Below are positions 1 to 64,000 of a DNA stretch of 64,000 bases, piece by piece. The notes under the pieces were generated by a model that was not told where the DNA came from, searched no databases, and saw nothing but the letters and a program-made list of their open reading frames with translations. This DNA comes from Roseicyclus mahoneyensis. GTDB taxonomy: Bacteria; Pseudomonadota; Alphaproteobacteria; Rhodobacterales; Rhodobacteraceae. How positions within the stretch are numbered: position 1 is the first letter of the stretch; the number at the start of each line of letters is the position of its first letter. The stretch spans positions 558,001 through 622,000 of the forward strand of contig NZ_QGGW01000001.1 in the NCBI RefSeq assembly GCF_003148775.1. The letters run 5' to 3'. A program made the position numbers and the translations under genes.

Positions 1-308
1 CCCATCTGTGCATCCTGCAACTGCCCGCCACCGGTCAGCGCACGCTGCTGACGCCGCGACAGGCCGAGGTGCTGGAACTGGTGGCCGACGGCAAGACGAT
101 GCAGGACATCGCCATGATTCTCGAGCGCAACGTGGCGACCGTGGAGAAACACCTGCGGGGCGCGCGCGATGCCCTGGGCGTGGAGACGACCGCTCAGGCG
201 GTGCGCAAGGCGTCGATCCTGAACCAGATCTTCCGTATCGAGGCCACTCCTGCCGCGCAACCGGGCGCTCCGTTGCACATGGCGGGAACGGTCGGCCAGA
301 GCCGCTGA
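1..308 (+). CDS. LuxR-family regulator, C-terminal part only
   Basis: The gene enters from the left edge, so only about 101 C-terminal residues are visible, read in the frame starting at base 3. They contain a full LuxR-type helix-turn-helix: LTPRQAEVLEL, then GKTMQDIAMILE as the first helices and VATVEKHLRGARDAL as the recognition helix. The following TTAQAVRKASIL is typical of quorum-sensing LuxR proteins of Rhodobacteraceae, so the missing N-terminus is probably an autoinducer-binding domain. That is inference, because a response-regulator receiver domain cannot be excluded. The stop is TGA at 306-308. Confidence 0.85.
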   Translation, partial: HLCILQLPATGQRTLLTPRQAEVLELVADGKTMQDIAMILERNVATVEKHLRGARDALGVETTAQAVRKASILNQIFRIEATPAAQPGAPLHMAGTVGQSR

Positions 309-609
309 CCGGACCCGGTTTCCCTGAGGTAAGGATTCCCACCGTTTCCCCCGCGCCTCCTTCGCGGCACAGTCTGGGTGTTCCAAGAGTGACGGCGATT
401 TTGCCGGGAACGCCGGGGATCAAAGCGGTTTAGTCCCGCCCCTGAGATCCCCTTCCGGGCAACCGGAAAGGCACGTGTCGGGGCGCGATTACGCCGCGGC
501 ACGGGTCTGGAAATCGGGTCGGCGTGCTATCCCCATGTCCCTGCGTCCGGCCTGATGAGGCGGCGTTGTCCTGTCCCGGGGCAACGCCGCTTGTTTGCGC
601 ATGGAGGGC
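309..609. other. intergenic stretch without a supported gene
   Basis: I see no frame with a credible start, ribosome-binding site and protein-like composition. The only structure is the hairpin at 560-596, listed separately. Open frames here are GC-rich shadows. Confidence 0.5.
560..596 (+). terminator. stem-loop, possible terminator
   Basis: GCGGCGTTG (560-568) pairs perfectly with CAACGCCGC (582-590) around a 13-base loop, followed by TTGTTT. It lies between the end of the LuxR gene and the 3' end of the disrupted minus-strand gene and could stop transcription from either side. The T-tract is weak. Confidence 0.45.
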
Positions 610-1000
610 TCAGGCGTCCATCAATTTGGCAAGCGTCAGGATTTCTGTCATGGCGTGGCGTCCATAGGCGGCACCGGCTGTCGATCTCGAGGCAGACGTC
701 GAACCGCTTGTGTTCGAGATACGGGGCATGGGCAAAGAAGCGCGGCGCCTCGACCCCCATCACCTCGATCCCGATGGCCTTGAGCGCCAGAACAAACTCC
801 AGCGCATGACGGTAATCCGCGTGCAACACCGCATTCACAGCCTGATCGGACAAGGCAAATTCGCGGTCGTCTCGCTGCAAGGTCCATGGCACTGGCCGCA
901 ACCACCCCGCCCCCTGAGGATCCGCGGGGTGTGGAGCGTCAGCGACACGGCAAAGTCGTATGAATGCGCGCCGAAGAGCCGCGAAATTTTGAGCGTGTTA
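610..1000 (-). pseudogene. frame-disrupted gene of unknown function
   Basis: On the minus strand a protein-like sequence continues through two frames. From about 920 to 690 one frame reads REFALSDQAVNAVLHADYRH and then IGIEVMGVEAPRFFAHAPYL. The frame then runs into low-quality sequence, while the neighbouring frame continues from about 684 with GAAYGRHAMTEILTLAKLMD and stops at 610-612. Upstream of about 922 the protein-like signal (AHSYDFAVSLTLHTPR) is again in that other frame. This pattern suggests two frame disruptions that nearly cancel, giving a decayed gene of about 110-130 residues, or sequencing errors. I do not recognise the family, and the start is uncertain. Confidence 0.4.
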
Positions 1001-1086
1001 AGCGTGGATCCCTCGCGGGTGACGTCCGATGAGGTCGCGGGGTCAGGATTTTTTTCGTAGGGACCGGTTCGGTGGCCGTGCCGGGC

Positions 1087-1114
1087 AAGAAAAAGGCAGG
1101 GGTTGCCCCCTGCC
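1087..1114 (-). terminator. Rho-independent terminator of rpsB-tsf
   Basis: Read on the minus strand, an 8-bp stem GGCAGGGG/CCCCTGCC with a 4-base loop is followed by TTTTTCTTG. It begins about 30 bases after the tsf stop codon and closes the operon. Confidence 0.85.
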
Positions 1115-1145
1115 CTCATGATCGCAGCATCTGGTTCGAAGGATC

Positions 1146-2021
1146 TCAGCCCTTGGCGGCCTTGGCCACTTCCTCGGCGAAGTTTTCCTTTTCCTTCTCG
1201 ATGCCTTCGCCCACTTCCAGCCGGACGAAACCGGTGATCGTGACGCCCGCTTCCTTGGCGGCGGCGCCGACCGTCAGGTCGGGGTTGATGACGAAAGCCT
1301 GGTTGACCAGCGTGATGTCGGCGAGGAATTTCTTCATCCGGCCGTCGATCATCTTTTCGATCACGGCTTCGGGCTTGCCCGACTCGCGCGCGATCTCGAT
1401 CTGGATCTTGCGCTCTTTTTCCACCAGTGCGGGGTCCACGGCATCCTCGTTCAGGGCAGCCGGGTTCACGGCGGCGACATGCATCGCGACCTGCTTGGCA
1501 AAAGCCTCGTCTCCACCGGTGATGGCAACCAGAACACCGATCTTGCCCATCCCGGCCTTGGCGGCGTTGTGGACATAGGACACGACGGTGTCGCCCGACA
1601 GCTTGGCCATGCGGCGCACGCCCATGTTCTCGCCGATTGTGGTGATCTTTTCGGTGACCAAGTCCGCGACCGACTTTCCGCCCATGTCGGCGGCCAGCAG
1701 CGCATCGAGATCGGCGGATTTCAATGCCGCATCCGCGATGCCCGACACCATGGACTGGAAATCCGCGTTCTTGGCGACGAAATCGGTCTCGGAATTCACC
1801 TCGACCGCGACGCCAACAGCCCCTTCGACCGCGACGGCCACAAGACCCTCGGCGGCGGTGCGGCCGGATTTCTTGGCGGCCTTGGCCAGACCCTTGGTGC
1901 GCAGCCAGTCGATGGCAGCCTCGAAATCGCCGTCCGTCTCGGTCAGCGCCTTCTTGGCATCCATCATGCCTGCGCCGGTGGTCTCGCGCAGTTCTTTCAC
2001 CATTGCAGCGGTAATCGCCAT
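1146..2021 (-). CDS. tsf: translation elongation factor Ts
   Basis: The 291-residue product is the guanine-nucleotide exchange factor for EF-Tu. The start [20 protein letters not shown] matches the conserved EF-Ts N-terminus (UBA-like domain, [18 protein letters not shown]), and an AGGAGA ribosome-binding site sits just upstream. An open frame runs a further 58 residues upstream but has no EF-Ts character and crosses the rpsB-tsf gap, so the ATG at 2021 is preferred. The core contains the conserved SETDFVAKN segment. The gene follows rpsB by 76 bases, the standard bacterial order, and ends in its own terminator. Confidence 0.97.
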
Positions 2022-2097
2022 GGATTCTCTCCTGATATCACGGGATGCGCGCAAGGCATTGAGCCTCGCGCGCGTATCAATTCGATGACAGCGGGCT

Positions 2098-2895
2098 TCA
2101 GCCCTCGGTCGTCTCGGTGGCCGGTTCCTCGGCGATGGCCTCATCGACCAGCGCTTCTTCGACGGCGACATCCTCGAAGGCGCCGATGTCGACACCGGCG
2201 GTGCGCATCTGCGCGCTCATGCCGTCCAGCGCCGCGCGGCTGACCAGATCGCAGTAAAGCGCGATGGCACGTGCCGCGTCGTCATTGCCGGGGATGATGT
2301 AATCGACGCCCTCGGGCGGGCAGTTGGTGTCGACCACGGCCACCACCGGGATGCCCAGCTTTTTCGCTTCGAGAATGGCGAGGTCTTCCTTGTTGACGTC
2401 GATGACGAACAAAAGGTCAGGCAGGCCGCCCATCTCGCGGATGCCGCCGAGCGAAGCCTGCAGCTTGACCTGGTCCCGCTCCATGCCGAGGCGTTCCTTC
2501 TTGGTCAGACCTTCAAGGCCATGGCCCATCTGTTCGTCGATCTGCTTGAGACGCTGGATCGAGTTCGAGACGGTTTTCCAGTTGGTCAGCGTGCCGCCGA
2601 GCCAGCGGTGGTTCATGTAGTATTGCGCGCAACGCTCGGCCGCGTCGGCGACGGGCTTTTGCGCCTGACGCTTGGTGCCGACGAACAGAATGCGGCCGCC
2701 CTTGGCCACCGTGTCGCGCACGACCTGAAGCGCCTGCTCGAGCAGGTCGACGGTCTGCGTCAGGTCGATGATGTGGATGCCGTTACGGTCACCGTAGATA
2801 TACGGGGCCATGCGCGGGTTCCAGCGCTGGGTCTGGTGGCCGTAATGCACGCCAGCTTCGAGAAGCTGACGCATCGAGAATTCAGGAAGCGCCAT
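2098..2895 (-). CDS. rpsB: 30S ribosomal protein S2
   Basis: The 265-residue protein begins [20 protein letters not shown] and contains the S2 signatures [16 protein letters not shown], the IIDLTQT segment and [20 protein letters not shown]. It binds 16S rRNA at the head-body junction of the small subunit and bridges S1. The C-terminus carries an acidic extension rich in Glu, Ala and Val, common in alphaproteobacterial S2. A GGAAAGGA ribosome-binding site precedes the ATG. The gene is first in the operon with tsf, and the 5' leader at 2896-3201 probably holds its promoter. Confidence 0.97.
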
Positions 2896-3201
2896 GCAAA
2901 TGGATCCTTTCCGGTTTGCGCCTGGGCGGAGGTTTCACGGCATGTGCCGCAACCGGTGGACGTTTCGGGGATGTCTCCCCCGAAGGCCCGCCTCCGCCTG
3001 TGAAGTGTGCGTGCGCTTAGTGCGGTTTCTCGGGGGATGCAAGCCCCCTGCCCCATGGTGGGCTGTGGAGGGGGCTCTGCCCCCCGCCCTTTCGTTGCCA
3101 TTGTCTCTCGGACCAATGGCGCGACACTGTCGACCCACGGAGTATCTGGAAAGCAAAGATGCGGGATGGACGGGTTTGCGCAGCACCGCTAGACCCGCGC
3201 C
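2896..3201. other. rpsB leader and psuK upstream region with GC-rich hairpin repeats
   Basis: This 306-base gap separates divergent rpsB and psuK. It holds several G-run/C-run hairpins, including GGGGGATGCAAGCCCCC around 3030-3050 and GGGGGCTCTGCCCCCC around 3069-3085. The second resembles the GGGGGC..GCCCCC intergenic repeats at 11.05 and 31.59 kb. There is also an inverted repeat CCATTG-N10-CAATGG at 3098-3119. No ORF in it looks like a protein. Promoters for both genes are presumably here, but I cannot place them with confidence. Confidence 0.5.
3098..3119. repeat. inverted repeat CCATTG-N10-CAATGG
   Basis: The six-base arms are perfect and separated by 10 bases, within the divergent rpsB/psuK intergenic region. 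It could be a regulator half-site pair or a hairpin in the rpsB leader; nothing in the sequence decides between these. Confidence 0.35.
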
Positions 3202-4092
3202 ATGACGACGAAACCTGACATATTGTGCATCGGTTCGGTCCTTTGGGACATCATCGGGCGCACCGATCTGCCGATGGAGCGGGGCAATGACAAGCCGGGG
3301 CGGATCGCGCGAGTGCCGGGCGGTGTGGCGCTCAACATCGCCATGACGCTCAGGCGCTTCGGGCTGACACCGGCGCTTCTGTCGGTCGTGGGCGATGACG
3401 TCGCGGGGCGCGATCTGGTGGCGGCCTGCGAGGCGATGGGGCTCGATTGCGGCACGCTGCTGATCGACGCAAGCCTGCCCACCGATCACTATATGGCGAT
3501 CGAGGCGCAAGGCACGCTGGTTGCCGCCCTCGCCGATGCCCATTCGCTGGAGGCGGCGGGCGCGCGCATCCTTCTGCCGCTGGCCGATGGCAGGCTGGGT
3601 TCTGCCGAGGCGCCCTGGCGCGGGCCGGTCGCGCTCGATGGCAACCTGACCGAAGAGCTGCTGGCCGAAATCGCGCAAAGCCCGCTCTTTGCCGCTGCCG
3701 ATCTGCGTGTGGCGCCCGCCTCGCCGGGGAAGGCCGCGCGGTTGCGCCCGCTGCTCGAGCATCCGCGCGCGACGCTTTATGTGAACCGTGAGGAGGCCGG
3801 CATCCTGACCGGCACGCGCCCCGCCAATGCCGCTGCCGCCGCCGAGGCGCTGGTGGCCGCAGGCGCGCGCCGGGTTTTGGTGACTGCGGGCGCCGAGATG
3901 GCGGTCGATATGGCCGCGACCGGCACGCTGAGCGCGGTTCCCCCGCCGGTCGAGGCACGGCGCATCACAGGCGCGGGCGATACCTTCATGGCGGCCCATA
4001 TCGCGGCAGAACTGGCGGGCGCGGCCCGGGCCGAGGCGCTGCAGGCCGCTGTCAATGCCGCAGCCACCTATGTTTCGGGAGAGACCGGATGA
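3202..4092 (+). CDS. psuK: PfkB-family kinase, probable pseudouridine kinase
   Basis: The 296-residue protein is a ribokinase-fold sugar kinase. It shows the N-terminal GG signature (VPGGVALNIAMTLRRFG, about 38-54) and the C-terminal anion-hole/catalytic motif ITGAGDTFMAAH (about 255-266). The stop overlaps the start of psuG by four bases (ATGA), so the two are translationally coupled. Pairing of a PfkB kinase with pseudouridine-5'-phosphate glycosidase is the known catabolic arrangement: the kinase phosphorylates pseudouridine and PsuG splits the product to uracil and ribose 5-phosphate. Substrate assignment rests mainly on that linkage. Confidence 0.88.
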   Translation: MTTKPDILCIGSVLWDIIGRTDLPMERGNDKPGRIARVPGGVALNIAMTLRRFGLTPALLSVVGDDVAGRDLVAACEAMGLDCGTLLIDASLPTDHYMAIEAQGTLVAALADAHSLEAAGARILLPLADGRLGSAEAPWRGPVALDGNLTEELLAEIAQSPLFAAADLRVAPASPGKAARLRPLLEHPRATLYVNREEAGILTGTRPANAAAAAEALVAAGARRVLVTAGAEMAVDMAATGTLSAVPPPVEARRITGAGDTFMAAHIAAELAGAARAEALQAAVNAAATYVSGETG

Positions 4093-5009
4093 CCGCCCTG
4101 CCCCTGCGCCTGTCCGACGAGGTCGCAAACGCGCTTGCCGATGGCAGCCCGGTGGTGGCGCTGGAATCGACCATCATCACCCATGGCATGCCCTACCCCC
4201 GCAACCTCGAGACCGCGACGGCGGTCGAGGCCGAGACCCGGCGCGCGGGCGCGACCCCTGCCACGATCGCCGTGATCGACGGCGTCATCCGTGTGGGGCT
4301 TGAGGCAGGCGCTCTGGAGGGGCTGGCCCGGGCGCGTCATGTGGCCAAGCTGAGCCGGGCTGATCTGGCGGCCTGCATCGCGCGGGGCGAAACCGGGGCC
4401 ACAACTGTGTCGGCGACCATGATCTGCGCCCATCTTGCGGGGATCGACGTCTTTGCGACCGGTGGCATCGGCGGCGTTCATCGCGGCGCCGAGACGAGTT
4501 TCGACATATCCGCCGACCTCCAGGAATTGGCGCAGACGCCTGTGACGGTGGTGGCGGCAGGCGCCAAGGCGATCCTCGATCTGCCCAAGACGCTGGAATA
4601 TCTCGAAACGCTGGGCGTGCCGGTGATCACGGTGGGGCAGATGGCCTTTCCCGCGTTCTGGAGCCGCGACAGCGGGCTGACCGCGCCCTTGCGTATGGAC
4701 GAGCCCGCAACGATCGCGGCCGCCCATCGGATGCGGGCGGCGCTGGGTCTGCCGGGCGGGCAGCTGGTGGCCAACCCGATCCCACCCGAGGCCGAGATCC
4801 CGGCGGCGGTCCTTGCGCCTCTCATCGCGCAAGCGCAGCGCGACGCGGAGGCGCACGGGATCAGCGGAAAGGCGGTCACGCCCTACTTGTTGCAGCGGCT
4901 TTACGAATTGACGCAAGGCCGCACGCTGGAGGCCAATATTGCCCTTGTGCTCAACAATGCCCGGCTGGCCGCACGCATCGCCGCGGCACTGGCCGAACGG
5001 ACAGTCTGA
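4089..5009 (+). CDS. psuG: pseudouridine-5'-phosphate glycosidase
   Basis: The 306-residue product carries the family hallmarks ALESTIITHGMPYPRNLETA (about 21-40), the GGIGGVHRGAE loop (about 125-135), a KAILDLPKTLE lysine segment and LVANPIPPE near the C-terminus. The enzyme cleaves the C-C glycosidic bond of pseudouridine 5'-phosphate reversibly in the cytoplasm, allowing recycling of modified nucleosides from RNA turnover. It overlaps psuK by four bases. Length and motifs are normal for the family. Confidence 0.95.
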   Translation: MTALPLRLSDEVANALADGSPVVALESTIITHGMPYPRNLETATAVEAETRRAGATPATIAVIDGVIRVGLEAGALEGLARARHVAKLSRADLAACIARGETGATTVSATMICAHLAGIDVFATGGIGGVHRGAETSFDISADLQELAQTPVTVVAAGAKAILDLPKTLEYLETLGVPVITVGQMAFPAFWSRDSGLTAPLRMDEPATIAAAHRMRAALGLPGGQLVANPIPPEAEIPAAVLAPLIAQAQRDAEAHGISGKAVTPYLLQRLYELTQGRTLEANIALVLNNARLAARIAAALAERTV

Positions 5010-5110
5010 TGCGCGCGGTGTGCTTGTGCGGTTCGGATACAGCGCCTACATTGCGCCGGCATAGGGGCGTGCGACTGCGCCCTGCCCCGTTTGGTTAAAT
5101 TACAGTACCC

Positions 5111-5818
5111 ATGCAACTGCCCGAATCGCCCCCTCCGCCGCGACGCGGATTTTTCGCCTCGATCAGGTCGAATTTCCTGACCGGGCTGATCGTCATCGCG
5201 CCTATCGGCATCACGATCTGGCTGATCTGGTCGCTGTTCGGCTGGATCGACAGCTGGGTGTTGCCCTTCATCCCGCAAGCCTACAACCCGGCGGTGCTGA
5301 TCCGGCAGTATACCGGGTTCGAGGTTGATATCCGCGGCATCGGGGTCGTCACATTCCTTGTCTTCACCATGCTGATCGGATGGGTCGCCAAGGGGCTGAT
5401 CGGGCGGTCCTTGATCCGTTGGGCCGAAAGCCTCGTGCTGTCGATTCCGCTGATCCGCTCTCTCTATTCGGGGCTGAAGCAGATCGTGGAAACGGTGCTG
5501 AAGCAAGGCGAGCAGAATTTCGACAAGGCCTGTCTGGTCGAATACCCGCGCAAGGGCATCTGGGCCATCGCTTTCATCTCGACCAACGCAAAAGGCGAAA
5601 TTCAGGCCCGCACCGACGAGGATGTTGTTTCGATCTTCATGCCGACCACGCCCAACCCGACCTCGGGTTTCTTGCTATTCATCCCGCGCAAGGATGTCAT
5701 CATCCTCGACATGGCCGTCGAGGATGCGGCCAAGCTGATCATTTCGGCCGGGCTGGTCTATCCCAATGGCGACAGCACCGCAAAGACCCCCGACAAGCTG
5801 GCCGATGCGGCGGAATAG
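5111..5818 (+). CDS. DUF502 family membrane protein
   Basis: The 235-residue protein has two clear hydrophobic segments (about 22-45, FLTGLIVIAPIGITIWLIWS, and about 78-98, GVVTFLVFTMLIGWVAKGLI) and the DUF502 core IPLIRSLYSGLKQIVETV. The C-terminal half is soluble and contains VEYPRKGIWAIAF and the MPTTPNPTSGF segment characteristic of this family. The biochemical function is unknown. The start ATG lies 101 bases after psuG, so it may have its own promoter. It is followed by a convergent EamA gene. Confidence 0.9.
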   Translation: MQLPESPPPPRRGFFASIRSNFLTGLIVIAPIGITIWLIWSLFGWIDSWVLPFIPQAYNPAVLIRQYTGFEVDIRGIGVVTFLVFTMLIGWVAKGLIGRSLIRWAESLVLSIPLIRSLYSGLKQIVETVLKQGEQNFDKACLVEYPRKGIWAIAFISTNAKGEIQARTDEDVVSIFMPTTPNPTSGFLLFIPRKDVIILDMAVEDAAKLIISAGLVYPNGDSTAKTPDKLADAAE

Positions 5819-5907
5819 GCGCCGCGACCTGCATCAATTGCCAAAATGACAGGGTCATGGCCTAAAAACTTCAGCTTTTGGACGTTGTTGCTTTCGTAGC
5901 GAGTGCC

Positions 5908-5929
5908 GGGCGGTCCTTCGGGGCCGCCC
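5908..5929. terminator. GC hairpin with TTCG loop between convergent genes
   Basis: GGGCGGTCC (5908-5916) and GGGCCGCCC (5921-5929) form a 9-bp stem with one T-G wobble, capped by a TTCG tetraloop. It lies between the DUF502 gene and the convergent EamA gene and could end transcription from either side, although neither flank has a T-tract. Confidence 0.5.
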
Positions 5930-5959
5930 ATGTGTGTTCGGTCATGTGTTTGGCCCGCA

Positions 5960-6835
5960 TCAGGCTGGCGCAACCGAGCGCCGCGTGCCTGCCCGCGCCG
6001 TGATCACGATAGCCGCCATAACGAAGACGCCGCCCAGAAGGGTCGTCTGGCGGGCGGTCTCGCCCAGAAACACCCAGACCAGCAGCGGCGAGAGCATCAC
6101 CTCGATCGTCATCAGCAGCGTCAGGTCGGCGGCGGGAACCACGCGGCTGCCAAGCGTGTAAAGCACCATGCCGCCAGACAAGGTGACCGCCCCCATCCCC
6201 AGCGCCCAGAGCGCATCGGCGCGCGGCACTGCCAGCGTTTCGCCAAAGCCCCAAGTGGCGAGGGCTCCGGCGAAGGTCGCAAAGACTGCCCCAAGCAAGA
6301 CCGCAGGCATGGGGTCCGTCACGCCACGGCGGCGCAGCGTAACGGTAAAAACGGCAAAGCCCGCGGCACTGCAGAGCGCGGCGATATTGCCCGGCAGCGC
6401 GCCCCCCTCCAGACCGCCGCGGACCATCACGAAGATGCCCACCATGGCCAGCGCGATGGACCCCCATGTGCGCGCCGACACCCGTTCGCGAAGTACGGCC
6501 CAAGCCAGCATGGCCGTCAGGAACGGGGTGGCCGCAAAGAGAAAGACCGCATTGGCGACGGTCGTGCTTTGAAAGGCATAGACGGCGCCGCCAAAGGCCA
6601 TCACCAGCCCCAACGCGCCTGCCACCCCGGCCCATCCAATCCCGCGCAGACGCGGCCCAATGGACCCGCCGCCGCGCCACAAGACAAAGGCAAGGATGAC
6701 CGGCGCCATGCCGAGCGAGCGCCAGAACAAGATGGCCCATGGGCTTGCGGCCTCGATCTGGCGAAAGATCAGGCCCTGAAGCGACCAAAGCACCGCCGCC
6801 GTCACCACCAGCCACACGCCTGTCGCGTAGCGCAT
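5960..6835 (-). CDS. EamA/DMT-family transporter
   Basis: The 291-residue hydrophobic protein has about ten transmembrane segments arranged as two EamA repeats, in the drug/metabolite transporter superfamily. Typical features are LWSLQGLIFRQIE in the first repeat, the helix-4 region FGGAVYAFQSTTVANAVFLF, and MTIEVMLSPLLVWVFLGE near the end of the second repeat. The ATG at 6835 is chosen because an AGGAG lies five bases upstream; a GTG six bases earlier overlaps that site. Substrate cannot be predicted. It is convergent with the DUF502 gene. Confidence 0.9.
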   Translation of the reverse strand: MRYATGVWLVVTAAVLWSLQGLIFRQIEAASPWAILFWRSLGMAPVILAFVLWRGGGSIGPRLRGIGWAGVAGALGLVMAFGGAVYAFQSTTVANAVFLFAATPFLTAMLAWAVLRERVSARTWGSIALAMVGIFVMVRGGLEGGALPGNIAALCSAAGFAVFTVTLRRRGVTDPMPAVLLGAVFATFAGALATWGFGETLAVPRADALWALGMGAVTLSGGMVLYTLGSRVVPAADLTLLMTIEVMLSPLLVWVFLGETARQTTLLGGVFVMAAIVITARAGTRRSVAPA

Positions 6836-6951
6836 GCCCACTCCTGCCCGCCAATCGTCGTGCCGCCATTGGCGGGACGCGGGTCAGGGCTGTCGCGTCC
6901 GGGAGCGACAGGTGCAAAGGCCGCTTTTGGACCCTCGCCCCTGTGAGCCTG

Positions 6952-8073
6952 TCAGATCGGGTAGCGCAAAATCGCGGCCAGATCGCCGCCTTCGGGAATA
7001 TCGGCACGGCGCAGCGCCAGCACCGTCCCGCCACCAGCCAGCACGCGTGAGGCGATCTCGTCGGTCACGCCGTAGTTGGTGGCATCGGCGCTGTCGTGGA
7101 ACTGGATTGCGCCGGTGTCCTCGTCGATCAGACCGGGCACCATAACATCCATGTCGACCAGCAGCGTATCGACGGCGCCGAAGGTCGCGGCGCGCGCGGC
7201 CTCGGCCAGTTGCGTGGTCGCACGGCCCTGCGCCTCCCGCGTGGCATAGAGCGCCTTGAGGCGGTCTACCTCGTCGCGTTGGCGGGCATCCATCACAGAA
7301 CGGGCGGAGGCCCCCAGATCAGCGGCGCTGATGCGCACCGGGCTGCCGTCAATCGAACGCTTGGCCAGATGGTCATAGCTGCAGACCCCGCGGAAGATCG
7401 CCGCCATAGGTTCGGTGGCGGCAATGATCAGTGGCTCCACCCGGCCCGAGAGGATCGGGCGCAGCGCCGCGTCGATCTGGCGGCAATATTGCCGCAAGCG
7501 CAATTTCTGCCCCTCGCCGCCGCCGACGCGGCCCGAATAGCTGCGCGAATTCACCGACGCCGTGCCGACCGCCGAGGCTGCGTCGCGCGGCATGCCGGGC
7601 ACGGGCACGTCATGGCCCGGCGCCTCGGCCGTCACCTCGATCAGGCGCACCTCATCTTCGGCCAGCGCCAGCACGAAGGCATGTTGCGGGACCGTGACCG
7701 AACGCAGCAGCGGCTTGAGAAAAAACCGGTCCGAGACCTCGACCATGTCGTTGAGCGCGTTGGGCAGGCGGTGCGTCACGATCCGGTCGGGCGTCACGAA
7801 GACCGCCAGACTATGGGCCTGATGCGCCCAGAACATGTCGTCATCCATCAGGTCGTGGACCTGTTCCGTGATCGGCCAGATCGTGCGTTTCTCGACGCCT
7901 GCCTCTTCCAGCATGGTTTCGGCCTGTTTCAGCAACTGGCCCAGCTTTGTGCGCGCGGCGGCGATATGCTGGGTCTCGGGCGTGGTGGCCACATAAAGAC
8001 TGACGCTGGCGGCGCTGCGCGCGGTAGTCAGGGATGCGATTTCGGTCGGGGTTGGGATGTCGATATGGAGCAT
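6952..8073 (-). CDS. baeRF-type (bacterial eRF1-like) protein
   Basis: The 373-residue protein begins MLHIDIPTPTEIASL. It has the layout of the bacterial/archaeal eRF1-like (baeRF) families: an N-terminal SVSLYVATTPETQ region, a middle domain with HAFVLALAEDEVRLIEV (about 130-146) and a C-terminal eRF1_3-like domain with IDEDTGAIQFHD and a terminal AILRYPI. A GGGEGQ segment sits where eRF1 proteins carry GGQ, but equivalence is uncertain. baeRF proteins are proposed to act on ribosomes or peptidyl-tRNA, without firm biochemical proof. The internal ATG at 8073 is preferred over upstream in-frame codons whose sequence is not protein-like. Confidence 0.7.
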   Translation of the reverse strand: MLHIDIPTPTEIASLTTARSAASVSLYVATTPETQHIAAARTKLGQLLKQAETMLEEAGVEKRTIWPITEQVHDLMDDDMFWAHQAHSLAVFVTPDRIVTHRLPNALNDMVEVSDRFFLKPLLRSVTVPQHAFVLALAEDEVRLIEVTAEAPGHDVPVPGMPRDAASAVGTASVNSRSYSGRVGGGEGQKLRLRQYCRQIDAALRPILSGRVEPLIIAATEPMAAIFRGVCSYDHLAKRSIDGSPVRISAADLGASARSVMDARQRDEVDRLKALYATREAQGRATTQLAEAARAATFGAVDTLLVDMDVMVPGLIDEDTGAIQFHDSADATNYGVTDEIASRVLAGGGTVLALRRADIPEGGDLAAILRYPI

Positions 8074-8165
8074 GAGCCTCGTGCAGGTTGCGCCGCCGGG
8101 GCGGCAAGGTGTCTGTTTCACCTGTGCACCGCCCCCTTCCCGATCAAGACCACTGCGCGGTCTTG

Positions 8166-9983
8166 TCAGTCTTGGACCCACCAGACATCGGGATGCCAGC
8201 CGATGAAATCGCCGTAGATCGGGATGGTGTCCGGAAAGCGGTGTCTTGCATCATGGGCGATACGGCTGACGGGATTGTGCCAGAAGGGCACGACATAGCG
8301 CTCTGCCGTCAGCACCCGATCCAGCGCGCGCACGGCAGCCACATAATCCTCCTGGCTCTCGGAATTGAGCATCCTGTCGATCATCGCCTCGATCGCCGGA
8401 TGACAGGCCCCCATCAGGTTGCGCGACCCGGTGACATCGACCATGTCGCAGCCCCAATAGCTGTACTGCTCGTTTCCGGGGCTGAGCGAGAGGCCGTAGC
8501 GCTCATAGATCATGTCGAAATCGAAGGTGTCGCGCCGCTCGCGGAATTGTGCCGCATCCACACGGGCCACCTCGACGAAGATGCCCAAACGCGCCAGCGC
8601 CTCGGTGTAGATGTTCACGATCGCCTCGTTCTCAGACGATCCGGTCTGCAGCAAGATCTCGAAGGTGAAGGGCGCGCCGTCGGGCGTCGTCATCACGCCG
8701 TTCTGCACGGTAAAGCCTGCCTCCTCCATCGCGGCCAGGGCCGCCACGATGCCCGCGCGGTTGCGTTCCGTGCCGTCCGAGACGGGCATCTCATAGCCCT
8801 CGAGCGTGCCGGGCAGCAGGTCGGCCGCGAAAGGTGCGAGAAACTCGGCGACGCGCCCCTCGGCCTGGCCGGGCAGCATCGCAAGTGGTGAGTTGGCGAA
8901 ATAGGAGGTGATGCGCGGGTCCACCCCGCCATTGAGCGTCTGGTTGATGAATTCGGCCGGAAAGGCCCGGATCATCGCCTCGCGCACCCGCCAGTCGGAA
9001 AATCCGGGCTGGCGCGTGTTCATCACGAAACCAGTCATGCCCGAGGGGCGTTGATGCGGCACCTCGGACAGCACGATGTCGCCTGAGCGCACGCGGGGGA
9101 AATCGTAATTCGTAGCCCAAGCCTGCGCCGAGGTCTCGCGCATCACCGTCAGAAGGCCCGAGGTGAAGGCCTCCGTCATCGCGGTGCCGTCGGCGAAGAA
9201 TTCCATACGTACCTCGTCGATCACGTTCGTGCCGCGCCGGAACGGAAGGTCGGCGCCCCAGTACTCGGGATTGCGGCGCAAGGTGACGAAGCGCCCGGCC
9301 TCGAACCGATCGACGACATAAGGCGCGCTGGCGATGGGGATCACGTCGAGCCCGGACTGGGTGAAATCGCGCCCCTCCCACTGCGCGGCCTGTAAGATCG
9401 GGCGCAGGCCCATGATCATCGCAAGTTCGCGGTCGGGATCGGAAAAGCTGATGCGGACAGAGCGTTCGCCCGTGGCCTCGATGCCGGACACACGGGTCCA
9501 TGCGCCCAGATAGCGCGGGTGACCAACGGTGCCGAGGGTTTCCATCGACCAGATGACATCGGCGACGGTGACCGGGCTGCCATCCGAGAATCGCGCCTCG
9601 GGGCGGAGGGTGAACTCGACCCAGGCATGATCGGGCGCGACTTCGACCGATTCGGCCAAAAGGCCGTAGAGCGTGAAGGGTTCATCCCAGGACCGCCCCA
9701 TGAGCGATTCGTAGGCCAGAAGCCGCAGCTGCCACGGCACCGAGCCTGCCCGGATATGCGGATTGAGACTGTCGAAACTGCCCACCTCGCCCGTTACGAC
9801 ACGCCCGCCGGTGGGCGCGTCGGGGTTGGCATAGGGCAGATGGGTGAAGTCGGGCGGCAGCGCTGGTTCCCCATACATTGCGATTGCGGGCATGGGTTGC
9901 GCCATACCTGCCCCGGTCAGCCCGACCGACAGCACCAAGGCGGCCAGAGCCCGACTTGCGTGGTGGAAACATTTCGTGTGCAT
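8166..9983 (-). CDS. extracellular solute-binding protein family 5, YejA-like
   Basis: The 605-residue periplasmic protein has a signal peptide (residues 1-28, ending AGMAQ). The lobes are of family-5 type: MYGEPALPPDFTHLPYANPD, the LYGLLAESVEVAPD strand, FTLRPEARFSDGSPVTVADV and YWGCDMVDVTGSRNLMG. The length and the long second lobe match the YejA group, which binds peptides or microcin-C-like compounds for an ABC importer. No permease or ATPase genes follow, so the transporter partner must be elsewhere or this is an orphan receptor. The baeRF gene follows 92 bases downstream on the same strand. Confidence 0.9.
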   Translation of the reverse strand: MHTKCFHHASRALAALVLSVGLTGAGMAQPMPAIAMYGEPALPPDFTHLPYANPDAPTGGRVVTGEVGSFDSLNPHIRAGSVPWQLRLLAYESLMGRSWDEPFTLYGLLAESVEVAPDHAWVEFTLRPEARFSDGSPVTVADVIWSMETLGTVGHPRYLGAWTRVSGIEATGERSVRISFSDPDRELAMIMGLRPILQAAQWEGRDFTQSGLDVIPIASAPYVVDRFEAGRFVTLRRNPEYWGADLPFRRGTNVIDEVRMEFFADGTAMTEAFTSGLLTVMRETSAQAWATNYDFPRVRSGDIVLSEVPHQRPSGMTGFVMNTRQPGFSDWRVREAMIRAFPAEFINQTLNGGVDPRITSYFANSPLAMLPGQAEGRVAEFLAPFAADLLPGTLEGYEMPVSDGTERNRAGIVAALAAMEEAGFTVQNGVMTTPDGAPFTFEILLQTGSSENEAIVNIYTEALARLGIFVEVARVDAAQFRERRDTFDFDMIYERYGLSLSPGNEQYSYWGCDMVDVTGSRNLMGACHPAIEAMIDRMLNSESQEDYVAAVRALDRVLTAERYVVPFWHNPVSRIAHDARHRFPDTIPIYGDFIGWHPDVWWVQD

Positions 9984-10060
9984 CTGCTGACAATCCCCGC
10001 TGCCTCAATTTTCATTGGCCTCACGCTACCTGCGGCGGATTTTCTTTTCAAACTTTTCGG

Positions 10061-10090
10061 TTGGACAAGGCCCAACCCATTGCTTATAAA
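10061..10090 (+). promoter_or_regulatory. sigma70-type promoter of an orphan small RNA
   Basis: TTGGAC (10061-10066) and TATAAA (10085-10090) are separated by 18 bases, or by 17 if the -10 is read as TTATAA. This is the best consensus-like promoter in the gap. It points away from the YejA-like gene towards a hairpin and a strong terminator, with no ORF between. Confidence 0.6.
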
Positions 10091-10096
10091 GGTGTC

Positions 10097-10172
10097 ACTG
10101 CTCGATAGGTTTCTTGCCTGTATGAAACCTGCCTCAATAACTGAACGCCGGCTTCGTGCCGGCGTTTTTTTT
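10097..10172 (+). ncRNA. candidate small RNA of about 76 nt
   Basis: Downstream of the promoter at 10061-10090 the sequence forms a first hairpin, AGGTTTC (10107-10113) with GAAACCT (10124-10130) around a 10-base loop. Then comes a single-stranded GCCTCAATAACT stretch and the Rho-independent terminator at 10144-10172. No start codon with a ribosome-binding site opens a meaningful frame. Promoter, internal stem and terminator together fit a short trans-acting RNA. I cannot assign it to a named family, and homology to known Rhodobacter small RNAs is untested. Confidence 0.5.
10144..10172 (+). terminator. strong Rho-independent terminator
   Basis: AACGCCGGC (10144-10152) pairs perfectly with GCCGGCGTT (10158-10166) around a TTCGT loop and is followed by six T. 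No protein gene lies upstream on this strand within the gap, so the terminator must belong to a non-coding transcript. Confidence 0.9.
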
Positions 10173-10257
10173 GGCAGAATCGCACCCCGCTGCCCCTGTT
10201 CATCTCGCAGGTGCAGCATTAGTCTGCTCGCGCAGACATGCGACGAGGAGCAGACCC

Positions 10258-11043
10258 ATGGCGATCACAACAGACCTGTCCGGCAAGACCGCGGTTATCA
10301 CCGGATCGAATTCGGGCATCGGCCTCGGCATCGCGCGGGAACTGGCCAAGGCGGGGGCGAATGTCGTGTTGAATTCCTTCACCGACCGCAAGGAAGACCA
10401 CGCACTTGCCGCAGAGATCGCGCGCGTCTGCGGTGTCACGGCCCGCTACATCAAGGCCGACATGTCCAAGGGCGACGAGTGCCGCGCCCTGATCGAAGAG
10501 GCCGGGGCCTGCGATATCCTGGTCAACAACGCGGGCATCCAGCATGTCGCGTGCATCGACGAATTTCCGGTCGAGAAATGGGATGCGATCCTCGCCATCA
10601 ACCTGTCCTCGGCCTTTCACACCACGGCCGTAGCCCTGCCCCTGATGCGCAAGGCAGGCTGGGGCCGGGTCATCAACGTGGCCTCGGCCCATGGCCTGAC
10701 CGCCAGCCCCTACAAATCGGCCTATGTCGCGGCCAAGCATGGCATTGTCGGGCTGACAAAGGTGACGGCGCTGGAATGTGCGGGCCAGTCGATCACGGCA
10801 AATGCGATCTGCCCGGGCTATGTGTTGACGCCGCTGGTCGAGGCGCAGATCCCCGACCAGATGAAGACCCACAACATGGACCGTGACACGGTGGTGCGCG
10901 AGGTGATGCTGGCGCGCCAACCGTCGCGCGAATTCGCCACGGTGGAGCAGTTGGGCGGCACGGCGGTGTTCTTGTGTTCCGAGGCGGCGGCACAGGTGAC
11001 CGGCACCACGATCAGCGTCGATGGCGGCTGGACGGCGATGTAG
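10258..11043 (+). CDS. bdhA: D-3-hydroxybutyrate dehydrogenase
   Basis: The 261-residue short-chain dehydrogenase oxidises (R)-3-hydroxybutyrate to acetoacetate with NAD, a step in polyhydroxybutyrate and ketone-body use. It has the Rossmann GSNSGIGLGIA (about 15-25), NNAGIQHVA (about 90-98), the catalytic Ser-Tyr-Lys (ASAHGLTASPYKSAYVAAKHG) and AICPGYVLTPLVEAQIPDQ, a stretch specific to 3-hydroxybutyrate dehydrogenases. The start ATG is preceded by GAGGAG. The patatin-family lipase gene follows after a repeat element, so the two may form a unit. Confidence 0.93.
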   Translation: MAITTDLSGKTAVITGSNSGIGLGIARELAKAGANVVLNSFTDRKEDHALAAEIARVCGVTARYIKADMSKGDECRALIEEAGACDILVNNAGIQHVACIDEFPVEKWDAILAINLSSAFHTTAVALPLMRKAGWGRVINVASAHGLTASPYKSAYVAAKHGIVGLTKVTALECAGQSITANAICPGYVLTPLVEAQIPDQMKTHNMDRDTVVREVMLARQPSREFATVEQLGGTAVFLCSEAAAQVTGTTISVDGGWTAM

Positions 11044-11109
11044 GGGGCTCTGCCCCCGTCGCGGCCCTCTGGGCCGCGCCACCCCCGGGATATTTTCGAA
11101 ACAGAGAAA
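11044..11109 (+). repeat. GGGGGC..GCCCCC intergenic repeat element, copy 1
   Basis: The element starts right at the bdhA stop. A GGGGGCTCTGCCCCC hairpin is followed by a second stem (GCGGCCC..GGGCCGC), then CCCCCGGGATATTTTCGAAACA. The copy at 31583-31640 has the same order: GGGGGC hairpin, GTCGC stem, CCCCCGGGATATTT and GAAACA. It may double as a transcription terminator for bdhA. These elements are familiar as dispersed intergenic repeats in Rhodobacteraceae. Confidence 0.7.
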
Positions 11110-11121
11110 GTGGATCGGCCG

Positions 11122-12153
11122 ATGGGCGTAAAGCGGATCAATCTCGCCCTGCAAGGCGGCGGCGCGCATGGCGCCTTTACCTGGGGGGCGCTGGACCGGC
11201 TGCTGGAGGAACCCGGGATCGAGATCGCTGGCATGTCGGGCACCTCGGCGGGGGCGCTGAACGGGGCGGCGGTCAAGGCGGGGCTTTTGTCGGGCGGGCG
11301 TGAGGCCGCGCGCGACAATCTGGCTTGGCTCTGGGAACAGGTGGGGGCCGTGACGGACGAAAGGCTGGCCCCTTGGCTGGGCCTTGTGCCGCCCGCCGCC
11401 GTCAGCGCGGCCATCGAGGCCTCGCTGCCCTTCGCACTGGGCGACAGCCTTGGCCGGATGGTCAGCCCCTATGCCTCGGGACCTTTCTACCGCAACCCGC
11501 TGGAACGGATCGTGGCGCGGTTCCGCTACGACAGGGTCTGCGCGCGCAGCGGCCCTGCGCTGGCGATTTGCGCCACCAATGTGCGCACCGGCAAGATCCG
11601 CGTTTTCGAGGGCGATGACATCACGCCCGCCGCGATCATGGCTTCGGCTTGCCTGCCGACGCTGTTCCGCGCGGTCGAGATCGAGGACAAGACCACCGGG
11701 CGGCTGGAGGCCTATTGGGACGGCGGCTATACCGGCAACCCGGCGCTGTTCCCGCTCTTCGCGCCCGATCTGCCGCGCGACATCGTGGTGATCAACATCA
11801 ACCCGCTGCTCCGCGACGCGGTGCCGACGACGGCGCGCGAGATCCAGAACCGGATCAACGAGATCAGTTTCAACGCCTCGCTGCTGCGTGAATTGCGCGC
11901 CATCGACTTCGTGCAGCGGCTGATCGCTGAAGGGCGCATGGACGAGGGGCAGATGAAGCGGGTCTTGATCCATATGATCGCGGATGACGCGCTGATGGGG
12001 CAATTGTCCGTGGCGACCAAGATCGTGCCGGTGCCGTCAGTCCTTCACCAGCTCTTCGAGGCCGGACGCACGGCGGCGTCCGGCTTTCTCGAGGCTCATC
12101 TGGGGCAGATCGGCCAGACGGGCAGCGTCGATCTGCGGGCGATGTTCAGCTGA
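11122..12153 (+). CDS. patatin-like phospholipase family protein
   Basis: The protein (343 residues from the ATG at 11122; a GTG at 11110 is possible) has the patatin Ser-Asp dyad: oxyanion loop GGGAHG, nucleophile elbow GTSAG and the DGG aspartate in YWDGGYTGNPALFPLF. The sequence after the catalytic core (VVININPLLRD, then REIQNRINEISFNASLLREL) matches the DUF3734-type patatin group often found next to bdhA. It probably acts as an acyl hydrolase on lipid or stored ester; the substrate is not determinable. There is no signal peptide, so it is cytoplasmic. Confidence 0.88.
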   Translation: MGVKRINLALQGGGAHGAFTWGALDRLLEEPGIEIAGMSGTSAGALNGAAVKAGLLSGGREAARDNLAWLWEQVGAVTDERLAPWLGLVPPAAVSAAIEASLPFALGDSLGRMVSPYASGPFYRNPLERIVARFRYDRVCARSGPALAICATNVRTGKIRVFEGDDITPAAIMASACLPTLFRAVEIEDKTTGRLEAYWDGGYTGNPALFPLFAPDLPRDIVVININPLLRDAVPTTAREIQNRINEISFNASLLRELRAIDFVQRLIAEGRMDEGQMKRVLIHMIADDALMGQLSVATKIVPVPSVLHQLFEAGRTAASGFLEAHLGQIGQTGSVDLRAMFS

Positions 12154-12159
12154 CCGGCC

Positions 12160-12486
12160 TCAGTCTTCGGTATTGGCGAGCCCGAGGCTCATGACAGGGG
12201 CACCTTGCACCAGATCATAGCCGAATCCGAACACGCCACGATCGAAGATGTAGCCTGCAAAGACATCGACCCCCAGATCGCCCGTACCGAGGTAATAGGT
12301 CACGCCTGCGCCCAGCGTGCTTTCATCGGTCCTGTTGTTTTCCAAAATCCGTGCCGAGACACCGAAATTGGGCTGTTGACCGGCTCCGAAGGTCATCGTG
12401 CCGCCCAGCATGAAGGTGCCATCGGCCAATGCCGGGGAAGCGACCAGAGACAGGGAAACGGCCGCGGCCGCGAAAATGTGTTTCAT
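12160..12486 (-). CDS. small secreted protein, beta-barrel-like
   Basis: The 108-residue product has a clear signal peptide (MKHIFAAAAVSLSLVASPALA, cleavage after ALA). The mature part is rich in Gly, aromatic and alternating hydrophobic residues: TFMLGGTMTFGAG, LGAGVTYYLGTGDLGVDVFAGYIFD, VFGFGYDLVQG. That pattern suggests antiparallel strands, as in small outer-membrane or periplasmic barrel proteins. I do not recognise a family. It is convergent with the patatin gene, with six bases between the stops. Confidence 0.75.
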   Translation of the reverse strand: MKHIFAAAAVSLSLVASPALADGTFMLGGTMTFGAGQQPNFGVSARILENNRTDESTLGAGVTYYLGTGDLGVDVFAGYIFDRGVFGFGYDLVQGAPVMSLGLANTED

Positions 12487-12586
12487 GGGACTGCTCTCAT
12501 GGTTTCGTTTTGATGTTTTTTCTTATTGTAGCAGGATTGACGCAGGGCACAACCTCTTGTGGTAAGACACAAGCCGCAACCGCCCC

Positions 12587-13204
12587 TCAGACAAGCGAGG
12601 TTACCCAGAGGATCGTTGCGTCATCCTCGGACAACGAGATCACGTTGTGCCCCATCGACGCGTCGTAGTAGGCGCTGTCGCCGCGCCTGAGATCGACGGG
12701 GGCATAGAACTCCGTCATCAGCCGCACCACGCCGGTCAGGACATAAAGGAATTCCTCGCCGTCATGGCGCACCCAGCCATCGAATTCCTCGAAGCTGCGG
12801 GCGCGGATACGGGCGCGGTAGGGCAGCATCGTCTTGCGCGTCAGCGCACCGGCCAAGAGCTCATGCTCGTAGGTGGCGGTTGCATGCGCTTGCCCCTCGC
12901 CGGTGCGGGTCACCGCCATCCTGCCGTTGACGCGCGGATCCGTCGGTGGCGTGAACAGCTGTGGCACGGTGATCCCCAGCCCCTGCGCCAGCTTCTTCAG
13001 CGCCTCGTAGGTCGGCGACATCTGTCCGTTCTCGATCTTGGAGAGCGTTGAGCGCGCCAACCCCGCCTGACCCGCCGCCTGTTCCAGCGTCCAGTCGCGC
13101 GCACGCCTCAGGTCGCGCACGCGCGCGCCGAGGTCGACGGGCTGCGGCAAGGTGGCATCGCCGCTTGCGCGGGCAAGCCGGATCAGGCTCGGTTCGTCCT
13201 TCAT
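12587..13204 (-). CDS. XRE-family regulator with C-terminal cupin domain
   Basis: The 205-residue protein has an N-terminal helix-turn-helix (about 27-82: LGARVRDLRRARDWTLEQAA, then LARSTLSKIENGQMSPTYEA). It is followed by a cupin beta-barrel (about 110-205: RARSFEEFDGWVRHDGEEFL, YVLTGVVRLMTEF, MGHNVISLSEDDATILWVTS). Proteins of this architecture usually sense a small metabolite and control an adjacent catabolic or efflux gene. It is divergent from the acyl-CoA ligase gene with a 68-base gap, so that operon is its likely target. Confidence 0.9.
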   Translation of the reverse strand: MKDEPSLIRLARASGDATLPQPVDLGARVRDLRRARDWTLEQAAGQAGLARSTLSKIENGQMSPTYEALKKLAQGLGITVPQLFTPPTDPRVNGRMAVTRTGEGQAHATATYEHELLAGALTRKTMLPYRARIRARSFEEFDGWVRHDGEEFLYVLTGVVRLMTEFYAPVDLRRGDSAYYDASMGHNVISLSEDDATILWVTSLV

Positions 13205-13272
13205 GATGACAGGCCATTAGCGGGCCGTGCGGCGACTTGCAACGCGGCGGAGGCGCGCGTAATCGGCAAGCC

Positions 13273-14754
13273 ATGCAGCCCTGCCCCGCGCCCTTCAACC
13301 TTGCCGATCACGTCCTGTCCGCCGGGCGCGACACGCCCGACAAGATCGCGCTGGCGGTTCTGGGTCCGACACGCGCCGAACGGTGGAGTTTCGCGCGGCT
13401 GGAGGCGGCCGTCAGGGCGGTGGCAGGCGGCCTCTTGGCGCTGGGGCTGACGCCCGGCGCGCACATCCTTCTGCGCCTTGGCAACACACCCGAGTTTCCG
13501 ATCGCCTTTCTTGGCTGCGTGGCGGCGGGCCTGATCCCGGTGCCCACAGCCGAGGGGCTGACGCAACCGGAGTTGGACAAGCTGACCCCGCTGGTCGCGC
13601 CCAAAACCATCCTGGCCGCACCCGGGCTGGCCCTGCCCACATCCCCGCCCTGCCCGGTGTTGACCGATCTGACTGCCCTGATGGGCCATGCCCCGGCGGA
13701 TTACGTCATGGGCAGCCCCGACCGTCTTGCCTATCTGGTTTTCACCTCGGGCTCGTCCGGCACGCCCAAGCCGGTGGCCCATGCCCATCGCGCGATCTGG
13801 GCGCGCCAGATGATGTGGGCCGGCTGGTACGGGCTGAGGCAAGACGACCGGATGCTGCATGCCGGCGCCTTCAACTGGACCTTCACGCTCGGCACCGGGC
13901 TGCTCGATCCTTGGGCGATCGGGGCGACGGCGCTCATCCCGGCGCCTGGAACACCGCCCGAGGCGTTGGCGCTGCTGCTCAGACGCCATGACGCAACGCT
14001 CTTTGCCGCGGCGCCCGGCGTTTTCCGCAAGCTGCTCGCAGGCGACGCGCCCCTGCCCTTGCCCACCTTGCGCCATGCGCTCGCGGCGGGCGAGAAACTG
14101 CCCGAGGCGTTGCGCAGCCGCTGGCAGGCCGCGACGGGCACGACCATCCACGAGGCGCTCGGCATGTCGGAATGCTCCACCTTCGTTTCGGGCAGCCCGG
14201 TGCGCCCGGCGCCCGAGGGCACGCTGGGCTACCCGCAGCCCGGTCGCCGCGTCGCCGTCGTGACGCCCGACGGGGCGGAGGTGGCGCCGGGCGAGACAGG
14301 CATCCTTGCCATCCACCGCTCCGATCCGGGTCTGATGCTGGGCTACCTCAGGCAAGATGGCCCCGCCCTGCCCTTGAGCGGCGACTGGTTCCTGACCGGC
14401 GATCTGGTCTCGGCTGAGCCGGATGGCGCGCTTAGCTATCACGGGCGGCGGGACGATCTGATGACCACGGGCGGGTTCCGCGTCTCGCCTCTGGAGGTGG
14501 AGGCGGCGTTTCAGACCGCCCCCGGCCTCATCGACTGCGCAGCCGCCCCGGTCGAGGTCAAGACCGACACCACCGTCATCGCGCTGGCCCATGTCGGTGA
14601 CGCAACGGAGGCCGCCTTGCGCGCGCTGGCCGAGGCACGGCTTGCGCGCTACAAGCAGCCACGGCTCTATATCGCGCTGCCCGCCTTGCCCCGCTCGGCC
14701 AATGGCAAGCTCGACCGACGCGCGCTGGCGCACCTGCTGAAGGACAGGACATGA
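13273..14754 (+). CDS. AMP-forming acyl-CoA synthetase
   Basis: The 493-residue ANL-superfamily enzyme activates a carboxylic acid with ATP and joins it to CoA. It has the P-loop YLVFTSGSSGTPKPVAHAH (about 154-172), the GMSECSTFVSGSP A5-like motif, the hinge GRRDDLMTTGGFRVSP and the C-terminal catalytic-lysine region SANGKLDRRAL. The organisation resembles benzoate-CoA-ligase-like synthetases, but the substrate is not clear. The ATG at 13273 is chosen because the upstream frame is not protein-like. It overlaps the following DsbA-family gene by four bases, indicating an operon. Confidence 0.88.
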   Translation: MQPCPAPFNLADHVLSAGRDTPDKIALAVLGPTRAERWSFARLEAAVRAVAGGLLALGLTPGAHILLRLGNTPEFPIAFLGCVAAGLIPVPTAEGLTQPELDKLTPLVAPKTILAAPGLALPTSPPCPVLTDLTALMGHAPADYVMGSPDRLAYLVFTSGSSGTPKPVAHAHRAIWARQMMWAGWYGLRQDDRMLHAGAFNWTFTLGTGLLDPWAIGATALIPAPGTPPEALALLLRRHDATLFAAAPGVFRKLLAGDAPLPLPTLRHALAAGEKLPEALRSRWQAATGTTIHEALGMSECSTFVSGSPVRPAPEGTLGYPQPGRRVAVVTPDGAEVAPGETGILAIHRSDPGLMLGYLRQDGPALPLSGDWFLTGDLVSAEPDGALSYHGRRDDLMTTGGFRVSPLEVEAAFQTAPGLIDCAAAPVEVKTDTTVIALAHVGDATEAALRALAEARLARYKQPRLYIALPALPRSANGKLDRRALAHLLKDRT

Positions 14755-15398
14755 TCACGCTCGACATCCTCAGCGACCCGATCTGCCCATGGTGCTACAT
14801 CGGCTGGGCCAACCTTGCCCGCGCGCTCGAGGCGCGGCCCGATCACCCCTTTGTCATCGAATGGCACCCGTTCCAGCTCAACCCCGAGATGCCGCCGGGC
14901 GGCATGGACCGCCGCGCCTATCTGGAGGCCAAGTTCGGCGGCAAGGATCGGGCGGTCCAGGCCTATCTGCCAGTGCTGCAACATGCGCAGAAGGTGGGCC
15001 TTGCCCTGAACCTCGAGGCCATCCCGCGCACGCCGAGCACGCTCGACGCGCACCGCCTGATCCATTGGGCGGGGATCGAAGGGCGTCAGACGCCTGTCGT
15101 TCTGGCGCTGTTCCGGGCCTATTTCGTCGATGGCCGCGACATCGGCGACGCTGCCACGCTTGCCGACATCGCCCAGAGCGCCGGCATGGATCGCGCCCTG
15201 ACCGAGACGCTTCTGGCAGGCCCTTCCGACACTGATGACATCCGCGCCCGCGACACCCATGCACGGTCACGCGGCGTCAACGGGGTGCCGACCTTCGTCA
15301 TCGCCAACAGCCATGTGCTGACCGGCGCGCAGCCCACTGAAACCTGGCTCTCGGTCATCGACGAGATCACCGGGCAGCTTGGCGCGGAGGGCACTTGA
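14751..15398 (+). CDS. DsbA-family oxidoreductase (FrnE/HCCA isomerase-like)
   Basis: The 215-residue thioredoxin-fold protein starts MITLDILSDPICPWCYIGWA, with a CPWC pair at residues 12-15, and has the cis-proline loop GVNGVPTFVI near the C-terminus. There is no signal peptide, so it acts in the cytoplasm. It belongs with FrnE-type DsbA proteins rather than 2-hydroxychromene isomerases that have lost the cysteines. Its coupling to the acyl-CoA ligase suggests work on a related substrate or polyketide-like compound; that is inference. Confidence 0.88.
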   Translation: MITLDILSDPICPWCYIGWANLARALEARPDHPFVIEWHPFQLNPEMPPGGMDRRAYLEAKFGGKDRAVQAYLPVLQHAQKVGLALNLEAIPRTPSTLDAHRLIHWAGIEGRQTPVVLALFRAYFVDGRDIGDAATLADIAQSAGMDRALTETLLAGPSDTDDIRARDTHARSRGVNGVPTFVIANSHVLTGAQPTETWLSVIDEITGQLGAEGT

Positions 15399-15453
15399 GC
15401 CATTCATCTTCCTCCAGATACGGACGGCGCAACGTCCCCTCAGAGCGCAGGAC

Positions 15454-16668
15454 ATGAGCATGGGCGCGCCCCCGGCCCCCCGCCTCTCGCGCGGAGAATT
15501 CATCGCGCTGATGGGGATGATCTTTGCGACCGTCGCCTTTTCCATCGACGCGATGCTGCCCGCCCTGCCCGAGATCGCGCAGGCGCTGACGCCGGGTGAT
15601 CCCAACCTCGCGCAACTCGTTCTGACCAGTTTCGTCCTCGGCCTCGGGATCGGCACGCTCTTCACCGGGCCGCTGTCGGACAGTTTCGGGCGCAAGCCGG
15701 TCATCATGGCGGGTGCCGCGCTCTACGTGATCGGCGCGATTCTGGCGTGGGTGGCGCCCTCGCTCGAACTGCTTCTGGCCGCGCGCATCTTGCAAGGGCT
15801 TGGCGCGGCGGGGCCCCGCGTGGTGGCCACCGCGATCATCCGCGACCTCTATTCGGGCCGCGCGATGGCACAGATCGTCAGCTTCGCCATGCTGATCTTC
15901 ACCATCTTCCCCGCCGTCGCCCCCATGATCGGGGCCGTGATCATCTGGGGCTTTGGCTGGCGCGCGATCTTTCTGGCCTTCTTGATCTTCTCTGCGCTCT
16001 CGGTCGGCTGGTTGCTCATCCGTCAGCCCGAGACCCTGCCGCGCGCGGCGCGCCGTCCCTTCCGGTTGAGCCCGCTGTGGGAGGCGTTCCGCGAAACGCT
16101 GGTCCTGCGTCAGATGCAACTGTCGATTGTGGTGCAGACCCTGATCTTCGGCACGCTCTTCGGTACCATTTCCTCGATCCAGCCGATCTTCGACGAGACC
16201 TTCGGCCGGGCGGCGAGCTTTCCGTTCTGGTTCGCTTTCATTGCGGCGGTGGCAGCCCCGGCGGCCCCGATCAACGGGATTTTGGTTATTCGGCTGGGCA
16301 TGCGCCCGCTGGTACGCCGGGCGCTTCTGGCGCAAATGCTGACCTCGGCTTTCGTGGCGGGCCTTTTCGCCTTTGGCAGCCTTGATGCGGCGGGCTTCTG
16401 GGTCTTCTTCGCCTGGTCGTGCAGCGTCTTCGCTCTGGCGGGATTCACCATCGGCAACCTCAACGCGCTGGCGCTGGAGCCTTTGGGCCATATCGCGGGC
16501 ATGGCGGCGTCCGTCATGGGCGCGCTGGCAACCGTGGGCGGCGCGGCGATCGGGGCCGTCATCGGGCAGTTCTTCGACGGCACGCCCCTGCCGCTCATCC
16601 TTGGCGCGGCAATCTTGTCGGGCCTCGGCGCGCTGGTGATGATCTGGATGCCACGCGACCGGGGATAA
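15454..16668 (+). CDS. MFS multidrug efflux transporter, Bcr/CflA type
   Basis: The 404-residue protein has about twelve transmembrane segments. The Bcr/CflA N-terminal signature appears as FSIDAMLPALPEIAQAL, followed by the MFS motif GPLSDSFGRKPVIMAG and the drug-efflux motif LQGLGAAGPRVVATAIIRDL. It probably exports small toxic compounds in exchange for protons. The start at 15454 follows a CGCAGG site; an ATG two codons later is equally possible. It lies 55 bases after the DsbA-family gene and is convergent with mfd. Confidence 0.9.
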   Translation: MSMGAPPAPRLSRGEFIALMGMIFATVAFSIDAMLPALPEIAQALTPGDPNLAQLVLTSFVLGLGIGTLFTGPLSDSFGRKPVIMAGAALYVIGAILAWVAPSLELLLAARILQGLGAAGPRVVATAIIRDLYSGRAMAQIVSFAMLIFTIFPAVAPMIGAVIIWGFGWRAIFLAFLIFSALSVGWLLIRQPETLPRAARRPFRLSPLWEAFRETLVLRQMQLSIVVQTLIFGTLFGTISSIQPIFDETFGRAASFPFWFAFIAAVAAPAAPINGILVIRLGMRPLVRRALLAQMLTSAFVAGLFAFGSLDAAGFWVFFAWSCSVFALAGFTIGNLNALALEPLGHIAGMAASVMGALATVGGAAIGAVIGQFFDGTPLPLILGAAILSGLGALVMIWMPRDRG

Positions 16669-16703
16669 GGCTACGCGCTTTGGGCGCGACCCAGGCCAAG
16701 GGC

Positions 16704-19700
16704 TCAGGCCGCCTTGGCGCCCGCGTGCACCGCCAGATCGCGCGCGATGGCAAAGGCACCCTTGATCTTGTCGGCGTCGCTGGCCCAATCGCGGCGCACC
16801 ACGATCTTGTTGTCACGCACCTTGGCCAGCCCCTTCTGGTCCTGCACAAAGGCGACAAGGCCCGCAGGATTGGGGAACTTGTCCATGTGGAACTGCACCG
16901 TCGCGCCCTTGGGTCCGGCATCGAGCCGCGCGATATGGGCGCGTTTGCACATCGCCTTGATGCGTACGACCAGCAGCAGCGTGTTGACCTCCTTTGGCAA
17001 GGTGCCAAAACGGTCGATCAATTCGGCGGCGAAGCCCTCAAGCTCCACCTTGGTGTCAAGCTGCGACAGCCGTCGATAAAGCCCAAGCCGCACGTCGAGG
17101 TCGGGCACATAATCCTCCGGGATCAGCACCGGCACGCCAAGGTTGATCTGGGGCGACCATTGCCCGTCATCGCCCGGCAGCCCCTCGGCCTCGCCCGAGC
17201 GGATCTTGGCAATCGCCTCCTCCAGCATGGATTGGTACAGTTCGAAGCCCACTTCCTTGACATGGCCGGATTGTTCCTCGCCCACGATATTGCCCGCGCC
17301 CCGGATATCGAGGTCTTGGCTGGCGATGACGAAACCAGCACCCAGACTGTCGAGGCTGCCAAGAACGCGCAACCGCTTCTCGGCGGCGGGCGTCAGCTTC
17401 ATGCGCGGCTTGGTGGTGAGATACGCATAGGCGCGCGTCTTGGCGCGGCCCACGCGGCCCCGGATCTGGTAGAGCTGCGCGAGACCGAACATGTCGGCGC
17501 GGTGGATGATCATGGAGTTGGCGGTCGGGATGTCGATGCCGGATTCCACGATGGTCGTGGCCAGCAGCACGTCGTATTTCCCATCGTAGAAGGCCACCAT
17601 CCGGTCATCCAGTTCCCCCGCCGCCATCTGGCCATGGGCGACCACATAGGTCACCTCGGGCACCTGTTCGCGCAGGAATTGCTCGACCTCGGGCAGATCC
17701 TCGATCCGGGGCACGACGTAAAAGCTCTGCCCGCCGCGATAGTGTTCGCGCAACAGCGCCTCGCGGATCGTGACGCTGTCAAACTCGCTGACATAGGTGC
17801 GGATCGCCAGCCGGTCGACGGGCGGCGTGCCGATCATCGACAGGTCACGCACACCCGAGAGCGACATCTGCAGCGTGCGCGGGATGGGCGTGGCCGACAG
17901 CGTCAGAACATGCACGTCCGAACGCATTTCCTTGAGCCGTTCCTTGTGGCCGACGCCGAACCGCTGTTCCTCGTCCACGATCATCAGGCCCAGATTGTGG
18001 AACCGGATGCCCTTGGCCAGCAGCGCATGGGTGCCGATGACGATGTCCACAGTCCCGTCCGCCATGCCCTTCTTGGTCTCGGCAGCCTCCTTGGTGCCGA
18101 CAAAGCGACTGAGTTGGCGGACAGTGACCGGAAAGCCCCGGAACCGGTCGGCAAAGGTCTTGGCGTGCTGGCGCGCGAGCAGCGTGGTGGGCGCGATCAC
18201 TGCCACCTGAAGCCCGGATGCGGCCGCGACGAAGGCCGCGCGCATCGCCACCTCGGTCTTGCCGAAGCCAACATCGCCCACCACCAGCCGGTCCATCGGG
18301 CGGCCTGCCTCGAGGTCTTCGAGCACATCGGCAATCGCCGACAGCTGATCGTCGGTCTCCTCATAGGGGAAGCGGGCGCAAAACGCCTCCCACATGTCGC
18401 CGGGCGGCTCGAGGATGGGGGCCTTGCGCAACAGCCGTTCGGCGGCAATGCGGATCAGCTTGTCGGCGATCTGGCGGATGCGTTCCTTGAGCTTGGCCTT
18501 TTTCGCCTGCCACGCGCCGCCGCCCAGACGATCGAGCAACCCTTCGTCATGGCCGTAACGGCTGAGCAGTTCGATGTTCTCGACCGGCAGGTAAAGCCTG
18601 TCTCCGCCAGCATATTCCAGCAAAAGGCATTCATGCGGCGCGCCCATCGCCGTGACGGTTTCCAGCCCCTTGTAGCGGCCCACCCCATGATCGACGTGAA
18701 CGACCAGATCACCGGGCGACAGCGATTGCGCCTCGGTCAGGTAGTTTTCGGCGCGCTTGGTCTTGCGCTTGGGGCGGATCAATCGGTCGCCCAGCACGTC
18801 TTGTTCCGAAATTACTGTCAGACCCGCGCCGGTAAAACCTTCCTCCAGCGGCCAGACGACGAGGCTCAAACTTCCCTTGGGGCCAAGGGCGCGGGCATCT
18901 GCGACAAGGTTCGCATCCGCAACACCCTGATCTTCCAACAGCCCGTGCAGGCGTTCGCGCGCGCCTTCGGACCAAGATGCGATGACCACGGCACTCTCTT
19001 CACGCTTTGCCTTAACATGATCCGCCAAAGACCCAAAAAGACTTAGCGATTCGTTCTGCCGCTCAGGCGCGAAGTTGCGTCCGACACGCCCGCCCATGTC
19101 GAGGATGCCGGGACCGGGCGCAGCGGGGATCGGGGCGAATTGCACCATGCGGTGACCGGCGGTCGCGCGGTCCCATGCGGCGTCGTCAAGATACAGCAGA
19201 CCGGGCGGCACGGGCTTGTAGACCGTATCGAGCCGCCCCTTTTGCGTCAGCGCAGTCTTGCGCGTATCATATTGATCGGAAATGGTTTCCCACCGCGCCA
19301 GCCGTTGCGGCGTGGTCTGGTCGTCCAGCGTGATCCTAGCGCCCGGCAGGTAGTCAAAGATGGTCTCCAACCGTTCCTGAAAGAACGGCAGCCAGTGCTC
19401 CACGCCTTGATGCTTGCGCCCCGCGCTGACCGCCTCGTAAAGCGGATCATCCGTGCCCGCCGCGCCGAACTCGATCCGGTAGTTCTGCCGGAACCGCGTG
19501 ATCGCGGCCTCGTCCAGCACCACCTCGGAGACCGGGGCCAGTTCGACCCGCTCCAGCTTTTCCGTCGTCCGCTGCGACACGGGATCGAACCGTCGCGCCC
19601 CGTCCAGCACATCGCCAAACAGGTCAAGCCGCACAGGCCCGCTTTCGCCGGGCGGCCAGACATCGATGATGCCGCCCCGCACCGCGTAATCGCCCGGCTC

Positions 19701-20153
19701 GGTCACCGTGGGCGTCTGAGAAAACCCCATGCGCACCAAGAACGCCTTGAGCACTCCCTGATCCAGACGCCCACCCACCGTGGCGATGAAGGCCGAGGTG
19801 CGCAGCAGGTCGCGCGGCGGCACGAATTGCGTGGCGGCGTTGAGCGTCGTCAGCACGATGAAAGACCCCGAGAGCCCCCCGGCAAGGGCCGCGAGCGTCG
19901 CCATGCGCGCGGCCGAAATCTCCGGGTTGGGCGACACGCGGTCATAGGGCAGGCAATCCCAGCCGGGGAACTGCAGCACGGGCACAGAAGGGTCGAAGAA
20001 CGCCAGCGCGCGCGCCATCGCCGCCATGCGCTTGTCGTCGCGGGCCACATGCAGCACCGGCACGCCGCCTTGCGCCAGCTCGCGCAACACGATCGTGGCG
20101 TCGAACCCCTCGGGCGTGCCGGAGGCGAGGATATGGCTGGGGCTCTGGACCAT
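16704..20153 (-). CDS. mfd: transcription-repair coupling factor
   Basis: The 1149-residue protein displaces RNA polymerase stalled at lesions and recruits UvrA. The N-terminal UvrB-like module includes FFDPSVPVLQFPGWDCLPYD. The CarD-like RNA-polymerase-interaction domain shows LSPGDLVVHVDHGVGRYKGL, and the SF2 translocase has Walker A GDVGFGKTEVAMRAAF (about 624-640), a DEEQ box (about 723-727) and the TRG region REQVPEVTYVVAHGQM. The C-terminal UvrA-binding domain is complete. ATG 20153 is chosen over a longer upstream frame because GTGAGG precedes it and Mfd homology starts there. Confidence 0.97.
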   Translation of the reverse strand: MVQSPSHILASGTPEGFDATIVLRELAQGGVPVLHVARDDKRMAAMARALAFFDPSVPVLQFPGWDCLPYDRVSPNPEISAARMATLAALAGGLSGSFIVLTTLNAATQFVPPRDLLRTSAFIATVGGRLDQGVLKAFLVRMGFSQTPTVTEPGDYAVRGGIIDVWPPGESGPVRLDLFGDVLDGARRFDPVSQRTTEKLERVELAPVSEVVLDEAAITRFRQNYRIEFGAAGTDDPLYEAVSAGRKHQGVEHWLPFFQERLETIFDYLPGARITLDDQTTPQRLARWETISDQYDTRKTALTQKGRLDTVYKPVPPGLLYLDDAAWDRATAGHRMVQFAPIPAAPGPGILDMGGRVGRNFAPERQNESLSLFGSLADHVKAKREESAVVIASWSEGARERLHGLLEDQGVADANLVADARALGPKGSLSLVVWPLEEGFTGAGLTVISEQDVLGDRLIRPKRKTKRAENYLTEAQSLSPGDLVVHVDHGVGRYKGLETVTAMGAPHECLLLEYAGGDRLYLPVENIELLSRYGHDEGLLDRLGGGAWQAKKAKLKERIRQIADKLIRIAAERLLRKAPILEPPGDMWEAFCARFPYEETDDQLSAIADVLEDLEAGRPMDRLVVGDVGFGKTEVAMRAAFVAAASGLQVAVIAPTTLLARQHAKTFADRFRGFPVTVRQLSRFVGTKEAAETKKGMADGTVDIVIGTHALLAKGIRFHNLGLMIVDEEQRFGVGHKERLKEMRSDVHVLTLSATPIPRTLQMSLSGVRDLSMIGTPPVDRLAIRTYVSEFDSVTIREALLREHYRGGQSFYVVPRIEDLPEVEQFLREQVPEVTYVVAHGQMAAGELDDRMVAFYDGKYDVLLATTIVESGIDIPTANSMIIHRADMFGLAQLYQIRGRVGRAKTRAYAYLTTKPRMKLTPAAEKRLRVLGSLDSLGAGFVIASQDLDIRGAGNIVGEEQSGHVKEVGFELYQSMLEEAIAKIRSGEAEGLPGDDGQWSPQINLGVPVLIPEDYVPDLDVRLGLYRRLSQLDTKVELEGFAAELIDRFGTLPKEVNTLLLVVRIKAMCKRAHIARLDAGPKGATVQFHMDKFPNPAGLVAFVQDQKGLAKVRDNKIVVRRDWASDADKIKGAFAIARDLAVHAGAKAA

Positions 20154-20200
20154 GGGGGCCTCACCTACGCCGCGGGGGGGCGGTGTCAAGCCACCAGCCA

Positions 20201-20767
20201 TCAATACAGGCGGCTGACGCTCACGTTGACATACATGCCCCAAAGGGCGGTCACGAAGATGAAGACGATCCCCACACCCTGCACCAGAAGGCGGTGGTTG
20301 CGCAGGCGGATGGCAAGGTTCTCGAACCCGGTGTCGCGCAGCACCATCGCCGTGCGCACCGACAGCGCCGTGACAAGGATCAGCGGCAAAAGCAGCAAAA
20401 CGAGCGCCTGACAGAATTCCACCCTGTAACCCCAGCCCAGAATGACAAGGGACGTGACCACGAAACACGAGGCCGCCACCATTGCGATGCCGGAAAGCTC
20501 TGCGAAATCAAGAATACGGCGGGCATTGATCTCGGCCAGCGCGCGCATGTCGCGCAGGCTGTCCTCATCCCCGCGGCGGGCGCGCTGTACGATGTGGAAC
20601 GGAACCCCGAGAACCCAATGCGACAGGGTTGACCACAAGATAGCCAGAACGATCCAGTACCAGAGGTTCGAGAACGACCTGAGGTCGATGACCTGAGTGA
20701 CGAGGTCGAGGAAATCCAAAGCGCGCGCCGCCCGATCGTTCGTTTGTGTTTTTCTGGGCGGCACCAT
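20201..20767 (-). CDS. small integral membrane protein, unassigned
   Basis: The 188-residue protein begins MVPPRKTQTNDRAARALDFL. It has about four hydrophobic segments: LWYWIVLAILWSTLSHWVLG, GIAMVAASCFVVTSLVILG, ALVLLLLPLILVTALSVR and LVQGVGIVFIFVTALWGMYV. The loop between the first two contains QRARRGDEDSLRDMRALAEI. I recall similar proteins in Rhodobacter genomes carrying the label component of SufBCD complex, but nothing in the sequence supports an Fe-S role and no suf gene is nearby. It is 47 bases upstream of mfd on the same strand and divergent from hemB. Confidence 0.8.
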   Translation of the reverse strand: MVPPRKTQTNDRAARALDFLDLVTQVIDLRSFSNLWYWIVLAILWSTLSHWVLGVPFHIVQRARRGDEDSLRDMRALAEINARRILDFAELSGIAMVAASCFVVTSLVILGWGYRVEFCQALVLLLLPLILVTALSVRTAMVLRDTGFENLAIRLRNHRLLVQGVGIVFIFVTALWGMYVNVSVSRLY

Positions 20768-20902
20768 AGGCGTGCCCCGCGCCGGTTTCCAGCCCTGCAA
20801 TGCAGCGCGGGCCGGGGCTCGCCGGGACAACCTGCACCCTTGCCCTTGGGCAAGCCGCATGCCACCGAATGGGCCTCTGATGTCGCACAGAAGGCGCTCA
20901 CG

Positions 20903-21895
20903 ATGCCCCAGGCCCCGTTTCCGATGACCCGACACCGCCGCGTCCGCGCGACACCCGCCCTGCGCAATCTTGTGCGGGAAAGCGAATTGAGCGTGAACGA
21001 CCTGATCTGGCCGATCTTCGTCCGCGACGGGGTGGGCATCGAGGAACCTGTGGCCTCCATGCCCGGCGTTCTACGCCGCTCGGTCGACAAGATCGTGGAG
21101 GCCGCGCGGGAAGCGGCCAGCCTCGGCATTCCGGCGATCTGCCTGTTCCCCTATACCGACGCGCGCCTCAAGACCCAACTATGCGAAGAGGCCTGGAACC
21201 CCGACAACCTGTCGAACCGGGCGATCAAGGCGATCCGCGATGCGGGGATCCAGATCGCGATCATGACCGACATCGCGCTCGACCCCTACAACATCAACGG
21301 GCATGACGGGATCGTGCGGGACGGCGTCATCGTGAACGACGAGACGGTGGACGCGCTGGTCAAGATGGCGCTGGCGCAGGCAGAGGCCGGGGCCGATATC
21401 CTGGGTCCGTCGGACATGATGGACGGGCGCATCGGCGCGATCCGCGCAGCACTCGAGACCGGGGGGCATCAAGGTGTGACGATCATGTCCTATGCGGCCA
21501 AGTTTGCCTCGGCCTTCTACGGTCCGTTCCGGGACGCCGTCGGCGCCTCGGGCGCGCTCAAGGGCGACAAGTTCACCTATCAGATCGACCCGGCCAACCG
21601 TCTGGCCGCGCTCAGATGCGTCGAGCGCGACCTGATGGAGGGCGCGGACATGGTGATGGTCAAACCCGGCCTGCCCTATCTCGACATGGTGCGCGAGGTG
21701 AAGGACCGTTTCGGCGCGCCGACCTATGCCTATCAGGTCTCGGGCGAATACGCGATGATCGAGGCGGCGGCGGCCAATGGCTGGATCGCGGGCGACAAGG
21801 TGATGCTCGAAAGCCTGATGTCGTTCCGGCGCGCGGGCTGCGATGGTGTGCTGACCTATTTCGCCCCAAGGGTTGCGCGTATCCTCAACGGGTAG
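20903..21895 (+). CDS. hemB: delta-aminolevulinic acid dehydratase (porphobilinogen synthase)
   Basis: The 330-residue enzyme joins two 5-aminolevulinates to porphobilinogen, an early step shared by heme and bacteriochlorophyll synthesis. Both Schiff-base lysine regions are present: IMSYAAKFASAFYGPFRDA and MVMVKPGLPYLDMV. The metal-site region reads MTDIALDPYNINGHDG, without the clustered cysteines of zinc enzymes, fitting the zinc-independent type reported for Rhodobacter. The start MPQAPFPMTRHRRVR is chosen because upstream sequence has no HemB character. It is divergent from the small membrane protein gene. Confidence 0.97.
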   Translation: MPQAPFPMTRHRRVRATPALRNLVRESELSVNDLIWPIFVRDGVGIEEPVASMPGVLRRSVDKIVEAAREAASLGIPAICLFPYTDARLKTQLCEEAWNPDNLSNRAIKAIRDAGIQIAIMTDIALDPYNINGHDGIVRDGVIVNDETVDALVKMALAQAEAGADILGPSDMMDGRIGAIRAALETGGHQGVTIMSYAAKFASAFYGPFRDAVGASGALKGDKFTYQIDPANRLAALRCVERDLMEGADMVMVKPGLPYLDMVREVKDRFGAPTYAYQVSGEYAMIEAAAANGWIAGDKVMLESLMSFRRAGCDGVLTYFAPRVARILNG

Positions 21896-22030
21896 CGGAT
21901 GGTCGGCGGGAAGCCGCCAGCGCTTGTGGTTTTCAGGTGACAGACGAGACCTTGCGGCGTATCGTGCAAGCCAATGCGCAGGCGATTGAATGACCTGCAC
22001 CCAGAGGCATCCGGCAAGAGGCAACCCACC

Positions 22031-22588
22031 ATGAGCACCCTGACCCGTCGTCATTTCGTGATAACCGGCGCATCCCTGCCGTTTGTGGCGGCCTGCGGCA
22101 ACGGCATCAACTCGGACGGATCGCAGCGCATCGACGCACGGGTCAATGCCGCGCAGGAATTCATGTTCCGCGAGGTGCCCGGTACGCAAGATCTGGCCCG
22201 CGATTCCCGTGGCATGCTGATCATGCCGCTGATCACCGAGGCAGGGTTCGGATTTGGCGGTTCTTACGGCCGTGGCGCGCTGCGGATCAACGGGGCGACG
22301 GTCGATTATTACTCGGCAGTTTCGGGCACATTCGGCCTGCAGATCGGCGCGCAGCAATACGCCCATACCCTTTTCTTCATGACCGACGAGGCCTTGCAGA
22401 GCTTCCGCACCTCGCCGGGCTGGGCCGTGGGTGCCGACATGCGCTATGCCGCAATCGATCAGGGCGGCAATCTGGGCGTGGACACCACCACCCTGAGCGA
22501 TCCGGTCATCGCGGTGATCTACGGCCAGGCCGGTCTGATCATCGGCGCCACGCTTGACGGAACGCGCTACACCCGCATCCTGCCCTGA
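22031..22588 (+). CDS. SYLF/YSC84-domain lipoprotein
   Basis: The 185-residue protein has an RR-containing N-terminus (MSTLTRRHFVITGASLP) leading to a lipobox VAAC, so it is probably a lipoprotein, perhaps Tat-exported. The mature part is a SYLF (YSC84) domain: ARDSRGMLIMPLITEAGFGF, GGSYGRGALRINGATVDYYS, ending GATLDGTRYTRI. These domains bind lipids in eukaryotes; the bacterial role is unknown. It follows hemB by 135 bases and precedes the acylase gene by 74 bases on the same strand. Confidence 0.9.
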   Translation: MSTLTRRHFVITGASLPFVAACGNGINSDGSQRIDARVNAAQEFMFREVPGTQDLARDSRGMLIMPLITEAGFGFGGSYGRGALRINGATVDYYSAVSGTFGLQIGAQQYAHTLFFMTDEALQSFRTSPGWAVGADMRYAAIDQGGNLGVDTTTLSDPVIAVIYGQAGLIIGATLDGTRYTRILP

Positions 22589-22662
22589 CGGGGGCATGAC
22601 ACCGCCTTGCAATTCCCGGGGCATCGGATAGCACCCCGCTGTGAAACCCCGCGCGAGGCCTG

Positions 22663-25146
22663 ATGTCCGTTCTTCTTCGCTGGCTTGTCCGATTGGTCGC
22701 GCTCGCCGTGGCGCTGCTTGTCTGCGTCGTGCTGGCGGTGTGGTGGATCGGTGGGCGCTCGATCCCTGATTATGGCGCCACATGGACGGTGCCCGGCCTG
22801 ACCGCGCCGGTCGAGATCGTGCGCGACACTGCCGCCGTGCCGCATATCTTCGGCGCAACCGACCACGACGTCTATTTCGGCCTGGGTCTAGCCCATGCGC
22901 AGGACAGGCTGTGGCAGATGCTGACGCTGCGCCGCACCGCGCAAGGCCGGTTGTCGGAACTTTTCGGCGAACCGACGTTGCAGATCGACGACCTGCTCAG
23001 GCGGCTGGACGTCTACGCGTTGTCCAGCGCCTCGGTCGATGCGCTCGACCCAGAGACGGTCGCGGCGCTGCAGGCCTATTCCGACGGGGTGAATGCTTGG
23101 CTGGGACTGGTCGGGTCCGAAGCCCTGGGCCGCGGGGCACCGGAACTGTTCTTGTTCGAGCCCGAGATCGCGCCTTGGCGGCCCGCCGACAGCGTGGCGG
23201 TCAGCTTCATGATGGCGCTGCAACTGGCCGGCCACCATGAGGAAGAGGTTTTGCGCGCGCGCCTGTCGCTGGCACTGGACGATCCCGCGGGTCTTGCCGA
23301 TCTCTTGCCCGACGCCCCGGGGGGCGGTGTCGCGGAACTGGCCAGCCTGCCCGCCTATCCCGATCTCTTCGAAACACCCGCGTCGCGTTTTGCGCAGGCC
23401 GCCGCCGCGCCGCGCCATCCACTCCACCCCCATGCCCAGGGGCGCGGACGGGCGGGTGCCTCGAATGTCTGGGCCGCGACACCGGCGCGCGCGGCCGCAT
23501 CCGGGACGCTTTTGGCCAATGACCCGCATCTGGGGCTGACCGCGCCGACGATCTGGTATCTGGCCCGGCTTGAATTGCAGGCGGGCGGCGTCATCGGCGC
23601 CACGATCCCCGGCATGCCGGTCATCCTGGCGGGCCGCAACGACCGGTTGGCCTGGGGCATCACTTCGGCCTATCTCGACGACATCGACCTCTATGTCGAG
23701 GAACTGAACCCCGAGAACCCCGAGCAATACCGCACACCAGACGGATGGGCGGAATTCCGCACCGACCGCCGCGTGATCGAGGTGGCCGACAGCGCCCCCG
23801 TGACCATCACCCGGCGCTGGACCGAGAACGGCCCCGTCATTCCGGGTGTGCATTACGATTTCGGCACCATCACGCCCCCCGGTCATGTCATGAGCATGGC
23901 CTGGACTGCGCTGACCGAGGATAACACCTCGATCCAGACCGGCCTGCGCCTGATGACCGCCTCCACCATCGAGGAGGGGCTGGCAGCGGGCGAGGATTTC
24001 GTGGCCCCCGCCCAGAACCTGATGCTGGCAAGCGCCGACGGGCGCATCGCCATGCAGGTGATCGGCCACATGCCTTGGCGGATGACGGCGCATCAGACGC
24101 AGGCGCGCATGCCAAGCCCCGGCTGGATCGCGGACAATCGCTGGCAGGGTGTCACGCAGTATTTCGCCAACCCATCCTTCGTCGATCCCGAAACCGGGAT
24201 CCTCGGCAACACCAACAACCGGACGGTGGACCGCGCATTCCCGCTCCATGTGTCGTTCACCTGGGGTGACACGCAACGAATCACGCGGCTCTCGCGGCTG
24301 ATGGAGGCACGCGAGGTCCATACCCGCGACAGCTTCATCGAGGCGCAGCTTGACACCGTGTCGGCGGCTGCGCGCAACATCTTGCCGCTGGTCGCCCGTG
24401 ACCTGTGGTTCACCGGCGAAACTGCGCCCGACGGCACCCCCGAACGCCGTCGCCAAAGGGCGCTGGCGCTGCTTGCGGAATGGAACGGCGAGATGAACGA
24501 GCATCTGCCCGAACCGCTGATCTATGCCGCCTGGATGCGCGAATTGCAGCAGCGCCTGATCCGCGACGAGATCGGGCCGCTGGCCGACGAATTCCTGCAG
24601 GTCGAACCGATCTTTCTGGAACGCGTGTTCCGCGACATCGGCGGGGCCAGCCGCTGGTGCAACATCGTGCAATCGACCGCGACCGAGACCTGCACCGACA
24701 TCGCGCGCATGGCACTGGACGATGCGCTGCAATGGCTTGAGGAACGATACGGCCGTGACCTTGCCAGCTGGCGCTGGGGCGCGGCGCATGAAGCGCGGCA
24801 TGACCACCCTGTGCTGGGCAACACGCGGCTGTTGTCATGGATCGTGAACATCCGCCAGCCGACCTCGGGCGGGGATTTCACGCTCAACCGCGCCGCCACA
24901 CCCGGCACGATGCCCGACCCGTTCCTCAACACCCATTCCGCGGGCTACCGGGGGGTCTACGATTTCGCCGACCCCGACAGTTCGGTCTTCGTCATTGCCA
25001 CCGGCCAGTCGGGCAATCCGCTGTCGCGCCACTACGACGATCTGGGCGAGTTGTGGCGGCGCGGCGAATACATCCCGATGTCGCTTGATCCCAATCTGGC
25101 GCGCGCGGGCAACATCGGGATCACCCGACTGGTTCCCGTGCCTTAG
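22663..25146 (+). CDS. penicillin acylase family Ntn hydrolase
   Basis: The 827-residue protein has an N-terminal membrane anchor or signal (about 5-30), then an alpha region with the family motif VEIVRDTAAVPHIFGATDHD. The autoprocessing site is GASNVW, making Ser267 the probable N-terminal nucleophile of the beta subunit. Conserved beta features follow: LLANDPHLGLTAPTIWYLAR, GVIGATIPGMPVILAGRND and GILGNTNNR. Family members hydrolyse amide side chains of penicillins, acyl-homoserine lactones or related amides. With a LuxR protein about 22 kb away, AHL turnover is a thought but not shown. Location is periplasmic. Confidence 0.9.
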   Translation: MSVLLRWLVRLVALAVALLVCVVLAVWWIGGRSIPDYGATWTVPGLTAPVEIVRDTAAVPHIFGATDHDVYFGLGLAHAQDRLWQMLTLRRTAQGRLSELFGEPTLQIDDLLRRLDVYALSSASVDALDPETVAALQAYSDGVNAWLGLVGSEALGRGAPELFLFEPEIAPWRPADSVAVSFMMALQLAGHHEEEVLRARLSLALDDPAGLADLLPDAPGGGVAELASLPAYPDLFETPASRFAQAAAAPRHPLHPHAQGRGRAGASNVWAATPARAAASGTLLANDPHLGLTAPTIWYLARLELQAGGVIGATIPGMPVILAGRNDRLAWGITSAYLDDIDLYVEELNPENPEQYRTPDGWAEFRTDRRVIEVADSAPVTITRRWTENGPVIPGVHYDFGTITPPGHVMSMAWTALTEDNTSIQTGLRLMTASTIEEGLAAGEDFVAPAQNLMLASADGRIAMQVIGHMPWRMTAHQTQARMPSPGWIADNRWQGVTQYFANPSFVDPETGILGNTNNRTVDRAFPLHVSFTWGDTQRITRLSRLMEAREVHTRDSFIEAQLDTVSAAARNILPLVARDLWFTGETAPDGTPERRRQRALALLAEWNGEMNEHLPEPLIYAAWMRELQQRLIRDEIGPLADEFLQVEPIFLERVFRDIGGASRWCNIVQSTATETCTDIARMALDDALQWLEERYGRDLASWRWGAAHEARHDHPVLGNTRLLSWIVNIRQPTSGGDFTLNRAATPGTMPDPFLNTHSAGYRGVYDFADPDSSVFVIATGQSGNPLSRHYDDLGELWRRGEYIPMSLDPNLARAGNIGITRLVPVP

Positions 25147-25219
25147 GGTGCGCCATCCCTTTCAGTCGCCAGACCGCTGCGCTACATCACATCCCGACCC
25201 TCATTGGACAGGCCGCGCC

Positions 25220-26086
25220 ATGCCGCTACTCTACGACAGTCCCAAAGCTTGGGTTGACGCCCCGGAAAAATGCCTTGCCGTCTTCGGCATGTCGGGCCTC
25301 GGCAAGACACGGCTGGCCAGCCTTCTGCGCGCGGCGGGCGGCTGGTATCACTATTCGATCGATTACCGCATCGGCACGGCCTACATGGGCGAGCACATCA
25401 ACGACAATCTCAAACGGCAAGCGATGCAGGTGCCACTGCTGGCCGAACTGCTGAAATCGGACTCGATCTATATCGGATCCAACATCAGCTTCGGCAATCT
25501 TGCGCCCCTTTCGACATATCTGGGCAAGCCGGGCGATGCGGCCAAGGGCGGCCTGCCTTTCGACGAATACATGCGTCGGCAAGCGCTGCACCGCCGGGCC
25601 GAGATCAACGCGCTTCTCGACACGCCCAATTTCGTCCACCGCGCCCGCGATCTCTATGGCTACCCGCATTTCGTGGCCGACACAGGCGGGTCGATCTGCG
25701 AGGTGGTGGACCCCGAGGATGCGCAAGACGAGGTGCTCCGCACAGTGTCGACCCATAGTCTGATGGTCTGGATCGAAGGCCCCGAAAGCCATACCGAGGA
25801 ATTGATCCGCCGTTTCGAGCGTGACCCCAAACCGATGTATTACAAGCCGGAGTTCCTTCTGCCGCTGTGGCAAGGCTGGCTGTCGGAACAGGGCGAGACG
25901 GCGGAAACCGCCGACCCCGACGCCTTCATCCGATATGCCTACCGCCGCGCCATGGCGCACCGCGCGCCGCTTTACGCCGCGATGGCAAAGAACTGGGGCG
26001 TCACCGTCACTGCCGCCGAGGTGGAGGCCGTACGCGACGCGCAAGATGCGCTGGCCATGGTCGCGGCCGCCCTCGCGCGGCACTGA
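25220..26086 (+). CDS. P-loop ATPase of unknown role
   Basis: The 288-residue protein has a Walker A motif GMSGLGKT at residues 23-30, immediately followed by RLASLLRAAGGWYHYSIDYR, like nucleotide or small-molecule kinases. Other recognisable blocks are LAPLSTYLGKPGDAAKGGLP, FVADTGGSICEVVDPEDAQD and SLMVWIEGPESHTEELIRRF. There is no signal peptide or membrane segment. I do not recognise a named family; the fold may resemble kinases of the P-loop NTPase class. It sits 73 bases after the acylase and before an exported HExxH protein, with no clear functional link. Confidence 0.75.
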   Translation: MPLLYDSPKAWVDAPEKCLAVFGMSGLGKTRLASLLRAAGGWYHYSIDYRIGTAYMGEHINDNLKRQAMQVPLLAELLKSDSIYIGSNISFGNLAPLSTYLGKPGDAAKGGLPFDEYMRRQALHRRAEINALLDTPNFVHRARDLYGYPHFVADTGGSICEVVDPEDAQDEVLRTVSTHSLMVWIEGPESHTEELIRRFERDPKPMYYKPEFLLPLWQGWLSEQGETAETADPDAFIRYAYRRAMAHRAPLYAAMAKNWGVTVTAAEVEAVRDAQDALAMVAAALARH

Positions 26087-26178
26087 GCCGGAAATCTGCT
26101 TGCGAGAATCGAGGTTGTCGGACAGCCTCAATGGGCCGTGGCTGTCTTTGTGCGGGCGATGATCCGAGTGCTGTGCCC

Positions 26179-28095
26179 ATGAGTTTCCATTCGGTCGCCA
26201 CAGCGATCGCGATCAGTGTCATGGTCGCGCTCCTGCCCGGACAGGGGTTTTCCCAAGGCGCCGACGACTGGACCCGCTGGGGCTTTGCCACCCGCTGTAT
26301 CGCGACGGCGGAAGGGACCGAATTGTCCATCATTGCGCGTGGTGGGGTGGCGGGGTTCGACTGCACATACATCACCCTCGATCCCACATCCGGCGAGCCT
26401 GTCACCCTCATCGTTCCAAGGGTGACACGCGACGCGATTGCAGATGTCGCGCAGATGGCCGGGCGCTGGTATTTCAACGGCGGCCTGACCCATGCCCCCG
26501 CGCTGCGCCGCGCGGGCGATCCCGGGTTGACGCAGCAGATCGCCATGTCCACCGCACTGGGTGGCTTACCCGATGTGCGGATCGGCCCGCTCGACGATGT
26601 GATCGAGGATGTCGTCGCCTTTCTCATCATGATCGACCCTGCCCCTGTCACAGACGACGGACACGGGCGCGAATCCGCGGTGCTTGGGTTCTATTCGCCC
26701 GCCCTGAAGGCGCTGGTCGTCGACATGGGCTTTGTGCGCGACGCGGACGGGGCGGTCGGGGCAGTGCCCGATGCAGCCTATGATACAATCGCACATGAAT
26801 TGTTCCACGCCATAAGCGCCGGCTCGCCTGTCGCCAGCACGCCCGCCGCCTTCGTGGAGGAGGGGCTCGCCGAGGCCTTGGGAAACCTGTTCGCGGAGGA
26901 TGTTCTTGGCTTCGCGGCCGTGCCGTCGCGATGGTCGACGCGACTTGACACACACCGCTACAGTCGGGCGCCGTTGATGTCGGTCGAGGATACTGACCCC
27001 TACGACACGGCGGCCTTCTGGCGCTACGTCATTCAAGATGTTCACGGTCGGCGGTTTGGCCCGATCAACGATCTTCTCGCGGGGGGGTATGACCTCAATT
27101 CCGGCACGGGCGGGGCAGCGGGCGTGGACGCTTGGTTGCGGGCGTCGACGGGGGACGGGCTTTTCGTGCATTGGCGCCGCTTCGTGGGGCGCCTGTCGGG
27201 GTCGGTCACCGGGACGCCGATGATCGATCAACAGGTCGGCTGCACCCAGCCTGTATTCACGCCCGATCCCGACGAACCCGATCGCCGGTTCGCCTATGAG
27301 CATCCCGGCGGTGCCGATACCGCCTACATGCTCGACTGCCTGCGCCTGCAACTGCCCGCGCCGGGGTTCGAGCGCACCATGTGGGTCGAGGGGCTGGACG
27401 GAAATCCCTACGGGGAAGCTGTCGAAATCTTCATGAACGGGTTCGAAATCCGGAACCAGTTCTTCGACATTCCGCCGGGGGAAGCGCAGCGCGAGTTGGT
27501 CGTGATGCCCAACGACACCAGCGACCCGGTCGAGCCTGTATCGATCGACAGGCCCGGTTTCAGGATCGTGGTCGAGGCGCCGACGCGCGGCTGCATGGGC
27601 GCGAACGATCTGGCCGATATTCCTGCGGATCTGGCCGACAGGCTGCGCGCGCGGTCAGGCATGTGGGGCAATCTGGCCGTGACCGAAGGCGAGAACATGA
27701 TCGGTGCCGAATGTTTCGACAATGGCATCTTCGTCAACGACAGCGCGGCGCCGCCGCATGAATTCACCTATGAGCGAGGCGCCTTGGTGGATCGGTTCCA
27801 TCGCCTGATCCCCCAACCGGACGTGGCCGAACACACCGCCCTGCAGGGTCATGCCGAAACCTGTGGTCCGCGGATGGTCGAGAATGACGGCACGATCCGC
27901 CGCGCGGAGGATTGGGTGAACGACACCGCCGGGCCGACGGATTACTTCCTTGTCGAGGATCGCGCCAGCGGCGCCTGCATCGGTGTTGCCTACATGACCG
28001 ATGAGCGCATCGTGATCGGCCTGCAACCGCTGTTCACGACGGCCGGGCTGGAATTCTGGGAAGGTCTGCTTTACGTCCGCTCGGGCGCGCGCTGA
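26179..28095 (+). CDS. exported protein with HExxH metallopeptidase-like motif
   Basis: The 638-residue product has a signal peptide (about 1-25, ending GFSQ). The segment YDTIAHELFHAIS contains HELFH at 206-210, followed 17 residues later by FVEEGLAEALG. The spacing and the glutamates are what gluzincin zinc peptidases use as third ligand (MA clan style). Four or more cysteines in the C-terminal half (GCTQP, LDCLRL, RGCMGAND, AECFDNG, ETCGPRM) suggest disulfides, fitting a periplasmic or secreted protein. I cannot place it in a named family, and proteolytic activity is inference. metA follows after 30 bases. Confidence 0.7.
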   Translation: MSFHSVATAIAISVMVALLPGQGFSQGADDWTRWGFATRCIATAEGTELSIIARGGVAGFDCTYITLDPTSGEPVTLIVPRVTRDAIADVAQMAGRWYFNGGLTHAPALRRAGDPGLTQQIAMSTALGGLPDVRIGPLDDVIEDVVAFLIMIDPAPVTDDGHGRESAVLGFYSPALKALVVDMGFVRDADGAVGAVPDAAYDTIAHELFHAISAGSPVASTPAAFVEEGLAEALGNLFAEDVLGFAAVPSRWSTRLDTHRYSRAPLMSVEDTDPYDTAAFWRYVIQDVHGRRFGPINDLLAGGYDLNSGTGGAAGVDAWLRASTGDGLFVHWRRFVGRLSGSVTGTPMIDQQVGCTQPVFTPDPDEPDRRFAYEHPGGADTAYMLDCLRLQLPAPGFERTMWVEGLDGNPYGEAVEIFMNGFEIRNQFFDIPPGEAQRELVVMPNDTSDPVEPVSIDRPGFRIVVEAPTRGCMGANDLADIPADLADRLRARSGMWGNLAVTEGENMIGAECFDNGIFVNDSAAPPHEFTYERGALVDRFHRLIPQPDVAEHTALQGHAETCGPRMVENDGTIRRAEDWVNDTAGPTDYFLVEDRASGACIGVAYMTDERIVIGLQPLFTTAGLEFWEGLLYVRSGAR

Positions 28096-28125
28096 GCACG
28101 CCCAAACCCGGACCAAAGACCGCCC

Positions 28126-29070
28126 ATGCCGATCAAGCTGCCCTCCTCCCTGCCCGCCTTTTCCATCCTCAAACGCGAGGGTGTCCAGGTCATGGGTGCC
28201 GAGATGGCCGACCGGCAGGACATCCGGCCGCTGCGCATCGGATTGCTGAACCTGATGCCGAAAAAGATCCAGACCGAGACGCAATTCGCCCGGCTGATCG
28301 GCGCCTCGCCCTTGCAGGTGGAACTGTCGCTGATCCGCATGACGGACCACGAGACGCGCAACACCGCCGCCGAGCATATGGAGGCGTTCTACCGCCCCTT
28401 CGCCGAGGTCGCCGCCACGGGCGAGAAGTTCGACGGTCTCATCATCACCGGCGCGCCGATCGAGCATCTGCCGTTTGAGGCCGTGACTTATTGGGACGAG
28501 CTGCAACAGGTCTTCGATTGGACCCAAACCCATGTCCATTCGACCTTCGGCGTCTGCTGGGGGGGCATGGCGATGATCAACCATTTCCATGGCGTCGAAA
28601 AGCATATGCTGACCGCCAAGGCATTCGGCTGTTTCCGCCACAGGGTTCTGCAGCCCGCTTCGCCCTATCTGCGCGGGTTCTCGGATGATTTCATCATCCC
28701 AGTAAGCCGCTGGACCGAGATGAAACAGCCCGAGATCGACGCCGTGCCGGGGCTGATGACGCTTCTGGCCTCCGATCAGGTCGGCCCCTGTCTGGTCGAG
28801 GATCAAGATCATCGGGCGCTCTACATATTCAATCATTTTGAATATGACAGCGACACGCTGAAACAGGAATACGACCGCGACGTGGACGCAGGCACCGCGA
28901 TCAACGTGCCCGTGAACTATTACCCGGGCGATGACCCAGCCCGCGCGCCGCTCAATCGCTGGCGTAGCCATGCCCATCTGCTCTACGGCAACTGGGTGGC
29001 AGAGGTCTATCAGACCACGCCCTTCGTCATGGCCGAGATCGGGCAACGTTCGACCGACTGGCGGACATGA
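28126..29070 (+). CDS. metA: homoserine O-acetyltransferase (MetA family)
   Basis: The 314-residue protein starts [20 protein letters not shown] and has the MetA triad: Cys144 in [11 protein letters not shown], plus His237 and Glu239 in FNHFEYD. Residue 113 in [12 protein letters not shown] is Glu, the position (111 in E. coli numbering) where Glu favours acetyl-CoA and Gly favours succinyl-CoA. Acetylation is therefore predicted despite the MetA fold. The product O-acetylhomoserine feeds methionine synthesis. No SAM-II-like leader fits in the 30-base gap upstream. The stop overlaps the next gene by four bases. Confidence 0.93.
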
Positions 29071-30014
29071 AAGTCCTCTTGATCCTTGTCGGGATTGTGG
29101 CGGTCTTCTGGGGCGTGACCCTGTGGAAGGCGGCGCGCCACGAGGCGCGCGCGCAGGCAGACTATCCGCCGCTGGGGCAGTTCGTGACGGTGGGTGGCGC
29201 GCGGCTGCACCTGTTGCAGGTGGGCCAAGGCCCCGACATCGTGCTGATCCATGGTGCCAGCGGCAACATGCGCGATTTCACCATGGATCTGGTGGGGCGC
29301 CTGTCGGACCGCTACCGGGTCACCGTGGTGGACCGGCCCGGCCTTGGCCATTCCGACCGGCTCGACCGCGACGGGGCGACGATCTTCGAACAGGCCGACG
29401 TGTTGGTGGCTGCGGTTGCGCAACTTGGTGTCGAGCGGCCTCTGGTGCTGGGCCATTCCTATGGCGGCGCGGTCGCGCTGGCCTGGGCCACGCGACACCC
29501 GGAGGCGACGGCGGGTCTGATCTTGCTCGCCGCCGCCTCGAACCCGTGGGAGGGGCCGCTGTCGACCTACTACCGCGTGCTGTCGCACCCGCTGGGGCAG
29601 GCTTTGGCCGTGCCGATCCTGACGGCCTGGGTGCCCGACCATGTGGTGACCGACACCATCGCCAGTGTTTTCGCCCCGCAACCGACGCCCGAGGGCTACG
29701 ACCAGTACATTGGCGCAGGCTTGACGCTGCAACGCCGCGCGCTGCGGGAAAACGCGCTTCAACGCGCGGGCGTTTTGGCCGAGGTGCGGCAGATGGTGCC
29801 CGATTACGCGGCCCTCGACCTGCCGGTGGAGATCTTGCACGGCGATGCCGATACGACCGTCTGGGCCTCCATCCATTCCGAGCCGCTGGCACGCCAGATC
29901 GCGGCGGCCAACCTTGTGGTGATGGCGGGCGTCGGCCATTCGCCGCATTTCGCCGAGCCTGAAACGGTCGTGGCCGCCATCGACCGCGCCGCCGCGCGCG
30001 CCGGATTGAACTGA
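29067..30014 (+). CDS. alpha/beta hydrolase with N-terminal membrane anchor
   Basis: The 315-residue protein has a hydrophobic N-terminus ([20 protein letters not shown]) and an alpha/beta-hydrolase fold: [15 protein letters not shown] oxyanion strand, [12 protein letters not shown], nucleophile elbow [18 protein letters not shown] for the acid and [11 protein letters not shown] for the catalytic His. Its ATG overlaps the metA stop (ATGA). Substrate cannot be read from sequence. Coupling to metA hints at methionine-related or ester metabolism but may only reflect genome compaction. Confidence 0.9.
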
Positions 30015-30071
30015 GGGGGGCAACCCCCTAATGTCAAAGCGCATAACATATCGAGCAAAGGCAGGCCGCGC

Positions 30072-30962
30072 ATGAGCGTTCCCTTCGTCGGAGACATCAC
30101 GGATTTCTACCAGAACCACGCGCCCAGAGATGTGCACGCGGCGATCCGCGATGCCAAGAAGGACAGCGTGCTCAGCCCCTCCTTTCCCTACCGTCACCGG
30201 ATGGACAAGGACGCGTACGAAGATCAGCTGGCGCGGTTGCAGATCGAACTGGTGAAATACCACGCCTGGGTGCGTGACACTGGCCAGCGCGTCGCGGTCG
30301 TGTTCGAAGGGCGCGACGCCGCCGGCAAGGGCGGCGCCATCGCGCGGGTGCGCCAGAACCTGAACCCCCGCGTGGCGGGCGTCGTGGCCTTGTCCAAACC
30401 CACCGACCGCGAGGCCGCCCAATGGTATTTCCAGCGCTACATCCACCACCTGCCCGCGAACGGCGATATCCGTCTGTATGACCGGTCCTGGTACAACCGC
30501 GGCGTGGTCGAACATGTCTTTGGCTTCTGCACCCCCGAGCAAAGGCAGGTCTTCTTTCGCCAGCTTCCCGATTTCGAGCGGATGCTGGTCGATGACGGTA
30601 TCCGGCTTACCAAGATCTGGCTCAACGTGGGCCGCGCGGAACAATTGCGCCGGTTCCTCGACCGCGAGGGCGATCCCCTGAAGCAATGGAAGCTGTCGTG
30701 GATCGACGTCGAGGGGCTGAAACGCTGGGAGGCCTATTCCGATGCCATCTCGGAGACCCTGACGCTGGGCCATACCAGCCACGCGCCCTGGACGGTGATC
30801 CGGTCCGACGACAAGCGCCGCGCGCGGCTGGCGGTGATCCGGGCGATGCTGTGCGACGTGGCCTATGACGGAAAGGACGACAGCGTGGTGGGCCGCCCCG
30901 ATCCGATGATCTGCGGCGGACCCGAGATGTGGACGGATCATTCCAGCCCTCAGGCTGACTGA
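30072..30962 (+). CDS. ppk2: polyphosphate kinase 2
   Basis: The 296-residue cytoplasmic enzyme has the PPK2 Walker [13 protein letters not shown] (79-90) and the Walker B/lid region [18 protein letters not shown] (136-153). [20 protein letters not shown] and [20 protein letters not shown] are also diagnostic. PPK2 enzymes phosphorylate nucleoside mono- or diphosphates with polyphosphate, or run the reverse reaction. The single-domain length fits class I, which acts on diphosphates. A TetR-family gene begins five bases after the stop. Confidence 0.95.
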
Positions 30963-30966
30963 ACGG

Positions 30967-31584
30967 ATGACCAAACGCGGCTATCATCACGGCAACCTCA
31001 GACAGGCCCTTGTCGACGCGGCCCTGCACCTGATCGAGGACAAGGGGCCGACCGGCTTTACCCTGTCGGAGGCCGCCAAGACCGCAGGCGTCACCCCTGC
31101 CGCCGTCTACCGCCATTTCGAGGGGCGCGAGCAGCTGATCGCGGAATGCGCGCTGCAGGGCCATGAGATCTTTGCCGATCTGATGGAGCATGCCTTTGCC
31201 AAGGGGCAGCCTTCGGCGCTGGCGGCTTTTGAGGCGACCGGGCGGGCCTATCTGGCCTTTGCCCGCCGCTTTCCGGGGCATTATATGGCGATGTTCGAAA
31301 GCGGCACGGCCGTGAACGCGACCCCTGAACTGGCTGCTGCCGCTGGGCGGTCGCGCGCGGTGCTGGAACGCGCGGCGGAGGCGCTGTCGGAACATATACC
31401 GCCTGACAAACGTCCGCCGCCCGCGATGTTCTCGGCCCATATCTGGGCGATGAGCCACGGGGTGGTGGAACTGTTCGCGCGCGGTCGACCCGGCGCGCAA
31501 TCGCCCTTTCCGCCCGAGGATCTGCTGGAGGCGGGGATCGGGATCTACCTGCGCGGGCTTGGATTGATCCGGCCCGACAGTTAG
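30967..31584 (+). CDS. TetR-family transcriptional regulator
   Basis: The 205-residue protein has the TetR N-terminal DNA-binding domain (GYHHGNLRQALVDAALHLIE and LSEAAKTAGVTPAAVYRHFE) and a C-terminal WHG-type ligand domain (AYLAFARRFPGHYMAMFESG). It lies five bases downstream of ppk2 and could report on the same condition. Its targets are unknown, and no operator-like palindrome stands out immediately upstream because the genes abut. Confidence 0.92.
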   Translation: MTKRGYHHGNLRQALVDAALHLIEDKGPTGFTLSEAAKTAGVTPAAVYRHFEGREQLIAECALQGHEIFADLMEHAFAKGQPSALAAFEATGRAYLAFARRFPGHYMAMFESGTAVNATPELAAAAGRSRAVLERAAEALSEHIPPDKRPPPAMFSAHIWAMSHGVVELFARGRPGAQSPFPPEDLLEAGIGIYLRGLGLIRPDS

Positions 31585-31640
31585 GGGGCGCTGCCCCCGT
31601 CGCCTGCGGCGCCTCCCCCGGGATATTTATGAAACAAAGA
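31583..31640 (+). repeat. GGGGGC..GCCCCC intergenic repeat element, copy 2
   Basis: The element starts at the TetR stop codon: GGGGGCGCTGCCCCC hairpin, a GTCGCCTGCGGCGC stem, then CCCCCGGGATATTTATGAAACA. It matches the order and most bases of the 11044-11109 copy, and again sits directly after a stop codon, here between convergent genes. It may act as a bidirectional terminator. Confidence 0.7.
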
Positions 31641-31645
31641 AGCGG

Positions 31646-33217
31646 TCAGCGGCTCCGGAAGAGGCCGCCGAGCACGCCCCGCACGATGGCGCGGCCGGAT
31701 TGCGTGCCAAGCTGACGGGCGAAGCTTTTGGCGAAGGCCTCTCCCACGCTGTCCGAGCGCGACGAGGAGGAGGAGGACCGGGCGCGCGATGCGGGCGTGG
31801 CCGGGGCGCTCATGACGCGGGTTCCGCTGTAGCGGCGCGCGGAGGTGAATTCGCGGGCGGGCTCCGGTGCTTGGGCCGTCATCGCCTGTTCGGCCTCTGC
31901 GGCCTCGCGCGCGGCTTGGGCGGCGCGGGCCTGCAAGATCTCGAAGGCGCTCTCGCGGTCGATCACGGCGTCATACTTGCCCGCCAGCGGCGACAGGCCG
32001 ATGAGCGCAGCGCGTGTCGCATCGGCGATCGGGCCCAGATGGCTGGAGGGCGGGCGGATCAAGGTGCGTTCCGCCATGCCCGGAATGCCCTTGGCCTCGA
32101 GCATGGAGGTGACGGCCTCGCCGGTGCCGACCTCGCGGATGGCGGTCTCGATATCAAGCCGAGGGTTGTCCCTGTAGTTGCGCGCGGCCTGTTTCAGATC
32201 GGTGCGGTCCTTGGCGGTATAGGCGCGCAGCGCGTGCTGGACGCGGTTGCCCAGTTGGCCGAGGATGGTTTCGGGCACGTCCGAGGGGTTTTGCGTGACG
32301 AAATAGACCCCCACCCCCTTGGACCGGATAAGGCGGGCGACCTGTTCGACCTTGTCGACCAGTGCCTTGGGGGCATCGTCAAACAGCAGATGCGCCTCGT
32401 CGAAGAAGAACACGAGCTTGGGCTTGTCGGGATCGCCCACCTCGGGCAATTCCTCGAAGAGTTCCGACAAGAGCCACAGCAAGAAGGTCGCGTAAAGCCG
32501 GGGCGAGCCCATCAGCTTGTCGGCGGCAAGGATGTTGATGCGGCCCGCGCCGGTGGCATCGGTCAAGAAGAGATCGGCGAGATCCAGCGCTGGCTCGCCA
32601 AAGAGCCGGTCGGCGCCTTGCCCCTCCAGCACCAGAAGCCGCCGCTGGATCGCCCCTATGGAGGCCGGTGCGATATTGCCGTAGCGCAGGCCCAGATCGG
32701 CGCGCGCCTGTCCCACGAAGGTCAGCAGCGCCTGCAGATCCTTGAGATCGAGCAGCGCCATCCCCTCTTCGTCCGCGACGCGGAAGGCGATGTTGAGAAC
32801 GCCTTCCTGCGCCTCGCTCAGATCAAGCAGACGCGACAGCAAAAGCGGACCCATCTCGCTGACGGTGGTGCGCACCGGGTGGCCCTTTTGGCCAAACAGG
32901 TCCCAGAAGGTCACCGGACAGGCGCGGTAGCCGAAATCACTGAGCCCGATGGTGGCCGCGCGCGCGGTGAAGGCGCCATGCAGCTTGCCCGTCTCGCTTC
33001 CCGCCTGCGCAAGGCCCGCCAGATCGCCCTTCACATCCGACAAGAACACCGGAACACCGGCTGCGGAAAACCCTTCGGCCAAAATCTGCAGCGTCACCGT
33101 CTTTCCGGTCCCGGTGGCGCCCGCGATCAGGCCATGGCGGTTGGCATATTTCAGAAGCATGTGCTGGGCGGTGCCATAGTCTTCGCCGCCGCCGCCGATG
33201 AAAATGCCGGTGTCCAT
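31646..33217 (-). CDS. HerA-like P-loop ATPase (DUF853 family)
   Basis: The 523-residue protein belongs to the HerA/FtsK-type ATPases annotated as DUF853. Walker A is GATGTGKT at 33-40 within [20 protein letters not shown], and Walker B is [35 protein letters not shown] and [20 protein letters not shown] follow. The C-terminal tail is low in complexity (Ala, Glu, Ser, Arg). The cellular role is not established; no NurA-like nuclease is adjacent. GGAGGCGG precedes the ATG at 33217. Confidence 0.9.
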
Positions 33218-33249
33218 GATCCGCCTCCGAAAATGCCTTCGCGGCACAA

Positions 33250-33359
33250 TACAAAATTAACCCTTCTGCGCCAGAGTGAAGAGGTGCCGCGCGCGGGTCG
33301 CGCGGTGCGGACTTCCTCCCTGTCAACTGGCCGCGCCCGGGCTTTGGGCGCGGTTTTTT
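33250..33359 (+). ncRNA. candidate small RNA with anti-Shine-Dalgarno motif
   Basis: The plus strand between the divergently placed HerA-like and IalB genes ends in a strong terminator (33331-33359), yet no ORF precedes it. The stretch holds a GC-rich stem region (about 33282-33311), then single-stranded ACTTCCTCCCTGTCAACT. TTCCTCCCTG could pair with ribosome-binding sites, as CU-rich loops of alphaproteobacterial small RNAs do. A promoter is not obvious; a TACAAAAT stretch near 33250 could be a -10. The 5' end given is therefore a guess. Confidence 0.4.
33331..33359 (+). terminator. Rho-independent terminator without upstream gene
   Basis: CCGCGCCC (33331-33338) pairs with GGGCGCGG (33346-33353) around a 7-base loop and is followed by six T. 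The upstream protein gene on either side is on the minus strand and points away, so this must end a plus-strand non-coding transcript. Confidence 0.85.
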
Positions 33360-33486
33360 CCTGCACCTTCGACCGGTCGAAAAAAGGTCCGCCCCGGCCC
33401 GATTGGATGGTTGACGGATGCGGTGGTCTGACATAGCGTCCCGTCCAGAACGTCGGCCAGTCCGACAGGGAGAAGAAAAAAAATGC

Positions 33487-33521
33487 AAAGGGTCCGGGTT
33501 TTCGGGCCCTTTCGCTTTTTT
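33487..33521 (+). terminator. terminator/attenuator hairpin upstream of ialB-like gene
   Basis: A 10-bp stem runs from AAAGGGTCCG to CGGGCCCTTT (one T-G wobble) with a GGTTTT loop and is followed by CGCTTTTTT. Just before it, AGGGAGAAG and an ATG at about 33483 open a 34-codon frame that runs through the hairpin to a TGA near 33585. The layout resembles a leader peptide with attenuator, or the 3' end of another short RNA. Confidence 0.55.
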
Positions 33522-33655
33522 GGAACGGCGGCCAACCTAGGCCGGCAAAGCCCCGCCAATCCGCCTCGTAACTGTCGATTTTGACCCTGACAGCGCCCGC
33601 GCAGCATGGTAGCGACTGGCGCGACCATATCGACGCCGCGAAAGGATAACCGCGC

Positions 33656-34312
33656 ATGTCAGTTCAGAAATCTGTTCGCATCCCCTTGGTGGCAACGCTT
33701 GTGGCCGGGTTGATCGCACTGCCGATGACAACCCTTGCCCAGACCGAAGCCGCCCCTGTCGAGGATGGCCTTCCGATCGGTCAAGAAGTCCTGCCCGTGG
33801 GTCAGACCTATGTCGCCGAGACGCATGGCGATTGGGAAGTTCGCTGCATCCGGGCCGAGGAAGGCCAGCCCGAACCTTGCCAGCTCTACCAGCTCCTGCT
33901 CGACGAGAATGGCGGTGCGGTGGCCGAGTTCAATGTGTTCGACCTGCCCAACGAGGGCGAGGTCGTTGCCGGCGCGACCATCGTGACGCCGCTCGACACG
34001 CTGCTGACACCGGGCCTGCGCCTGCGGGTGGACACCGGCAACTGGGCCGAGTTTCCCTTTTCCTTCTGCCAGCCCATCGGCTGTTTCGCGCGGCTGGGCC
34101 TGACCGAGTCCAATCTGGCGTCCTTCCGTGCCGGTGGCGCAGCCTTCGTGGCTCTGGTGCCGCTGCCGGCCCCGGATCAGGTCGTTCAGCTGCAAGCCTC
34201 CTTGCGGGGTTTCACCGCCGGGTTCGCGGCACTCGAGGCCCGCAATGAGGCTGCCATCGCGCTCTTCGAACAGCTGCGCGCCGCCGAGGGACAAGCGCCC
34301 GCCGCGGATTGA
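33656..34312 (+). CDS. IalB-family (invasion-associated locus B) exported protein
   Basis: The 218-residue protein has a signal peptide (about 1-29, ending TTLAQ). The IalB core follows: ETHGDWEVRCIRAEEGQPEP with its cysteine, CQLYQLLLDENGGAVAEFNV, and FSFCQPIGCFARLGLT with the conserved Cys pair. Family members are periplasmic or outer-membrane-associated proteins widespread in alphaproteobacteria, linked to erythrocyte invasion in Bartonella but of unknown role in free-living relatives. A hairpin-rich leader of over 400 bases precedes it, and a terminator follows. Confidence 0.9.
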   Translation: MSVQKSVRIPLVATLVAGLIALPMTTLAQTEAAPVEDGLPIGQEVLPVGQTYVAETHGDWEVRCIRAEEGQPEPCQLYQLLLDENGGAVAEFNVFDLPNEGEVVAGATIVTPLDTLLTPGLRLRVDTGNWAEFPFSFCQPIGCFARLGLTESNLASFRAGGAAFVALVPLPAPDQVVQLQASLRGFTAGFAALEARNEAAIALFEQLRAAEGQAPAAD

Positions 34313-34333
34313 TCGGAACAGGTCATCATGACA

Positions 34334-34370
34334 ACGCCCGCCCTGTCACGGGGCGGGCGTTTCGCGTTTC
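34334..34370 (+). terminator. terminator between convergent ialB-like and KAS genes
   Basis: ACGCCCGCCC (34334-34343) pairs perfectly with GGGCGGGCGT (34351-34360), followed by TTCGCGTTTC. It lies 22 bases after the ialB-like stop codon, in the gap to the convergent ketoacyl synthase gene. Confidence 0.75.
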
Positions 34371-34385
34371 GGGGATCGCCGGGGG

Positions 34386-35597
34386 TCAGGGCGCGCGGCG
34401 CAGCGCCAGAACCGCGTTGAACCCGCCAAAGGCGAAAGCGTTCGACAGGCACGCCTCGACCTGCGCCTCGCGCGCCACATTTGGCACGACGTCGAGCGCG
34501 CATTCCGGGTCCGGTTCCTCGTAGCCGATGGTCGGCGCGATGATCCCGTCGCGCAGCGCCATGATGCAGGCCAGCAGTTCCACGGCACCCGTGCCGCCGA
34601 TCAGGTGGCCGTGCATCGACTTGGTCGAGGAAATCATCAGGTTGTCGGCGTGGTGACCGAAGGCATCGGCGACGGCCGCGCATTCCACCTTGTCGTTGGC
34701 CGCCGTGCCGGTGCCATGGGCGTTGATGTAGCACACGTCCGAAGGGTTGAGTTTGGCGTCCCTGAGCGCGCCCGCGATGGTGCGCGCGGCGCCCTGTTTC
34801 GACGGCATCACGATATCTGCGGCATCCGAGGTCATGGCGAAGCCCACCACCTCGGCCAGGATCTGGGCACCACGCTTGCGGGCGTGTTCGTATTCCTCGA
34901 ACACAAAGACCGCCGCACCCTCGCCCTGCACCATGCCGTTGCGGTTGGCGCTGAATGGGCGGCAGGCGTCCTTGGACATGACGCGCAGACCTTCCCAGGC
35001 CTTGATGCCGCCAAAGGACAGCATCGCCTCGGAGCCGCCCGTGACCATGACATCGGCGGCACCGCCCCGGATCAGCTGAAAGGCCAGCCCCATTGCGTGG
35101 TTCGACGAGGCGCAGGCGGTCGCCACGGAAAAGCTGGGCCCCTTGAGGTTCCATTCCATCGAGACATGGGAGGCGGCGGCATTGTTCATCAGCTTGGGCA
35201 CCACGAAGGGATGGACGCGGTTCTTTCCCTCCTCGTAGACGGTGCGGTAATTCTCGTCCCAGGTGTTGACGCCGCCGCCCGCCGTGCCCAGCACAACGCC
35301 CGAGCGCGCCGCCAGCTCGCCCGCAAAGGACAGGCCGCAGCCATCCAGCGCCTGCCGTGCCGCGATCAGGGTGAATTGCGTGAAACGGTCGTAAAGGGCG
35401 ATCTGCTGGCGGTTGAACAGCGCCTCGGGGTCGTATCCCTTGACCTGACCGCCGATCTTGATGCTCAGCCGGTCGACGTCGCGCAGCTCCAGATCGGTGA
35501 TGCCGCAGCGCCCTTCGCGCATCGCCTCAAGCGTTGCGGGCACATCTTGCCCCAGCGCATTGATCGTGCCCTGCCCGGTTATGACGACGCGGCGCAT
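34386..35597 (-). CDS. beta-ketoacyl-ACP synthase (FabF/NodE-like)
   Basis: The 403-residue condensing enzyme has the complete KAS II triad: Cys162 in FSVATACASSNHAMG, His294 in YINAHGTGTAANDKVE and His331 in STKSMHGHLIGGTGAVE. It elongates acyl-ACP with malonyl-ACP. It is last in an apparent lpxD-acp-KAS operon (six-base gap from acp), not in the usual fabD-fabG-acpP-fabF cluster. A dedicated role in making the hydroxy- or long-chain acyl groups of lipid A is the likely reading; that is inference. Confidence 0.9.
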   Translation of the reverse strand: MRRVVITGQGTINALGQDVPATLEAMREGRCGITDLELRDVDRLSIKIGGQVKGYDPEALFNRQQIALYDRFTQFTLIAARQALDGCGLSFAGELAARSGVVLGTAGGGVNTWDENYRTVYEEGKNRVHPFVVPKLMNNAAASHVSMEWNLKGPSFSVATACASSNHAMGLAFQLIRGGAADVMVTGGSEAMLSFGGIKAWEGLRVMSKDACRPFSANRNGMVQGEGAAVFVFEEYEHARKRGAQILAEVVGFAMTSDAADIVMPSKQGAARTIAGALRDAKLNPSDVCYINAHGTGTAANDKVECAAVADAFGHHADNLMISSTKSMHGHLIGGTGAVELLACIMALRDGIIAPTIGYEEPDPECALDVVPNVAREAQVEACLSNAFAFGGFNAVLALRRAP

Positions 35598-35603
35598 CGG
35601 CGC

Positions 35604-35873
35604 TCAGGCGCCCTTCTGCGCGGCGACCAGCCCCTCGACGGCGGCGATGATGGCAGCGACCGACGAGATGTCGAACTCGCTCTGGTCGGGTTCATTGGCG
35701 TTGAACGGCACCTGGATGTCGAAAGCCTCCTCGATGGCAAAGATCGATTCCACGAGCCCGAGGCTGTCGATGCCCAGATCGGACAACGTCGCCTCGGGTG
35801 TCACGTCACCGGGTTCCAGAACCGCCTGTTCGGCGATGATCGCGATCACCTTGTCCTTGACGCTATCGGTCAT
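35604..35873 (-). CDS. acyl carrier protein, specialised
   Basis: The 89-residue acidic protein has the phosphopantetheine site LGIDSLGLVESIFAIEEAFD, with Ser in DSL carrying the prosthetic group. The C-terminus is longer than housekeeping AcpP. It lies between lpxD and a ketoacyl synthase, so it probably carries acyl chains for lipid A rather than bulk fatty-acid synthesis, by analogy with rhizobial AcpXL next to KAS genes. The sequence does not itself prove equivalence to AcpXL. Confidence 0.9.
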   Translation of the reverse strand: MTDSVKDKVIAIIAEQAVLEPGDVTPEATLSDLGIDSLGLVESIFAIEEAFDIQVPFNANEPDQSEFDISSVAAIIAAVEGLVAAQKGA

Positions 35874-35904
35874 GCCTACACCCTCTTGCCATCTTGGGCG
35901 TCAT

Positions 35905-37002
35905 CTACGGCGTCCGGTCCATCTTGAAAACGGCTTTCTGCAAGGCTGCGACCGTCTGGGCCAGACGCGGCAGGCGACGCAGCGCCTTGTACATCTCGAC
36001 CTGCGTTTCCATCCGCACCGCCGGATAGCCCAGAAGCGCGCGGCCGGAGGGAACATTGGACAAGATGATGGTGGATGCCCCCGCCACCACGTCGGATCCG
36101 ATCTCCAAATTGTCGGCGACGCCGGTCTGGCCGCCCAACACCACGCGGTCGCCGAGGGTGACAGAGCCCGCGATGCCGACCTGCCCGCACAGCAGACAGT
36201 CGCGCCCGATCCGGCAGTTGTGGCCGATATGGACCATGTTGTCGAGTTTGGTGCCGTCGCCGATGGTGGTGTCGGCCAGCGTCCCGCGGTCGATGGTGGC
36301 ATTGGCCCCGATCTCCACATCGTCGCCGATCCGGACCGATCCCAGCGAATGGATGCGCGTCCAGCCCTGCGGGTCCACCGCCGCATCCGCCCGACCGAGG
36401 CTGGCGCGGGTGCGTTCCACCTGGCTGGTGTCGGGGGTGACAAAGCTGAACCCATCGCCGCCGATGACACAATTGGGCTGCAAAATGGCCCGGTCGCCGA
36501 TGACGACCCGTGCGCCCACGCGCGCGCCTTGCAAGATCAGCGCATCATCGCCCAGTTCTGCACCTTCGGCGATGGAGACATGGCTGGCGATCCGGGCGCG
36601 CGCGCCGATCCGCACGCCCGCGCCGATCACGACGAAGGGGCCGATGGCAGCCCCCTGCCCGATCACGGCTGTCGGGTCGATCACCGCGCTGGCGTGGATG
36701 CCGGGCGCAATCCGCGGACCGGGGTCCATCGCGCGCGTGACATGGGCCATGGCGATACGCGGCCTTGGTGCCACGATGGCGGCCTCCAGCCCCAGCGCAC
36801 GCCAATCCATCCCAGCCCCGATCACCGCCGCCCGCGCGTGGCCCGTCGCAAGCGCGGCGACATAGCGCGCGCTCATCGCCATGGCCAGATCGTCAGGGCC
36901 GGCAAGGCCCGGCTCGGCCACGCCGGTCACGACGATGCTGTCATCCCCCAGCGCCTGTGCGCCCAGAGAGGCCGCGATATCCCTGATGCTGTAGCCTGCC
37001 AT
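35905..37002 (-). CDS. lpxD: UDP-3-O-acylglucosamine N-acyltransferase
   Basis: The 365-residue enzyme has an N-terminal uridine-binding domain (about 1-100: YSIRDIAASLGAQALGDDSI) followed by the left-handed beta-helix of hexapeptide repeats (IGQGAAIGPFVVIGAGVRIG and so on). The LpxD signature NCVIGGDGFSF and the catalytic His region NMVHIGHNCRIGRDCLLCGQ are present. It transfers a 3-hydroxyacyl chain from ACP in lipid A synthesis. The product is slightly longer than average. It is separated from acp by 31 bases, and the stop codon is TAG. Confidence 0.95.
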   Translation of the reverse strand: MAGYSIRDIAASLGAQALGDDSIVVTGVAEPGLAGPDDLAMAMSARYVAALATGHARAAVIGAGMDWRALGLEAAIVAPRPRIAMAHVTRAMDPGPRIAPGIHASAVIDPTAVIGQGAAIGPFVVIGAGVRIGARARIASHVSIAEGAELGDDALILQGARVGARVVIGDRAILQPNCVIGGDGFSFVTPDTSQVERTRASLGRADAAVDPQGWTRIHSLGSVRIGDDVEIGANATIDRGTLADTTIGDGTKLDNMVHIGHNCRIGRDCLLCGQVGIAGSVTLGDRVVLGGQTGVADNLEIGSDVVAGASTIILSNVPSGRALLGYPAVRMETQVEMYKALRRLPRLAQTVAALQKAVFKMDRTP

Positions 37003-37038
37003 ATCATCCCCGCGCCTCTGGTGCCGCGGGGACAGGGT

Positions 37039-38637
37039 TTAGCTGGATGCCTCGGGCATGACCACCCCAAGCGCCTGCACAGCCTGCGACAGCCGCGCAT
37101 TGCGTCCGTAGATATCGTTGCGGAACTGGATGTGGCCATCCGATTCCACCCAGGCCGTCAGGTAGGTCAGGTGCACCGGGATATGCACATCGAGGTGGAC
37201 ATAGGTTTCCTCGCCGGTGGCGCGGATGCCCTGGAACAGGCCGACCGGATCGTCGGTCTGGCGCTCCAGCAGGTGATAGGCGAACTCATGCGGGTCGGCC
37301 AGCCGGATGCAGCCCGAGGAATAGGCGCGCACGTCGCTGTTCATCAGGTGTTGCTCGGGCGTGTCATGCAGGTAGATCGCGTGGCGGTTCGGGAACATGA
37401 ACTTGACCGTCCCCAGCGCGTTGCGCGGCCCGGGGGGCTGGCGCAAGTCGAAGGGAAAGTTGTTCACAGTGTAACGGCTCATGTCGATGCTGGCCGGGTT
37501 CACAGGCCGCCCGCCTGCGAGGAGCTGCATGTAAGTGCCGCGCCCGGCAAGGATGCCCGGAATATAGCTGCGTTGCGCGATCGATCGGGGCACATACCAC
37601 GACGGGTTGATGACCATATGCTCCATCTCGTCCGAGAACTCGGGCGTCTGGCGGTCGCGCGCGCCGATGACCGAACGGGTGATAAAGGTCACCTCGCCAT
37701 CATCGATCACACGGGTGTGGAAATCGGTCAGGTTCACGAAGATCAGCCGGTCATGGACTTGCCCGTCATTGAGCCAGCGGTGCCGTTCCATCGACAGCAC
37801 GATCTCGTTCCAGTGATCCTCGATCGAGCGGTTCACGGCGCGGATCGTCGCCTCGCCTGCGATGCCGTCGGCGGTGATCCCGTGGTTGGTCTGAAAGGCC
37901 ACAACGGCCGCCTGCAACGTGCTGTCGTATTCGGCCGTCGCTGAGCGGTCCAGATAGCCCATGCGCATCAGGCGGTTGCGCAACTGCACCACCGCGGGAC
38001 CGGCATCGCCCGGACGCAGGCTTCCGGCCTGGACGGTCGGACCGTAGCCGCCATTGGCGGCCAGATCCTCTAGCTCGAACTTGGTACGCATCAGCCGCGT
38101 GTAGCCCGGCGTCTGCGGCGGCAGCTGCGCCATGTACTGGTGCGGGTTGCTGTCGAGGAATTCCGTCATCAGCGCATAAGGGTCGCGGTGAGGCTGATCC
38201 TGAAAGATGTCGGGAATGATGGTGGAAGGGTCTAGGAACCCGCCATGCACATCTTGCGCGTATTGCAGGAAAATGCGGCTCGCCATCACATCGGCCTGAC
38301 CGCGCAGCCACGGGTTGGTGGCGTCGCGGAAGGCTGCGCGCAGCGCCTCGGTCTCGTAGCGGGCGACGGGCAGGCCATGCGCGCCCGCCTGCTCCAGTGC
38401 GCGCAACAGGGCGTTGCGGCGGTCGGCGGCCTCGGACACGGTCCAGACCGGTTCGAAATCGCGGTCTCGGTAGAACGCCACCAGCGCCTCATCGGCCGCT
38501 GCAGCCTCGGCTATGGACTGCCGCAATGCCGAAAACGCCTGCGCCGATGCGGGCACTGGCAGCACCATCGTCAGAACGACGGGGGCCAGCGCAAGCGAGG
38601 CTGCGACGAGCGTGGAGCGGGCGAAGGATAATGGCAT
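37039..38637 (-). CDS. L,D-transpeptidase (YcbB/LdtD type)
   Basis: The 532-residue periplasmic protein has a signal peptide ending PASAQ (about 1-33), an alpha-helical scaffold, a peptidoglycan-binding domain (about 206-270: LRPGDAGPAVVQLRNRLMRM) and a YkuD catalytic domain. His424 (IYLHDTPEQH) and Cys443 (RAYSSGCIRLADP) complete the HxxG-like/SxGCxR motif. It forms 3-3 crosslinks or attaches proteins to peptidoglycan. It sits just upstream of lpxD on the same strand (36-base gap), so the operon joins peptidoglycan and outer-membrane assembly. Confidence 0.93.
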   Translation of the reverse strand: MPLSFARSTLVAASLALAPVVLTMVLPVPASAQAFSALRQSIAEAAAADEALVAFYRDRDFEPVWTVSEAADRRNALLRALEQAGAHGLPVARYETEALRAAFRDATNPWLRGQADVMASRIFLQYAQDVHGGFLDPSTIIPDIFQDQPHRDPYALMTEFLDSNPHQYMAQLPPQTPGYTRLMRTKFELEDLAANGGYGPTVQAGSLRPGDAGPAVVQLRNRLMRMGYLDRSATAEYDSTLQAAVVAFQTNHGITADGIAGEATIRAVNRSIEDHWNEIVLSMERHRWLNDGQVHDRLIFVNLTDFHTRVIDDGEVTFITRSVIGARDRQTPEFSDEMEHMVINPSWYVPRSIAQRSYIPGILAGRGTYMQLLAGGRPVNPASIDMSRYTVNNFPFDLRQPPGPRNALGTVKFMFPNRHAIYLHDTPEQHLMNSDVRAYSSGCIRLADPHEFAYHLLERQTDDPVGLFQGIRATGEETYVHLDVHIPVHLTYLTAWVESDGHIQFRNDIYGRNARLSQAVQALGVVMPEASS

Positions 38638-38674
38638 CGGCGACGTCCTGTAACGGGAATTTCGGGCGGAGCAA

Positions 38675-38690
38675 AATAGTTATCACTATT
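38675..38690. promoter_or_regulatory. palindrome AATAGT-TATC-ACTATT, possible operator
   Basis: A perfect 6-bp inverted repeat with a 4-base spacer lies about 40 bases upstream of the L,D-transpeptidase start, in an AT-rich island. The size fits a dimeric regulator site. No regulator can be named. Confidence 0.45.
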
Positions 38691-38695
38691 CTTTG

Positions 38696-38743
38696 AGGGA
38701 AAAAACCGTGCTGTCCATTCACTTTGTCGAAAGTTTTTTCCCT
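38696..38743. repeat. 11-bp inverted repeat AGGGAAAAAAC / GTTTTTTCCCT
   Basis: The 11-base arms at 38696-38706 and 38733-38743 are perfect complements separated by 26 bases. The A/T-tract arms could form a terminator-like stem on either strand or a bent-DNA regulator site. It lies directly next to the AATAGT palindrome. Confidence 0.55.
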
Positions 38744-39081
38744 TAGCTTCCATCATGCAACGGTGGATTTCCCGCCATGGCGCGGCCTTGACTCTGATCC
38801 GAGGTCCGGACCTTTGACAACCCCGGTGCGTGGGGGCAACCGGGTCGAAACCCGGCAAGTGGCGGCATATGCAGGGATTTCGATTGCCGTCGAATCGGCA
38901 AACCGGCGAAATTTCGCCGAAACGCGGGGGGTGGAGCTGGCTGTGCACAACTCGCACTTTCAGAAATGTTTCGTTTGTGTCATCCAACACACAGCGCCTG
39001 AGGGGATGGCACGCAATTTGAAGGTTCCGGCACAAGGAACTCGCGGGACATGAACGGGCAAAAGATGGGGCAATCTGACCA

Positions 39082-39639
39082 ATGACGACGATAAACTTTA
39101 CGCGCCGCTCCTTGTTGCGCGCGTTCGCGGCTACGGCTGTGGCAGCGGCGCCGGTGATGGCGAATGCCACGGGCCTGTTGCGCGGCGCAGGCGATATCCG
39201 CCGGATCACCATGTATAACGGTCGGGCTGGCGAAACGATTAACATGATCTATTGGATCGAGGGTGACTACATCGCCCCCGCTCTGGAAGAGATCAATCAC
39301 TTCATGCGCGACTGGCGCAACGATCAGGTCCACAGGATCGATCCGCGCACCATCGACATCATGACGGCAGCCCACCGTCTGCTCGAAACCTCCGAACCCT
39401 ACATGCTCCTGTCGGGCTACCGCAGTCCGGAAACCAACGCCATGCTGCGCAGCCGGTCCTCGGGCGTCGCGCGCAATTCGCTCCACATGCAGGGCGAGGC
39501 GGCGGATCTGCGGATCAACTCCCGCTCGGTCAACCAGATCTTCAACGCCGCCCGTGCCTGCAACGGTGGCGGCGTGGGGCGCTATGCGCGTTCCAACTTC
39601 GTTCATATGGATTGCGGCCCGGTGCGCAGCTGGGGCTGA
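39082..39639 (+). CDS. Tat-exported DUF882/M15-type peptidase
   Basis: The 185-residue protein has a twin-arginine signal (NFTRRSLLRAFAATAVAAAP) and a DUF882 (YcbK-like) domain. Zinc ligands of the M15A fold are visible: ARNSLHMQGEAADLRI gives the SxHxxGxAxD motif, and NFVHMDCGPVR gives the second histidine. Such proteins are thought to be murein L,D- or D,D-carboxypeptidases. It is divergent from the L,D-transpeptidase, reinforcing an envelope theme, and ends in its own terminator. Confidence 0.92.
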   Translation: MTTINFTRRSLLRAFAATAVAAAPVMANATGLLRGAGDIRRITMYNGRAGETINMIYWIEGDYIAPALEEINHFMRDWRNDQVHRIDPRTIDIMTAAHRLLETSEPYMLLSGYRSPETNAMLRSRSSGVARNSLHMQGEAADLRINSRSVNQIFNAARACNGGGVGRYARSNFVHMDCGPVRSWG

Positions 39640-39672
39640 CCCGCACGACACTCCGTTTTCGCCCGACCTTAC

Positions 39673-39700
39673 CGCCCTGCGTGCCCCCGCAGGGCGTTTT
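39673..39700 (+). terminator. Rho-independent terminator
   Basis: CGCCCTGCG (39673-39681) pairs perfectly with CGCAGGGCG (39688-39696) around TGCCCC, followed by TTTT. It ends the DUF882 gene 34 bases after its stop. Confidence 0.85.
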
Positions 39701-39772
39701 CATGTCGGCCTTCCATTGGACAGGCGGTGCCTGCGACCCCATATTGCCCCTATCTTGTGATCAGGAGCGACC

Positions 39773-40222
39773 ATGACCCGCTACACCAAGGACCCGGACG
39801 CGATTGCCCGGCTTACGCCAGAGCAACACCGCGTTACACAAGCCTCGGGCACCGAACGGCCCGGCACAGGCAAATACCTGCATAACAAGGCCCCCGGCAT
39901 CTATGTAGACATCGTCTCGGGAGAGCCGCTATTTGCCTCTGCCGACAAATATGAAAGCGGCTGCGGCTGGCCCAGCTTCACCAAGCCGATCGAGCCCGCC
40001 CATGTGACCGAGCTGCGCGACATCAGCCACGGAATGATCCGCACCGAGGTACGCTCGACGCATGGCGACAGCCATCTGGGCCATGTCTTTCCCGACGGGC
40101 CGCGCGACCGCGGCGGCCTGCGCTACTGTATCAACTCGGCCTCGCTCCGCTTCGTCCACCGCGACGACATGGAGGCGGAAGGCTACGGCGATTATCTGGA
40201 TCAGGTGGAGGATGTGGCATGA
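39773..40222 (+). CDS. msrB: peptide-methionine (R)-S-oxide reductase
   Basis: The 149-residue cytoplasmic enzyme reduces the R-epimer of methionine sulfoxide in proteins. It shows the MsrB core [26 protein letters not shown] and the catalytic cysteine segment [13 protein letters not shown]. The two CxxC zinc pairs of some MsrBs are not present. The stop overlaps msrA by four bases. Placement next to light-harvesting genes fits oxidative protection, but the pair points towards the puc operon rather than being part of it. Confidence 0.96.
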
Positions 40223-40734
40223 GCGACCAACATGAGCGCGCGGTTCTGGCCGGCGGTTGTTTCTGGGGCGTGCAGGAGCTGATCCGGCACAAACCCGGCG
40301 TGATCGCCACCCGCGTGGGCTACACCGGCGGCGACGTGCCCAATGCGACCTACCGCAACCACGGAACGCATGCCGAGGGGATCGAGATCATCTTCGACCC
40401 CAGCGCGATCAGCTACCGCGAGATTCTCGAGTTCTTCTTCCAGATCCATGACCCGACGACCCCCAACCGGCAGGGGAACGACCGTGGCATGTCCTACCGT
40501 TCGGCAATCTACTATGTCGACGAGGCGCAAAAGGCCTGCGCGCTTGACACCATCGCCGATGTCGAGGCGTCGGGACTATGGCCCGGCCGCGTTGTGACCG
40601 AGGTGGAGCCGGTCGGCCCGTTCTGGGAGGCGGAGCCCGAGCATCAAGATTACCTGCAGCGCATCCCCCACGGCTACACCTGCCATTTCGTGCGCCCCGG
40701 CTGGGTGCTGCCACGGCGCGCGGCGGCAGAATGA
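40219..40734 (+). CDS. msrA: peptide-methionine (S)-S-oxide reductase
   Basis: The 171-residue enzyme has the catalytic motif [12 protein letters not shown], the family segments [20 protein letters not shown] and [15 protein letters not shown], and acts on the S-epimer. It is translationally coupled to msrB. The C-terminus lacks an obvious recycling cysteine pair, with only a single C in [10 protein letters not shown]. The shared bidirectional terminator follows 11 bases after the stop. Confidence 0.96.
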
Positions 40735-40745
40735 CCAAGAAAAAA

Positions 40746-40771
40746 GGCCGGGCACCTGCCCGGCCTTCTTC
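40746..40771. terminator. bidirectional terminator between msrA and the puc operon
   Basis: GGCCGGGC and GCCCGGCC flank a 4-base ACCT loop. Read on the minus strand it is followed by TTTTTTCTTGG and ends the puc operon; read on the plus strand it is followed by TTCTTC and can end msrBA. Confidence 0.9.
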
Positions 40772-40788
40772 AAGACGGTCGAAAGCGT

Positions 40789-41469
40789 TCAGCGACGGGC
40801 CGACAGGCCCCGAAATCCGAGCTTTTCGAAAATGCGCGGATGGCCCGACATCACCGATGACTTGTGCGGCGTCGAGACCGACCGGGACGAACTGAGGAAC
40901 AACCGCCCGCCCGAGATCACACGCGACGGACGCGGTTTGGCGCTGAGCAGCGGGCGCGGCCAGAACCCGCGCGACATGTAGCGCGTGCCCTGCATCACCG
41001 ACAGCTTGTAATCGCGGCGACGCGACACGGTCGGGAACCCGAAGACGTCGGACATGCGCCAACCTGCCCAGCCCGATCCGACGTAGTCGTCCCGCGTCAT
41101 CATGAGCGGATGCTTGGGCAAGATGCGCGGCGTCTGCATGTCGAGGTCGGCGACCTCGCGGATGTATTCGTTGCACTTGCCCCGTCCTGCATCGATCCAC
41201 GCCTCGCTGTCGGCGACGGTCATGGCGACGCGGGCAGCCCCGAAAGGCGTGACAGGTGCGCGACAGACCAGCAGCGCCTGCCCGGCCTTCATCGCGCGCG
41301 CATAGGCGGCGGTTGCGGCCTCACCGACGCGGGCGGCCGCGATCAGCCCGGCATCGGGCGTCGTGATGACCGACAGGGTGCTTTCGGGAAAGCCTTTGGC
41401 GCGCAACTGGTCTGCGACGCGCGTCGCGGTATCGACCGTATCATAAAGCCGTGAGACGACGGTGGTCAT
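40789..41469 (-). CDS. puc-operon distal gene, YflT-like N-terminus
   Basis: The 226-residue protein starts MTTVVSRLYDTVDTATRVAD, which resembles the YflT/general-stress fold (a flavodoxin-like domain of about 100 residues). The C-terminal half is basic and unusual: LMMTRDDYVGSGWAGWRMSD, TRYMSRGFWPRPLLSAKPRP and a Ser/Arg-rich stretch. There are no membrane segments. The start overlaps the end of pucC by 29 bases behind a strong GGAGGAGAG site, so it belongs to the operon. Rhodobacter puc operons carry small extra genes (pucD, pucE) here, but I cannot equate it with either. Confidence 0.75.
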   Translation of the reverse strand: MTTVVSRLYDTVDTATRVADQLRAKGFPESTLSVITTPDAGLIAAARVGEAATAAYARAMKAGQALLVCRAPVTPFGAARVAMTVADSEAWIDAGRGKCNEYIREVADLDMQTPRILPKHPLMMTRDDYVGSGWAGWRMSDVFGFPTVSRRRDYKLSVMQGTRYMSRGFWPRPLLSAKPRPSRVISGGRLFLSSSRSVSTPHKSSVMSGHPRIFEKLGFRGLSARR

Positions 41470-42952
41470 GTGGCTCTCCTCCTGAGGGCCGCCTGTCTGG
41501 CGGCGTGGGGTCACTGGGCACAGCGTAGGGATCCGGTCCATCCTTGCTGCAGGTATAGCTCATGGTCTGGGAAAGTCTCGCCTGTTTGCGGCGCAGCGCA
41601 AAAATGGCCACAACGGCAGCCAGCAAAAGAGCCAGCTCCAGAGTGAACACTGGCGTATAGGCCGCCTCGGGGCGGAAGGTGTCGGCATTTGGCAGCGTCA
41701 GGATCATGTCGCGAAGAATCCCGCCAAGCGCCACCGCGATGCCGGCCGCCGTGGCCTGAACCGCACCCCATGCGCCAAGGGCCAGCCCCACCTGCGCGCG
41801 CGGCGCGCTGCGCATCGTGGCCGTCAGCGTGCCATGGCCGAACAACCCCGCACCAAGCCCGGCAAAGGCGGTGCCGATCACGAACATCGACGTCTCGCCC
41901 ATCGGGCCTGATCCGATGATGAGGGCAAAGGCCGGTACGCCGATCAAGGCCCCCCACCACGCCACGTCCAGCGGATCATGCCCATCGAGCAATACCTTGG
42001 ACGCAATGGCAAATCCCACCAGCCCGCCGCCCGCCAGCACGGCGGTCAGGCGCGTGGTCGCGGCCACCGACAGATCTAGCACCTGCCCGCCATAAGGTTC
42101 GAGCAACACATCGGCCATGCCGAAGCCCATGGTTCCCAAAGCGATGACGATCAAAAGACCCACCGCCGTCCGCCCGCGCACGAACAACCGCCAGGCGTCG
42201 ATGAACTCGGGATGGGTCTCCACCCGGTTGGCACGGGCACGGTCGCGCGGCTCTTGCTTCCAGAGGGCGATCAGGTTCAGCGCCACGGTCACGACCGCCG
42301 CCCCCTGCACCACGCGGATCAGCCTTCCGGGCGTGTAGTCTTGCAACAGCCAGCCAAAGATCAGGGCCGAGGCGATCATGCCCAAAAGCAGCATGACATA
42401 CATCAGGCCCACAACCTTGGGTTGATCCTCGACCTCGACCAGATCGGTGGCAAGCGCCAAACCCACGGTCTGCACGGTATGCACACCCGCCCCCACCAGC
42501 AAAAAGGCAAGTGCGGCCGCCGATTGGCCAATCCAGGGTGCGGCATCCGCCGCTTCCCGGTAACCCGACAACACCAGAAGCGCGAAGGGCATGATGGCAA
42601 AACCGCCGAACTGCAGCATCGTGCCTTTCCAGATGTAGGGCACGCGCCGCCAGCCAAGCGCGGATGTGTGGATGTCGGATTTGTAGCCAATGAAGGCGCG
42701 GAAGGGCGCAAAGACCAGCGGCAATGCAATCATCAGCGCGACAAGCGAGGCGGGAACCGACAGTTCCACGATCATCACCCGGTTCAGCGTGCCGACCAGC
42801 AGCACCAGCGCCATGCCGACCGTCACCTGGAACAGCGACAGGCGCAGCAGACGCGACAGCGGCACGGCCTCGGTCGCGACATCGGCAAAGGGCAGGAATC
42901 GCGGTGCGATGCCCTGTATCTTGCTGAGCGCGGTACTGCGGAGGCTGGCCAT
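41441..42952 (-). CDS. pucC: LH2 assembly factor PucC (BCH2-family MFS)
   Basis: The 503-residue membrane protein has about twelve transmembrane segments and the PucC/LhaA hallmarks: LSLFQVTVGMALVLLVGTLN, the loop PFRAFIGYKSDIHTSALGWR, VPYIWKGTMLQFGGFAIMPF and GLALATDLVEVEDQPKVVGL. These proteins are needed for assembly or delivery of pigment to the peripheral antenna. The C-terminal tail after the last helix (about 445-503) is long and hydrophilic and overlaps the next gene. It lies 131 bases downstream of pucA. Confidence 0.95.
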   Translation of the reverse strand: MASLRSTALSKIQGIAPRFLPFADVATEAVPLSRLLRLSLFQVTVGMALVLLVGTLNRVMIVELSVPASLVALMIALPLVFAPFRAFIGYKSDIHTSALGWRRVPYIWKGTMLQFGGFAIMPFALLVLSGYREAADAAPWIGQSAAALAFLLVGAGVHTVQTVGLALATDLVEVEDQPKVVGLMYVMLLLGMIASALIFGWLLQDYTPGRLIRVVQGAAVVTVALNLIALWKQEPRDRARANRVETHPEFIDAWRLFVRGRTAVGLLIVIALGTMGFGMADVLLEPYGGQVLDLSVAATTRLTAVLAGGGLVGFAIASKVLLDGHDPLDVAWWGALIGVPAFALIIGSGPMGETSMFVIGTAFAGLGAGLFGHGTLTATMRSAPRAQVGLALGAWGAVQATAAGIAVALGGILRDMILTLPNADTFRPEAAYTPVFTLELALLLAAVVAIFALRRKQARLSQTMSYTCSKDGPDPYAVPSDPTPPDRRPSGGEPHDHRRLTAL

Positions 42953-43083
42953 CAGGGTCTTACGTCCATTCCGCCATTGTGCGTCATCTGTCCGGGGGCG
43001 GGCCGGATTCGAGTCGGGGGTGCGGGATCAGCCGCGGCCTCCGACCCGTTTGTCACGGTCGTTCGGCATCAGATCAGCCCCTG

Positions 43084-43419
43084 TTACCGCAATGCGGCCT
43101 GGGTCAGATCATCCACCACCAAGGTCGCGGTCCGGCCATCGGGCAGGATCACGCGCAGCGACTGGCTGCCGTCGGCATTCGCTTCGATATACATCGGGAG
43201 CGTGGCTGCCGCCTCACCCGATGCCGGAACGATTGCGCGCTCGGTGGCCAGAGCAGCGGTCTCACCACCGGCCGAACTGCCGGAGAGAAAATCCGCAACC
43301 CAAGTCGTGTTGGTCAGCACCGCCACATGGACGGCGAAAGACCCCACGGCCACGGCACCGAGGAACAGGGGAACGCCCACGGTCGGTTTGACCACGAGCC
43401 ACATCTTTGCGTTATTCAT
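43084..43419 (-). CDS. pucA: LH2 alpha polypeptide with C-terminal extension
   Basis: The first 50 residues are a standard LH2 alpha chain ([20 protein letters not shown]), with His31 as the bacteriochlorophyll ligand and Trp40. Positions 44-45, Tyr-Tyr in R. sphaeroides, are Phe-Leu. Usual alpha chains stop near residue 54; this one continues to 111 with a soluble Ala/Glu-rich linker and a segment [18 protein letters not shown] that looks like a small beta structure. It lies 12 bases after pucB. TAA stop; the reading frame is continuous, and the extension uses the same GC-rich codons. Confidence 0.93.
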
Positions 43420-43431
43420 GATGTGTTCCCT

Positions 43432-43587
43432 TCAGCCGAGCCACGGCGTGGACACGGCGACCAGCACATGCGCCAGAAGCGCGATCGCACCGAAGACGCG
43501 TGTGCCGTCAATGAGGTAGCTATGTACCTCTTCTGCTTCTTTCAGGGTCAGACCGGTCGGCCAGACCTTATCGGGATCGTCGGACAT
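43432..43587 (-). CDS. pucB: LH2 beta polypeptide
   Basis: The 51-residue chain MSDDPDKVWPTGLTLKEAEE continues with His22 (EVHSYLIDGT) and His40 (LLAHVLVAVSTPWLG). His40 is the ligand for the strongly coupled ring pigment, and the region around His22 lies near the monomeric B800 site. One transmembrane helix spans about 24-45. It is first in the puc operon, behind GGAGGGG, and 12 bases before pucA. A longer in-frame extension upstream to 43692 has no LH character. Confidence 0.96.
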   Translation of the reverse strand: MSDDPDKVWPTGLTLKEAEEVHSYLIDGTRVFGAIALLAHVLVAVSTPWLG

Positions 43588-43686
43588 GCGCCGCCCCTCC
43601 TTTCTTGCGATTGCAACCGGCGGGCACGATGCCTCGCCGTTCCCGGACGTTGCGCAAGACACCGCGCACCGCCACCGATTACAGGC

Positions 43687-43704
43687 TGTCACGTAAACCT
43701 GACA
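43687..43704. promoter_or_regulatory. PpsR/CrtJ site 1 (TGT-N12-ACA)
   Basis: TGT (43687-43689), 12 bases, ACA (43702-43704) is an exact match to the repressor consensus of PpsR/CrtJ, the redox- and light-responsive repressor of photosynthesis genes in Rhodobacter. It lies about 100 bases upstream of pucB. Confidence 0.85.
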
Positions 43705-43712
43705 TATTCAAC

Positions 43713-43730
43713 TGTAAATCAAACGAGACA
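43713..43730. promoter_or_regulatory. PpsR/CrtJ site 2 (TGT-N12-ACA)
   Basis: TGT (43713-43715), 12 bases, ACA (43728-43730). It is separated from site 1 by 8 bases, the spacing known for cooperative CrtJ binding at tandem palindromes. The puc promoter is expected to overlap these sites, but I cannot fix its -35 and -10 boxes with confidence. Confidence 0.85.
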
Positions 43731-43852
43731 GTCGTATTCGCCGTCCTCTCTTATATCCCAAAGCGCTTTCAGTCCTGAGCGCTCAGACAAGGCGGCCAAG
43801 ACGGGTCAGAACCTCTGCCCCAATCAACGCCAAGTCGAATCGTTCAGAGGGT

Positions 43853-44794
43853 TCAGACCGGTCGGGCAAGGCTTTGCGGCAGCAGGGCTTGGACCATCGC
43901 CGCATCGCACAGCTCCGTGGCGGGCGTCGTTACCGCAGCGCTTGCGGCGGCGCATCCATGGCTCAGCACCTCGGGCAAGGGCAGACCGCGCGACAGGGCC
44001 AGAACGGCGCCCGCAACGAAACTGTCGCCCGCCCCGGTGCGCGAGACGACCGGCACCCGCGCGGCGGGTGCCATCCACCACCCCTCGAAGCTCGCCAGAA
44101 CCGAGCCTTCGGCGCCGCGCGCGACGATCACCACATCGGCCGCTCCCTGCGCCACCAGATCGGCGGCGAAGGCCGCGCTGTCGGCGGCGGTCTGCAAGGC
44201 GCGACCTGCCAGCGCCACCGATTCCTCGAAATCCACCCGCAAGAGCGCCATCCCCGTCCGCGCCCCGGCCAAGGCCACCAGCCCCGCGCCCGATGTGTCG
44301 GCGACGACTTTAGCGCCCTGCCCCGTCAACCGCCGCACCAGATCGACCAGCGCGCCCGGCGACACACCCGGCGGAAGGGAGCCTGACAGGACCACCCAAT
44401 CCCCCGGCGCGCAATGCGTTGAAAGGGCCTCGGTCGCGGCCGTCATATCCTCGGGCGTCCATGTCGGCCCGGGAAAGATGAAGCGGAACTGGCGCCCTGT
44501 CGTCGTCTCGATCACCGAAAGGTTCTGGCGCATCTCGCCCGGTGCTGGCAGGCGCAAGACGGGCACGTCATGCGCGGCCAGCATCCGCTCCAGCGCATCA
44601 CCGCCCGCGCCGCCTGCGGCCACCAGCGCCGTGGCCTCGCCGCCCAGCTGCACGATGGCGCGCGCCACATTGATGCCGCCACCGCCGGGATCGCGCGCTG
44701 GATCCGTGCAGCGCAGCTTTTCGCCCGGCATGACCTCGGGCGTCGTGGTCTCGAGATCAAGCGCGGGGTTGAACGTGACGGTCAAGATGGACAT
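43853..44794 (-). CDS. PfkB-family hexose kinase (phosphofructokinase-like)
   Basis: The 313-residue ribokinase-fold enzyme starts MSILTVTFNPALDLETTTPE and has the tagatose/fructose-kinase signature DPGGGGINVARAIVQLGGEA, FIFPGP, VVLSGSLPPGV and the catalytic SRTGAGDSFVAG. The N-terminal TVTFNPALD and GGGGINVARA sit with FruK/LacC/PfkB kinases, so the substrate is probably a fructose or tagatose phosphate. Its terminus faces the puc regulatory region; its role as the cell's phosphofructokinase is possible but unproven. Confidence 0.88.
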   Translation of the reverse strand: MSILTVTFNPALDLETTTPEVMPGEKLRCTDPARDPGGGGINVARAIVQLGGEATALVAAGGAGGDALERMLAAHDVPVLRLPAPGEMRQNLSVIETTTGRQFRFIFPGPTWTPEDMTAATEALSTHCAPGDWVVLSGSLPPGVSPGALVDLVRRLTGQGAKVVADTSGAGLVALAGARTGMALLRVDFEESVALAGRALQTAADSAAFAADLVAQGAADVVIVARGAEGSVLASFEGWWMAPAARVPVVSRTGAGDSFVAGAVLALSRGLPLPEVLSHGCAAASAAVTTPATELCDAAMVQALLPQSLARPV

Positions 44795-44848
44795 GCCGAC
44801 AGTTAGACCGGGAGGGCGCGCAGGCTCAAGAGGCGCCTGCCCTGCGGA

Positions 44849-46402
44849 TCAGGGGCGGAGGTGAAACTGCGCGCCTTCGCCCGCGCTCAATTGATCGACA
44901 AGACCCTTTTCCCACGACAGATACAGGCGCGAGGCATCGGCATCGCCGTCATGACGGCCATGGGCAAAGCTGATGACATCGACCGCCTCGGACATCTCCA
45001 TCGCAGCCCCCGCGACGATCACCGCCCCGGCAGCGGCAAGCGCGGGCAAGCCACCCTCGACCACCCGCACGTCCGCGCGGCCCAGTGCCGACAGGGTTGT
45101 GGCCGCCAGAACGGCGCGCGGGCTTGCATCGCCGATCAGGTAGATCGCTTCGGGCCCCGCGGACAGATCGCGCAGGCGCGACCTGATCGACCATTGCGCA
45201 CCTGCGACCGTGCCGTTCCGGTGGACGGCTGAGGCGCGCAAATCGACCAGACGCGCCCGGCCCGTCGCCACATCGGCAAGCGCGCGATCGGCCGCAATCC
45301 GGGGCGCTGGGGCGATGGCGGGGTCGGGGCGCGCGACGGGCGGAAGGTCGCGCAGCGCGTCGGTCAGCGTGCAGACCGCGACCTCATACCCCAAGGCGCG
45401 CAGCCAATAGGCCGCCAAACCGCCCCTCAGACCCAGATCGTCGACCAGCACCACCCGGGCGCGGCGCAGACCGATGAACAGGTCGGTCGCCTGCACCAAC
45501 GTGACCACCGGCGCGGACCGGGCGCAGGGAACCGGGTCCGCCGCCGTCTCGGCCGGGTCGCGCACATCCAGCACATAGGTTGTGCGCGTGGTGTCCGACA
45601 GCATCGCCGCCACCTCGGCTGCCCCTGCTTCGGGGATCTTGTGCCGTTCGATGAACATCGTCGCCCGGGCGCGGGTGGAGTCCGGGTCACCCGGCGGCAG
45701 GGCGGCGGGTGTCACATCGCGGACCAGATCGAACCCCGCCAGCCGCCAGCCCTGCGTGCCATCCTCAAGCCACCAGACCTCGCGCTCGGGCGCGATCAGC
45801 GACAGGCTGGCCGCGCCGACGATGCCGCGGGTGCGGCCCGCGCAGGTCAGCACGATGGGCAGGCCCTCGGGCAGGCTGTCGAGGCGATGGGGCAATTCCC
45901 CGTTGGGCAGGCAGGTAGCACCGGGCACGGTCATCTTGGCATGTTCCGCCGCGGGCCGCGTGTCGAAGAACAAGACGTCACGCCCCCCCGACAGCCATTT
46001 TGCCAGATCGGCAGGCGCCACGGGGCGCGGATGCAGCGCCAGTTCCGCCAGCTCGCCCAAGGTCTTGGAGGGAACATGCACCCCCTTGTAGAGCGTGTAT
46101 CCCGCCGCCGCCCAAGCGGGCGTGCCGCCCGCGACGACCGACACATCGCTGTAGCCCATGTCGGCAAGCGTTTCGGCGGCCATCTGGGCGATCTTGTCAC
46201 CACCGTCGATCAAGATGATGGGGGCCGACAGGCGCGGTACCAGCGCGCCTATGGCCAGTTCCATCTCGCTGAAGGGGCAAGGCACTGCAAAAAGCGGATG
46301 GCCCTCGGAAAACGGTCCGGCCTCGCGCAGGTCGATCAGCGCGACCTCATGGTGCCCCAGAACCCGCGCCGCTGCCTGCGCGGGTGTGATGATGTCGGAC
46401 AT
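44849..46402 (-). CDS. four-domain rhodanese-like protein
   Basis: The 517-residue cytoplasmic protein is built of four rhodanese folds: about 1-108, 112-212, 240-355 and 370-475. Only the second has a catalytic cysteine (Cys187 in VLTCAGRTRGIVG). The other active-site loops read IDGGDK, VDDLGLRG and IGDASPRA and lack it. It probably transfers or carries sulfur from thiosulfate or a persulfide through domain 2, with the rest as scaffold. It is 54 bases from the PfkB gene and 35 from mnhG, on the same strand. Confidence 0.88.
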   Translation of the reverse strand: MSDIITPAQAAARVLGHHEVALIDLREAGPFSEGHPLFAVPCPFSEMELAIGALVPRLSAPIILIDGGDKIAQMAAETLADMGYSDVSVVAGGTPAWAAAGYTLYKGVHVPSKTLGELAELALHPRPVAPADLAKWLSGGRDVLFFDTRPAAEHAKMTVPGATCLPNGELPHRLDSLPEGLPIVLTCAGRTRGIVGAASLSLIAPEREVWWLEDGTQGWRLAGFDLVRDVTPAALPPGDPDSTRARATMFIERHKIPEAGAAEVAAMLSDTTRTTYVLDVRDPAETAADPVPCARSAPVVTLVQATDLFIGLRRARVVLVDDLGLRGGLAAYWLRALGYEVAVCTLTDALRDLPPVARPDPAIAPAPRIAADRALADVATGRARLVDLRASAVHRNGTVAGAQWSIRSRLRDLSAGPEAIYLIGDASPRAVLAATTLSALGRADVRVVEGGLPALAAAGAVIVAGAAMEMSEAVDVISFAHGRHDGDADASRLYLSWEKGLVDQLSAGEGAQFHLRP

Positions 46403-46437
46403 GTTTCCCCCTTTTGCCCCTTGGACCTGTGGCCCGG

Positions 46438-46812
46438 TCAGGGTTTGGGCGGACCTTGCGGCGCATCCTCATAGACCGACCAGCCATGCGGTCCCTTGGT
46501 GTCGGGCAGGTCTTCCTTGCGCAGGCTCTGGAGCATGTAGACCTTTGCGATGAAATGCGCCGTGACGGGCGCGGTCAGGAAGAGGAACATCGTGATGAGC
46601 AGTTCGTGAAAGGAAAACTGATCCTTCTCGACGTAGAACCAGATCATCGAGGCGATCAGCATGCCGCCCACGCCCAGCGTCGTCGCCTTGGTCGGCGCAT
46701 GCAGCCGCTGCAGCGTGTTCTTCAACCGAACCAGCCCGAAGGATCCGACAAAGCCGAAGATACCGCTTATGACCAGCGCCAGCGCGATCAGGAACTCACC
46801 CACAAGGCTCAT
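46438..46812 (-). CDS. mnhG: Mrp Na+/H+ antiporter subunit G
   Basis: The 124-residue protein has three transmembrane segments and the MnhG motif GSFGLVRLKNTLQRLHAPTK, TLGVGGMLIA. It is the last gene of the operon. The Mrp antiporter exports Na+ in exchange for H+ and is assembled from all subunits. The ATG at 46812 is preferred over upstream in-frame sequence lacking membrane character; it is 13 bases from the mnhF stop. Confidence 0.93.
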   Translation of the reverse strand: MSLVGEFLIALALVISGIFGFVGSFGLVRLKNTLQRLHAPTKATTLGVGGMLIASMIWFYVEKDQFSFHELLITMFLFLTAPVTAHFIAKVYMLQSLRKEDLPDTKGPHGWSVYEDAPQGPPKP

Positions 46813-46825
46813 GATCCGTTCCCCC

Positions 46826-47095
46826 TCACTCGATGATGTCGCCGCGCAGCAAAAAGCGGCAATAGGCAACCGTTGACACGAAGCCGACCATCGCGATCAG
46901 CATCGCCGCCTCGAAATAGATCGCCGTGCCGCGCCAGATTCCATAAAGCACAAGCAACGCGATGACATTGATCACCATCGTGTCCAGCGCAAGGATACGG
47001 TCGGCGGCATGCGGCCCGAGCACGATCCGCCACAGGTCAAGGACCAAAGCGATGCCGTAGCAGGCGGCGGCGAAGACAAGGGCCATCTCGATCAT
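46826..47095 (-). CDS. mnhF: Mrp Na+/H+ antiporter subunit F
   Basis: The 89-residue protein has three transmembrane helices and the MnhF motif LGPHAADRILALDTMVINVI. The start ATG overlaps the mnhE stop by four bases. Normal length for the family. Confidence 0.94.
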   Translation of the reverse strand: MIEMALVFAAACYGIALVLDLWRIVLGPHAADRILALDTMVINVIALLVLYGIWRGTAIYFEAAMLIAMVGFVSTVAYCRFLLRGDIIE

Positions 47096-47583
47096 GGAAA
47101 AATCTCCTTCAGGCGCCGCTCGTAGCGCGACTTGATCTGGTCCCGCACAGCGTCTGGGTCATCGGTGTCGAGCGCATGCACGAGGATGGAGGTGGCATCG
47201 GCCGACAGCGTCGCCGAGACCGTGCCGGGCGTCATGGTGATGGTGCCCGCCAGAACCGTGATCGCCTCGGCCGAGGTCAATTCGATCGGCACACAGATCC
47301 AGACCGAGCGGATTTTCGCCTCGGGCCGGAACAGCAAGATCAGGGCGACCTGCACATTGGCGACCACGATGTCCCACAGCACGATCAGCACGAATTCGAG
47401 GACCGCCAAGGGGTTACGGATGCGGGGGCGGTCGGGCCAATAGGCCGCCGTCAGCATCGGAACCACAAGGCCGAAGCCCGCCCCGAGGATCAGGTTGCCC
47501 GGCGTGACCTTGTTCACGAGGCCAAGCCAGACCAGCAGCAATGTCACGCTGAGAAGCGGATGGGGAACCAGACGGCGCAACAT
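47092..47583 (-). CDS. mnhE: Mrp Na+/H+ antiporter subunit E
   Basis: The 163-residue protein has two to three N-terminal transmembrane segments followed by a cytoplasmic tail. The conserved VPIELTSAEAITVLAGTITM and TPGTV motif are characteristic of MnhE. It is separated from mnhD by three bases and overlaps mnhF by four. Confidence 0.94.
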   Translation of the reverse strand: MLRRLVPHPLLSVTLLLVWLGLVNKVTPGNLILGAGFGLVVPMLTAAYWPDRPRIRNPLAVLEFVLIVLWDIVVANVQVALILLFRPEAKIRSVWICVPIELTSAEAITVLAGTITMTPGTVSATLSADATSILVHALDTDDPDAVRDQIKSRYERRLKEIFP

Positions 47584-47586
47584 GGC

Positions 47587-49146
47587 TCAGCCCTCCTGCT
47601 CGATCACGGTGTCGATCGGGGTCGCATCCTCGGTCTCGACGGGGCCGAGAACAGCCGCGACATAGCCCGCACGGTCAAAGACCTGTACGGCGGTCGCCTC
47701 AAGATAGCCCGCGACAGGGTGGGCAAAGGCCGCGAGGCCGGCCAGAACCCCAAGCGTGATCATGGCCGGGGCGAGCTCGCCTGCGGTCGCGCGGCGGGCG
47801 GCCGGACCCTCCGCAGGCCCTGCAGCCATCGCAGTGGACGACCAGAACAGCGCACTGCCCGCCCGCGCAAAGCCCACGATCGTCAGCAGCGACCCGCCCA
47901 GGATTGCCGACCAGGCCCAGACCATCGTGCCCGGCTCACGCAAGGCATCGAGCACCAGCAGCTTGCCCAGAAATCCGCTGAGCGGTGGCATGCCGGCCAT
48001 GGCGATGGCCGCTCCGAAAAAGATCGCCGCGAACAGTCCGTTCTGCACCGTAGCGGCCGCAGGTCGCAGGCTGTCGCCCGCCCGTCGCGTGACCACCAGA
48101 TCGGCGATCAGGAACAGGCTGGCGGCGGCAAAGGTGGAATGGACCAGATAGTACAGCGCCGCCATCGTCGCTTGCGGCGAGAACACCGCAACCGCGACCA
48201 GCAGCGTGCCCATCGAGCCCACGACCGAAAAAGCGATCAGCGGCATCAGGCGGCGTGCCCCCAGAACGCCGAAGGCGCCGATGGCAATGGTCACGATGGC
48301 GGCGGGAAACAGCCATGTCGTCGCCAGATCCTCGGTCGCCTCGATGCCGGGGCCAAAGGACGTGGTGTGGATGCGCAAGATCGCATAGGCGCCCACCTTG
48401 GTCATGATCGCAAACAGCGCCGCCACGGGGGCAGGTGCGTTGGCATAGGTCGCAGGCAGCCAGAACTGCACCGGGAAAAGCGCCGCCTTGACCGCGAAGA
48501 CGATCATGAAAAGGATCACGGCCACCCGCACCAGCGCCGCCTCCTCCGCCGGGATGGTGGGGATCACAACGGCCAGATCGGCGATGTTGAGCGTGCCGGT
48601 CGAGGCATAGAGCGTACCGAGCGCAAACAGGAACAGGGTCGATCCGGCAAGATTCATCACGACATATTGCAAGCCCGCCTTGATCCGGTCGCGCCCGCCC
48701 GCATGGATCATCAAGCCGTAAGACGCAATCAGCAGCACCTCGAAGAACACGAACAGGTTGAACACGTCGCCCGTCAGGAAGGCGCCGCAGATCCCCATGA
48801 GCTGGAACTGGAACAGCGTGTGGAAATGCTTGCCGCGCGCATCCCAGCCGGTGGCGATGGCATGGATCAGCACGATCAGCGCCAGCGTGGCCGTCAGCAG
48901 CACCATCAGGGCCGACAACCGGTCAAGCACGAGCACGATGCCGAAAGGCGCGGGCCAGTCGCCCAGCCGGTAGACATGCGTCTCGCCACCTGCGGCCAGC
49001 CACGCCAGCACGATTGCAATGGCCAGCAACAGCACGGTGCCCGTGACCGACGCAATGCGCGCCAGCCCGATGTCGTGGCGCATGACAAAGCCGATGACGG
49101 GCGCCAGCAGCGCGGGCAGAACGACGGGAAGGATGATCCAGTGCAT
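47587..49146 (-). CDS. mnhD: Mrp Na+/H+ antiporter subunit D
   Basis: The 519-residue subunit is homologous to NuoN/NuoM-type proton-translocating subunits, with about fourteen transmembrane helices. Conserved features are VFNLFVFFEVLLIASYGLMI (membrane Glu), FPVQFWLPATYANAPAPVAA (Lys/His helix) and LSGFLGKLLVLDALREPG. The ATG at 49146 shares one base with the mnhC stop. Together with subunit A it forms the presumed ion channel. Confidence 0.94.
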   Translation of the reverse strand: MHWIILPVVLPALLAPVIGFVMRHDIGLARIASVTGTVLLLAIAIVLAWLAAGGETHVYRLGDWPAPFGIVLVLDRLSALMVLLTATLALIVLIHAIATGWDARGKHFHTLFQFQLMGICGAFLTGDVFNLFVFFEVLLIASYGLMIHAGGRDRIKAGLQYVVMNLAGSTLFLFALGTLYASTGTLNIADLAVVIPTIPAEEAALVRVAVILFMIVFAVKAALFPVQFWLPATYANAPAPVAALFAIMTKVGAYAILRIHTTSFGPGIEATEDLATTWLFPAAIVTIAIGAFGVLGARRLMPLIAFSVVGSMGTLLVAVAVFSPQATMAALYYLVHSTFAAASLFLIADLVVTRRAGDSLRPAAATVQNGLFAAIFFGAAIAMAGMPPLSGFLGKLLVLDALREPGTMVWAWSAILGGSLLTIVGFARAGSALFWSSTAMAAGPAEGPAARRATAGELAPAMITLGVLAGLAAFAHPVAGYLEATAVQVFDRAGYVAAVLGPVETEDATPIDTVIEQEG

Positions 49147-49511
49147 CACGCGGCCCCCCCGCGCTGGTCATCATCGCGACTTTCGACCGGGTCGATGTCG
49201 ATACGGTCGCTGTCGGCCTCGAGGTAGGCGGCAAGGCCGATCATCACCAGAACAGCCGTCATCCCGAAGGAGATCACGATGGCCGTCAGCACCAGCGCCT
49301 GCGGCAGCGGGTCGGTGTAGGACCCCTCACCGTAGCGCGCCAGGATCGGGGACTGGTCGATGGCCAGCCGTCCGCTGGCGAAAAGAAAGACGTTGACCGC
49401 ATAGGACAGCAAGGCAAGGCCAAGGATCACCGGAAAAGTGCGCAGGCGCAGCAGCAGGTAGACCCCACCCGCAGTCAACACGCCGATGGCGCTCGCGATA
49501 AGGATTTCCAT
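49146..49511 (-). CDS. mnhC: Mrp Na+/H+ antiporter subunit C
   Basis: The 121-residue protein is NuoK-like, with three transmembrane helices. SYAVNVFLFASGRLAID and LPQALVLTAIVISFGMTAVL are the conserved parts. It starts one base after the end of the fused A/B gene and overlaps mnhD. Confidence 0.94.
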   Translation of the reverse strand: MEILIASAIGVLTAGGVYLLLRLRTFPVILGLALLSYAVNVFLFASGRLAIDQSPILARYGEGSYTDPLPQALVLTAIVISFGMTAVLVMIGLAAYLEADSDRIDIDPVESRDDDQRGGAA

Positions 49512-49512
49512 C

Positions 49513-52374
49513 TCAGGCCCCCGGTCTTTGGTCGATGACCCGGTCGGCGGGATCGAAATCCATCGCCTCGGCGTTCACGGTTTCGCCGGCAAGCCGCGCG
49601 ATCCGCGACAGGCTGTAGAGCATCAGCATCACCGCCCCCAGAACGGTCAGGAAGACGCCCAGATCGAAGAACATGGCCGTGGCCAGTTCGAATTCCTCGA
49701 TCGGAGGCAGGTGGACATAGGTATAGGCCGAGGTGAGAAACGGCGTTCCCGAAAGCCAAGCCCCTGCCCCGGTCAGCCCGGCGATGATGATGCCGAAGCC
49801 GATCATGGTGTGATACTCGATCCGCTTGCGCGCCTGCGTCCAGGCAAAGCCCGAGGCCATGTACTGCATCAGAAGTGCGATGGCGATCACCAGACCCGCG
49901 ACAAAGCCCCCGCCCGGCTGGTTGTGGCCGCGCAGGAAGATATAGGCGCCGACCACGATGGCGATGGGCATCAGGACACGGGTGACGACCACCATCATCA
50001 GCGGGTGCCGGTCGCGCGAGAGATCTTGTGAGTAATCCCTCTCGCGCAGACGACGCCCTGCGGGGCCGCCGACCAACGCATGGACCAGCGCGTAGATCAC
50101 CATGCCCGCGATCCCCAGCACGATGATCTCGCCATAGGTATCGTAGCCGCGGAAATCGACGAGGATGACGTTGACCACATTGGTCCCGCCGCCGCCCTCG
50201 TAGCTGTTGTCGAGGTGGAACTGAGAGATGGTCGAAATATCGCGCAGCAAGAAGGCATAGGCCAGCGCGCCCACGCCTCCGCCCGCCGCGACGGCGATCA
50301 CCCCGTCGCGCGCCTTTCGCGCCAGCGTGCTTTCGGCAGGCGTCGTCTTGGGCAGGAAATGCAGCGCCAGAAGCAGGAGCATGATCGTCACCGTCTCGAC
50401 CGAGATCTGCGTCAGCGCAAGATCGGGCGCCGAGAGATAGGCAAAACCCGCCGAGATGGTCAGTCCGATGATCCCGATCAGCACCAGCGCGGTGAAGCGC
50501 TCGCGGTGCAAGATCACGACCGAGGCGCAGGCCACGACCAGCATCAGCCAGCCGATCGCGATGACGGGCGGCACCGGCAACAGACCCCGCGTCGTCGCCG
50601 ACAGGCCGGAGCCCGCAAAGGCCGCAGCCCCGAGCGCCACCGCGGCAACCACGAAAATCGCAAGGTATCGGCTGATCGCGCCGTTGTGCGTGGCCTCGGT
50701 GATGGTGCACGACAGGGCGACCACCGCGGCGACAAGCCGGTCGAAGATCGCCTTGGCTTCGGGTCGCGGTGCAAGGGTCCAAGCCCGGTCAAGCGGACGG
50801 TGCAGCGCCAGCAGCACCGCCCCGCCCAGCACCGCGATGACCGACATCCACAGCGCGGGCGTGACCCCGTGCCAGATCTTCAGATGCGGGTGCAGATCGG
50901 CACCCGTCACCGCACTGGCGGCCGCCGTCACGATCCCTTCGGCCAGCCAGGGCATCACGCCGATCAGCACGACCAAAACCGTCAGCAGCGCCGGCGAGGC
51001 CCAAAGACCAAAAGGTGGATCATGGGGCTTGTGCGGATAATCGTCGCGCTTGGGCCCGAAGAACACATGGACGATGAACCGCAAGGAATAGGCCACCGAC
51101 AAGAGCGCGCCCAGCGTTGCCAGAACCGGCACGGCAAGCGCACTGCCCGCCCAGACGGTGTGTGACGCCTCCTCCAGCATCATTTCCTTGGACAAGAAGC
51201 CGTTGAGCAGCGGTATCCCCGCCATAGACAGCGCCGCGATGGTGCCGATGGCAAAGGTGATGGGCATCAGGTGGCGCAAGCCTCCCAGCCGCTTGATATC
51301 GCGGGTATGGGTCTCGTGATCGACGATCCCCGCCGTCATGAAGAGCGCCGCCTTGAAGGTCAGGTGGTTGAGGATGTGGAATACGGCGGCCACTGCCGCG
51401 GCGGTCGTGCCGAACCCCAGAAGCATGGTCAGAAGGCCCAGATGGCTGACCGTCGAGAACGCCAGCAGCGCCTTGAGATCATCCTTGAACAGCGCGATCA
51501 GCGCGCCCAGCACCATGGTGATCAGGCCCGTCGTGGTGACGATGTAGAACCACGCCTCTGTCCCTGCCAGCACCGGCCAGAGGCGCGCCAGCAAGAAGAC
51601 ACCCGCCTTCACCATGGTCGCCGAATGCAGGTAGGCCGAGACCGGCGTCGGCGCGGCCATCGCGTGCGGCAACCAGAAATGGAACGGGAATTGCGCCGAT
51701 TTGGTGAAGGCGCCGATCAAGATCAGGATCAGCGCGGGCAGATACCACTCGGAGGCCCGGATTGCGTCGCCTTGCTGCAAGATCTCGGTCAACTGGTAGC
51801 TGCCCGCGATCTGGCCCAAAATCAGCATGCCACCGATCAGCGCCAGCCCCCCCGACCCGGTGACGGCCAGCGCCATCCGAGCGCCCTGCCGCCCCTCGGG
51901 CAGATGCTTCCAGAACCCGATCAAAAGGAAGGACGACAACGAGGTCAGTTCCCAGAAGATCAGCATCAGCAAGATGTTGTCTGAAATCACGATGCCCAGC
52001 ATCGCGCCCTGAAACAGCAGGAGATAGGTATAGAACTGCCCCATCGGGTCCTCGCCCGACAGGTAGAAGCGGGCGTAGAGCGTGATCAAGAGACCCACGC
52101 CCAGAATCATCGCGGCAAAGAGCAGGCCCAACCCGTCGAGGAAAAAGGACACCGATAGGCCAAGCTGCGGCAGCCACGCGATCTCGGCCTCGATCACCTC
52201 GCCGCGCAGCACCGCGGGGGCAAGAATCATCAGCAGCACCAAGGCCAGCGCGGTCGGCACGGCGGTGAAGCTGGCGCAGGCATTGCGGCCTGCGCGAATC
52301 ATGATCCCCGGCAACAGCGCGCCCAAAAAAGGCAAAGCCGATATCAGGAATAGGAAAAACCCTTGGTCGTTCAT
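49513..52374 (-). CDS. mnhA: fused Mrp antiporter subunits A and B
   Basis: The 953-residue protein joins MnhA and MnhB. The A part (about 1-770) is NuoL-like, with FWELTSLSSFLLIGFWKHLP, FPFHFWLPHAMAAPTPVSAY (Lys/His channel residues), AALFMTAGIVDHETHTRDIK, GIPLLNGFLSKEMMLEEASH and DLALTQISVETVTIMLLLLA. The MnhB part (about 800-930) shows FLRGHNQPGGGFVAGLVIAI and FELATAMFFDLGVFLTVLGA. The A-B fusion is common in alphaproteobacteria. ATG 52374 is chosen because upstream frame sequence is non-membrane. Confidence 0.95.
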   Translation of the reverse strand: MNDQGFFLFLISALPFLGALLPGIMIRAGRNACASFTAVPTALALVLLMILAPAVLRGEVIEAEIAWLPQLGLSVSFFLDGLGLLFAAMILGVGLLITLYARFYLSGEDPMGQFYTYLLLFQGAMLGIVISDNILLMLIFWELTSLSSFLLIGFWKHLPEGRQGARMALAVTGSGGLALIGGMLILGQIAGSYQLTEILQQGDAIRASEWYLPALILILIGAFTKSAQFPFHFWLPHAMAAPTPVSAYLHSATMVKAGVFLLARLWPVLAGTEAWFYIVTTTGLITMVLGALIALFKDDLKALLAFSTVSHLGLLTMLLGFGTTAAAVAAVFHILNHLTFKAALFMTAGIVDHETHTRDIKRLGGLRHLMPITFAIGTIAALSMAGIPLLNGFLSKEMMLEEASHTVWAGSALAVPVLATLGALLSVAYSLRFIVHVFFGPKRDDYPHKPHDPPFGLWASPALLTVLVVLIGVMPWLAEGIVTAAASAVTGADLHPHLKIWHGVTPALWMSVIAVLGGAVLLALHRPLDRAWTLAPRPEAKAIFDRLVAAVVALSCTITEATHNGAISRYLAIFVVAAVALGAAAFAGSGLSATTRGLLPVPPVIAIGWLMLVVACASVVILHRERFTALVLIGIIGLTISAGFAYLSAPDLALTQISVETVTIMLLLLALHFLPKTTPAESTLARKARDGVIAVAAGGGVGALAYAFLLRDISTISQFHLDNSYEGGGGTNVVNVILVDFRGYDTYGEIIVLGIAGMVIYALVHALVGGPAGRRLRERDYSQDLSRDRHPLMMVVVTRVLMPIAIVVGAYIFLRGHNQPGGGFVAGLVIAIALLMQYMASGFAWTQARKRIEYHTMIGFGIIIAGLTGAGAWLSGTPFLTSAYTYVHLPPIEEFELATAMFFDLGVFLTVLGAVMLMLYSLSRIARLAGETVNAEAMDFDPADRVIDQRPGA

Positions 52375-53528
52375 GTCTGCGTCCCTGCCGTGCACGCGGC
52401 CCAGCGCCCTCGATATGCGGTGGCGCGGTATTGTAAAGGCCTCCATGCCCTTTGAACGGCGCATTCCTCGAAAAATGAAGTCGGCGATGCGCGCGATCCC
52501 CCTTTCGGACGGCGGGCGGCGCAGATTCCACGCTGCCGCCCACTTTCCGGCGCAATCGACCGTCACGGTCGGGGCTGGAAACGGTCGGCGCGTCCCTCGC
52601 GGCGCGTGCGAAGCAGAGGCCCGCAAGGATCCCTCTCTTCCCCCTCCGATTCCGGTCTTGACGTTCTGTCCTGCCCCCTGTCCGAGACGCCGTGATCCAA
52701 AGATCGCGTGCCGAACCGACAGGGGCCAGGGCCAGGTCGCAAGATCAAGGACCGGATTGCCCGACGTGCCGCACGCATGCGCACGACCGACGGCGACCTC
52801 CCCGCGCGCCCCAAGGCGTGCGACGGTGGTCCCAAGGTCTGCAAGCGCCCAACGGTGCAAAGGACAGATCCGCAAGGAACCGAACGCTTTGGCCCCAGGC
52901 CTTCGCCGATGACGCCCCTGCCCCAAAGGCAAGTGACACATCGACGAGGACACCCGGGCAGAGCTTCGTGAAAAGGTAGACCCGTCGAAAGACGTGACCT
53001 GCCCGCAACCCGACCCCGGTGGTCGCCCAGATCTGCTGCTGCAGGCGAGGGCGACAATCGGAACGGGTCAAGGGCAAGACACGTCCCGAAACGGGAAAAC
53101 CCGGACACGAGGCGCCCCGGCGTCCTTGTCGATGTCGATCATGCCCGCAAGGCAGGGATCGTCAGACGCAAGGACCGAAGGTCAGAGCCAACAGTTCCCC
53201 AAGGAACCGTCCCAGCACCCCAAGCGCCCAGCCAGACCAAAGGATCACCCGACCATGCCGCAAGGCGCGCAGGAGTGACCCCGACGTCCGCGCGTGCCAA
53301 AGGCACCAAGGCAAGCCAGTCCGCGATCGCGCGGTCTGACCCGAACCCCTGACGGCGCGGCACGTGATCCGAGGATCATGAGCGTCGAAGACAGGGGCAG
53401 GCAGAACCGAAAGTCCGGAAGCGGAGGACAAGGAAGAGAGGGGCGCCCGGCGGGCCTCCATCTTTTTTTGCCGATCCGTCTTGAAGTCGGAAGCGGGCAA
53501 GACCGCGGCAGATCCGGGCGCGGCTCTC
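52375..53528. other. 1.15-kb non-coding region upstream of the mnh operon
   Basis: No frame here combines a start, ribosome-binding site and protein-like sequence. The largest frames encode Arg/Pro/Ser-rich shadow peptides. The stretch from about 52610 to 53463 is an imperfect palindrome, listed separately. The mnh promoter should lie near 52375-52560, but I cannot place it. Confidence 0.6.
52610..53463. repeat. long imperfect inverted repeat (arms of about 400 bp)
   Basis: The left arm (about 52610-53028) and the reverse complement of the right arm (about 53049-53463) match along their full length. Shared blocks, outside in, include GAGGCCCGC, CCCTCTCTTCC (52631 and 53442), TTCCGG, GTGATCC/ATGATCC, CGTGCCG, CAGGGG, a GCACGC block, GCGCGCC, an ACATCGAC-AGGAC block and GTCGCCC. 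GTCGCCC at 53022-53028 and GGGCGAC at 53049-53055 frame a 20-base centre. By eye the arms are roughly 65-75% identical, with small indels, so the duplication is old or the palindrome is maintained. Confidence 0.7.
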
Positions 53529-54803
53529 TCAAGCCACCTTGCGCCCGCCCCTCGCGACGCGCCCCGAGATGGTATCGAAATCGGCGGCAAAAGCCTGTGC
53601 CAGCGCAGGGTTCTTTCGCCACAGAATGCGGTGGTCGGAATGGCGGGTGGTGGCATCCTCGGTCATGTTGGCGGTGCCCGACAGCACCAACCCGGTCTCA
53701 AGGCAACACAGGTATTTCTGGTGCATCCGCCGCCGCGTCGTCGCAACCGTCATTGGCAGACCCTGTCGCGCGGCGAGGTCGCGCAACCCCTCGGCGGTGC
53801 GCGCACCGATGGTGCCGTCCAGCAGCAGCTCGACCCGCACATCCCGTTGGGCGGCCTCGATCAGGGCGGCAAACTCGGGCACGCGCGCCGACAGCGCATA
53901 CATCGCCACCCGCAGCGACGCCCCGCCGGGCACGCCCCGGATTGCCTCGAGACCCAGCGTGTTGAGCGTGAGCGGCGCGGGTTTGCGCGCGCCCGAGGGG
54001 CGAAGGAGCTCGATGGCGCGCCTGTCATTGCGCGGCGCATGCCCGGCGGTGGCGGTCTTCGCGGCGGGGCTGCGGCCGGAAAAGGCCACCATGACGGCCG
54101 CATCGGCCAGGCGGCGCGGCCCGGGGACTGAACGGTCCCCGGCCATGCCCACGCCAAGGATATCGGCCAGACGTTCGGGCGTGTGCAGGTCATGCCCCTG
54201 CGCGGCCTCGGACTTGAGGCGGGCCATGATGTGGCGCGTACGCTCGGTTGCGGCGGTCAGCCTGTGATCGGCCCAAAGCGCCGAGAACTCCTCGGCGAAG
54301 GGACACAAGATTGCATCATCCTCCGTCAGCACGAGGTTTTCATAGGCCTGCCGCCCGCGGGCGGTCCAGTTGTAGCTGCCAAGCGTCATCGCTTGTGGCT
54401 GCCCGTCGATGACCAGAAGAAGCGTCTTGTGATGCAGCATGCCCCGGCTCGCGCCATAGCTGTAGCGCAGCCGTCCATCTTCGTCGGCGTAGTAGGGCAC
54501 ATCGAGCTTGAACTTGATGAAAAGGTTGCGCAGCCCCTCGTCCGCCATCGATTCCAGCACGGTGGGGGCACCGCGCGCGCTCTGGCTCCAGTCGGCGATG
54601 ATGCGCAGCGTCAGCTGCGGATGGGCGTGGCACAGATCGACCAGCGCCTGCGCAATGCGCCGGTCGGTGAAGGCAAAGCACATCGCCTGCAGCTCGACGC
54701 GCGCCCCGGCGGCGGCTGCATCCCCCGCGCGCTCGATCATCCCAATGACCGAAGCGGCGAGCGCATCACCCCCCTGCAACGAGGTGAAGACCGCCCGCGT
54801 CAT
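53529..54803 (-). CDS. phospholipase-D-like protein, two HKD-type motifs
   Basis: The 424-residue protein has two PLD active-site regions: MLHHKTLLLVIDG...GSYNWTARG (about 122-150) and MHQKYLCCLETG...SGTANMTEDA (about 360-388). The first keeps HxK with downstream SxN, the second is HQK. There is no signal peptide. A disordered-looking Arg/Pro/Ala linker separates the halves (about 200-285). Substrate may be phospholipid or nucleic acid, since PLD-fold nucleases share these motifs. The ATG overlaps the stop of the Hint/RTX gene by four bases, so the two are coupled. Confidence 0.85.
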   Translation of the reverse strand: MTRAVFTSLQGGDALAASVIGMIERAGDAAAAGARVELQAMCFAFTDRRIAQALVDLCHAHPQLTLRIIADWSQSARGAPTVLESMADEGLRNLFIKFKLDVPYYADEDGRLRYSYGASRGMLHHKTLLLVIDGQPQAMTLGSYNWTARGRQAYENLVLTEDDAILCPFAEEFSALWADHRLTAATERTRHIMARLKSEAAQGHDLHTPERLADILGVGMAGDRSVPGPRRLADAAVMVAFSGRSPAAKTATAGHAPRNDRRAIELLRPSGARKPAPLTLNTLGLEAIRGVPGGASLRVAMYALSARVPEFAALIEAAQRDVRVELLLDGTIGARTAEGLRDLAARQGLPMTVATTRRRMHQKYLCCLETGLVLSGTANMTEDATTRHSDHRILWRKNPALAQAFAADFDTISGRVARGGRKVA

Positions 54804-55918
54804 GCCGCCGCCGCCTGTTCGACATCATGCGGCAGGCTGCGCAAGGCCCGCTCCGGCAGGCCCTCGATCAGCCTGACCGACAGGATCGGGCGCGCGGGCG
54901 GGCCATAGGCATGATCGGGATCGTCGGCGAGACCCGGAACCAGCTGCAACAGGTCGGCGCGGTCGGCCTCCGGCAGGCTGGCAAGCGCAAAGGCGCGCGG
55001 CAAAAAGGTCTCGGCCGGCAGGCCATTGGCAAAGACCAGCCCGTGGCGCGGCAGCAGGATCTGGACATACTCGACCGAGGTGCAGGCTGTATCTTGCACG
55101 ATTCCCGGTCGACCGCACAGCGCCTTGGCCTTTGCCAGCCCGCCCCGCGCAAAGCGCCGCCCGTCGGGGCCCGCGACCAGCAGCCGGTGTTGCGGCGACA
55201 GCCGCAGGTCGGTCGACGGCAGGCCATGTCCCATCGCACCCGCCCGGATCACCACCGGCTGATGACGGTGCGCGAGATGGCCAAAGCTGGTACGCCGCCG
55301 CCCGATCCACAAGATCGGCTGCAGCCCGTCATCGAGCGTCTGCACGAGATCGCCGATGCGAAGCCGCTCCACCAAGACCGCCCCCCGTTCCGTGGCGATC
55401 AGTGTTCCGGCCACAAAGCAGACCGGCGCACTGGGCAGGTTGAAGTGATGCTGTTCGAGGTCGGCAACCGTCAGCCCCTCGAAACGCAGCGAGGACCCGT
55501 CGTCGAGGATCAGAAGCGCCGTGCCGTCGGCATCGTCAAACAGACGCGCCTGCACGTCCTCCCAGTAGGTCACGCCGCTGGCCACAAGCCCGACGGTGCC
55601 GCCCACCACATCGAAATCCATCACGACATCATGGCCGTAGCCATCGCCGAAGATGATCCTGTCGGCCCCGCCACCACCCCAGAGCGTGTCATTTCCCGCA
55701 CCGCCGTCGAGGACATCATCGCCATCGCCGCCAAACAGCAGATCGTCACCATCGCCGCCGAAAAGCGTATCTTCGCCGCCATGCCCGTAAAGCGTGTCGT
55801 CGCCGTCCAGACCCTGAATCTCGTCAGGATCGGCCGAGCCGTCAAGAATATCCGAACCATTGGTACCGATGATGAGCACGGGGCAACTCGATGACCTACA
55901 CGACACAGACCCTGACAT
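54800..55918 (-). CDS. RTX calcium-binding protein with Hint domain
   Basis: From the ATG at 55918 the protein has 372 residues. Residues about 20-97 are RTX nonapeptides (GGDGDDLLFGGDGDDVLDGG), which bind calcium after type I secretion. At 167 a Hint (hedgehog/intein) domain begins with CFVAGTLIATERGAVLVERL, continuing with LQTLDDG-like and SPQHRLLV (the conserved His). Hint domains self-cleave to release or attach a cargo. The start is uncertain: an upstream ATG (55981) is also in frame, and neither has a good ribosome-binding site. It is coupled to the PLD gene. Confidence 0.8.
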   Translation of the reverse strand: MSGSVSCRSSSCPVLIIGTNGSDILDGSADPDEIQGLDGDDTLYGHGGEDTLFGGDGDDLLFGGDGDDVLDGGAGNDTLWGGGGADRIIFGDGYGHDVVMDFDVVGGTVGLVASGVTYWEDVQARLFDDADGTALLILDDGSSLRFEGLTVADLEQHHFNLPSAPVCFVAGTLIATERGAVLVERLRIGDLVQTLDDGLQPILWIGRRRTSFGHLAHRHQPVVIRAGAMGHGLPSTDLRLSPQHRLLVAGPDGRRFARGGLAKAKALCGRPGIVQDTACTSVEYVQILLPRHGLVFANGLPAETFLPRAFALASLPEADRADLLQLVPGLADDPDHAYGPPARPILSVRLIEGLPERALRSLPHDVEQAAAA

Positions 55919-55979
55919 AAGGGCGAATTTAGCGAAAATTGTCCTCGTAAAGCGGCGAAAAGTTGACTTGTTCAACCAC

Positions 55980-56660
55980 ATGATGCGCAACTACGCCCCG
56001 CAGGCAGGGGCCGGGCACGCCATGGCAAGATTGTGCAATTTCCAGTCCGCGCCCGATGCGGGCAAGGCTCTCGCGGGGCGCTGCGCCGAGGCGCAGGAAC
56101 GGCTCTGGGCGATGCCCGATGACGACCGGATCGCCCTTCTGGCCGACAGCCGCGCCCTGCATGCGGACCTCTTTGCGGGTCTCGCCCCTCCGGACTGGCC
56201 CGACGCCCCCGGCACCTGGCGCGGCACGCCCGGCAGCAGCATCGTGGCCGCGCCGCGTGCCGTGTTTCTGGCCAGGCGCCTGCCCGGCCTGCGCCACCGC
56301 GACCTGTGCCTGCCACCCGAGGCGGTGCCCGCCGCGATGGCTGCCCTTGCCGCGGATCTGCACAGCCTGTGGCGCGACCGCCCCGGCCTGACCGATCCGT
56401 GGCGCGCGGCCTCTTTCACCGCAATGGCGGGCGCGACGGCACGGTTCTTTGCGATCCATCCCTACATGGACGGCAACGGGCATATCTGGCGTCTGACGCT
56501 GCCTGCGCTGGCCCGCAGGCTGGGCCTCGGGGCACATCCCGGCTGGACCCTTCACCGCCGTCCCTACGGTCCCGAATTCAGCCTTGCCTTGCAATGGTAC
56601 AAGGATCACCCGACGATCCTGGGCGATCAATTGCGACGCTGGTTCCGCCCCGAGCCATGA
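55980..56660 (+). CDS. Fic-family protein with variant active-site motif
   Basis: The protein (226 residues from ATG 55980; starts at 55983 and 56022 are also possible) has the Fic core. A GTWRGTPGSSIVAAP segment (about 78-92) resembles the family's substrate flap. The motif HPYMDGNGHIWRL (160-172) corresponds to HxFx(D/E)GNGRxxR, with Tyr for Phe and His for the first Arg; the catalytic His and the last Arg are kept. Fic enzymes usually transfer AMP to a target protein. No inhibitory (S/T)xxxE helix is evident. It is divergent from the Hint/RTX gene with about 60 bases between starts. Confidence 0.78.
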   Translation: MMRNYAPQAGAGHAMARLCNFQSAPDAGKALAGRCAEAQERLWAMPDDDRIALLADSRALHADLFAGLAPPDWPDAPGTWRGTPGSSIVAAPRAVFLARRLPGLRHRDLCLPPEAVPAAMAALAADLHSLWRDRPGLTDPWRAASFTAMAGATARFFAIHPYMDGNGHIWRLTLPALARRLGLGAHPGWTLHRRPYGPEFSLALQWYKDHPTILGDQLRRWFRPEP

Positions 56661-56705
56661 ACCCGAGCCGCGACCCGAGAGAAGCCGCTTGACCCTTGTT
56701 TGGGC

Positions 56706-56734
56706 TTGAAGCCCAAGCACAGGACCGTTAGAAT
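56706..56734 (+). promoter_or_regulatory. promoter of tRNA-Gly
   Basis: TTGAAG (56706-56711) and TAGAAT (56729-56734) are 17 bases apart, placing initiation around 56741, a few bases before the mature tRNA start. Confidence 0.6.
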
Positions 56735-56744
56735 TAAAGGCGTG

Positions 56745-56818
56745 GCGGGTATGGTGAAATGGTATCACACGAGCTTCCCAAGCTCTTGGCGCGGGTTCGA
56801 TTCCCGCTACCCGCTCCA
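56745..56818 (+). tRNA. tRNA-Gly (anticodon CCC)
   Basis: The cloverleaf is complete: acceptor stem GCGGGTA/TACCCGC, D arm GTGA..TCAC, anticodon loop TTCCCAA giving CCC, T arm CGGG-TTCGATT-CCCG and encoded CCA. The first anticodon-stem pair is a C-T mismatch. It reads GGG codons. Its 3' end could serve as an integration site; I see no second copy of it in the window. Confidence 0.93.
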
Positions 56819-56985
56819 CCCTCCATCATGGCCGGCCAGTGCGTGGTGCAAGGCAGCACCAGCGCGCCACCCAAACGCTGCGATGCATCTGGCAAACCAT
56901 CACCGGATCATCGCTGAAATACCCTGAAATCGTTTCTCGAGCGCCTGATTTCCGCCGCATCGGGGTATCATTGTAGATGGTATCG

Positions 56986-57023
56986 AAACGGCGGGCCCCT
57001 TCCTCCCTGCCCCGCCCGTTTTT
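56986..57023 (+). terminator. terminator-like hairpin downstream of tRNA-Gly
   Basis: AAACGGCGGG (56986-56995) pairs with CCCGCCCGTTT (57011-57021) with one bulged C, followed by further T. The loop contains TTCCTCCCTG (57000-57009), the same 10-mer as in the small-RNA candidate at 33313-33322. It could end the tRNA transcript or a separate short RNA. Confidence 0.55.
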
Positions 57024-57042
57024 CCCTCCCTGACCCGACTTC

Positions 57043-57072
57043 GGGCCGCATTCCCAAGGATGCGGCCCTTTT
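57043..57072 (+). terminator. second terminator-like hairpin
   Basis: GGGCCGCAT (57043-57051) pairs perfectly with ATGCGGCCC (57060-57068) around an 8-base loop, followed by TTTT. It lies just beyond the end of the convergent AbrB-family gene. Confidence 0.7.
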
Positions 57073-57077
57073 CCGTC

Positions 57078-58103
57078 TCAGGCGCGGACCCGGGCGATCA
57101 TCAAGGGGACCATCACGGTCAGCGCCAGCAACCGGAACACATGATGGGCCGCAACAAGCGCCGGTTCCAGCCCGGTTTCGACCGCGATGGCGGCCATCAC
57201 CTCCACCCCTCCCGGCGCAAAGGCCAACAGGAGCGCCGCGGCGGGCAAGCCGGTCAGATGGGAGGCGACCACGGCACCGATCGCGGCCACCGCGCATGCG
57301 ATGATCGTCGTCACCACGCCAGCCCCGAGCGCGGCCCAAACCCCCCTCGGGTCGAACCCGCGAAACCGCGTGCCGATCAGCGTGCCCATGCACATGAAGG
57401 CCCCGACCTGCAACCAGACCGGGATCGCCCCGGGCGTCAGGCCCGTGCCATGCCCGATGGCCGAAACCGCCATGCCCCCCAGCACCAGCGCCGCAGGCAC
57501 ATTCAGCCGCAAAAAGACCCAGCCGACCGCCAGTGCCACAGGAAAGGTCGCGGCCAAGGCCAAGGGCGAGATCGCGCCGTAATCGGTCAGGTAGGCTGTC
57601 CCCTCCACGCCCCAGAGCGCGATCAGCACCGGCACCGCCAGCGTCAGCAGCAGCACCCGCACTGTTTGCACCAGCGCCACCCGTGGCACATCGGCGTTGA
57701 GGTCCGTCGAGAGCGTCAGGACATAGCTCAGATGCCCCGGAGTCGCGCAGAGCAGCGCCGTCATCTTGTCATAGCCGAACCCACGGATCAGTGCCGCCTG
57801 CGCCACGACCACCACCGCCACCAGCGTCAGCACAAGCACCGCCAGCGAAATCGGCCATGACAAGGCTGTGGCGATGACCTCGGGTGTCACCGTGCTGCCG
57901 ATGGTGACCCCGATGACAAGGAACACACCATCCCGCAGCCGGGCAGGCAGGAGCGTGGGCACCCCCATCAGGGTCGCCGCCGACACCGCCGCCGCTGGCC
58001 CCGTCAGTACCGCCGCCGGAAACCCGATCAGCCAAAACAGCGCCGCGCCAACCGCGCCGATCGCCAACGTGACCAGCGTTTCCCTCAGTGCTGTGCGCGT
58101 CAT
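57078..58103 (-). CDS. AbrB-family membrane protein
   Basis: The 341-residue protein has about ten transmembrane segments in two repeats: LFWLIGFPAAVLTGPAAAVS and the parallel region AVGWVFLRLNVPAALVLGGM. It has the AbrB duplication motif GATPGHLSYV-like CATPGHLSYVLTLSTDLNAD in the first repeat and FAPGGVEVMAAIAVETGLEP in the second. Proteins of this family (once labelled putative ammonia monooxygenase) are membrane proteins of unknown transport role. The start ATG at 58103 matches the usual N-terminus. It is isolated between tRNA-Gly and pgi. Confidence 0.9.
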   Translation of the reverse strand: MTRTALRETLVTLAIGAVGAALFWLIGFPAAVLTGPAAAVSAATLMGVPTLLPARLRDGVFLVIGVTIGSTVTPEVIATALSWPISLAVLVLTLVAVVVVAQAALIRGFGYDKMTALLCATPGHLSYVLTLSTDLNADVPRVALVQTVRVLLLTLAVPVLIALWGVEGTAYLTDYGAISPLALAATFPVALAVGWVFLRLNVPAALVLGGMAVSAIGHGTGLTPGAIPVWLQVGAFMCMGTLIGTRFRGFDPRGVWAALGAGVVTTIIACAVAAIGAVVASHLTGLPAAALLLAFAPGGVEVMAAIAVETGLEPALVAAHHVFRLLALTVMVPLMIARVRA

Positions 58104-58197
58104 CGCTGTGTGACCTGTCCCCGTTCCCGGCCCTACACATCCCGAACCGACGGGAAGGTCAAGTCACCCGAACACCGGCCACCAGCTTAATCTCCCC

Positions 58198-58229
58198 AAA
58201 AAACGGAGGCGCGCTTGCACCAAGCGCGC
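58198..58229 (-). terminator. terminator of zwf-pgl-pgi
   Basis: Read on the minus strand, GCGCGCTTG and CAAGCGCGC form a perfect 9-bp stem with a 3-base loop, followed after CTCCG by six T (58203-58198). It lies 20 bases after the pgi stop. Confidence 0.85.
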
Positions 58230-58248
58230 AAGGCCCGAGGTCTTCCCC

Positions 58249-59853
58249 TCAACGCGCCTGAGCGAAGGCGACCAGCGCCAGCGTGGAGCCATCCTTGCCC
58301 GCACCATCCGAAGCGCCCGACAGGACCGGTTCCAGCGATTTCGCCAGCTCCTTGCCCAACTCGACCCCCCATTGGTCAAAACTGTTGATGCCGAGGATAA
58401 CCCCCTCGACAAAGACGCGATGCTCGTAAAGCGCAATGATCTGCCCCAAGACATAGGGAGTCAGCTGCGGATAGATCAGCGTGGTCGAAGGCCGGTTGCC
58501 CGGAAAGACGCGGTGGCGCGCCTGACGGTCCAGCTCCGCCCCCTCCAGCCCCTTGGCGGCCATCAATGCGCGCGCCTCTTCCAGACTGCGGCCGCGCATC
58601 AAGGCCTCCGATTGCGCAAGGCAATTGGCCACCAGCAGGCGGTGATGATGGGCCAGATCGGGCTCATGACCCTTTGCCGCCACTATGAACTCGCAGGGCA
58701 CCACGCGCGTGCCCTGATGAATCAGCTGGTAAAAGGCATGCTGTCCATTGGTGCCCGGCTCGCCCCAGACGACCGGCCCCGAGGGAACAGACAGATCGCC
58801 GCCATCCATCGCCACGCGCTTGCCATTGCTCTCCATCTCCAGCTGCTGGAGATAGGCAGGCAGCCGCGACAGGCGCTGGTCATAGGGCAAGACGGCGCGG
58901 GTGGCATGGCCCTGCACCTGCGCGTGCCAGATCCCCACCAGTGCCAGCAAGACCGGCAGGTTGTCGGACAGCGGTGCCGTGCGGAAATGCTCATCCATCG
59001 CGCGCGCACCGTCGAGAAATTCGCCGAACCGCGCAGGCCCAACCGCCAGCATCACGCCCAGACCGATCGGCCCCCAAAGCGAATAGCGCCCGCCGACCCA
59101 ATCCTCGAAGCCAAAGACGCGCGCCGGGTCGATGCCATAGGCCGTGGTCAGGTCCACCGCGCTCGACAGGGCCGCGAATTGCGCCGCGGGGTCCGCAACG
59201 GTCTGCGCCATCCAGCCCCGCGCCGTGTCGGCATTGGTCATGGTCTCGATGGTGCTAAAGGTCTTGGAAGCGACGATGACCAGAGTTGTCGTCGGATCAA
59301 TCCCTTGCAGAGTGTCGTGAATGTGGGCCCCATCCACGTTCGAGACATAATGCACCCTCGGCCCGTCCTGCCAAGGAGCCAAAGCCAGTGTCGCCATCGC
59401 AGGCCCAAGGTCCGAGCCGCCAATGCCGATATTGACCACATCCGTATAGGCCCCGCCCGCGCCGGCGATCTCGCCCGCCCGCACCTGCCGCGCAAACTCC
59501 GCCATCCGCGCGCGGGTCGCCAGAACACCGGGCATCACATCTTGCCCATCGACAAGGATCGGCCCCGCCTCGGCCCGCAATGCGGTGTGCAAGACTGCGC
59601 GCCCCTCGGTTTCATTGATCTTGGCGCCCGCGAACATGGCGTCGCGCCGCGCCTCGACCTCCGCCCGCCGCGCAAGCTCCAGCAACAGCGCCAGACCCGC
59701 CTCGTCGAGCTGCGTCTTGGAAAAGTCGAACAACATGTCGCCTGCGCGCCGCGAAAAGCGCGCAGCACGCCCCGCGTCATCGAACAGCGAGAGCATCGAC
59801 CGCCCCTCCCGGACCGCCGCATGCGCCTTCAGATCGTGCCAGATATCGGCCAT
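58249..59853 (-). CDS. pgi: glucose-6-phosphate isomerase
   Basis: The 534-residue enzyme interconverts glucose 6-phosphate and fructose 6-phosphate. It has the PGI signatures [59 protein letters not shown] (phosphate site) and [20 protein letters not shown] (catalytic Lys/His region). The ATG at 59853 follows GAGGG; a GTG three codons upstream is an alternative. It is separated from pgl by five bases and closes the operon. It lets fructose-6-phosphate re-enter the glucose-6-phosphate pool for the Entner-Doudoroff route. Confidence 0.97.
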
Positions 59854-59858
59854 AGCCC

Positions 59859-60530
59859 TCACTCCGCCCAGTGCACCATCGCTTGACCCAGCACGCAGCG
59901 CACCGGCGCCTCGGCCAGAGGCAGGCTTGCCGCGCGCTCCAGCGCCGCACGTTTGTCGGCGCCCGTGATCAGGATGTGGATGGTCATCGCTGCCTTCAGC
60001 ACGGGGGCTGTCAGCGTGATCCGTGGCTCGCCTGCGCCTTCTGCGCGCATCGCCATCAAAGGCGGCGCGTCATCGGCCAGCGCCGCCGCAAGGTTGTCGG
60101 CACCGGGAAACAGGCTTGCCGTGTGCATGTCCGCCCCCATGCCCAGCAGCAGCACCGACAGCGGCAGATGCGGGGCAAGACCCCCGGCCAGATCCTCCAG
60201 CCGATCCTCCGGTTGCTCGGCGGCTGCGTAAAGCGGGATCAAGGTCGCGGCTGAAGCCTTTGATACCAATAGGCGTTTTCGGATCAGGCCCGTGTTGGAC
60301 CGCGGATTGTCCTCGGGCACCCAGCGCTCGTCGTTCAGGACCACGGCGACGCGGTCCCAATCCAGCGCCTGTTCCGACATCACATCAAAGACCGGACCCG
60401 GTGTTGTGCCGCCCGGCACGGAAAAACTCACACGATCATTGAGCCGCAGGGCCTCGGCCAGATCGGCGGTAAGCCTGTCGGCCAGTCCCAAAATGAGCAG
60501 GTCACGGTCGGGATATTCCACGAAGTCCAT
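59859..60530 (-). CDS. pgl: 6-phosphogluconolactonase
   Basis: The 223-residue protein is the DevB-type lactonase: [37 protein letters not shown] and [19 protein letters not shown] are the conserved motifs. It hydrolyses 6-phosphogluconolactone to 6-phosphogluconate. A single base separates it from zwf and five bases from pgi, so expression is coordinate. Confidence 0.95.
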
Positions 60531-60531
60531 C

Positions 60532-61977
60532 TCAGATCTCCCGCCAGCGTCGGTTGTCGCGGTGCATCAAGATCGCCGCCTCTTCCGGGCCGGTATTGCC
60601 CGGCTCATAGGGCACGGGCCGGTCGCCGCGCCCTTCCCAGCCTGCGATGATCGGATCGGTCCAGCCCCAGGCCGCCTCCACCTCGTCGCCGCGCATGAAC
60701 AGCGTCTGGTTGCCCCGGATCACGTCCATGATCAGCCGCTCGTAGGCATCGGGCACATCGGCCACCTCGGGCCCCAACGCATCGGCGAAACTCATGTCCA
60801 GCGGCACATCGATCAGACGCATGCCCCCCGGCCCGGGTTCCTTGATCGTCACCCGAAGGTCGATCCCTTCATCGGGCTGCAACCGGATCGACAGCACATT
60901 GGCGCGGTTGCCCGCGTCCGCGTCGAAGATGGAATGGGGCGTTTCCTTAAAATGGATCACGATTTCCGATTTCCGCGCCTTCAGCCGCTTGCCGGTGCGC
61001 AGGTAGAAGGGCGTACCGTTCCAGCGCCAGTTGGCGATGTGCAGCTTCATGGCGATGAAGCTTTCCGATCGGCTGGCGGTGTTCTCCACGTCCTGAAGGT
61101 AGGACGGCTGAGCGCCCGCCTTGTATTGCCCGCGCACGATGTGTTCGGGCGGCACCGGATCCAGTGCGCGGATCACCTTGAGCTTCTCGTCGCGCACTGC
61201 ATTGGGCTCGAACCGCGCGGGCGGCTCCATCGCGGTCAGGCACAAGAGCTGCATCAGGTGGTTTTGCACCATGTCCCGCATCGCACCCGACTTGTCGTAA
61301 TAAGCCCCGCGCCCGCCCACGCCGACCTCTTCGGCCACCGTGATCTGGACATGGTCGACATATTGCGAATTCCACAGCGGCTCGAACAGGGTATTGCCAA
61401 AGCGCACCGCCATCAGGTTCTGGACGGTTTCCTTGCCGAGGTAATGGTCGATCCGATAGATCTGCGTCTCGTTGAAATGGGTGGCCAGTGTGGCATTGAG
61501 CTCGCGCGCGGTGGCAAGGTCGCGCCCGAAGGGCTTTTCCACTACGATTCTGGCATCCTGACGGGCGATATTGAAGTGATGCAATCGCTCCGCCAAGGCC
61601 CCGAACAGGCTGGGCGCGACCGAGAAATAGAACGCCTGAACCACATCGTCGCGGATCTCGCCCTTGAGATCTGCCCAACCGGCATCCCCCGTGGCATCGA
61701 CGGCCACGTAGCTCAGCCTTTCGCAAAATGCCTTGACACCGCTTGGATCGCGCTTTGAGGCAGGAAGAAAGGTCTCGATCGCCTCGACGACCTGCGCGCG
61801 CCACGCGGCACTGTCCTGTTCGGTGCGGGCGGCCCCGATGATGCGGGCCTCAGGCGGCATCTGCCCGTCGCAAAACCGGCGGTAGAGACCCGGCAGGATC
61901 TTGCGCCGGGCAAGATCGCCCGTGGCCCCGAAGATGACGAGGTCGAACGGATCGACCGGAATGACACGCGAGACCAT
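60532..61977 (-). CDS. zwf: glucose-6-phosphate 1-dehydrogenase
   Basis: The 481-residue enzyme makes 6-phosphogluconolactone and NAD(P)H. It has the nucleotide fold VIFGATGDLARRKILPGLYR, the substrate-site motif YRIDHYLGKETVQNLMAVRF (catalytic His-Asp region) and VVEKPFGRDL. The start ATG at 61977 follows GGGGAAGGG; a longer upstream frame lacks homology and crosses the operator. It is first in the operon. A LacI-type palindrome (62008-62019) lies 31 bases upstream. Confidence 0.97.
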   Translation of the reverse strand: MVSRVIPVDPFDLVIFGATGDLARRKILPGLYRRFCDGQMPPEARIIGAARTEQDSAAWRAQVVEAIETFLPASKRDPSGVKAFCERLSYVAVDATGDAGWADLKGEIRDDVVQAFYFSVAPSLFGALAERLHHFNIARQDARIVVEKPFGRDLATARELNATLATHFNETQIYRIDHYLGKETVQNLMAVRFGNTLFEPLWNSQYVDHVQITVAEEVGVGGRGAYYDKSGAMRDMVQNHLMQLLCLTAMEPPARFEPNAVRDEKLKVIRALDPVPPEHIVRGQYKAGAQPSYLQDVENTASRSESFIAMKLHIANWRWNGTPFYLRTGKRLKARKSEIVIHFKETPHSIFDADAGNRANVLSIRLQPDEGIDLRVTIKEPGPGGMRLIDVPLDMSFADALGPEVADVPDAYERLIMDVIRGNQTLFMRGDEVEAAWGWTDPIIAGWEGRGDRPVPYEPGNTGPEEAAILMHRDNRRWREI

Positions 61978-62007
61978 GATCGCCCTTCCCCTGCCGCCCC
62001 TGAACCC

Positions 62008-62019
62008 GTTAGCGCTAAC
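62008..62019. promoter_or_regulatory. LacI-family operator GTTAGCGCTAAC upstream of zwf
   Basis: A perfect 12-bp palindrome with the CG-centred form typical of LacI/GalR-family sites lies 31 bases upstream of the zwf start codon. It probably makes the zwf-pgl-pgi operon sugar-inducible. The cognate repressor is not in the window. Confidence 0.75.
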
Positions 62020-62133
62020 AGGCTTTCGGTTCGGCAGATACACCCTCGATTTGCGCGAGTCTAGCAAAAGACCAAAGGCCCACAACCACAAGGCGGGCCA
62101 AGGGGCACCAACAGGCGAGATGCCGCAGGCGCG

Positions 62134-63090
62134 TTACCTCTGCATCGCGCAAAGCAGTTCGAACATGATGGACGCTCCCAGCCATGTCGTGATCCCCGCG
62201 GTGTCGAAGGGCGGCGCGACCTCGACCAGATCCGCGCCGATGATGTCGAGCCCGCGCAGCGCGCGCACGCACCCGATCGCCTCGAAGGAAGTCGGCCCGC
62301 CCACTTCGGGCGTTCCCGTCCCCGGCGCATAGGCGGGGTCGATGAAATCGATGTCAAAACTGACATAGGCGGCACGCGTTCCGACCACCTCGCGCGCGAT
62401 CTGCATGACGGCGGACCAGCCAAGGGCGAAACATTCCTCGATCGTCACGATCCGCACGCCGCGATCCCAGCCATACTGGAAATCGTCGTTGTTGTAGGAG
62501 GTCCCGCGCATTCCGATCATCACGCAAGCCGTCGGGTCGAGGCATCCCTCCTCGATCGCCTGCCGGAACGGGTTGCCATGGGTCAGCGTCTTGCCGCCGA
62601 AATAGGGCGGATAAAGATCGGTATGGCTGTCGAGCAGCACCAGCCCGAAAGCCTCGCCGCGGGCCGCGCGCAATTCGCGCAGTACCGTCAAGGTGCACAG
62701 GTGATCGCCGCCGACCATGAAGGGCCTGATACCCTGCCCCAGCATGCCCGCGACAAAGGCTTGCGCCGCGGTCAGGGCGTCGTGCTGATCGACCGGGCTC
62801 ATCGCCACATCGCCCAGATCGGCGATGCGCGCAGCCTTGAAGGGTTCCTGCCCGGTCGCGCGGTTGCGCTCGCGGATCATGGTGGAGGCATCGCGCAGCC
62901 CCCGCGGACCGTGCCGCGCACCCGGCCGGTTCGAGGTCGCTCCATCCCAAGGCAGGCCGAAGATGCCGATATCGACCTCGGCCCGGCGCGGGTGATCGGG
63001 CTGAAGATAGGGCAGCCGCATGAAGCTTGGCACACCGGCATAACGCGGCAGATCTGTGCCCGAAGGCGGCAAGAAAAACGGATCGGACAT
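62134..63090 (-). CDS. agmatinase-like ureohydrolase (arginase family)
   Basis: The 318-residue enzyme has the binuclear metal motifs MVGGDHLCTLTVLRELRAAR, LVLLDSHTDLYPPYFGGKTL and FDIDFIDPAYAPGTGTPEVG. The second metal motif reads DSHTD where most family members have DAHxD. Agmatinase is the default label (agmatine to putrescine and urea), but guanidinobutyrate or other guanidino compounds are possible. The start ATG at 63090 follows AGGAG. It lies upstream of zwf on the same strand with a 156-base gap containing the zwf operator. Confidence 0.85.
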   Translation of the reverse strand: MSDPFFLPPSGTDLPRYAGVPSFMRLPYLQPDHPRRAEVDIGIFGLPWDGATSNRPGARHGPRGLRDASTMIRERNRATGQEPFKAARIADLGDVAMSPVDQHDALTAAQAFVAGMLGQGIRPFMVGGDHLCTLTVLRELRAARGEAFGLVLLDSHTDLYPPYFGGKTLTHGNPFRQAIEEGCLDPTACVMIGMRGTSYNNDDFQYGWDRGVRIVTIEECFALGWSAVMQIAREVVGTRAAYVSFDIDFIDPAYAPGTGTPEVGGPTSFEAIGCVRALRGLDIIGADLVEVAPPFDTAGITTWLGASIMFELLCAMQR

Positions 63091-63231
63091 CGGGGTCACT
63101 CCTGTGGCACGCGGTCTGCGGACCAAGCTAGTGGCCTGACCCAGCGCTGTCACGCAACCTTGCAGGCTTCATCTTTCCAAAAATATGCACGGCCCTACGC
63201 ATCCGCCGCACACGCCCCCGACCCAAGGCGC

Positions 63232-63828
63232 TTACGCCTCCAGTTCGCTGTCCCAGTAGAGGAAATCGAGCCAGCTGTCGTGCAGATGTCCGGGCGGAAA
63301 CTTGCGGCCCATGTTGCGCAACTCTTCCGCCCCCGGCCGACGCGGCGGCTTGCGCAGCGCCAGACCCGACTGGCGCAGGCTTTTCGATCCTTTGTGCAGG
63401 TTGCAGCGCGAGCAGGCCGCGACGACGTTTTCCCAACTGGTCACGCCACCGCGCGCGCGCGGCACCACATGGTCAAAGGTCAGATCGCCCTTGGCGCCGC
63501 AATACTGGCAGGAAAACTCGTCACGCAAGAAGAGGTTGAACCGGGTGAAGGCCACGCGCTTTTGAGGTTTGACGTAATCTTTCAGGACCACGACCGAGGG
63601 GATGCGGATCTCGGTCGAGGGCGATCGCACGATGGCGTCATATTCCGCCACGATCTGCACCCGGTCGAGCCAGGCTGCCTTTACCGCTTCCTGCCAGGGC
63701 CAGAGCGACAACGGGTAATAGCTGAGCGGGCGGTAATCTGCGTTCAACACCAGCGCGGGATGGCTTTTCAGCGCGCCCGGTTCGCGTACGAACTGGGTCC
63801 TGAACTCGATCTCGGTCGCTGCCTGCAT
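63232..63828 (-). CDS. HNH endonuclease domain protein
   Basis: The 198-residue protein has an HNH fold with a zinc knuckle: Cys107-Cys110 in FSCQYCGAKGDLTFDHVVPR, Asp119-His120 as part of the active site, and Cys139-Cys142 in AACSRCNLHKGSKSL. The N-terminus (ALVLNADYRPLSYYPLSLWP) is typical of the stand-alone HNH proteins conserved in many bacterial chromosomes, of unproven role. The start MQAATEIEFR follows GGAGTC; an upstream extension is not protein-like. No adjacent methyltransferase or restriction partner is seen. Confidence 0.9.
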   Translation of the reverse strand: MQAATEIEFRTQFVREPGALKSHPALVLNADYRPLSYYPLSLWPWQEAVKAAWLDRVQIVAEYDAIVRSPSTEIRIPSVVVLKDYVKPQKRVAFTRFNLFLRDEFSCQYCGAKGDLTFDHVVPRARGGVTSWENVVAACSRCNLHKGSKSLRQSGLALRKPPRRPGAEELRNMGRKFPPGHLHDSWLDFLYWDSELEA

Positions 63829-64000
63829 GCCTGACTCCGTTCCCGCTCTGTCTGCCCGTCCTACCCGGCACCAGAGCGGGAGCACCCCGCTCCAGCAACG
63901 TCTCCACTATATCTAGGCTTTCCGATCCGGCAAGCCTTACAAGATGCTGTGGCCCTCACGCTTTGGCATAGGACAGTTCCCTGACAGTTTCGTGACGTTA

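Follow-up and report, generated by a model that had tools for sequence, protein, structure and literature searches.

Phe44-Leu45 in the PucA of Roseicyclus mahoneyensis points to a High-800 (LH4) peripheral antenna with a predicted band near 805 nm

Which near-infrared band the peripheral antenna of Roseicyclus mahoneyensis absorbs is a question raised by one small gene in a stretch of 64,000 nucleotides of its genome (the window). The ORF pucA (43084–43419, minus strand, stop codon included) encodes a 111-residue LH2 alpha subunit, as judged from a match to PF00556 (LHC) above the cut-off (E 1.2e-12), a central histidine, and adjoining pucB and pucC genes. A sequence-only reading had reported Phe and Leu at alpha positions 44 and 45, and minus-strand translation bears this out exactly. 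By direct count, F44 lies at 43290–43288 and L45 at 43287–43285 (codons 44–45, 43285–43290), where PDB alignments place the hydrogen-bond donors Tyr-Tyr or Tyr-Trp of other antennas. The surrounding sequence is W40-V41-A42-D43-F44-L45, and residues 31–47 read H31 V A V L T N T T W40 V41 A D F44 L45 S G47. His31 (43327–43329, minus strand), the B850 ligand by homology, is invariant in a 37-sequence alignment. The span 43270–43419 first assigned to the gene is indeed part of pucA, but it holds only codons 1–50 of an ORF that extends to 43084, and its plus-strand translation is not PucA. The protein therefore has 111 rather than about 50 residues, including 64 beyond G47 that the earlier reading lacked. 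This C-terminal tail (codons 48–111, 43087–43278, minus strand), by homology on the periplasmic side, carries a conserved [LM][PS]DG-type motif found by alignment and pattern count (LPDG here), and has three short strands in a low-confidence structure model.

Two kinds of blue-shifted LH2 share the loss of donors at positions 44 and 45. According to PMC9618040, two hydrogen bonds to the C3-acetyl groups give a band at ~850 nm, one gives ~825 nm and none ~800 nm. The same paper describes an LH3 in which Tyr41 hydrogen-bonds the pigment and the band lies at ~820–824 nm, and a PucD-LH2 of Rps. palustris with one near-infrared band, at 803 nm, and no hydrogen bonds to B850; its text gives PucD residues 44/45 in both orders, and the PDB sequence is F44-M45. 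The window PucA has the Phe44-Leu45 of LH3 (B800-820) in place of Tyr-Trp or Tyr-Tyr, but codon 41 (43297–43299, minus strand) translates as Val, as in PucD (7ZE3), where LH3 (1IJD) keeps Tyr41 as its remaining donor. For this reason the LH3 label proposed in the sequence-only reading does not hold, although Tyr41 is not universal under that name, since 9DWZ, a second PDB entry named B-800/820, has Phe41-Phe44-Gln45. With Val41, Phe44 and Leu45, all three alpha-chain donors are absent, as in PucD-LH2, and with Val41 instead of Tyr41 the band is predicted at ~805 nm, not ~820 nm. PucD-LH2 7ZE3 also heads the PDB sequence matches, ahead of 7PBW and LH3 1IJD.

Two further sequence-level features of a High-800 (LH4) antenna were also found. 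In a 2025 review (PMC12654162), F44-L45 is given as a motif common to aerobic phototrophs whose LH4 absorbs at ~800 nm, and R. mahoneyensis itself is named there, with Roseobacter and Dinoroseobacter, among the ~800 nm F44L45 peripheral antennas. Table 2 of that review lists peripheral bands at 806 nm for R. mahoneyensis and Roseobacter litoralis, 804 nm for Dinoroseobacter shibae and 805 nm for Hoeflea phototrophica, which upholds the analogy with Roseobacter drawn earlier. PMC5783997 also likens PucD-LH2 to the Roseobacter form. The values given for Roseicyclus elongatum conflict, being '802, 850 (shoulder)' in PMC12654162 and, in PMC4149021, 879 nm plus a band at 800 nm that is attributed to the reaction centre, suggesting that spectra may differ within the genus. 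The aerobic phototroph form is also the sole peripheral antenna of its cell, and a second pucBA, whose absence the earlier prediction had depended on, was looked for genome-wide without result. The genome (99.99% complete) has four LHC matches, namely the window pair, which is its one pucBA, and a pair beside the reaction-centre genes on contig C2.

We therefore consider it highly probable (roughly 0.86) that the window PucA serves as alpha subunit in a High-800 (LH4, PucD-like) LH2 with a predicted band at ~804–806 nm. The earlier expectation of an antenna well below 850 nm is thus sustained by the loss of donors at 44/45 together with homologues of known spectra, from which the wavelength and the hydrogen-bond mechanism are extrapolated. 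In this mechanism, His31 of alpha and a histidine of beta would bind the coupled bacteriochlorophyll pair in the usual way, while Val41, Phe44 and Leu45 would offer no hydrogen bond to the C3-acetyl groups. These groups would then not be kept in the ring plane, raising the site energies and moving the '850' band to ~804–806 nm, where it would merge with the B800 band. As the sole peripheral antenna, the complex would be expected to give a single band near 805 nm beside an LH1 band near 870 nm. An F44-L45 antenna at ~805 nm is of a kind already known, and the window adds one more genome to it.

The pair is also not the special signature it had been taken for, but the norm of its group. In a family sample of 394 genomes drawn evenly, 55 had a PucA match, comprising 42 with F44-L45, three with Tyr at 41 and 44, nine with other pairs (YY, YH, FY, YW) and one that could not be read (G296); F44-L45 is the ordinary state in this lineage. 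In the unread case (G296:C1:26175-26467, L169) the match runs across two frames, reflecting a frameshift either in the gene or in the assembly. Of 205 relatives found, 80 loci were retained, and 75 of these had the pair as well, in a list that leans towards F-L as the query was itself F-L; PucA is 82–89% identical to that of the window in the four nearest Roseicyclus-named loci. These 80 loci were joined with 20 picked from the even family sample, unusual types first, to give a 100-locus set in which shares are not frequencies and L176 and L177 duplicate L091 and L041. Its 83 F-L PucA have Val41 and Ser27 (codon 27, 43339–43341, minus strand, in the window) without exception, and Asp43 in 82. 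The tail motif pattern matched 78 of these 83, and four more read KMPDG or QMPDG by eye, for a total of 82; L187 is the sole F-L PucA of the set without it. Among the family genomes, the DG tail was found in 41 of 42 with F-L and all three with Tyr-Tyr, versus none of the 14 PucA from the nine other-pair genomes, some of which bear long Ala/Pro/Glu-rich tails in its place. An F44-L45 PucA on G207:C10 (L139/L187) has Gly43 instead of Asp, and its tail, 19 residues long, is without the DG motif. Elsewhere in the family, three further genera contain Tyr41-Tyr44 PucA (L091/G279, L174/G068 and L175/G285). Mapped by a quick method on a PucC tree of 86 rows, this state required six changes, at least four of them forced by starred branches, and its clustering was no greater than that of shuffled labels.

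The puc genes lie together on the minus strand in the observed order pucB (LH2 beta subunit, 51 residues, 43432–43587), pucA, pucC (LH assembly factor, 41441–42952; PF03209, E 1.8e-147) and a fourth gene named pucX here (226 residues, 40789–41469), which starts at the end of pucC. Downstream of pucX, a terminator-like hairpin and its T run (40740–40771, minus strand) were recognised by folding energy: the region 40730–40785 folds at -32.2 kcal/mol (z -6.0), with none of 200 shuffles as stable, and the hairpin is not among the hits of a consensus terminator scan. A motif scan identified two TGT-N12-ACA boxes (43687–43704 and 43713–43730), which we take to be PpsR/CrtJ-like, 100–143 bp upstream of pucB; the window contains 13 such matches versus 5.2 expected. 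In both G369 and G395 a pair likewise precedes pucA by about this distance. The upstream neighbours, both on the minus strand, encode a PfkB sugar kinase (43853–44794) and a protein with four rhodanese stretches (44849–46402).

Two other accounts of the antenna phenotype were weighed. An LH3-type (B800-820) complex at ~820–826 nm, in which one hydrogen bond or another red-shifting contact is kept, would share F44-L45 with LH3 1IJD and recalls the Rba. sphaeroides alpha Tyr44/Tyr45 double mutant, which reached just 826 nm (PMC9618040). However, the Tyr41 donor of 1IJD is Val in the window and in all 83 F-L PucA of the 100-locus set, and the aerobic phototrophs that PMC12654162 names for F44L45 and lists with spectra lie at 804–806 nm, making this account improbable. 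Slightly less probable again is that the puc genes are silent or yield little LH2, so that the phenotype is that of LH1 alone. Several aerobic phototrophs in Table 2 of PMC12654162 have no peripheral band, but here pucB, pucA, pucC and pucX are intact, two PpsR-like boxes stand upstream and a terminator-like hairpin downstream, and the genes are conserved across relatives.

The double mutant nevertheless bears on how the High-800 band arises, as its stop at 826 nm indicates that loss of the 44/45 donors alone does not reach 805 nm. Retained Ser27 was suggested in PMC9618040 as a possible reason for the mutant's 826 nm. The F-L antennas at 804–806 nm should, by the inferred group membership of the spectrally known species, belong to the Ser27-bearing group, and Ser27 alone is therefore unlikely to be the reason. 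As Ser27 is constant among the F-L PucA of the 100-locus set, something else must supply the rest of the shift, for which Val41, loss of Pro42, Asp43 and the pigment pocket are candidates.

The genus itself contains two types of PucA. Twelve of the 13 genomes analysed from it have PucA, nine of the F-L type and three with H[LV]SVIGAGVGSWY[GS]PYVTG: Roseicyclus marinus CCMM001 (G395, locus L046), Roseibacterium persicicum KMU-115 (G396, L045) and HKCCSP123 (G398, L043), with loci and genomes paired through their contig coordinates. The thirteenth, G403 (92% complete), has no PucA match, through loss or an assembly gap. By DNA comparison the types differ block-wise over codons 18–52 (43264–43368, minus strand, in the window), a segment of ~105 bp that in the Tyr type has two extra residues and Tyr near positions 41 and 44, the insertion making this alignment uncertain; hydrogen bonds may be restored in these three proteins. 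Both ends of pucA are ~90% alike between the types. Between the window and L046, DNA identity is 93% in pucB and 78–83% in pucC, and along pucA it is 93% over codons 1–20, 70% over 21–30, 31% over 31–47, 54% over 48–75 and 88% over 76–111. In 51-nt windows, three F-L/Tyr-Tyr pairs drop to 35–37% around codons 27–33. The F-L/F-L pair of the window and G369 stays at 82–92% over nt 46–181 (up to the 51-nt window starting at nt 131), and its lowest value, 59%, comes where the tail starts, a variable stretch. The Tyr-Tyr pair of G396 and G395 holds 84–88% as far as the 51-nt window at nt 97 and has dropped to 63% by nt 148.

The history of the Tyr-type segment is at odds with those of rpoB and pucC. 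A tree of the segment (105 columns) joins the three carriers with 100/100 support on a branch of length 2.15. In contrast, an rpoB tree of 16 of 17 genomes (G403 was excluded for its partial rpoB and missing PucA match) places them on three branches, with G395 as sister of the F-L genome G369 (100/100), and rejects a single carrier clade (AU p 5.1e-47), as does pucC (AU p 0.0035). Over codons 31–47, DNA identity to L046 is 80% for L043 and 86% for L045, versus 27–35% for F-L copies, pointing to one shared origin of the three segments. Exchange of a short segment within pucA would be the simplest account of these patterns. That the two types arose without exchange, by ancestral polymorphism sorted by line or by repeated change of the segment under selection, is a minority possibility of real weight, given that the segment tree was built from 105 columns and includes one very long branch, that the short-flank tree (pucB and both ends of pucA) has little resolution and imposes no conflict, that the direction of change cannot be told, and that none of the PucA that could be read, in the 55 family genomes and in 12 of the 13 class genomes that had a match, looked like a donor. 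Against it stand the high identity of the three segments and the rejection of one carrier clade by both rpoB and pucC.

The fourth gene, pucX, tracks the class of PucA. In the 394-genome sample a pucX match was found in 41 of 42 F-L genomes and 3/3 Tyr-Tyr genomes (44/45 together), versus 1/10 with other (1/9) or unread (0/1) PucA. The F-L genome lacking it, G142, has a contig too short for the whole gene, and the only match among 339 genomes without PucA (G202) is weak and has three stops. In the 100-locus set pucX was detected in 87 loci by BLAST and 89 by profile. The distance from pucA to the pucX match was 1.58–1.68 kb in 13 of 14 genomes picked from 46, the exception being G235, where another pucX copy lies in between. 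Two tandem pucX-like matches, in open frames of 370 and 228 residues, lie downstream of pucC in this genome (G235:C83:58174-60102, the L041/L177 region).

PucX has no match in NCBIfam, and YflT (PF11181) was rejected at 16.5 bits against a Pfam cut-off of 26.2. In its structure model residues 1–100 form a confident N-terminal domain (block means 84–97), and the C-terminus is of low confidence and nearly devoid of secondary structure. The C-terminus is also basic (mean 17% K/R versus 4% D/E) and in most relatives repetitive: in 59 of 86 C-termini the best lag was 25 or 26 residues, and periodicity exceeded that of shuffles in 56/86, versus 2/87 N-terminal controls. Long forms of 345–369 residues number 12 among the 87 proteins (L041 and L177 are the same gene), with eight repeat units in 11 and ten in one, while the 75 short forms have one to four units in 72, five in one and none in two. 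In the window's own PucX a ~25-residue repeat was not significant against shuffles. A ribbon of repeats, the gamma polypeptide, surrounds Rps. palustris LH2, and its authors found it in Rhodopseudomonas only (PMC9618040). This polypeptide (7ZCU chain S) was tried as a relative of PucX and rejected, as a profile of its 16-residue repeat, EYKGxSGxPLI, does not single out PucX and scores real PucX C-termini about like shuffled ones; on sequence, the likeness is one of plan and not homology. No paper on a pucX-like gene was recognised in searches of the open-access literature.

These observations can be brought together in a joint reading that we offer only tentatively. The High-800 antenna of aerobic phototrophic Rhodobacterales would be a four-gene unit, pucB-A-C-X, with PucX as an accessory of the ring, and the colour of the ring would evolve by swaps of a ~105-bp pucA segment. 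PucX would then consist of a folded domain in the cytoplasm, which the model shows as ferredoxin-like, and a long basic ribbon built from ~25-residue repeats. This ribbon could run along the alpha-beta ring, in analogy to the gamma ribbon of Rps. palustris, to which it is unrelated, and potentially add an 800-nm pigment or stability to the ring.

Beyond the known F44-L45 kind of antenna, the segment difference and pucX are the less expected parts and those worth following. The genus is a natural experiment in which near-identical PucB, similar PucC and similar PucA ends are combined with two colour-tuning segments, permitting a direct test of hydrogen-bond control over the LH2 band, while the constancy of Ser27 in the F-L PucA examined is relevant to the 826 nm limit of the Rba. 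sphaeroides double mutant. In addition, pucX gives a large bacterial group a specific candidate for an LH2 component that has not been described.

Among known systems, Rba. sphaeroides LH2 (7PBW) resembles the window PucA in its N-terminal half, His31 and Ser27, but reads L41-P-A-Y44-Y45 and has no DG tail, and the genome bearing this PucA (G051) has no pucX match. LH3 of Rps. acidophila (1IJD, Y41-A-A-F44-L45) shares F44-L45 but has Tyr41 where the window has Val41. PucD-LH2 of Rps. palustris (7ZE3, V41-A-K-F44-M45) is like the window in V41, A42, a charged residue 43, F44 and a non-hydrogen-bonding residue 45, and differs in M45 for L45, Val27 for Ser27, a chain of 59 residues without the DG tail as opposed to 111 with it, and a gamma ribbon with a 16-residue repeat that pucX does not resemble in sequence. 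No sequence feature was found that separates the window PucA from the High-800/LH4 form of aerobic phototrophs. Two Roseobacter-named PucA (L079 and L104) have V41-F44-L45 and a tail of the window's kind, and the antenna of Roseobacter denitrificans and other aerobic phototrophs, as described in PMC12654162, is like that of the window in combining F44-L45 with the role of sole peripheral antenna.
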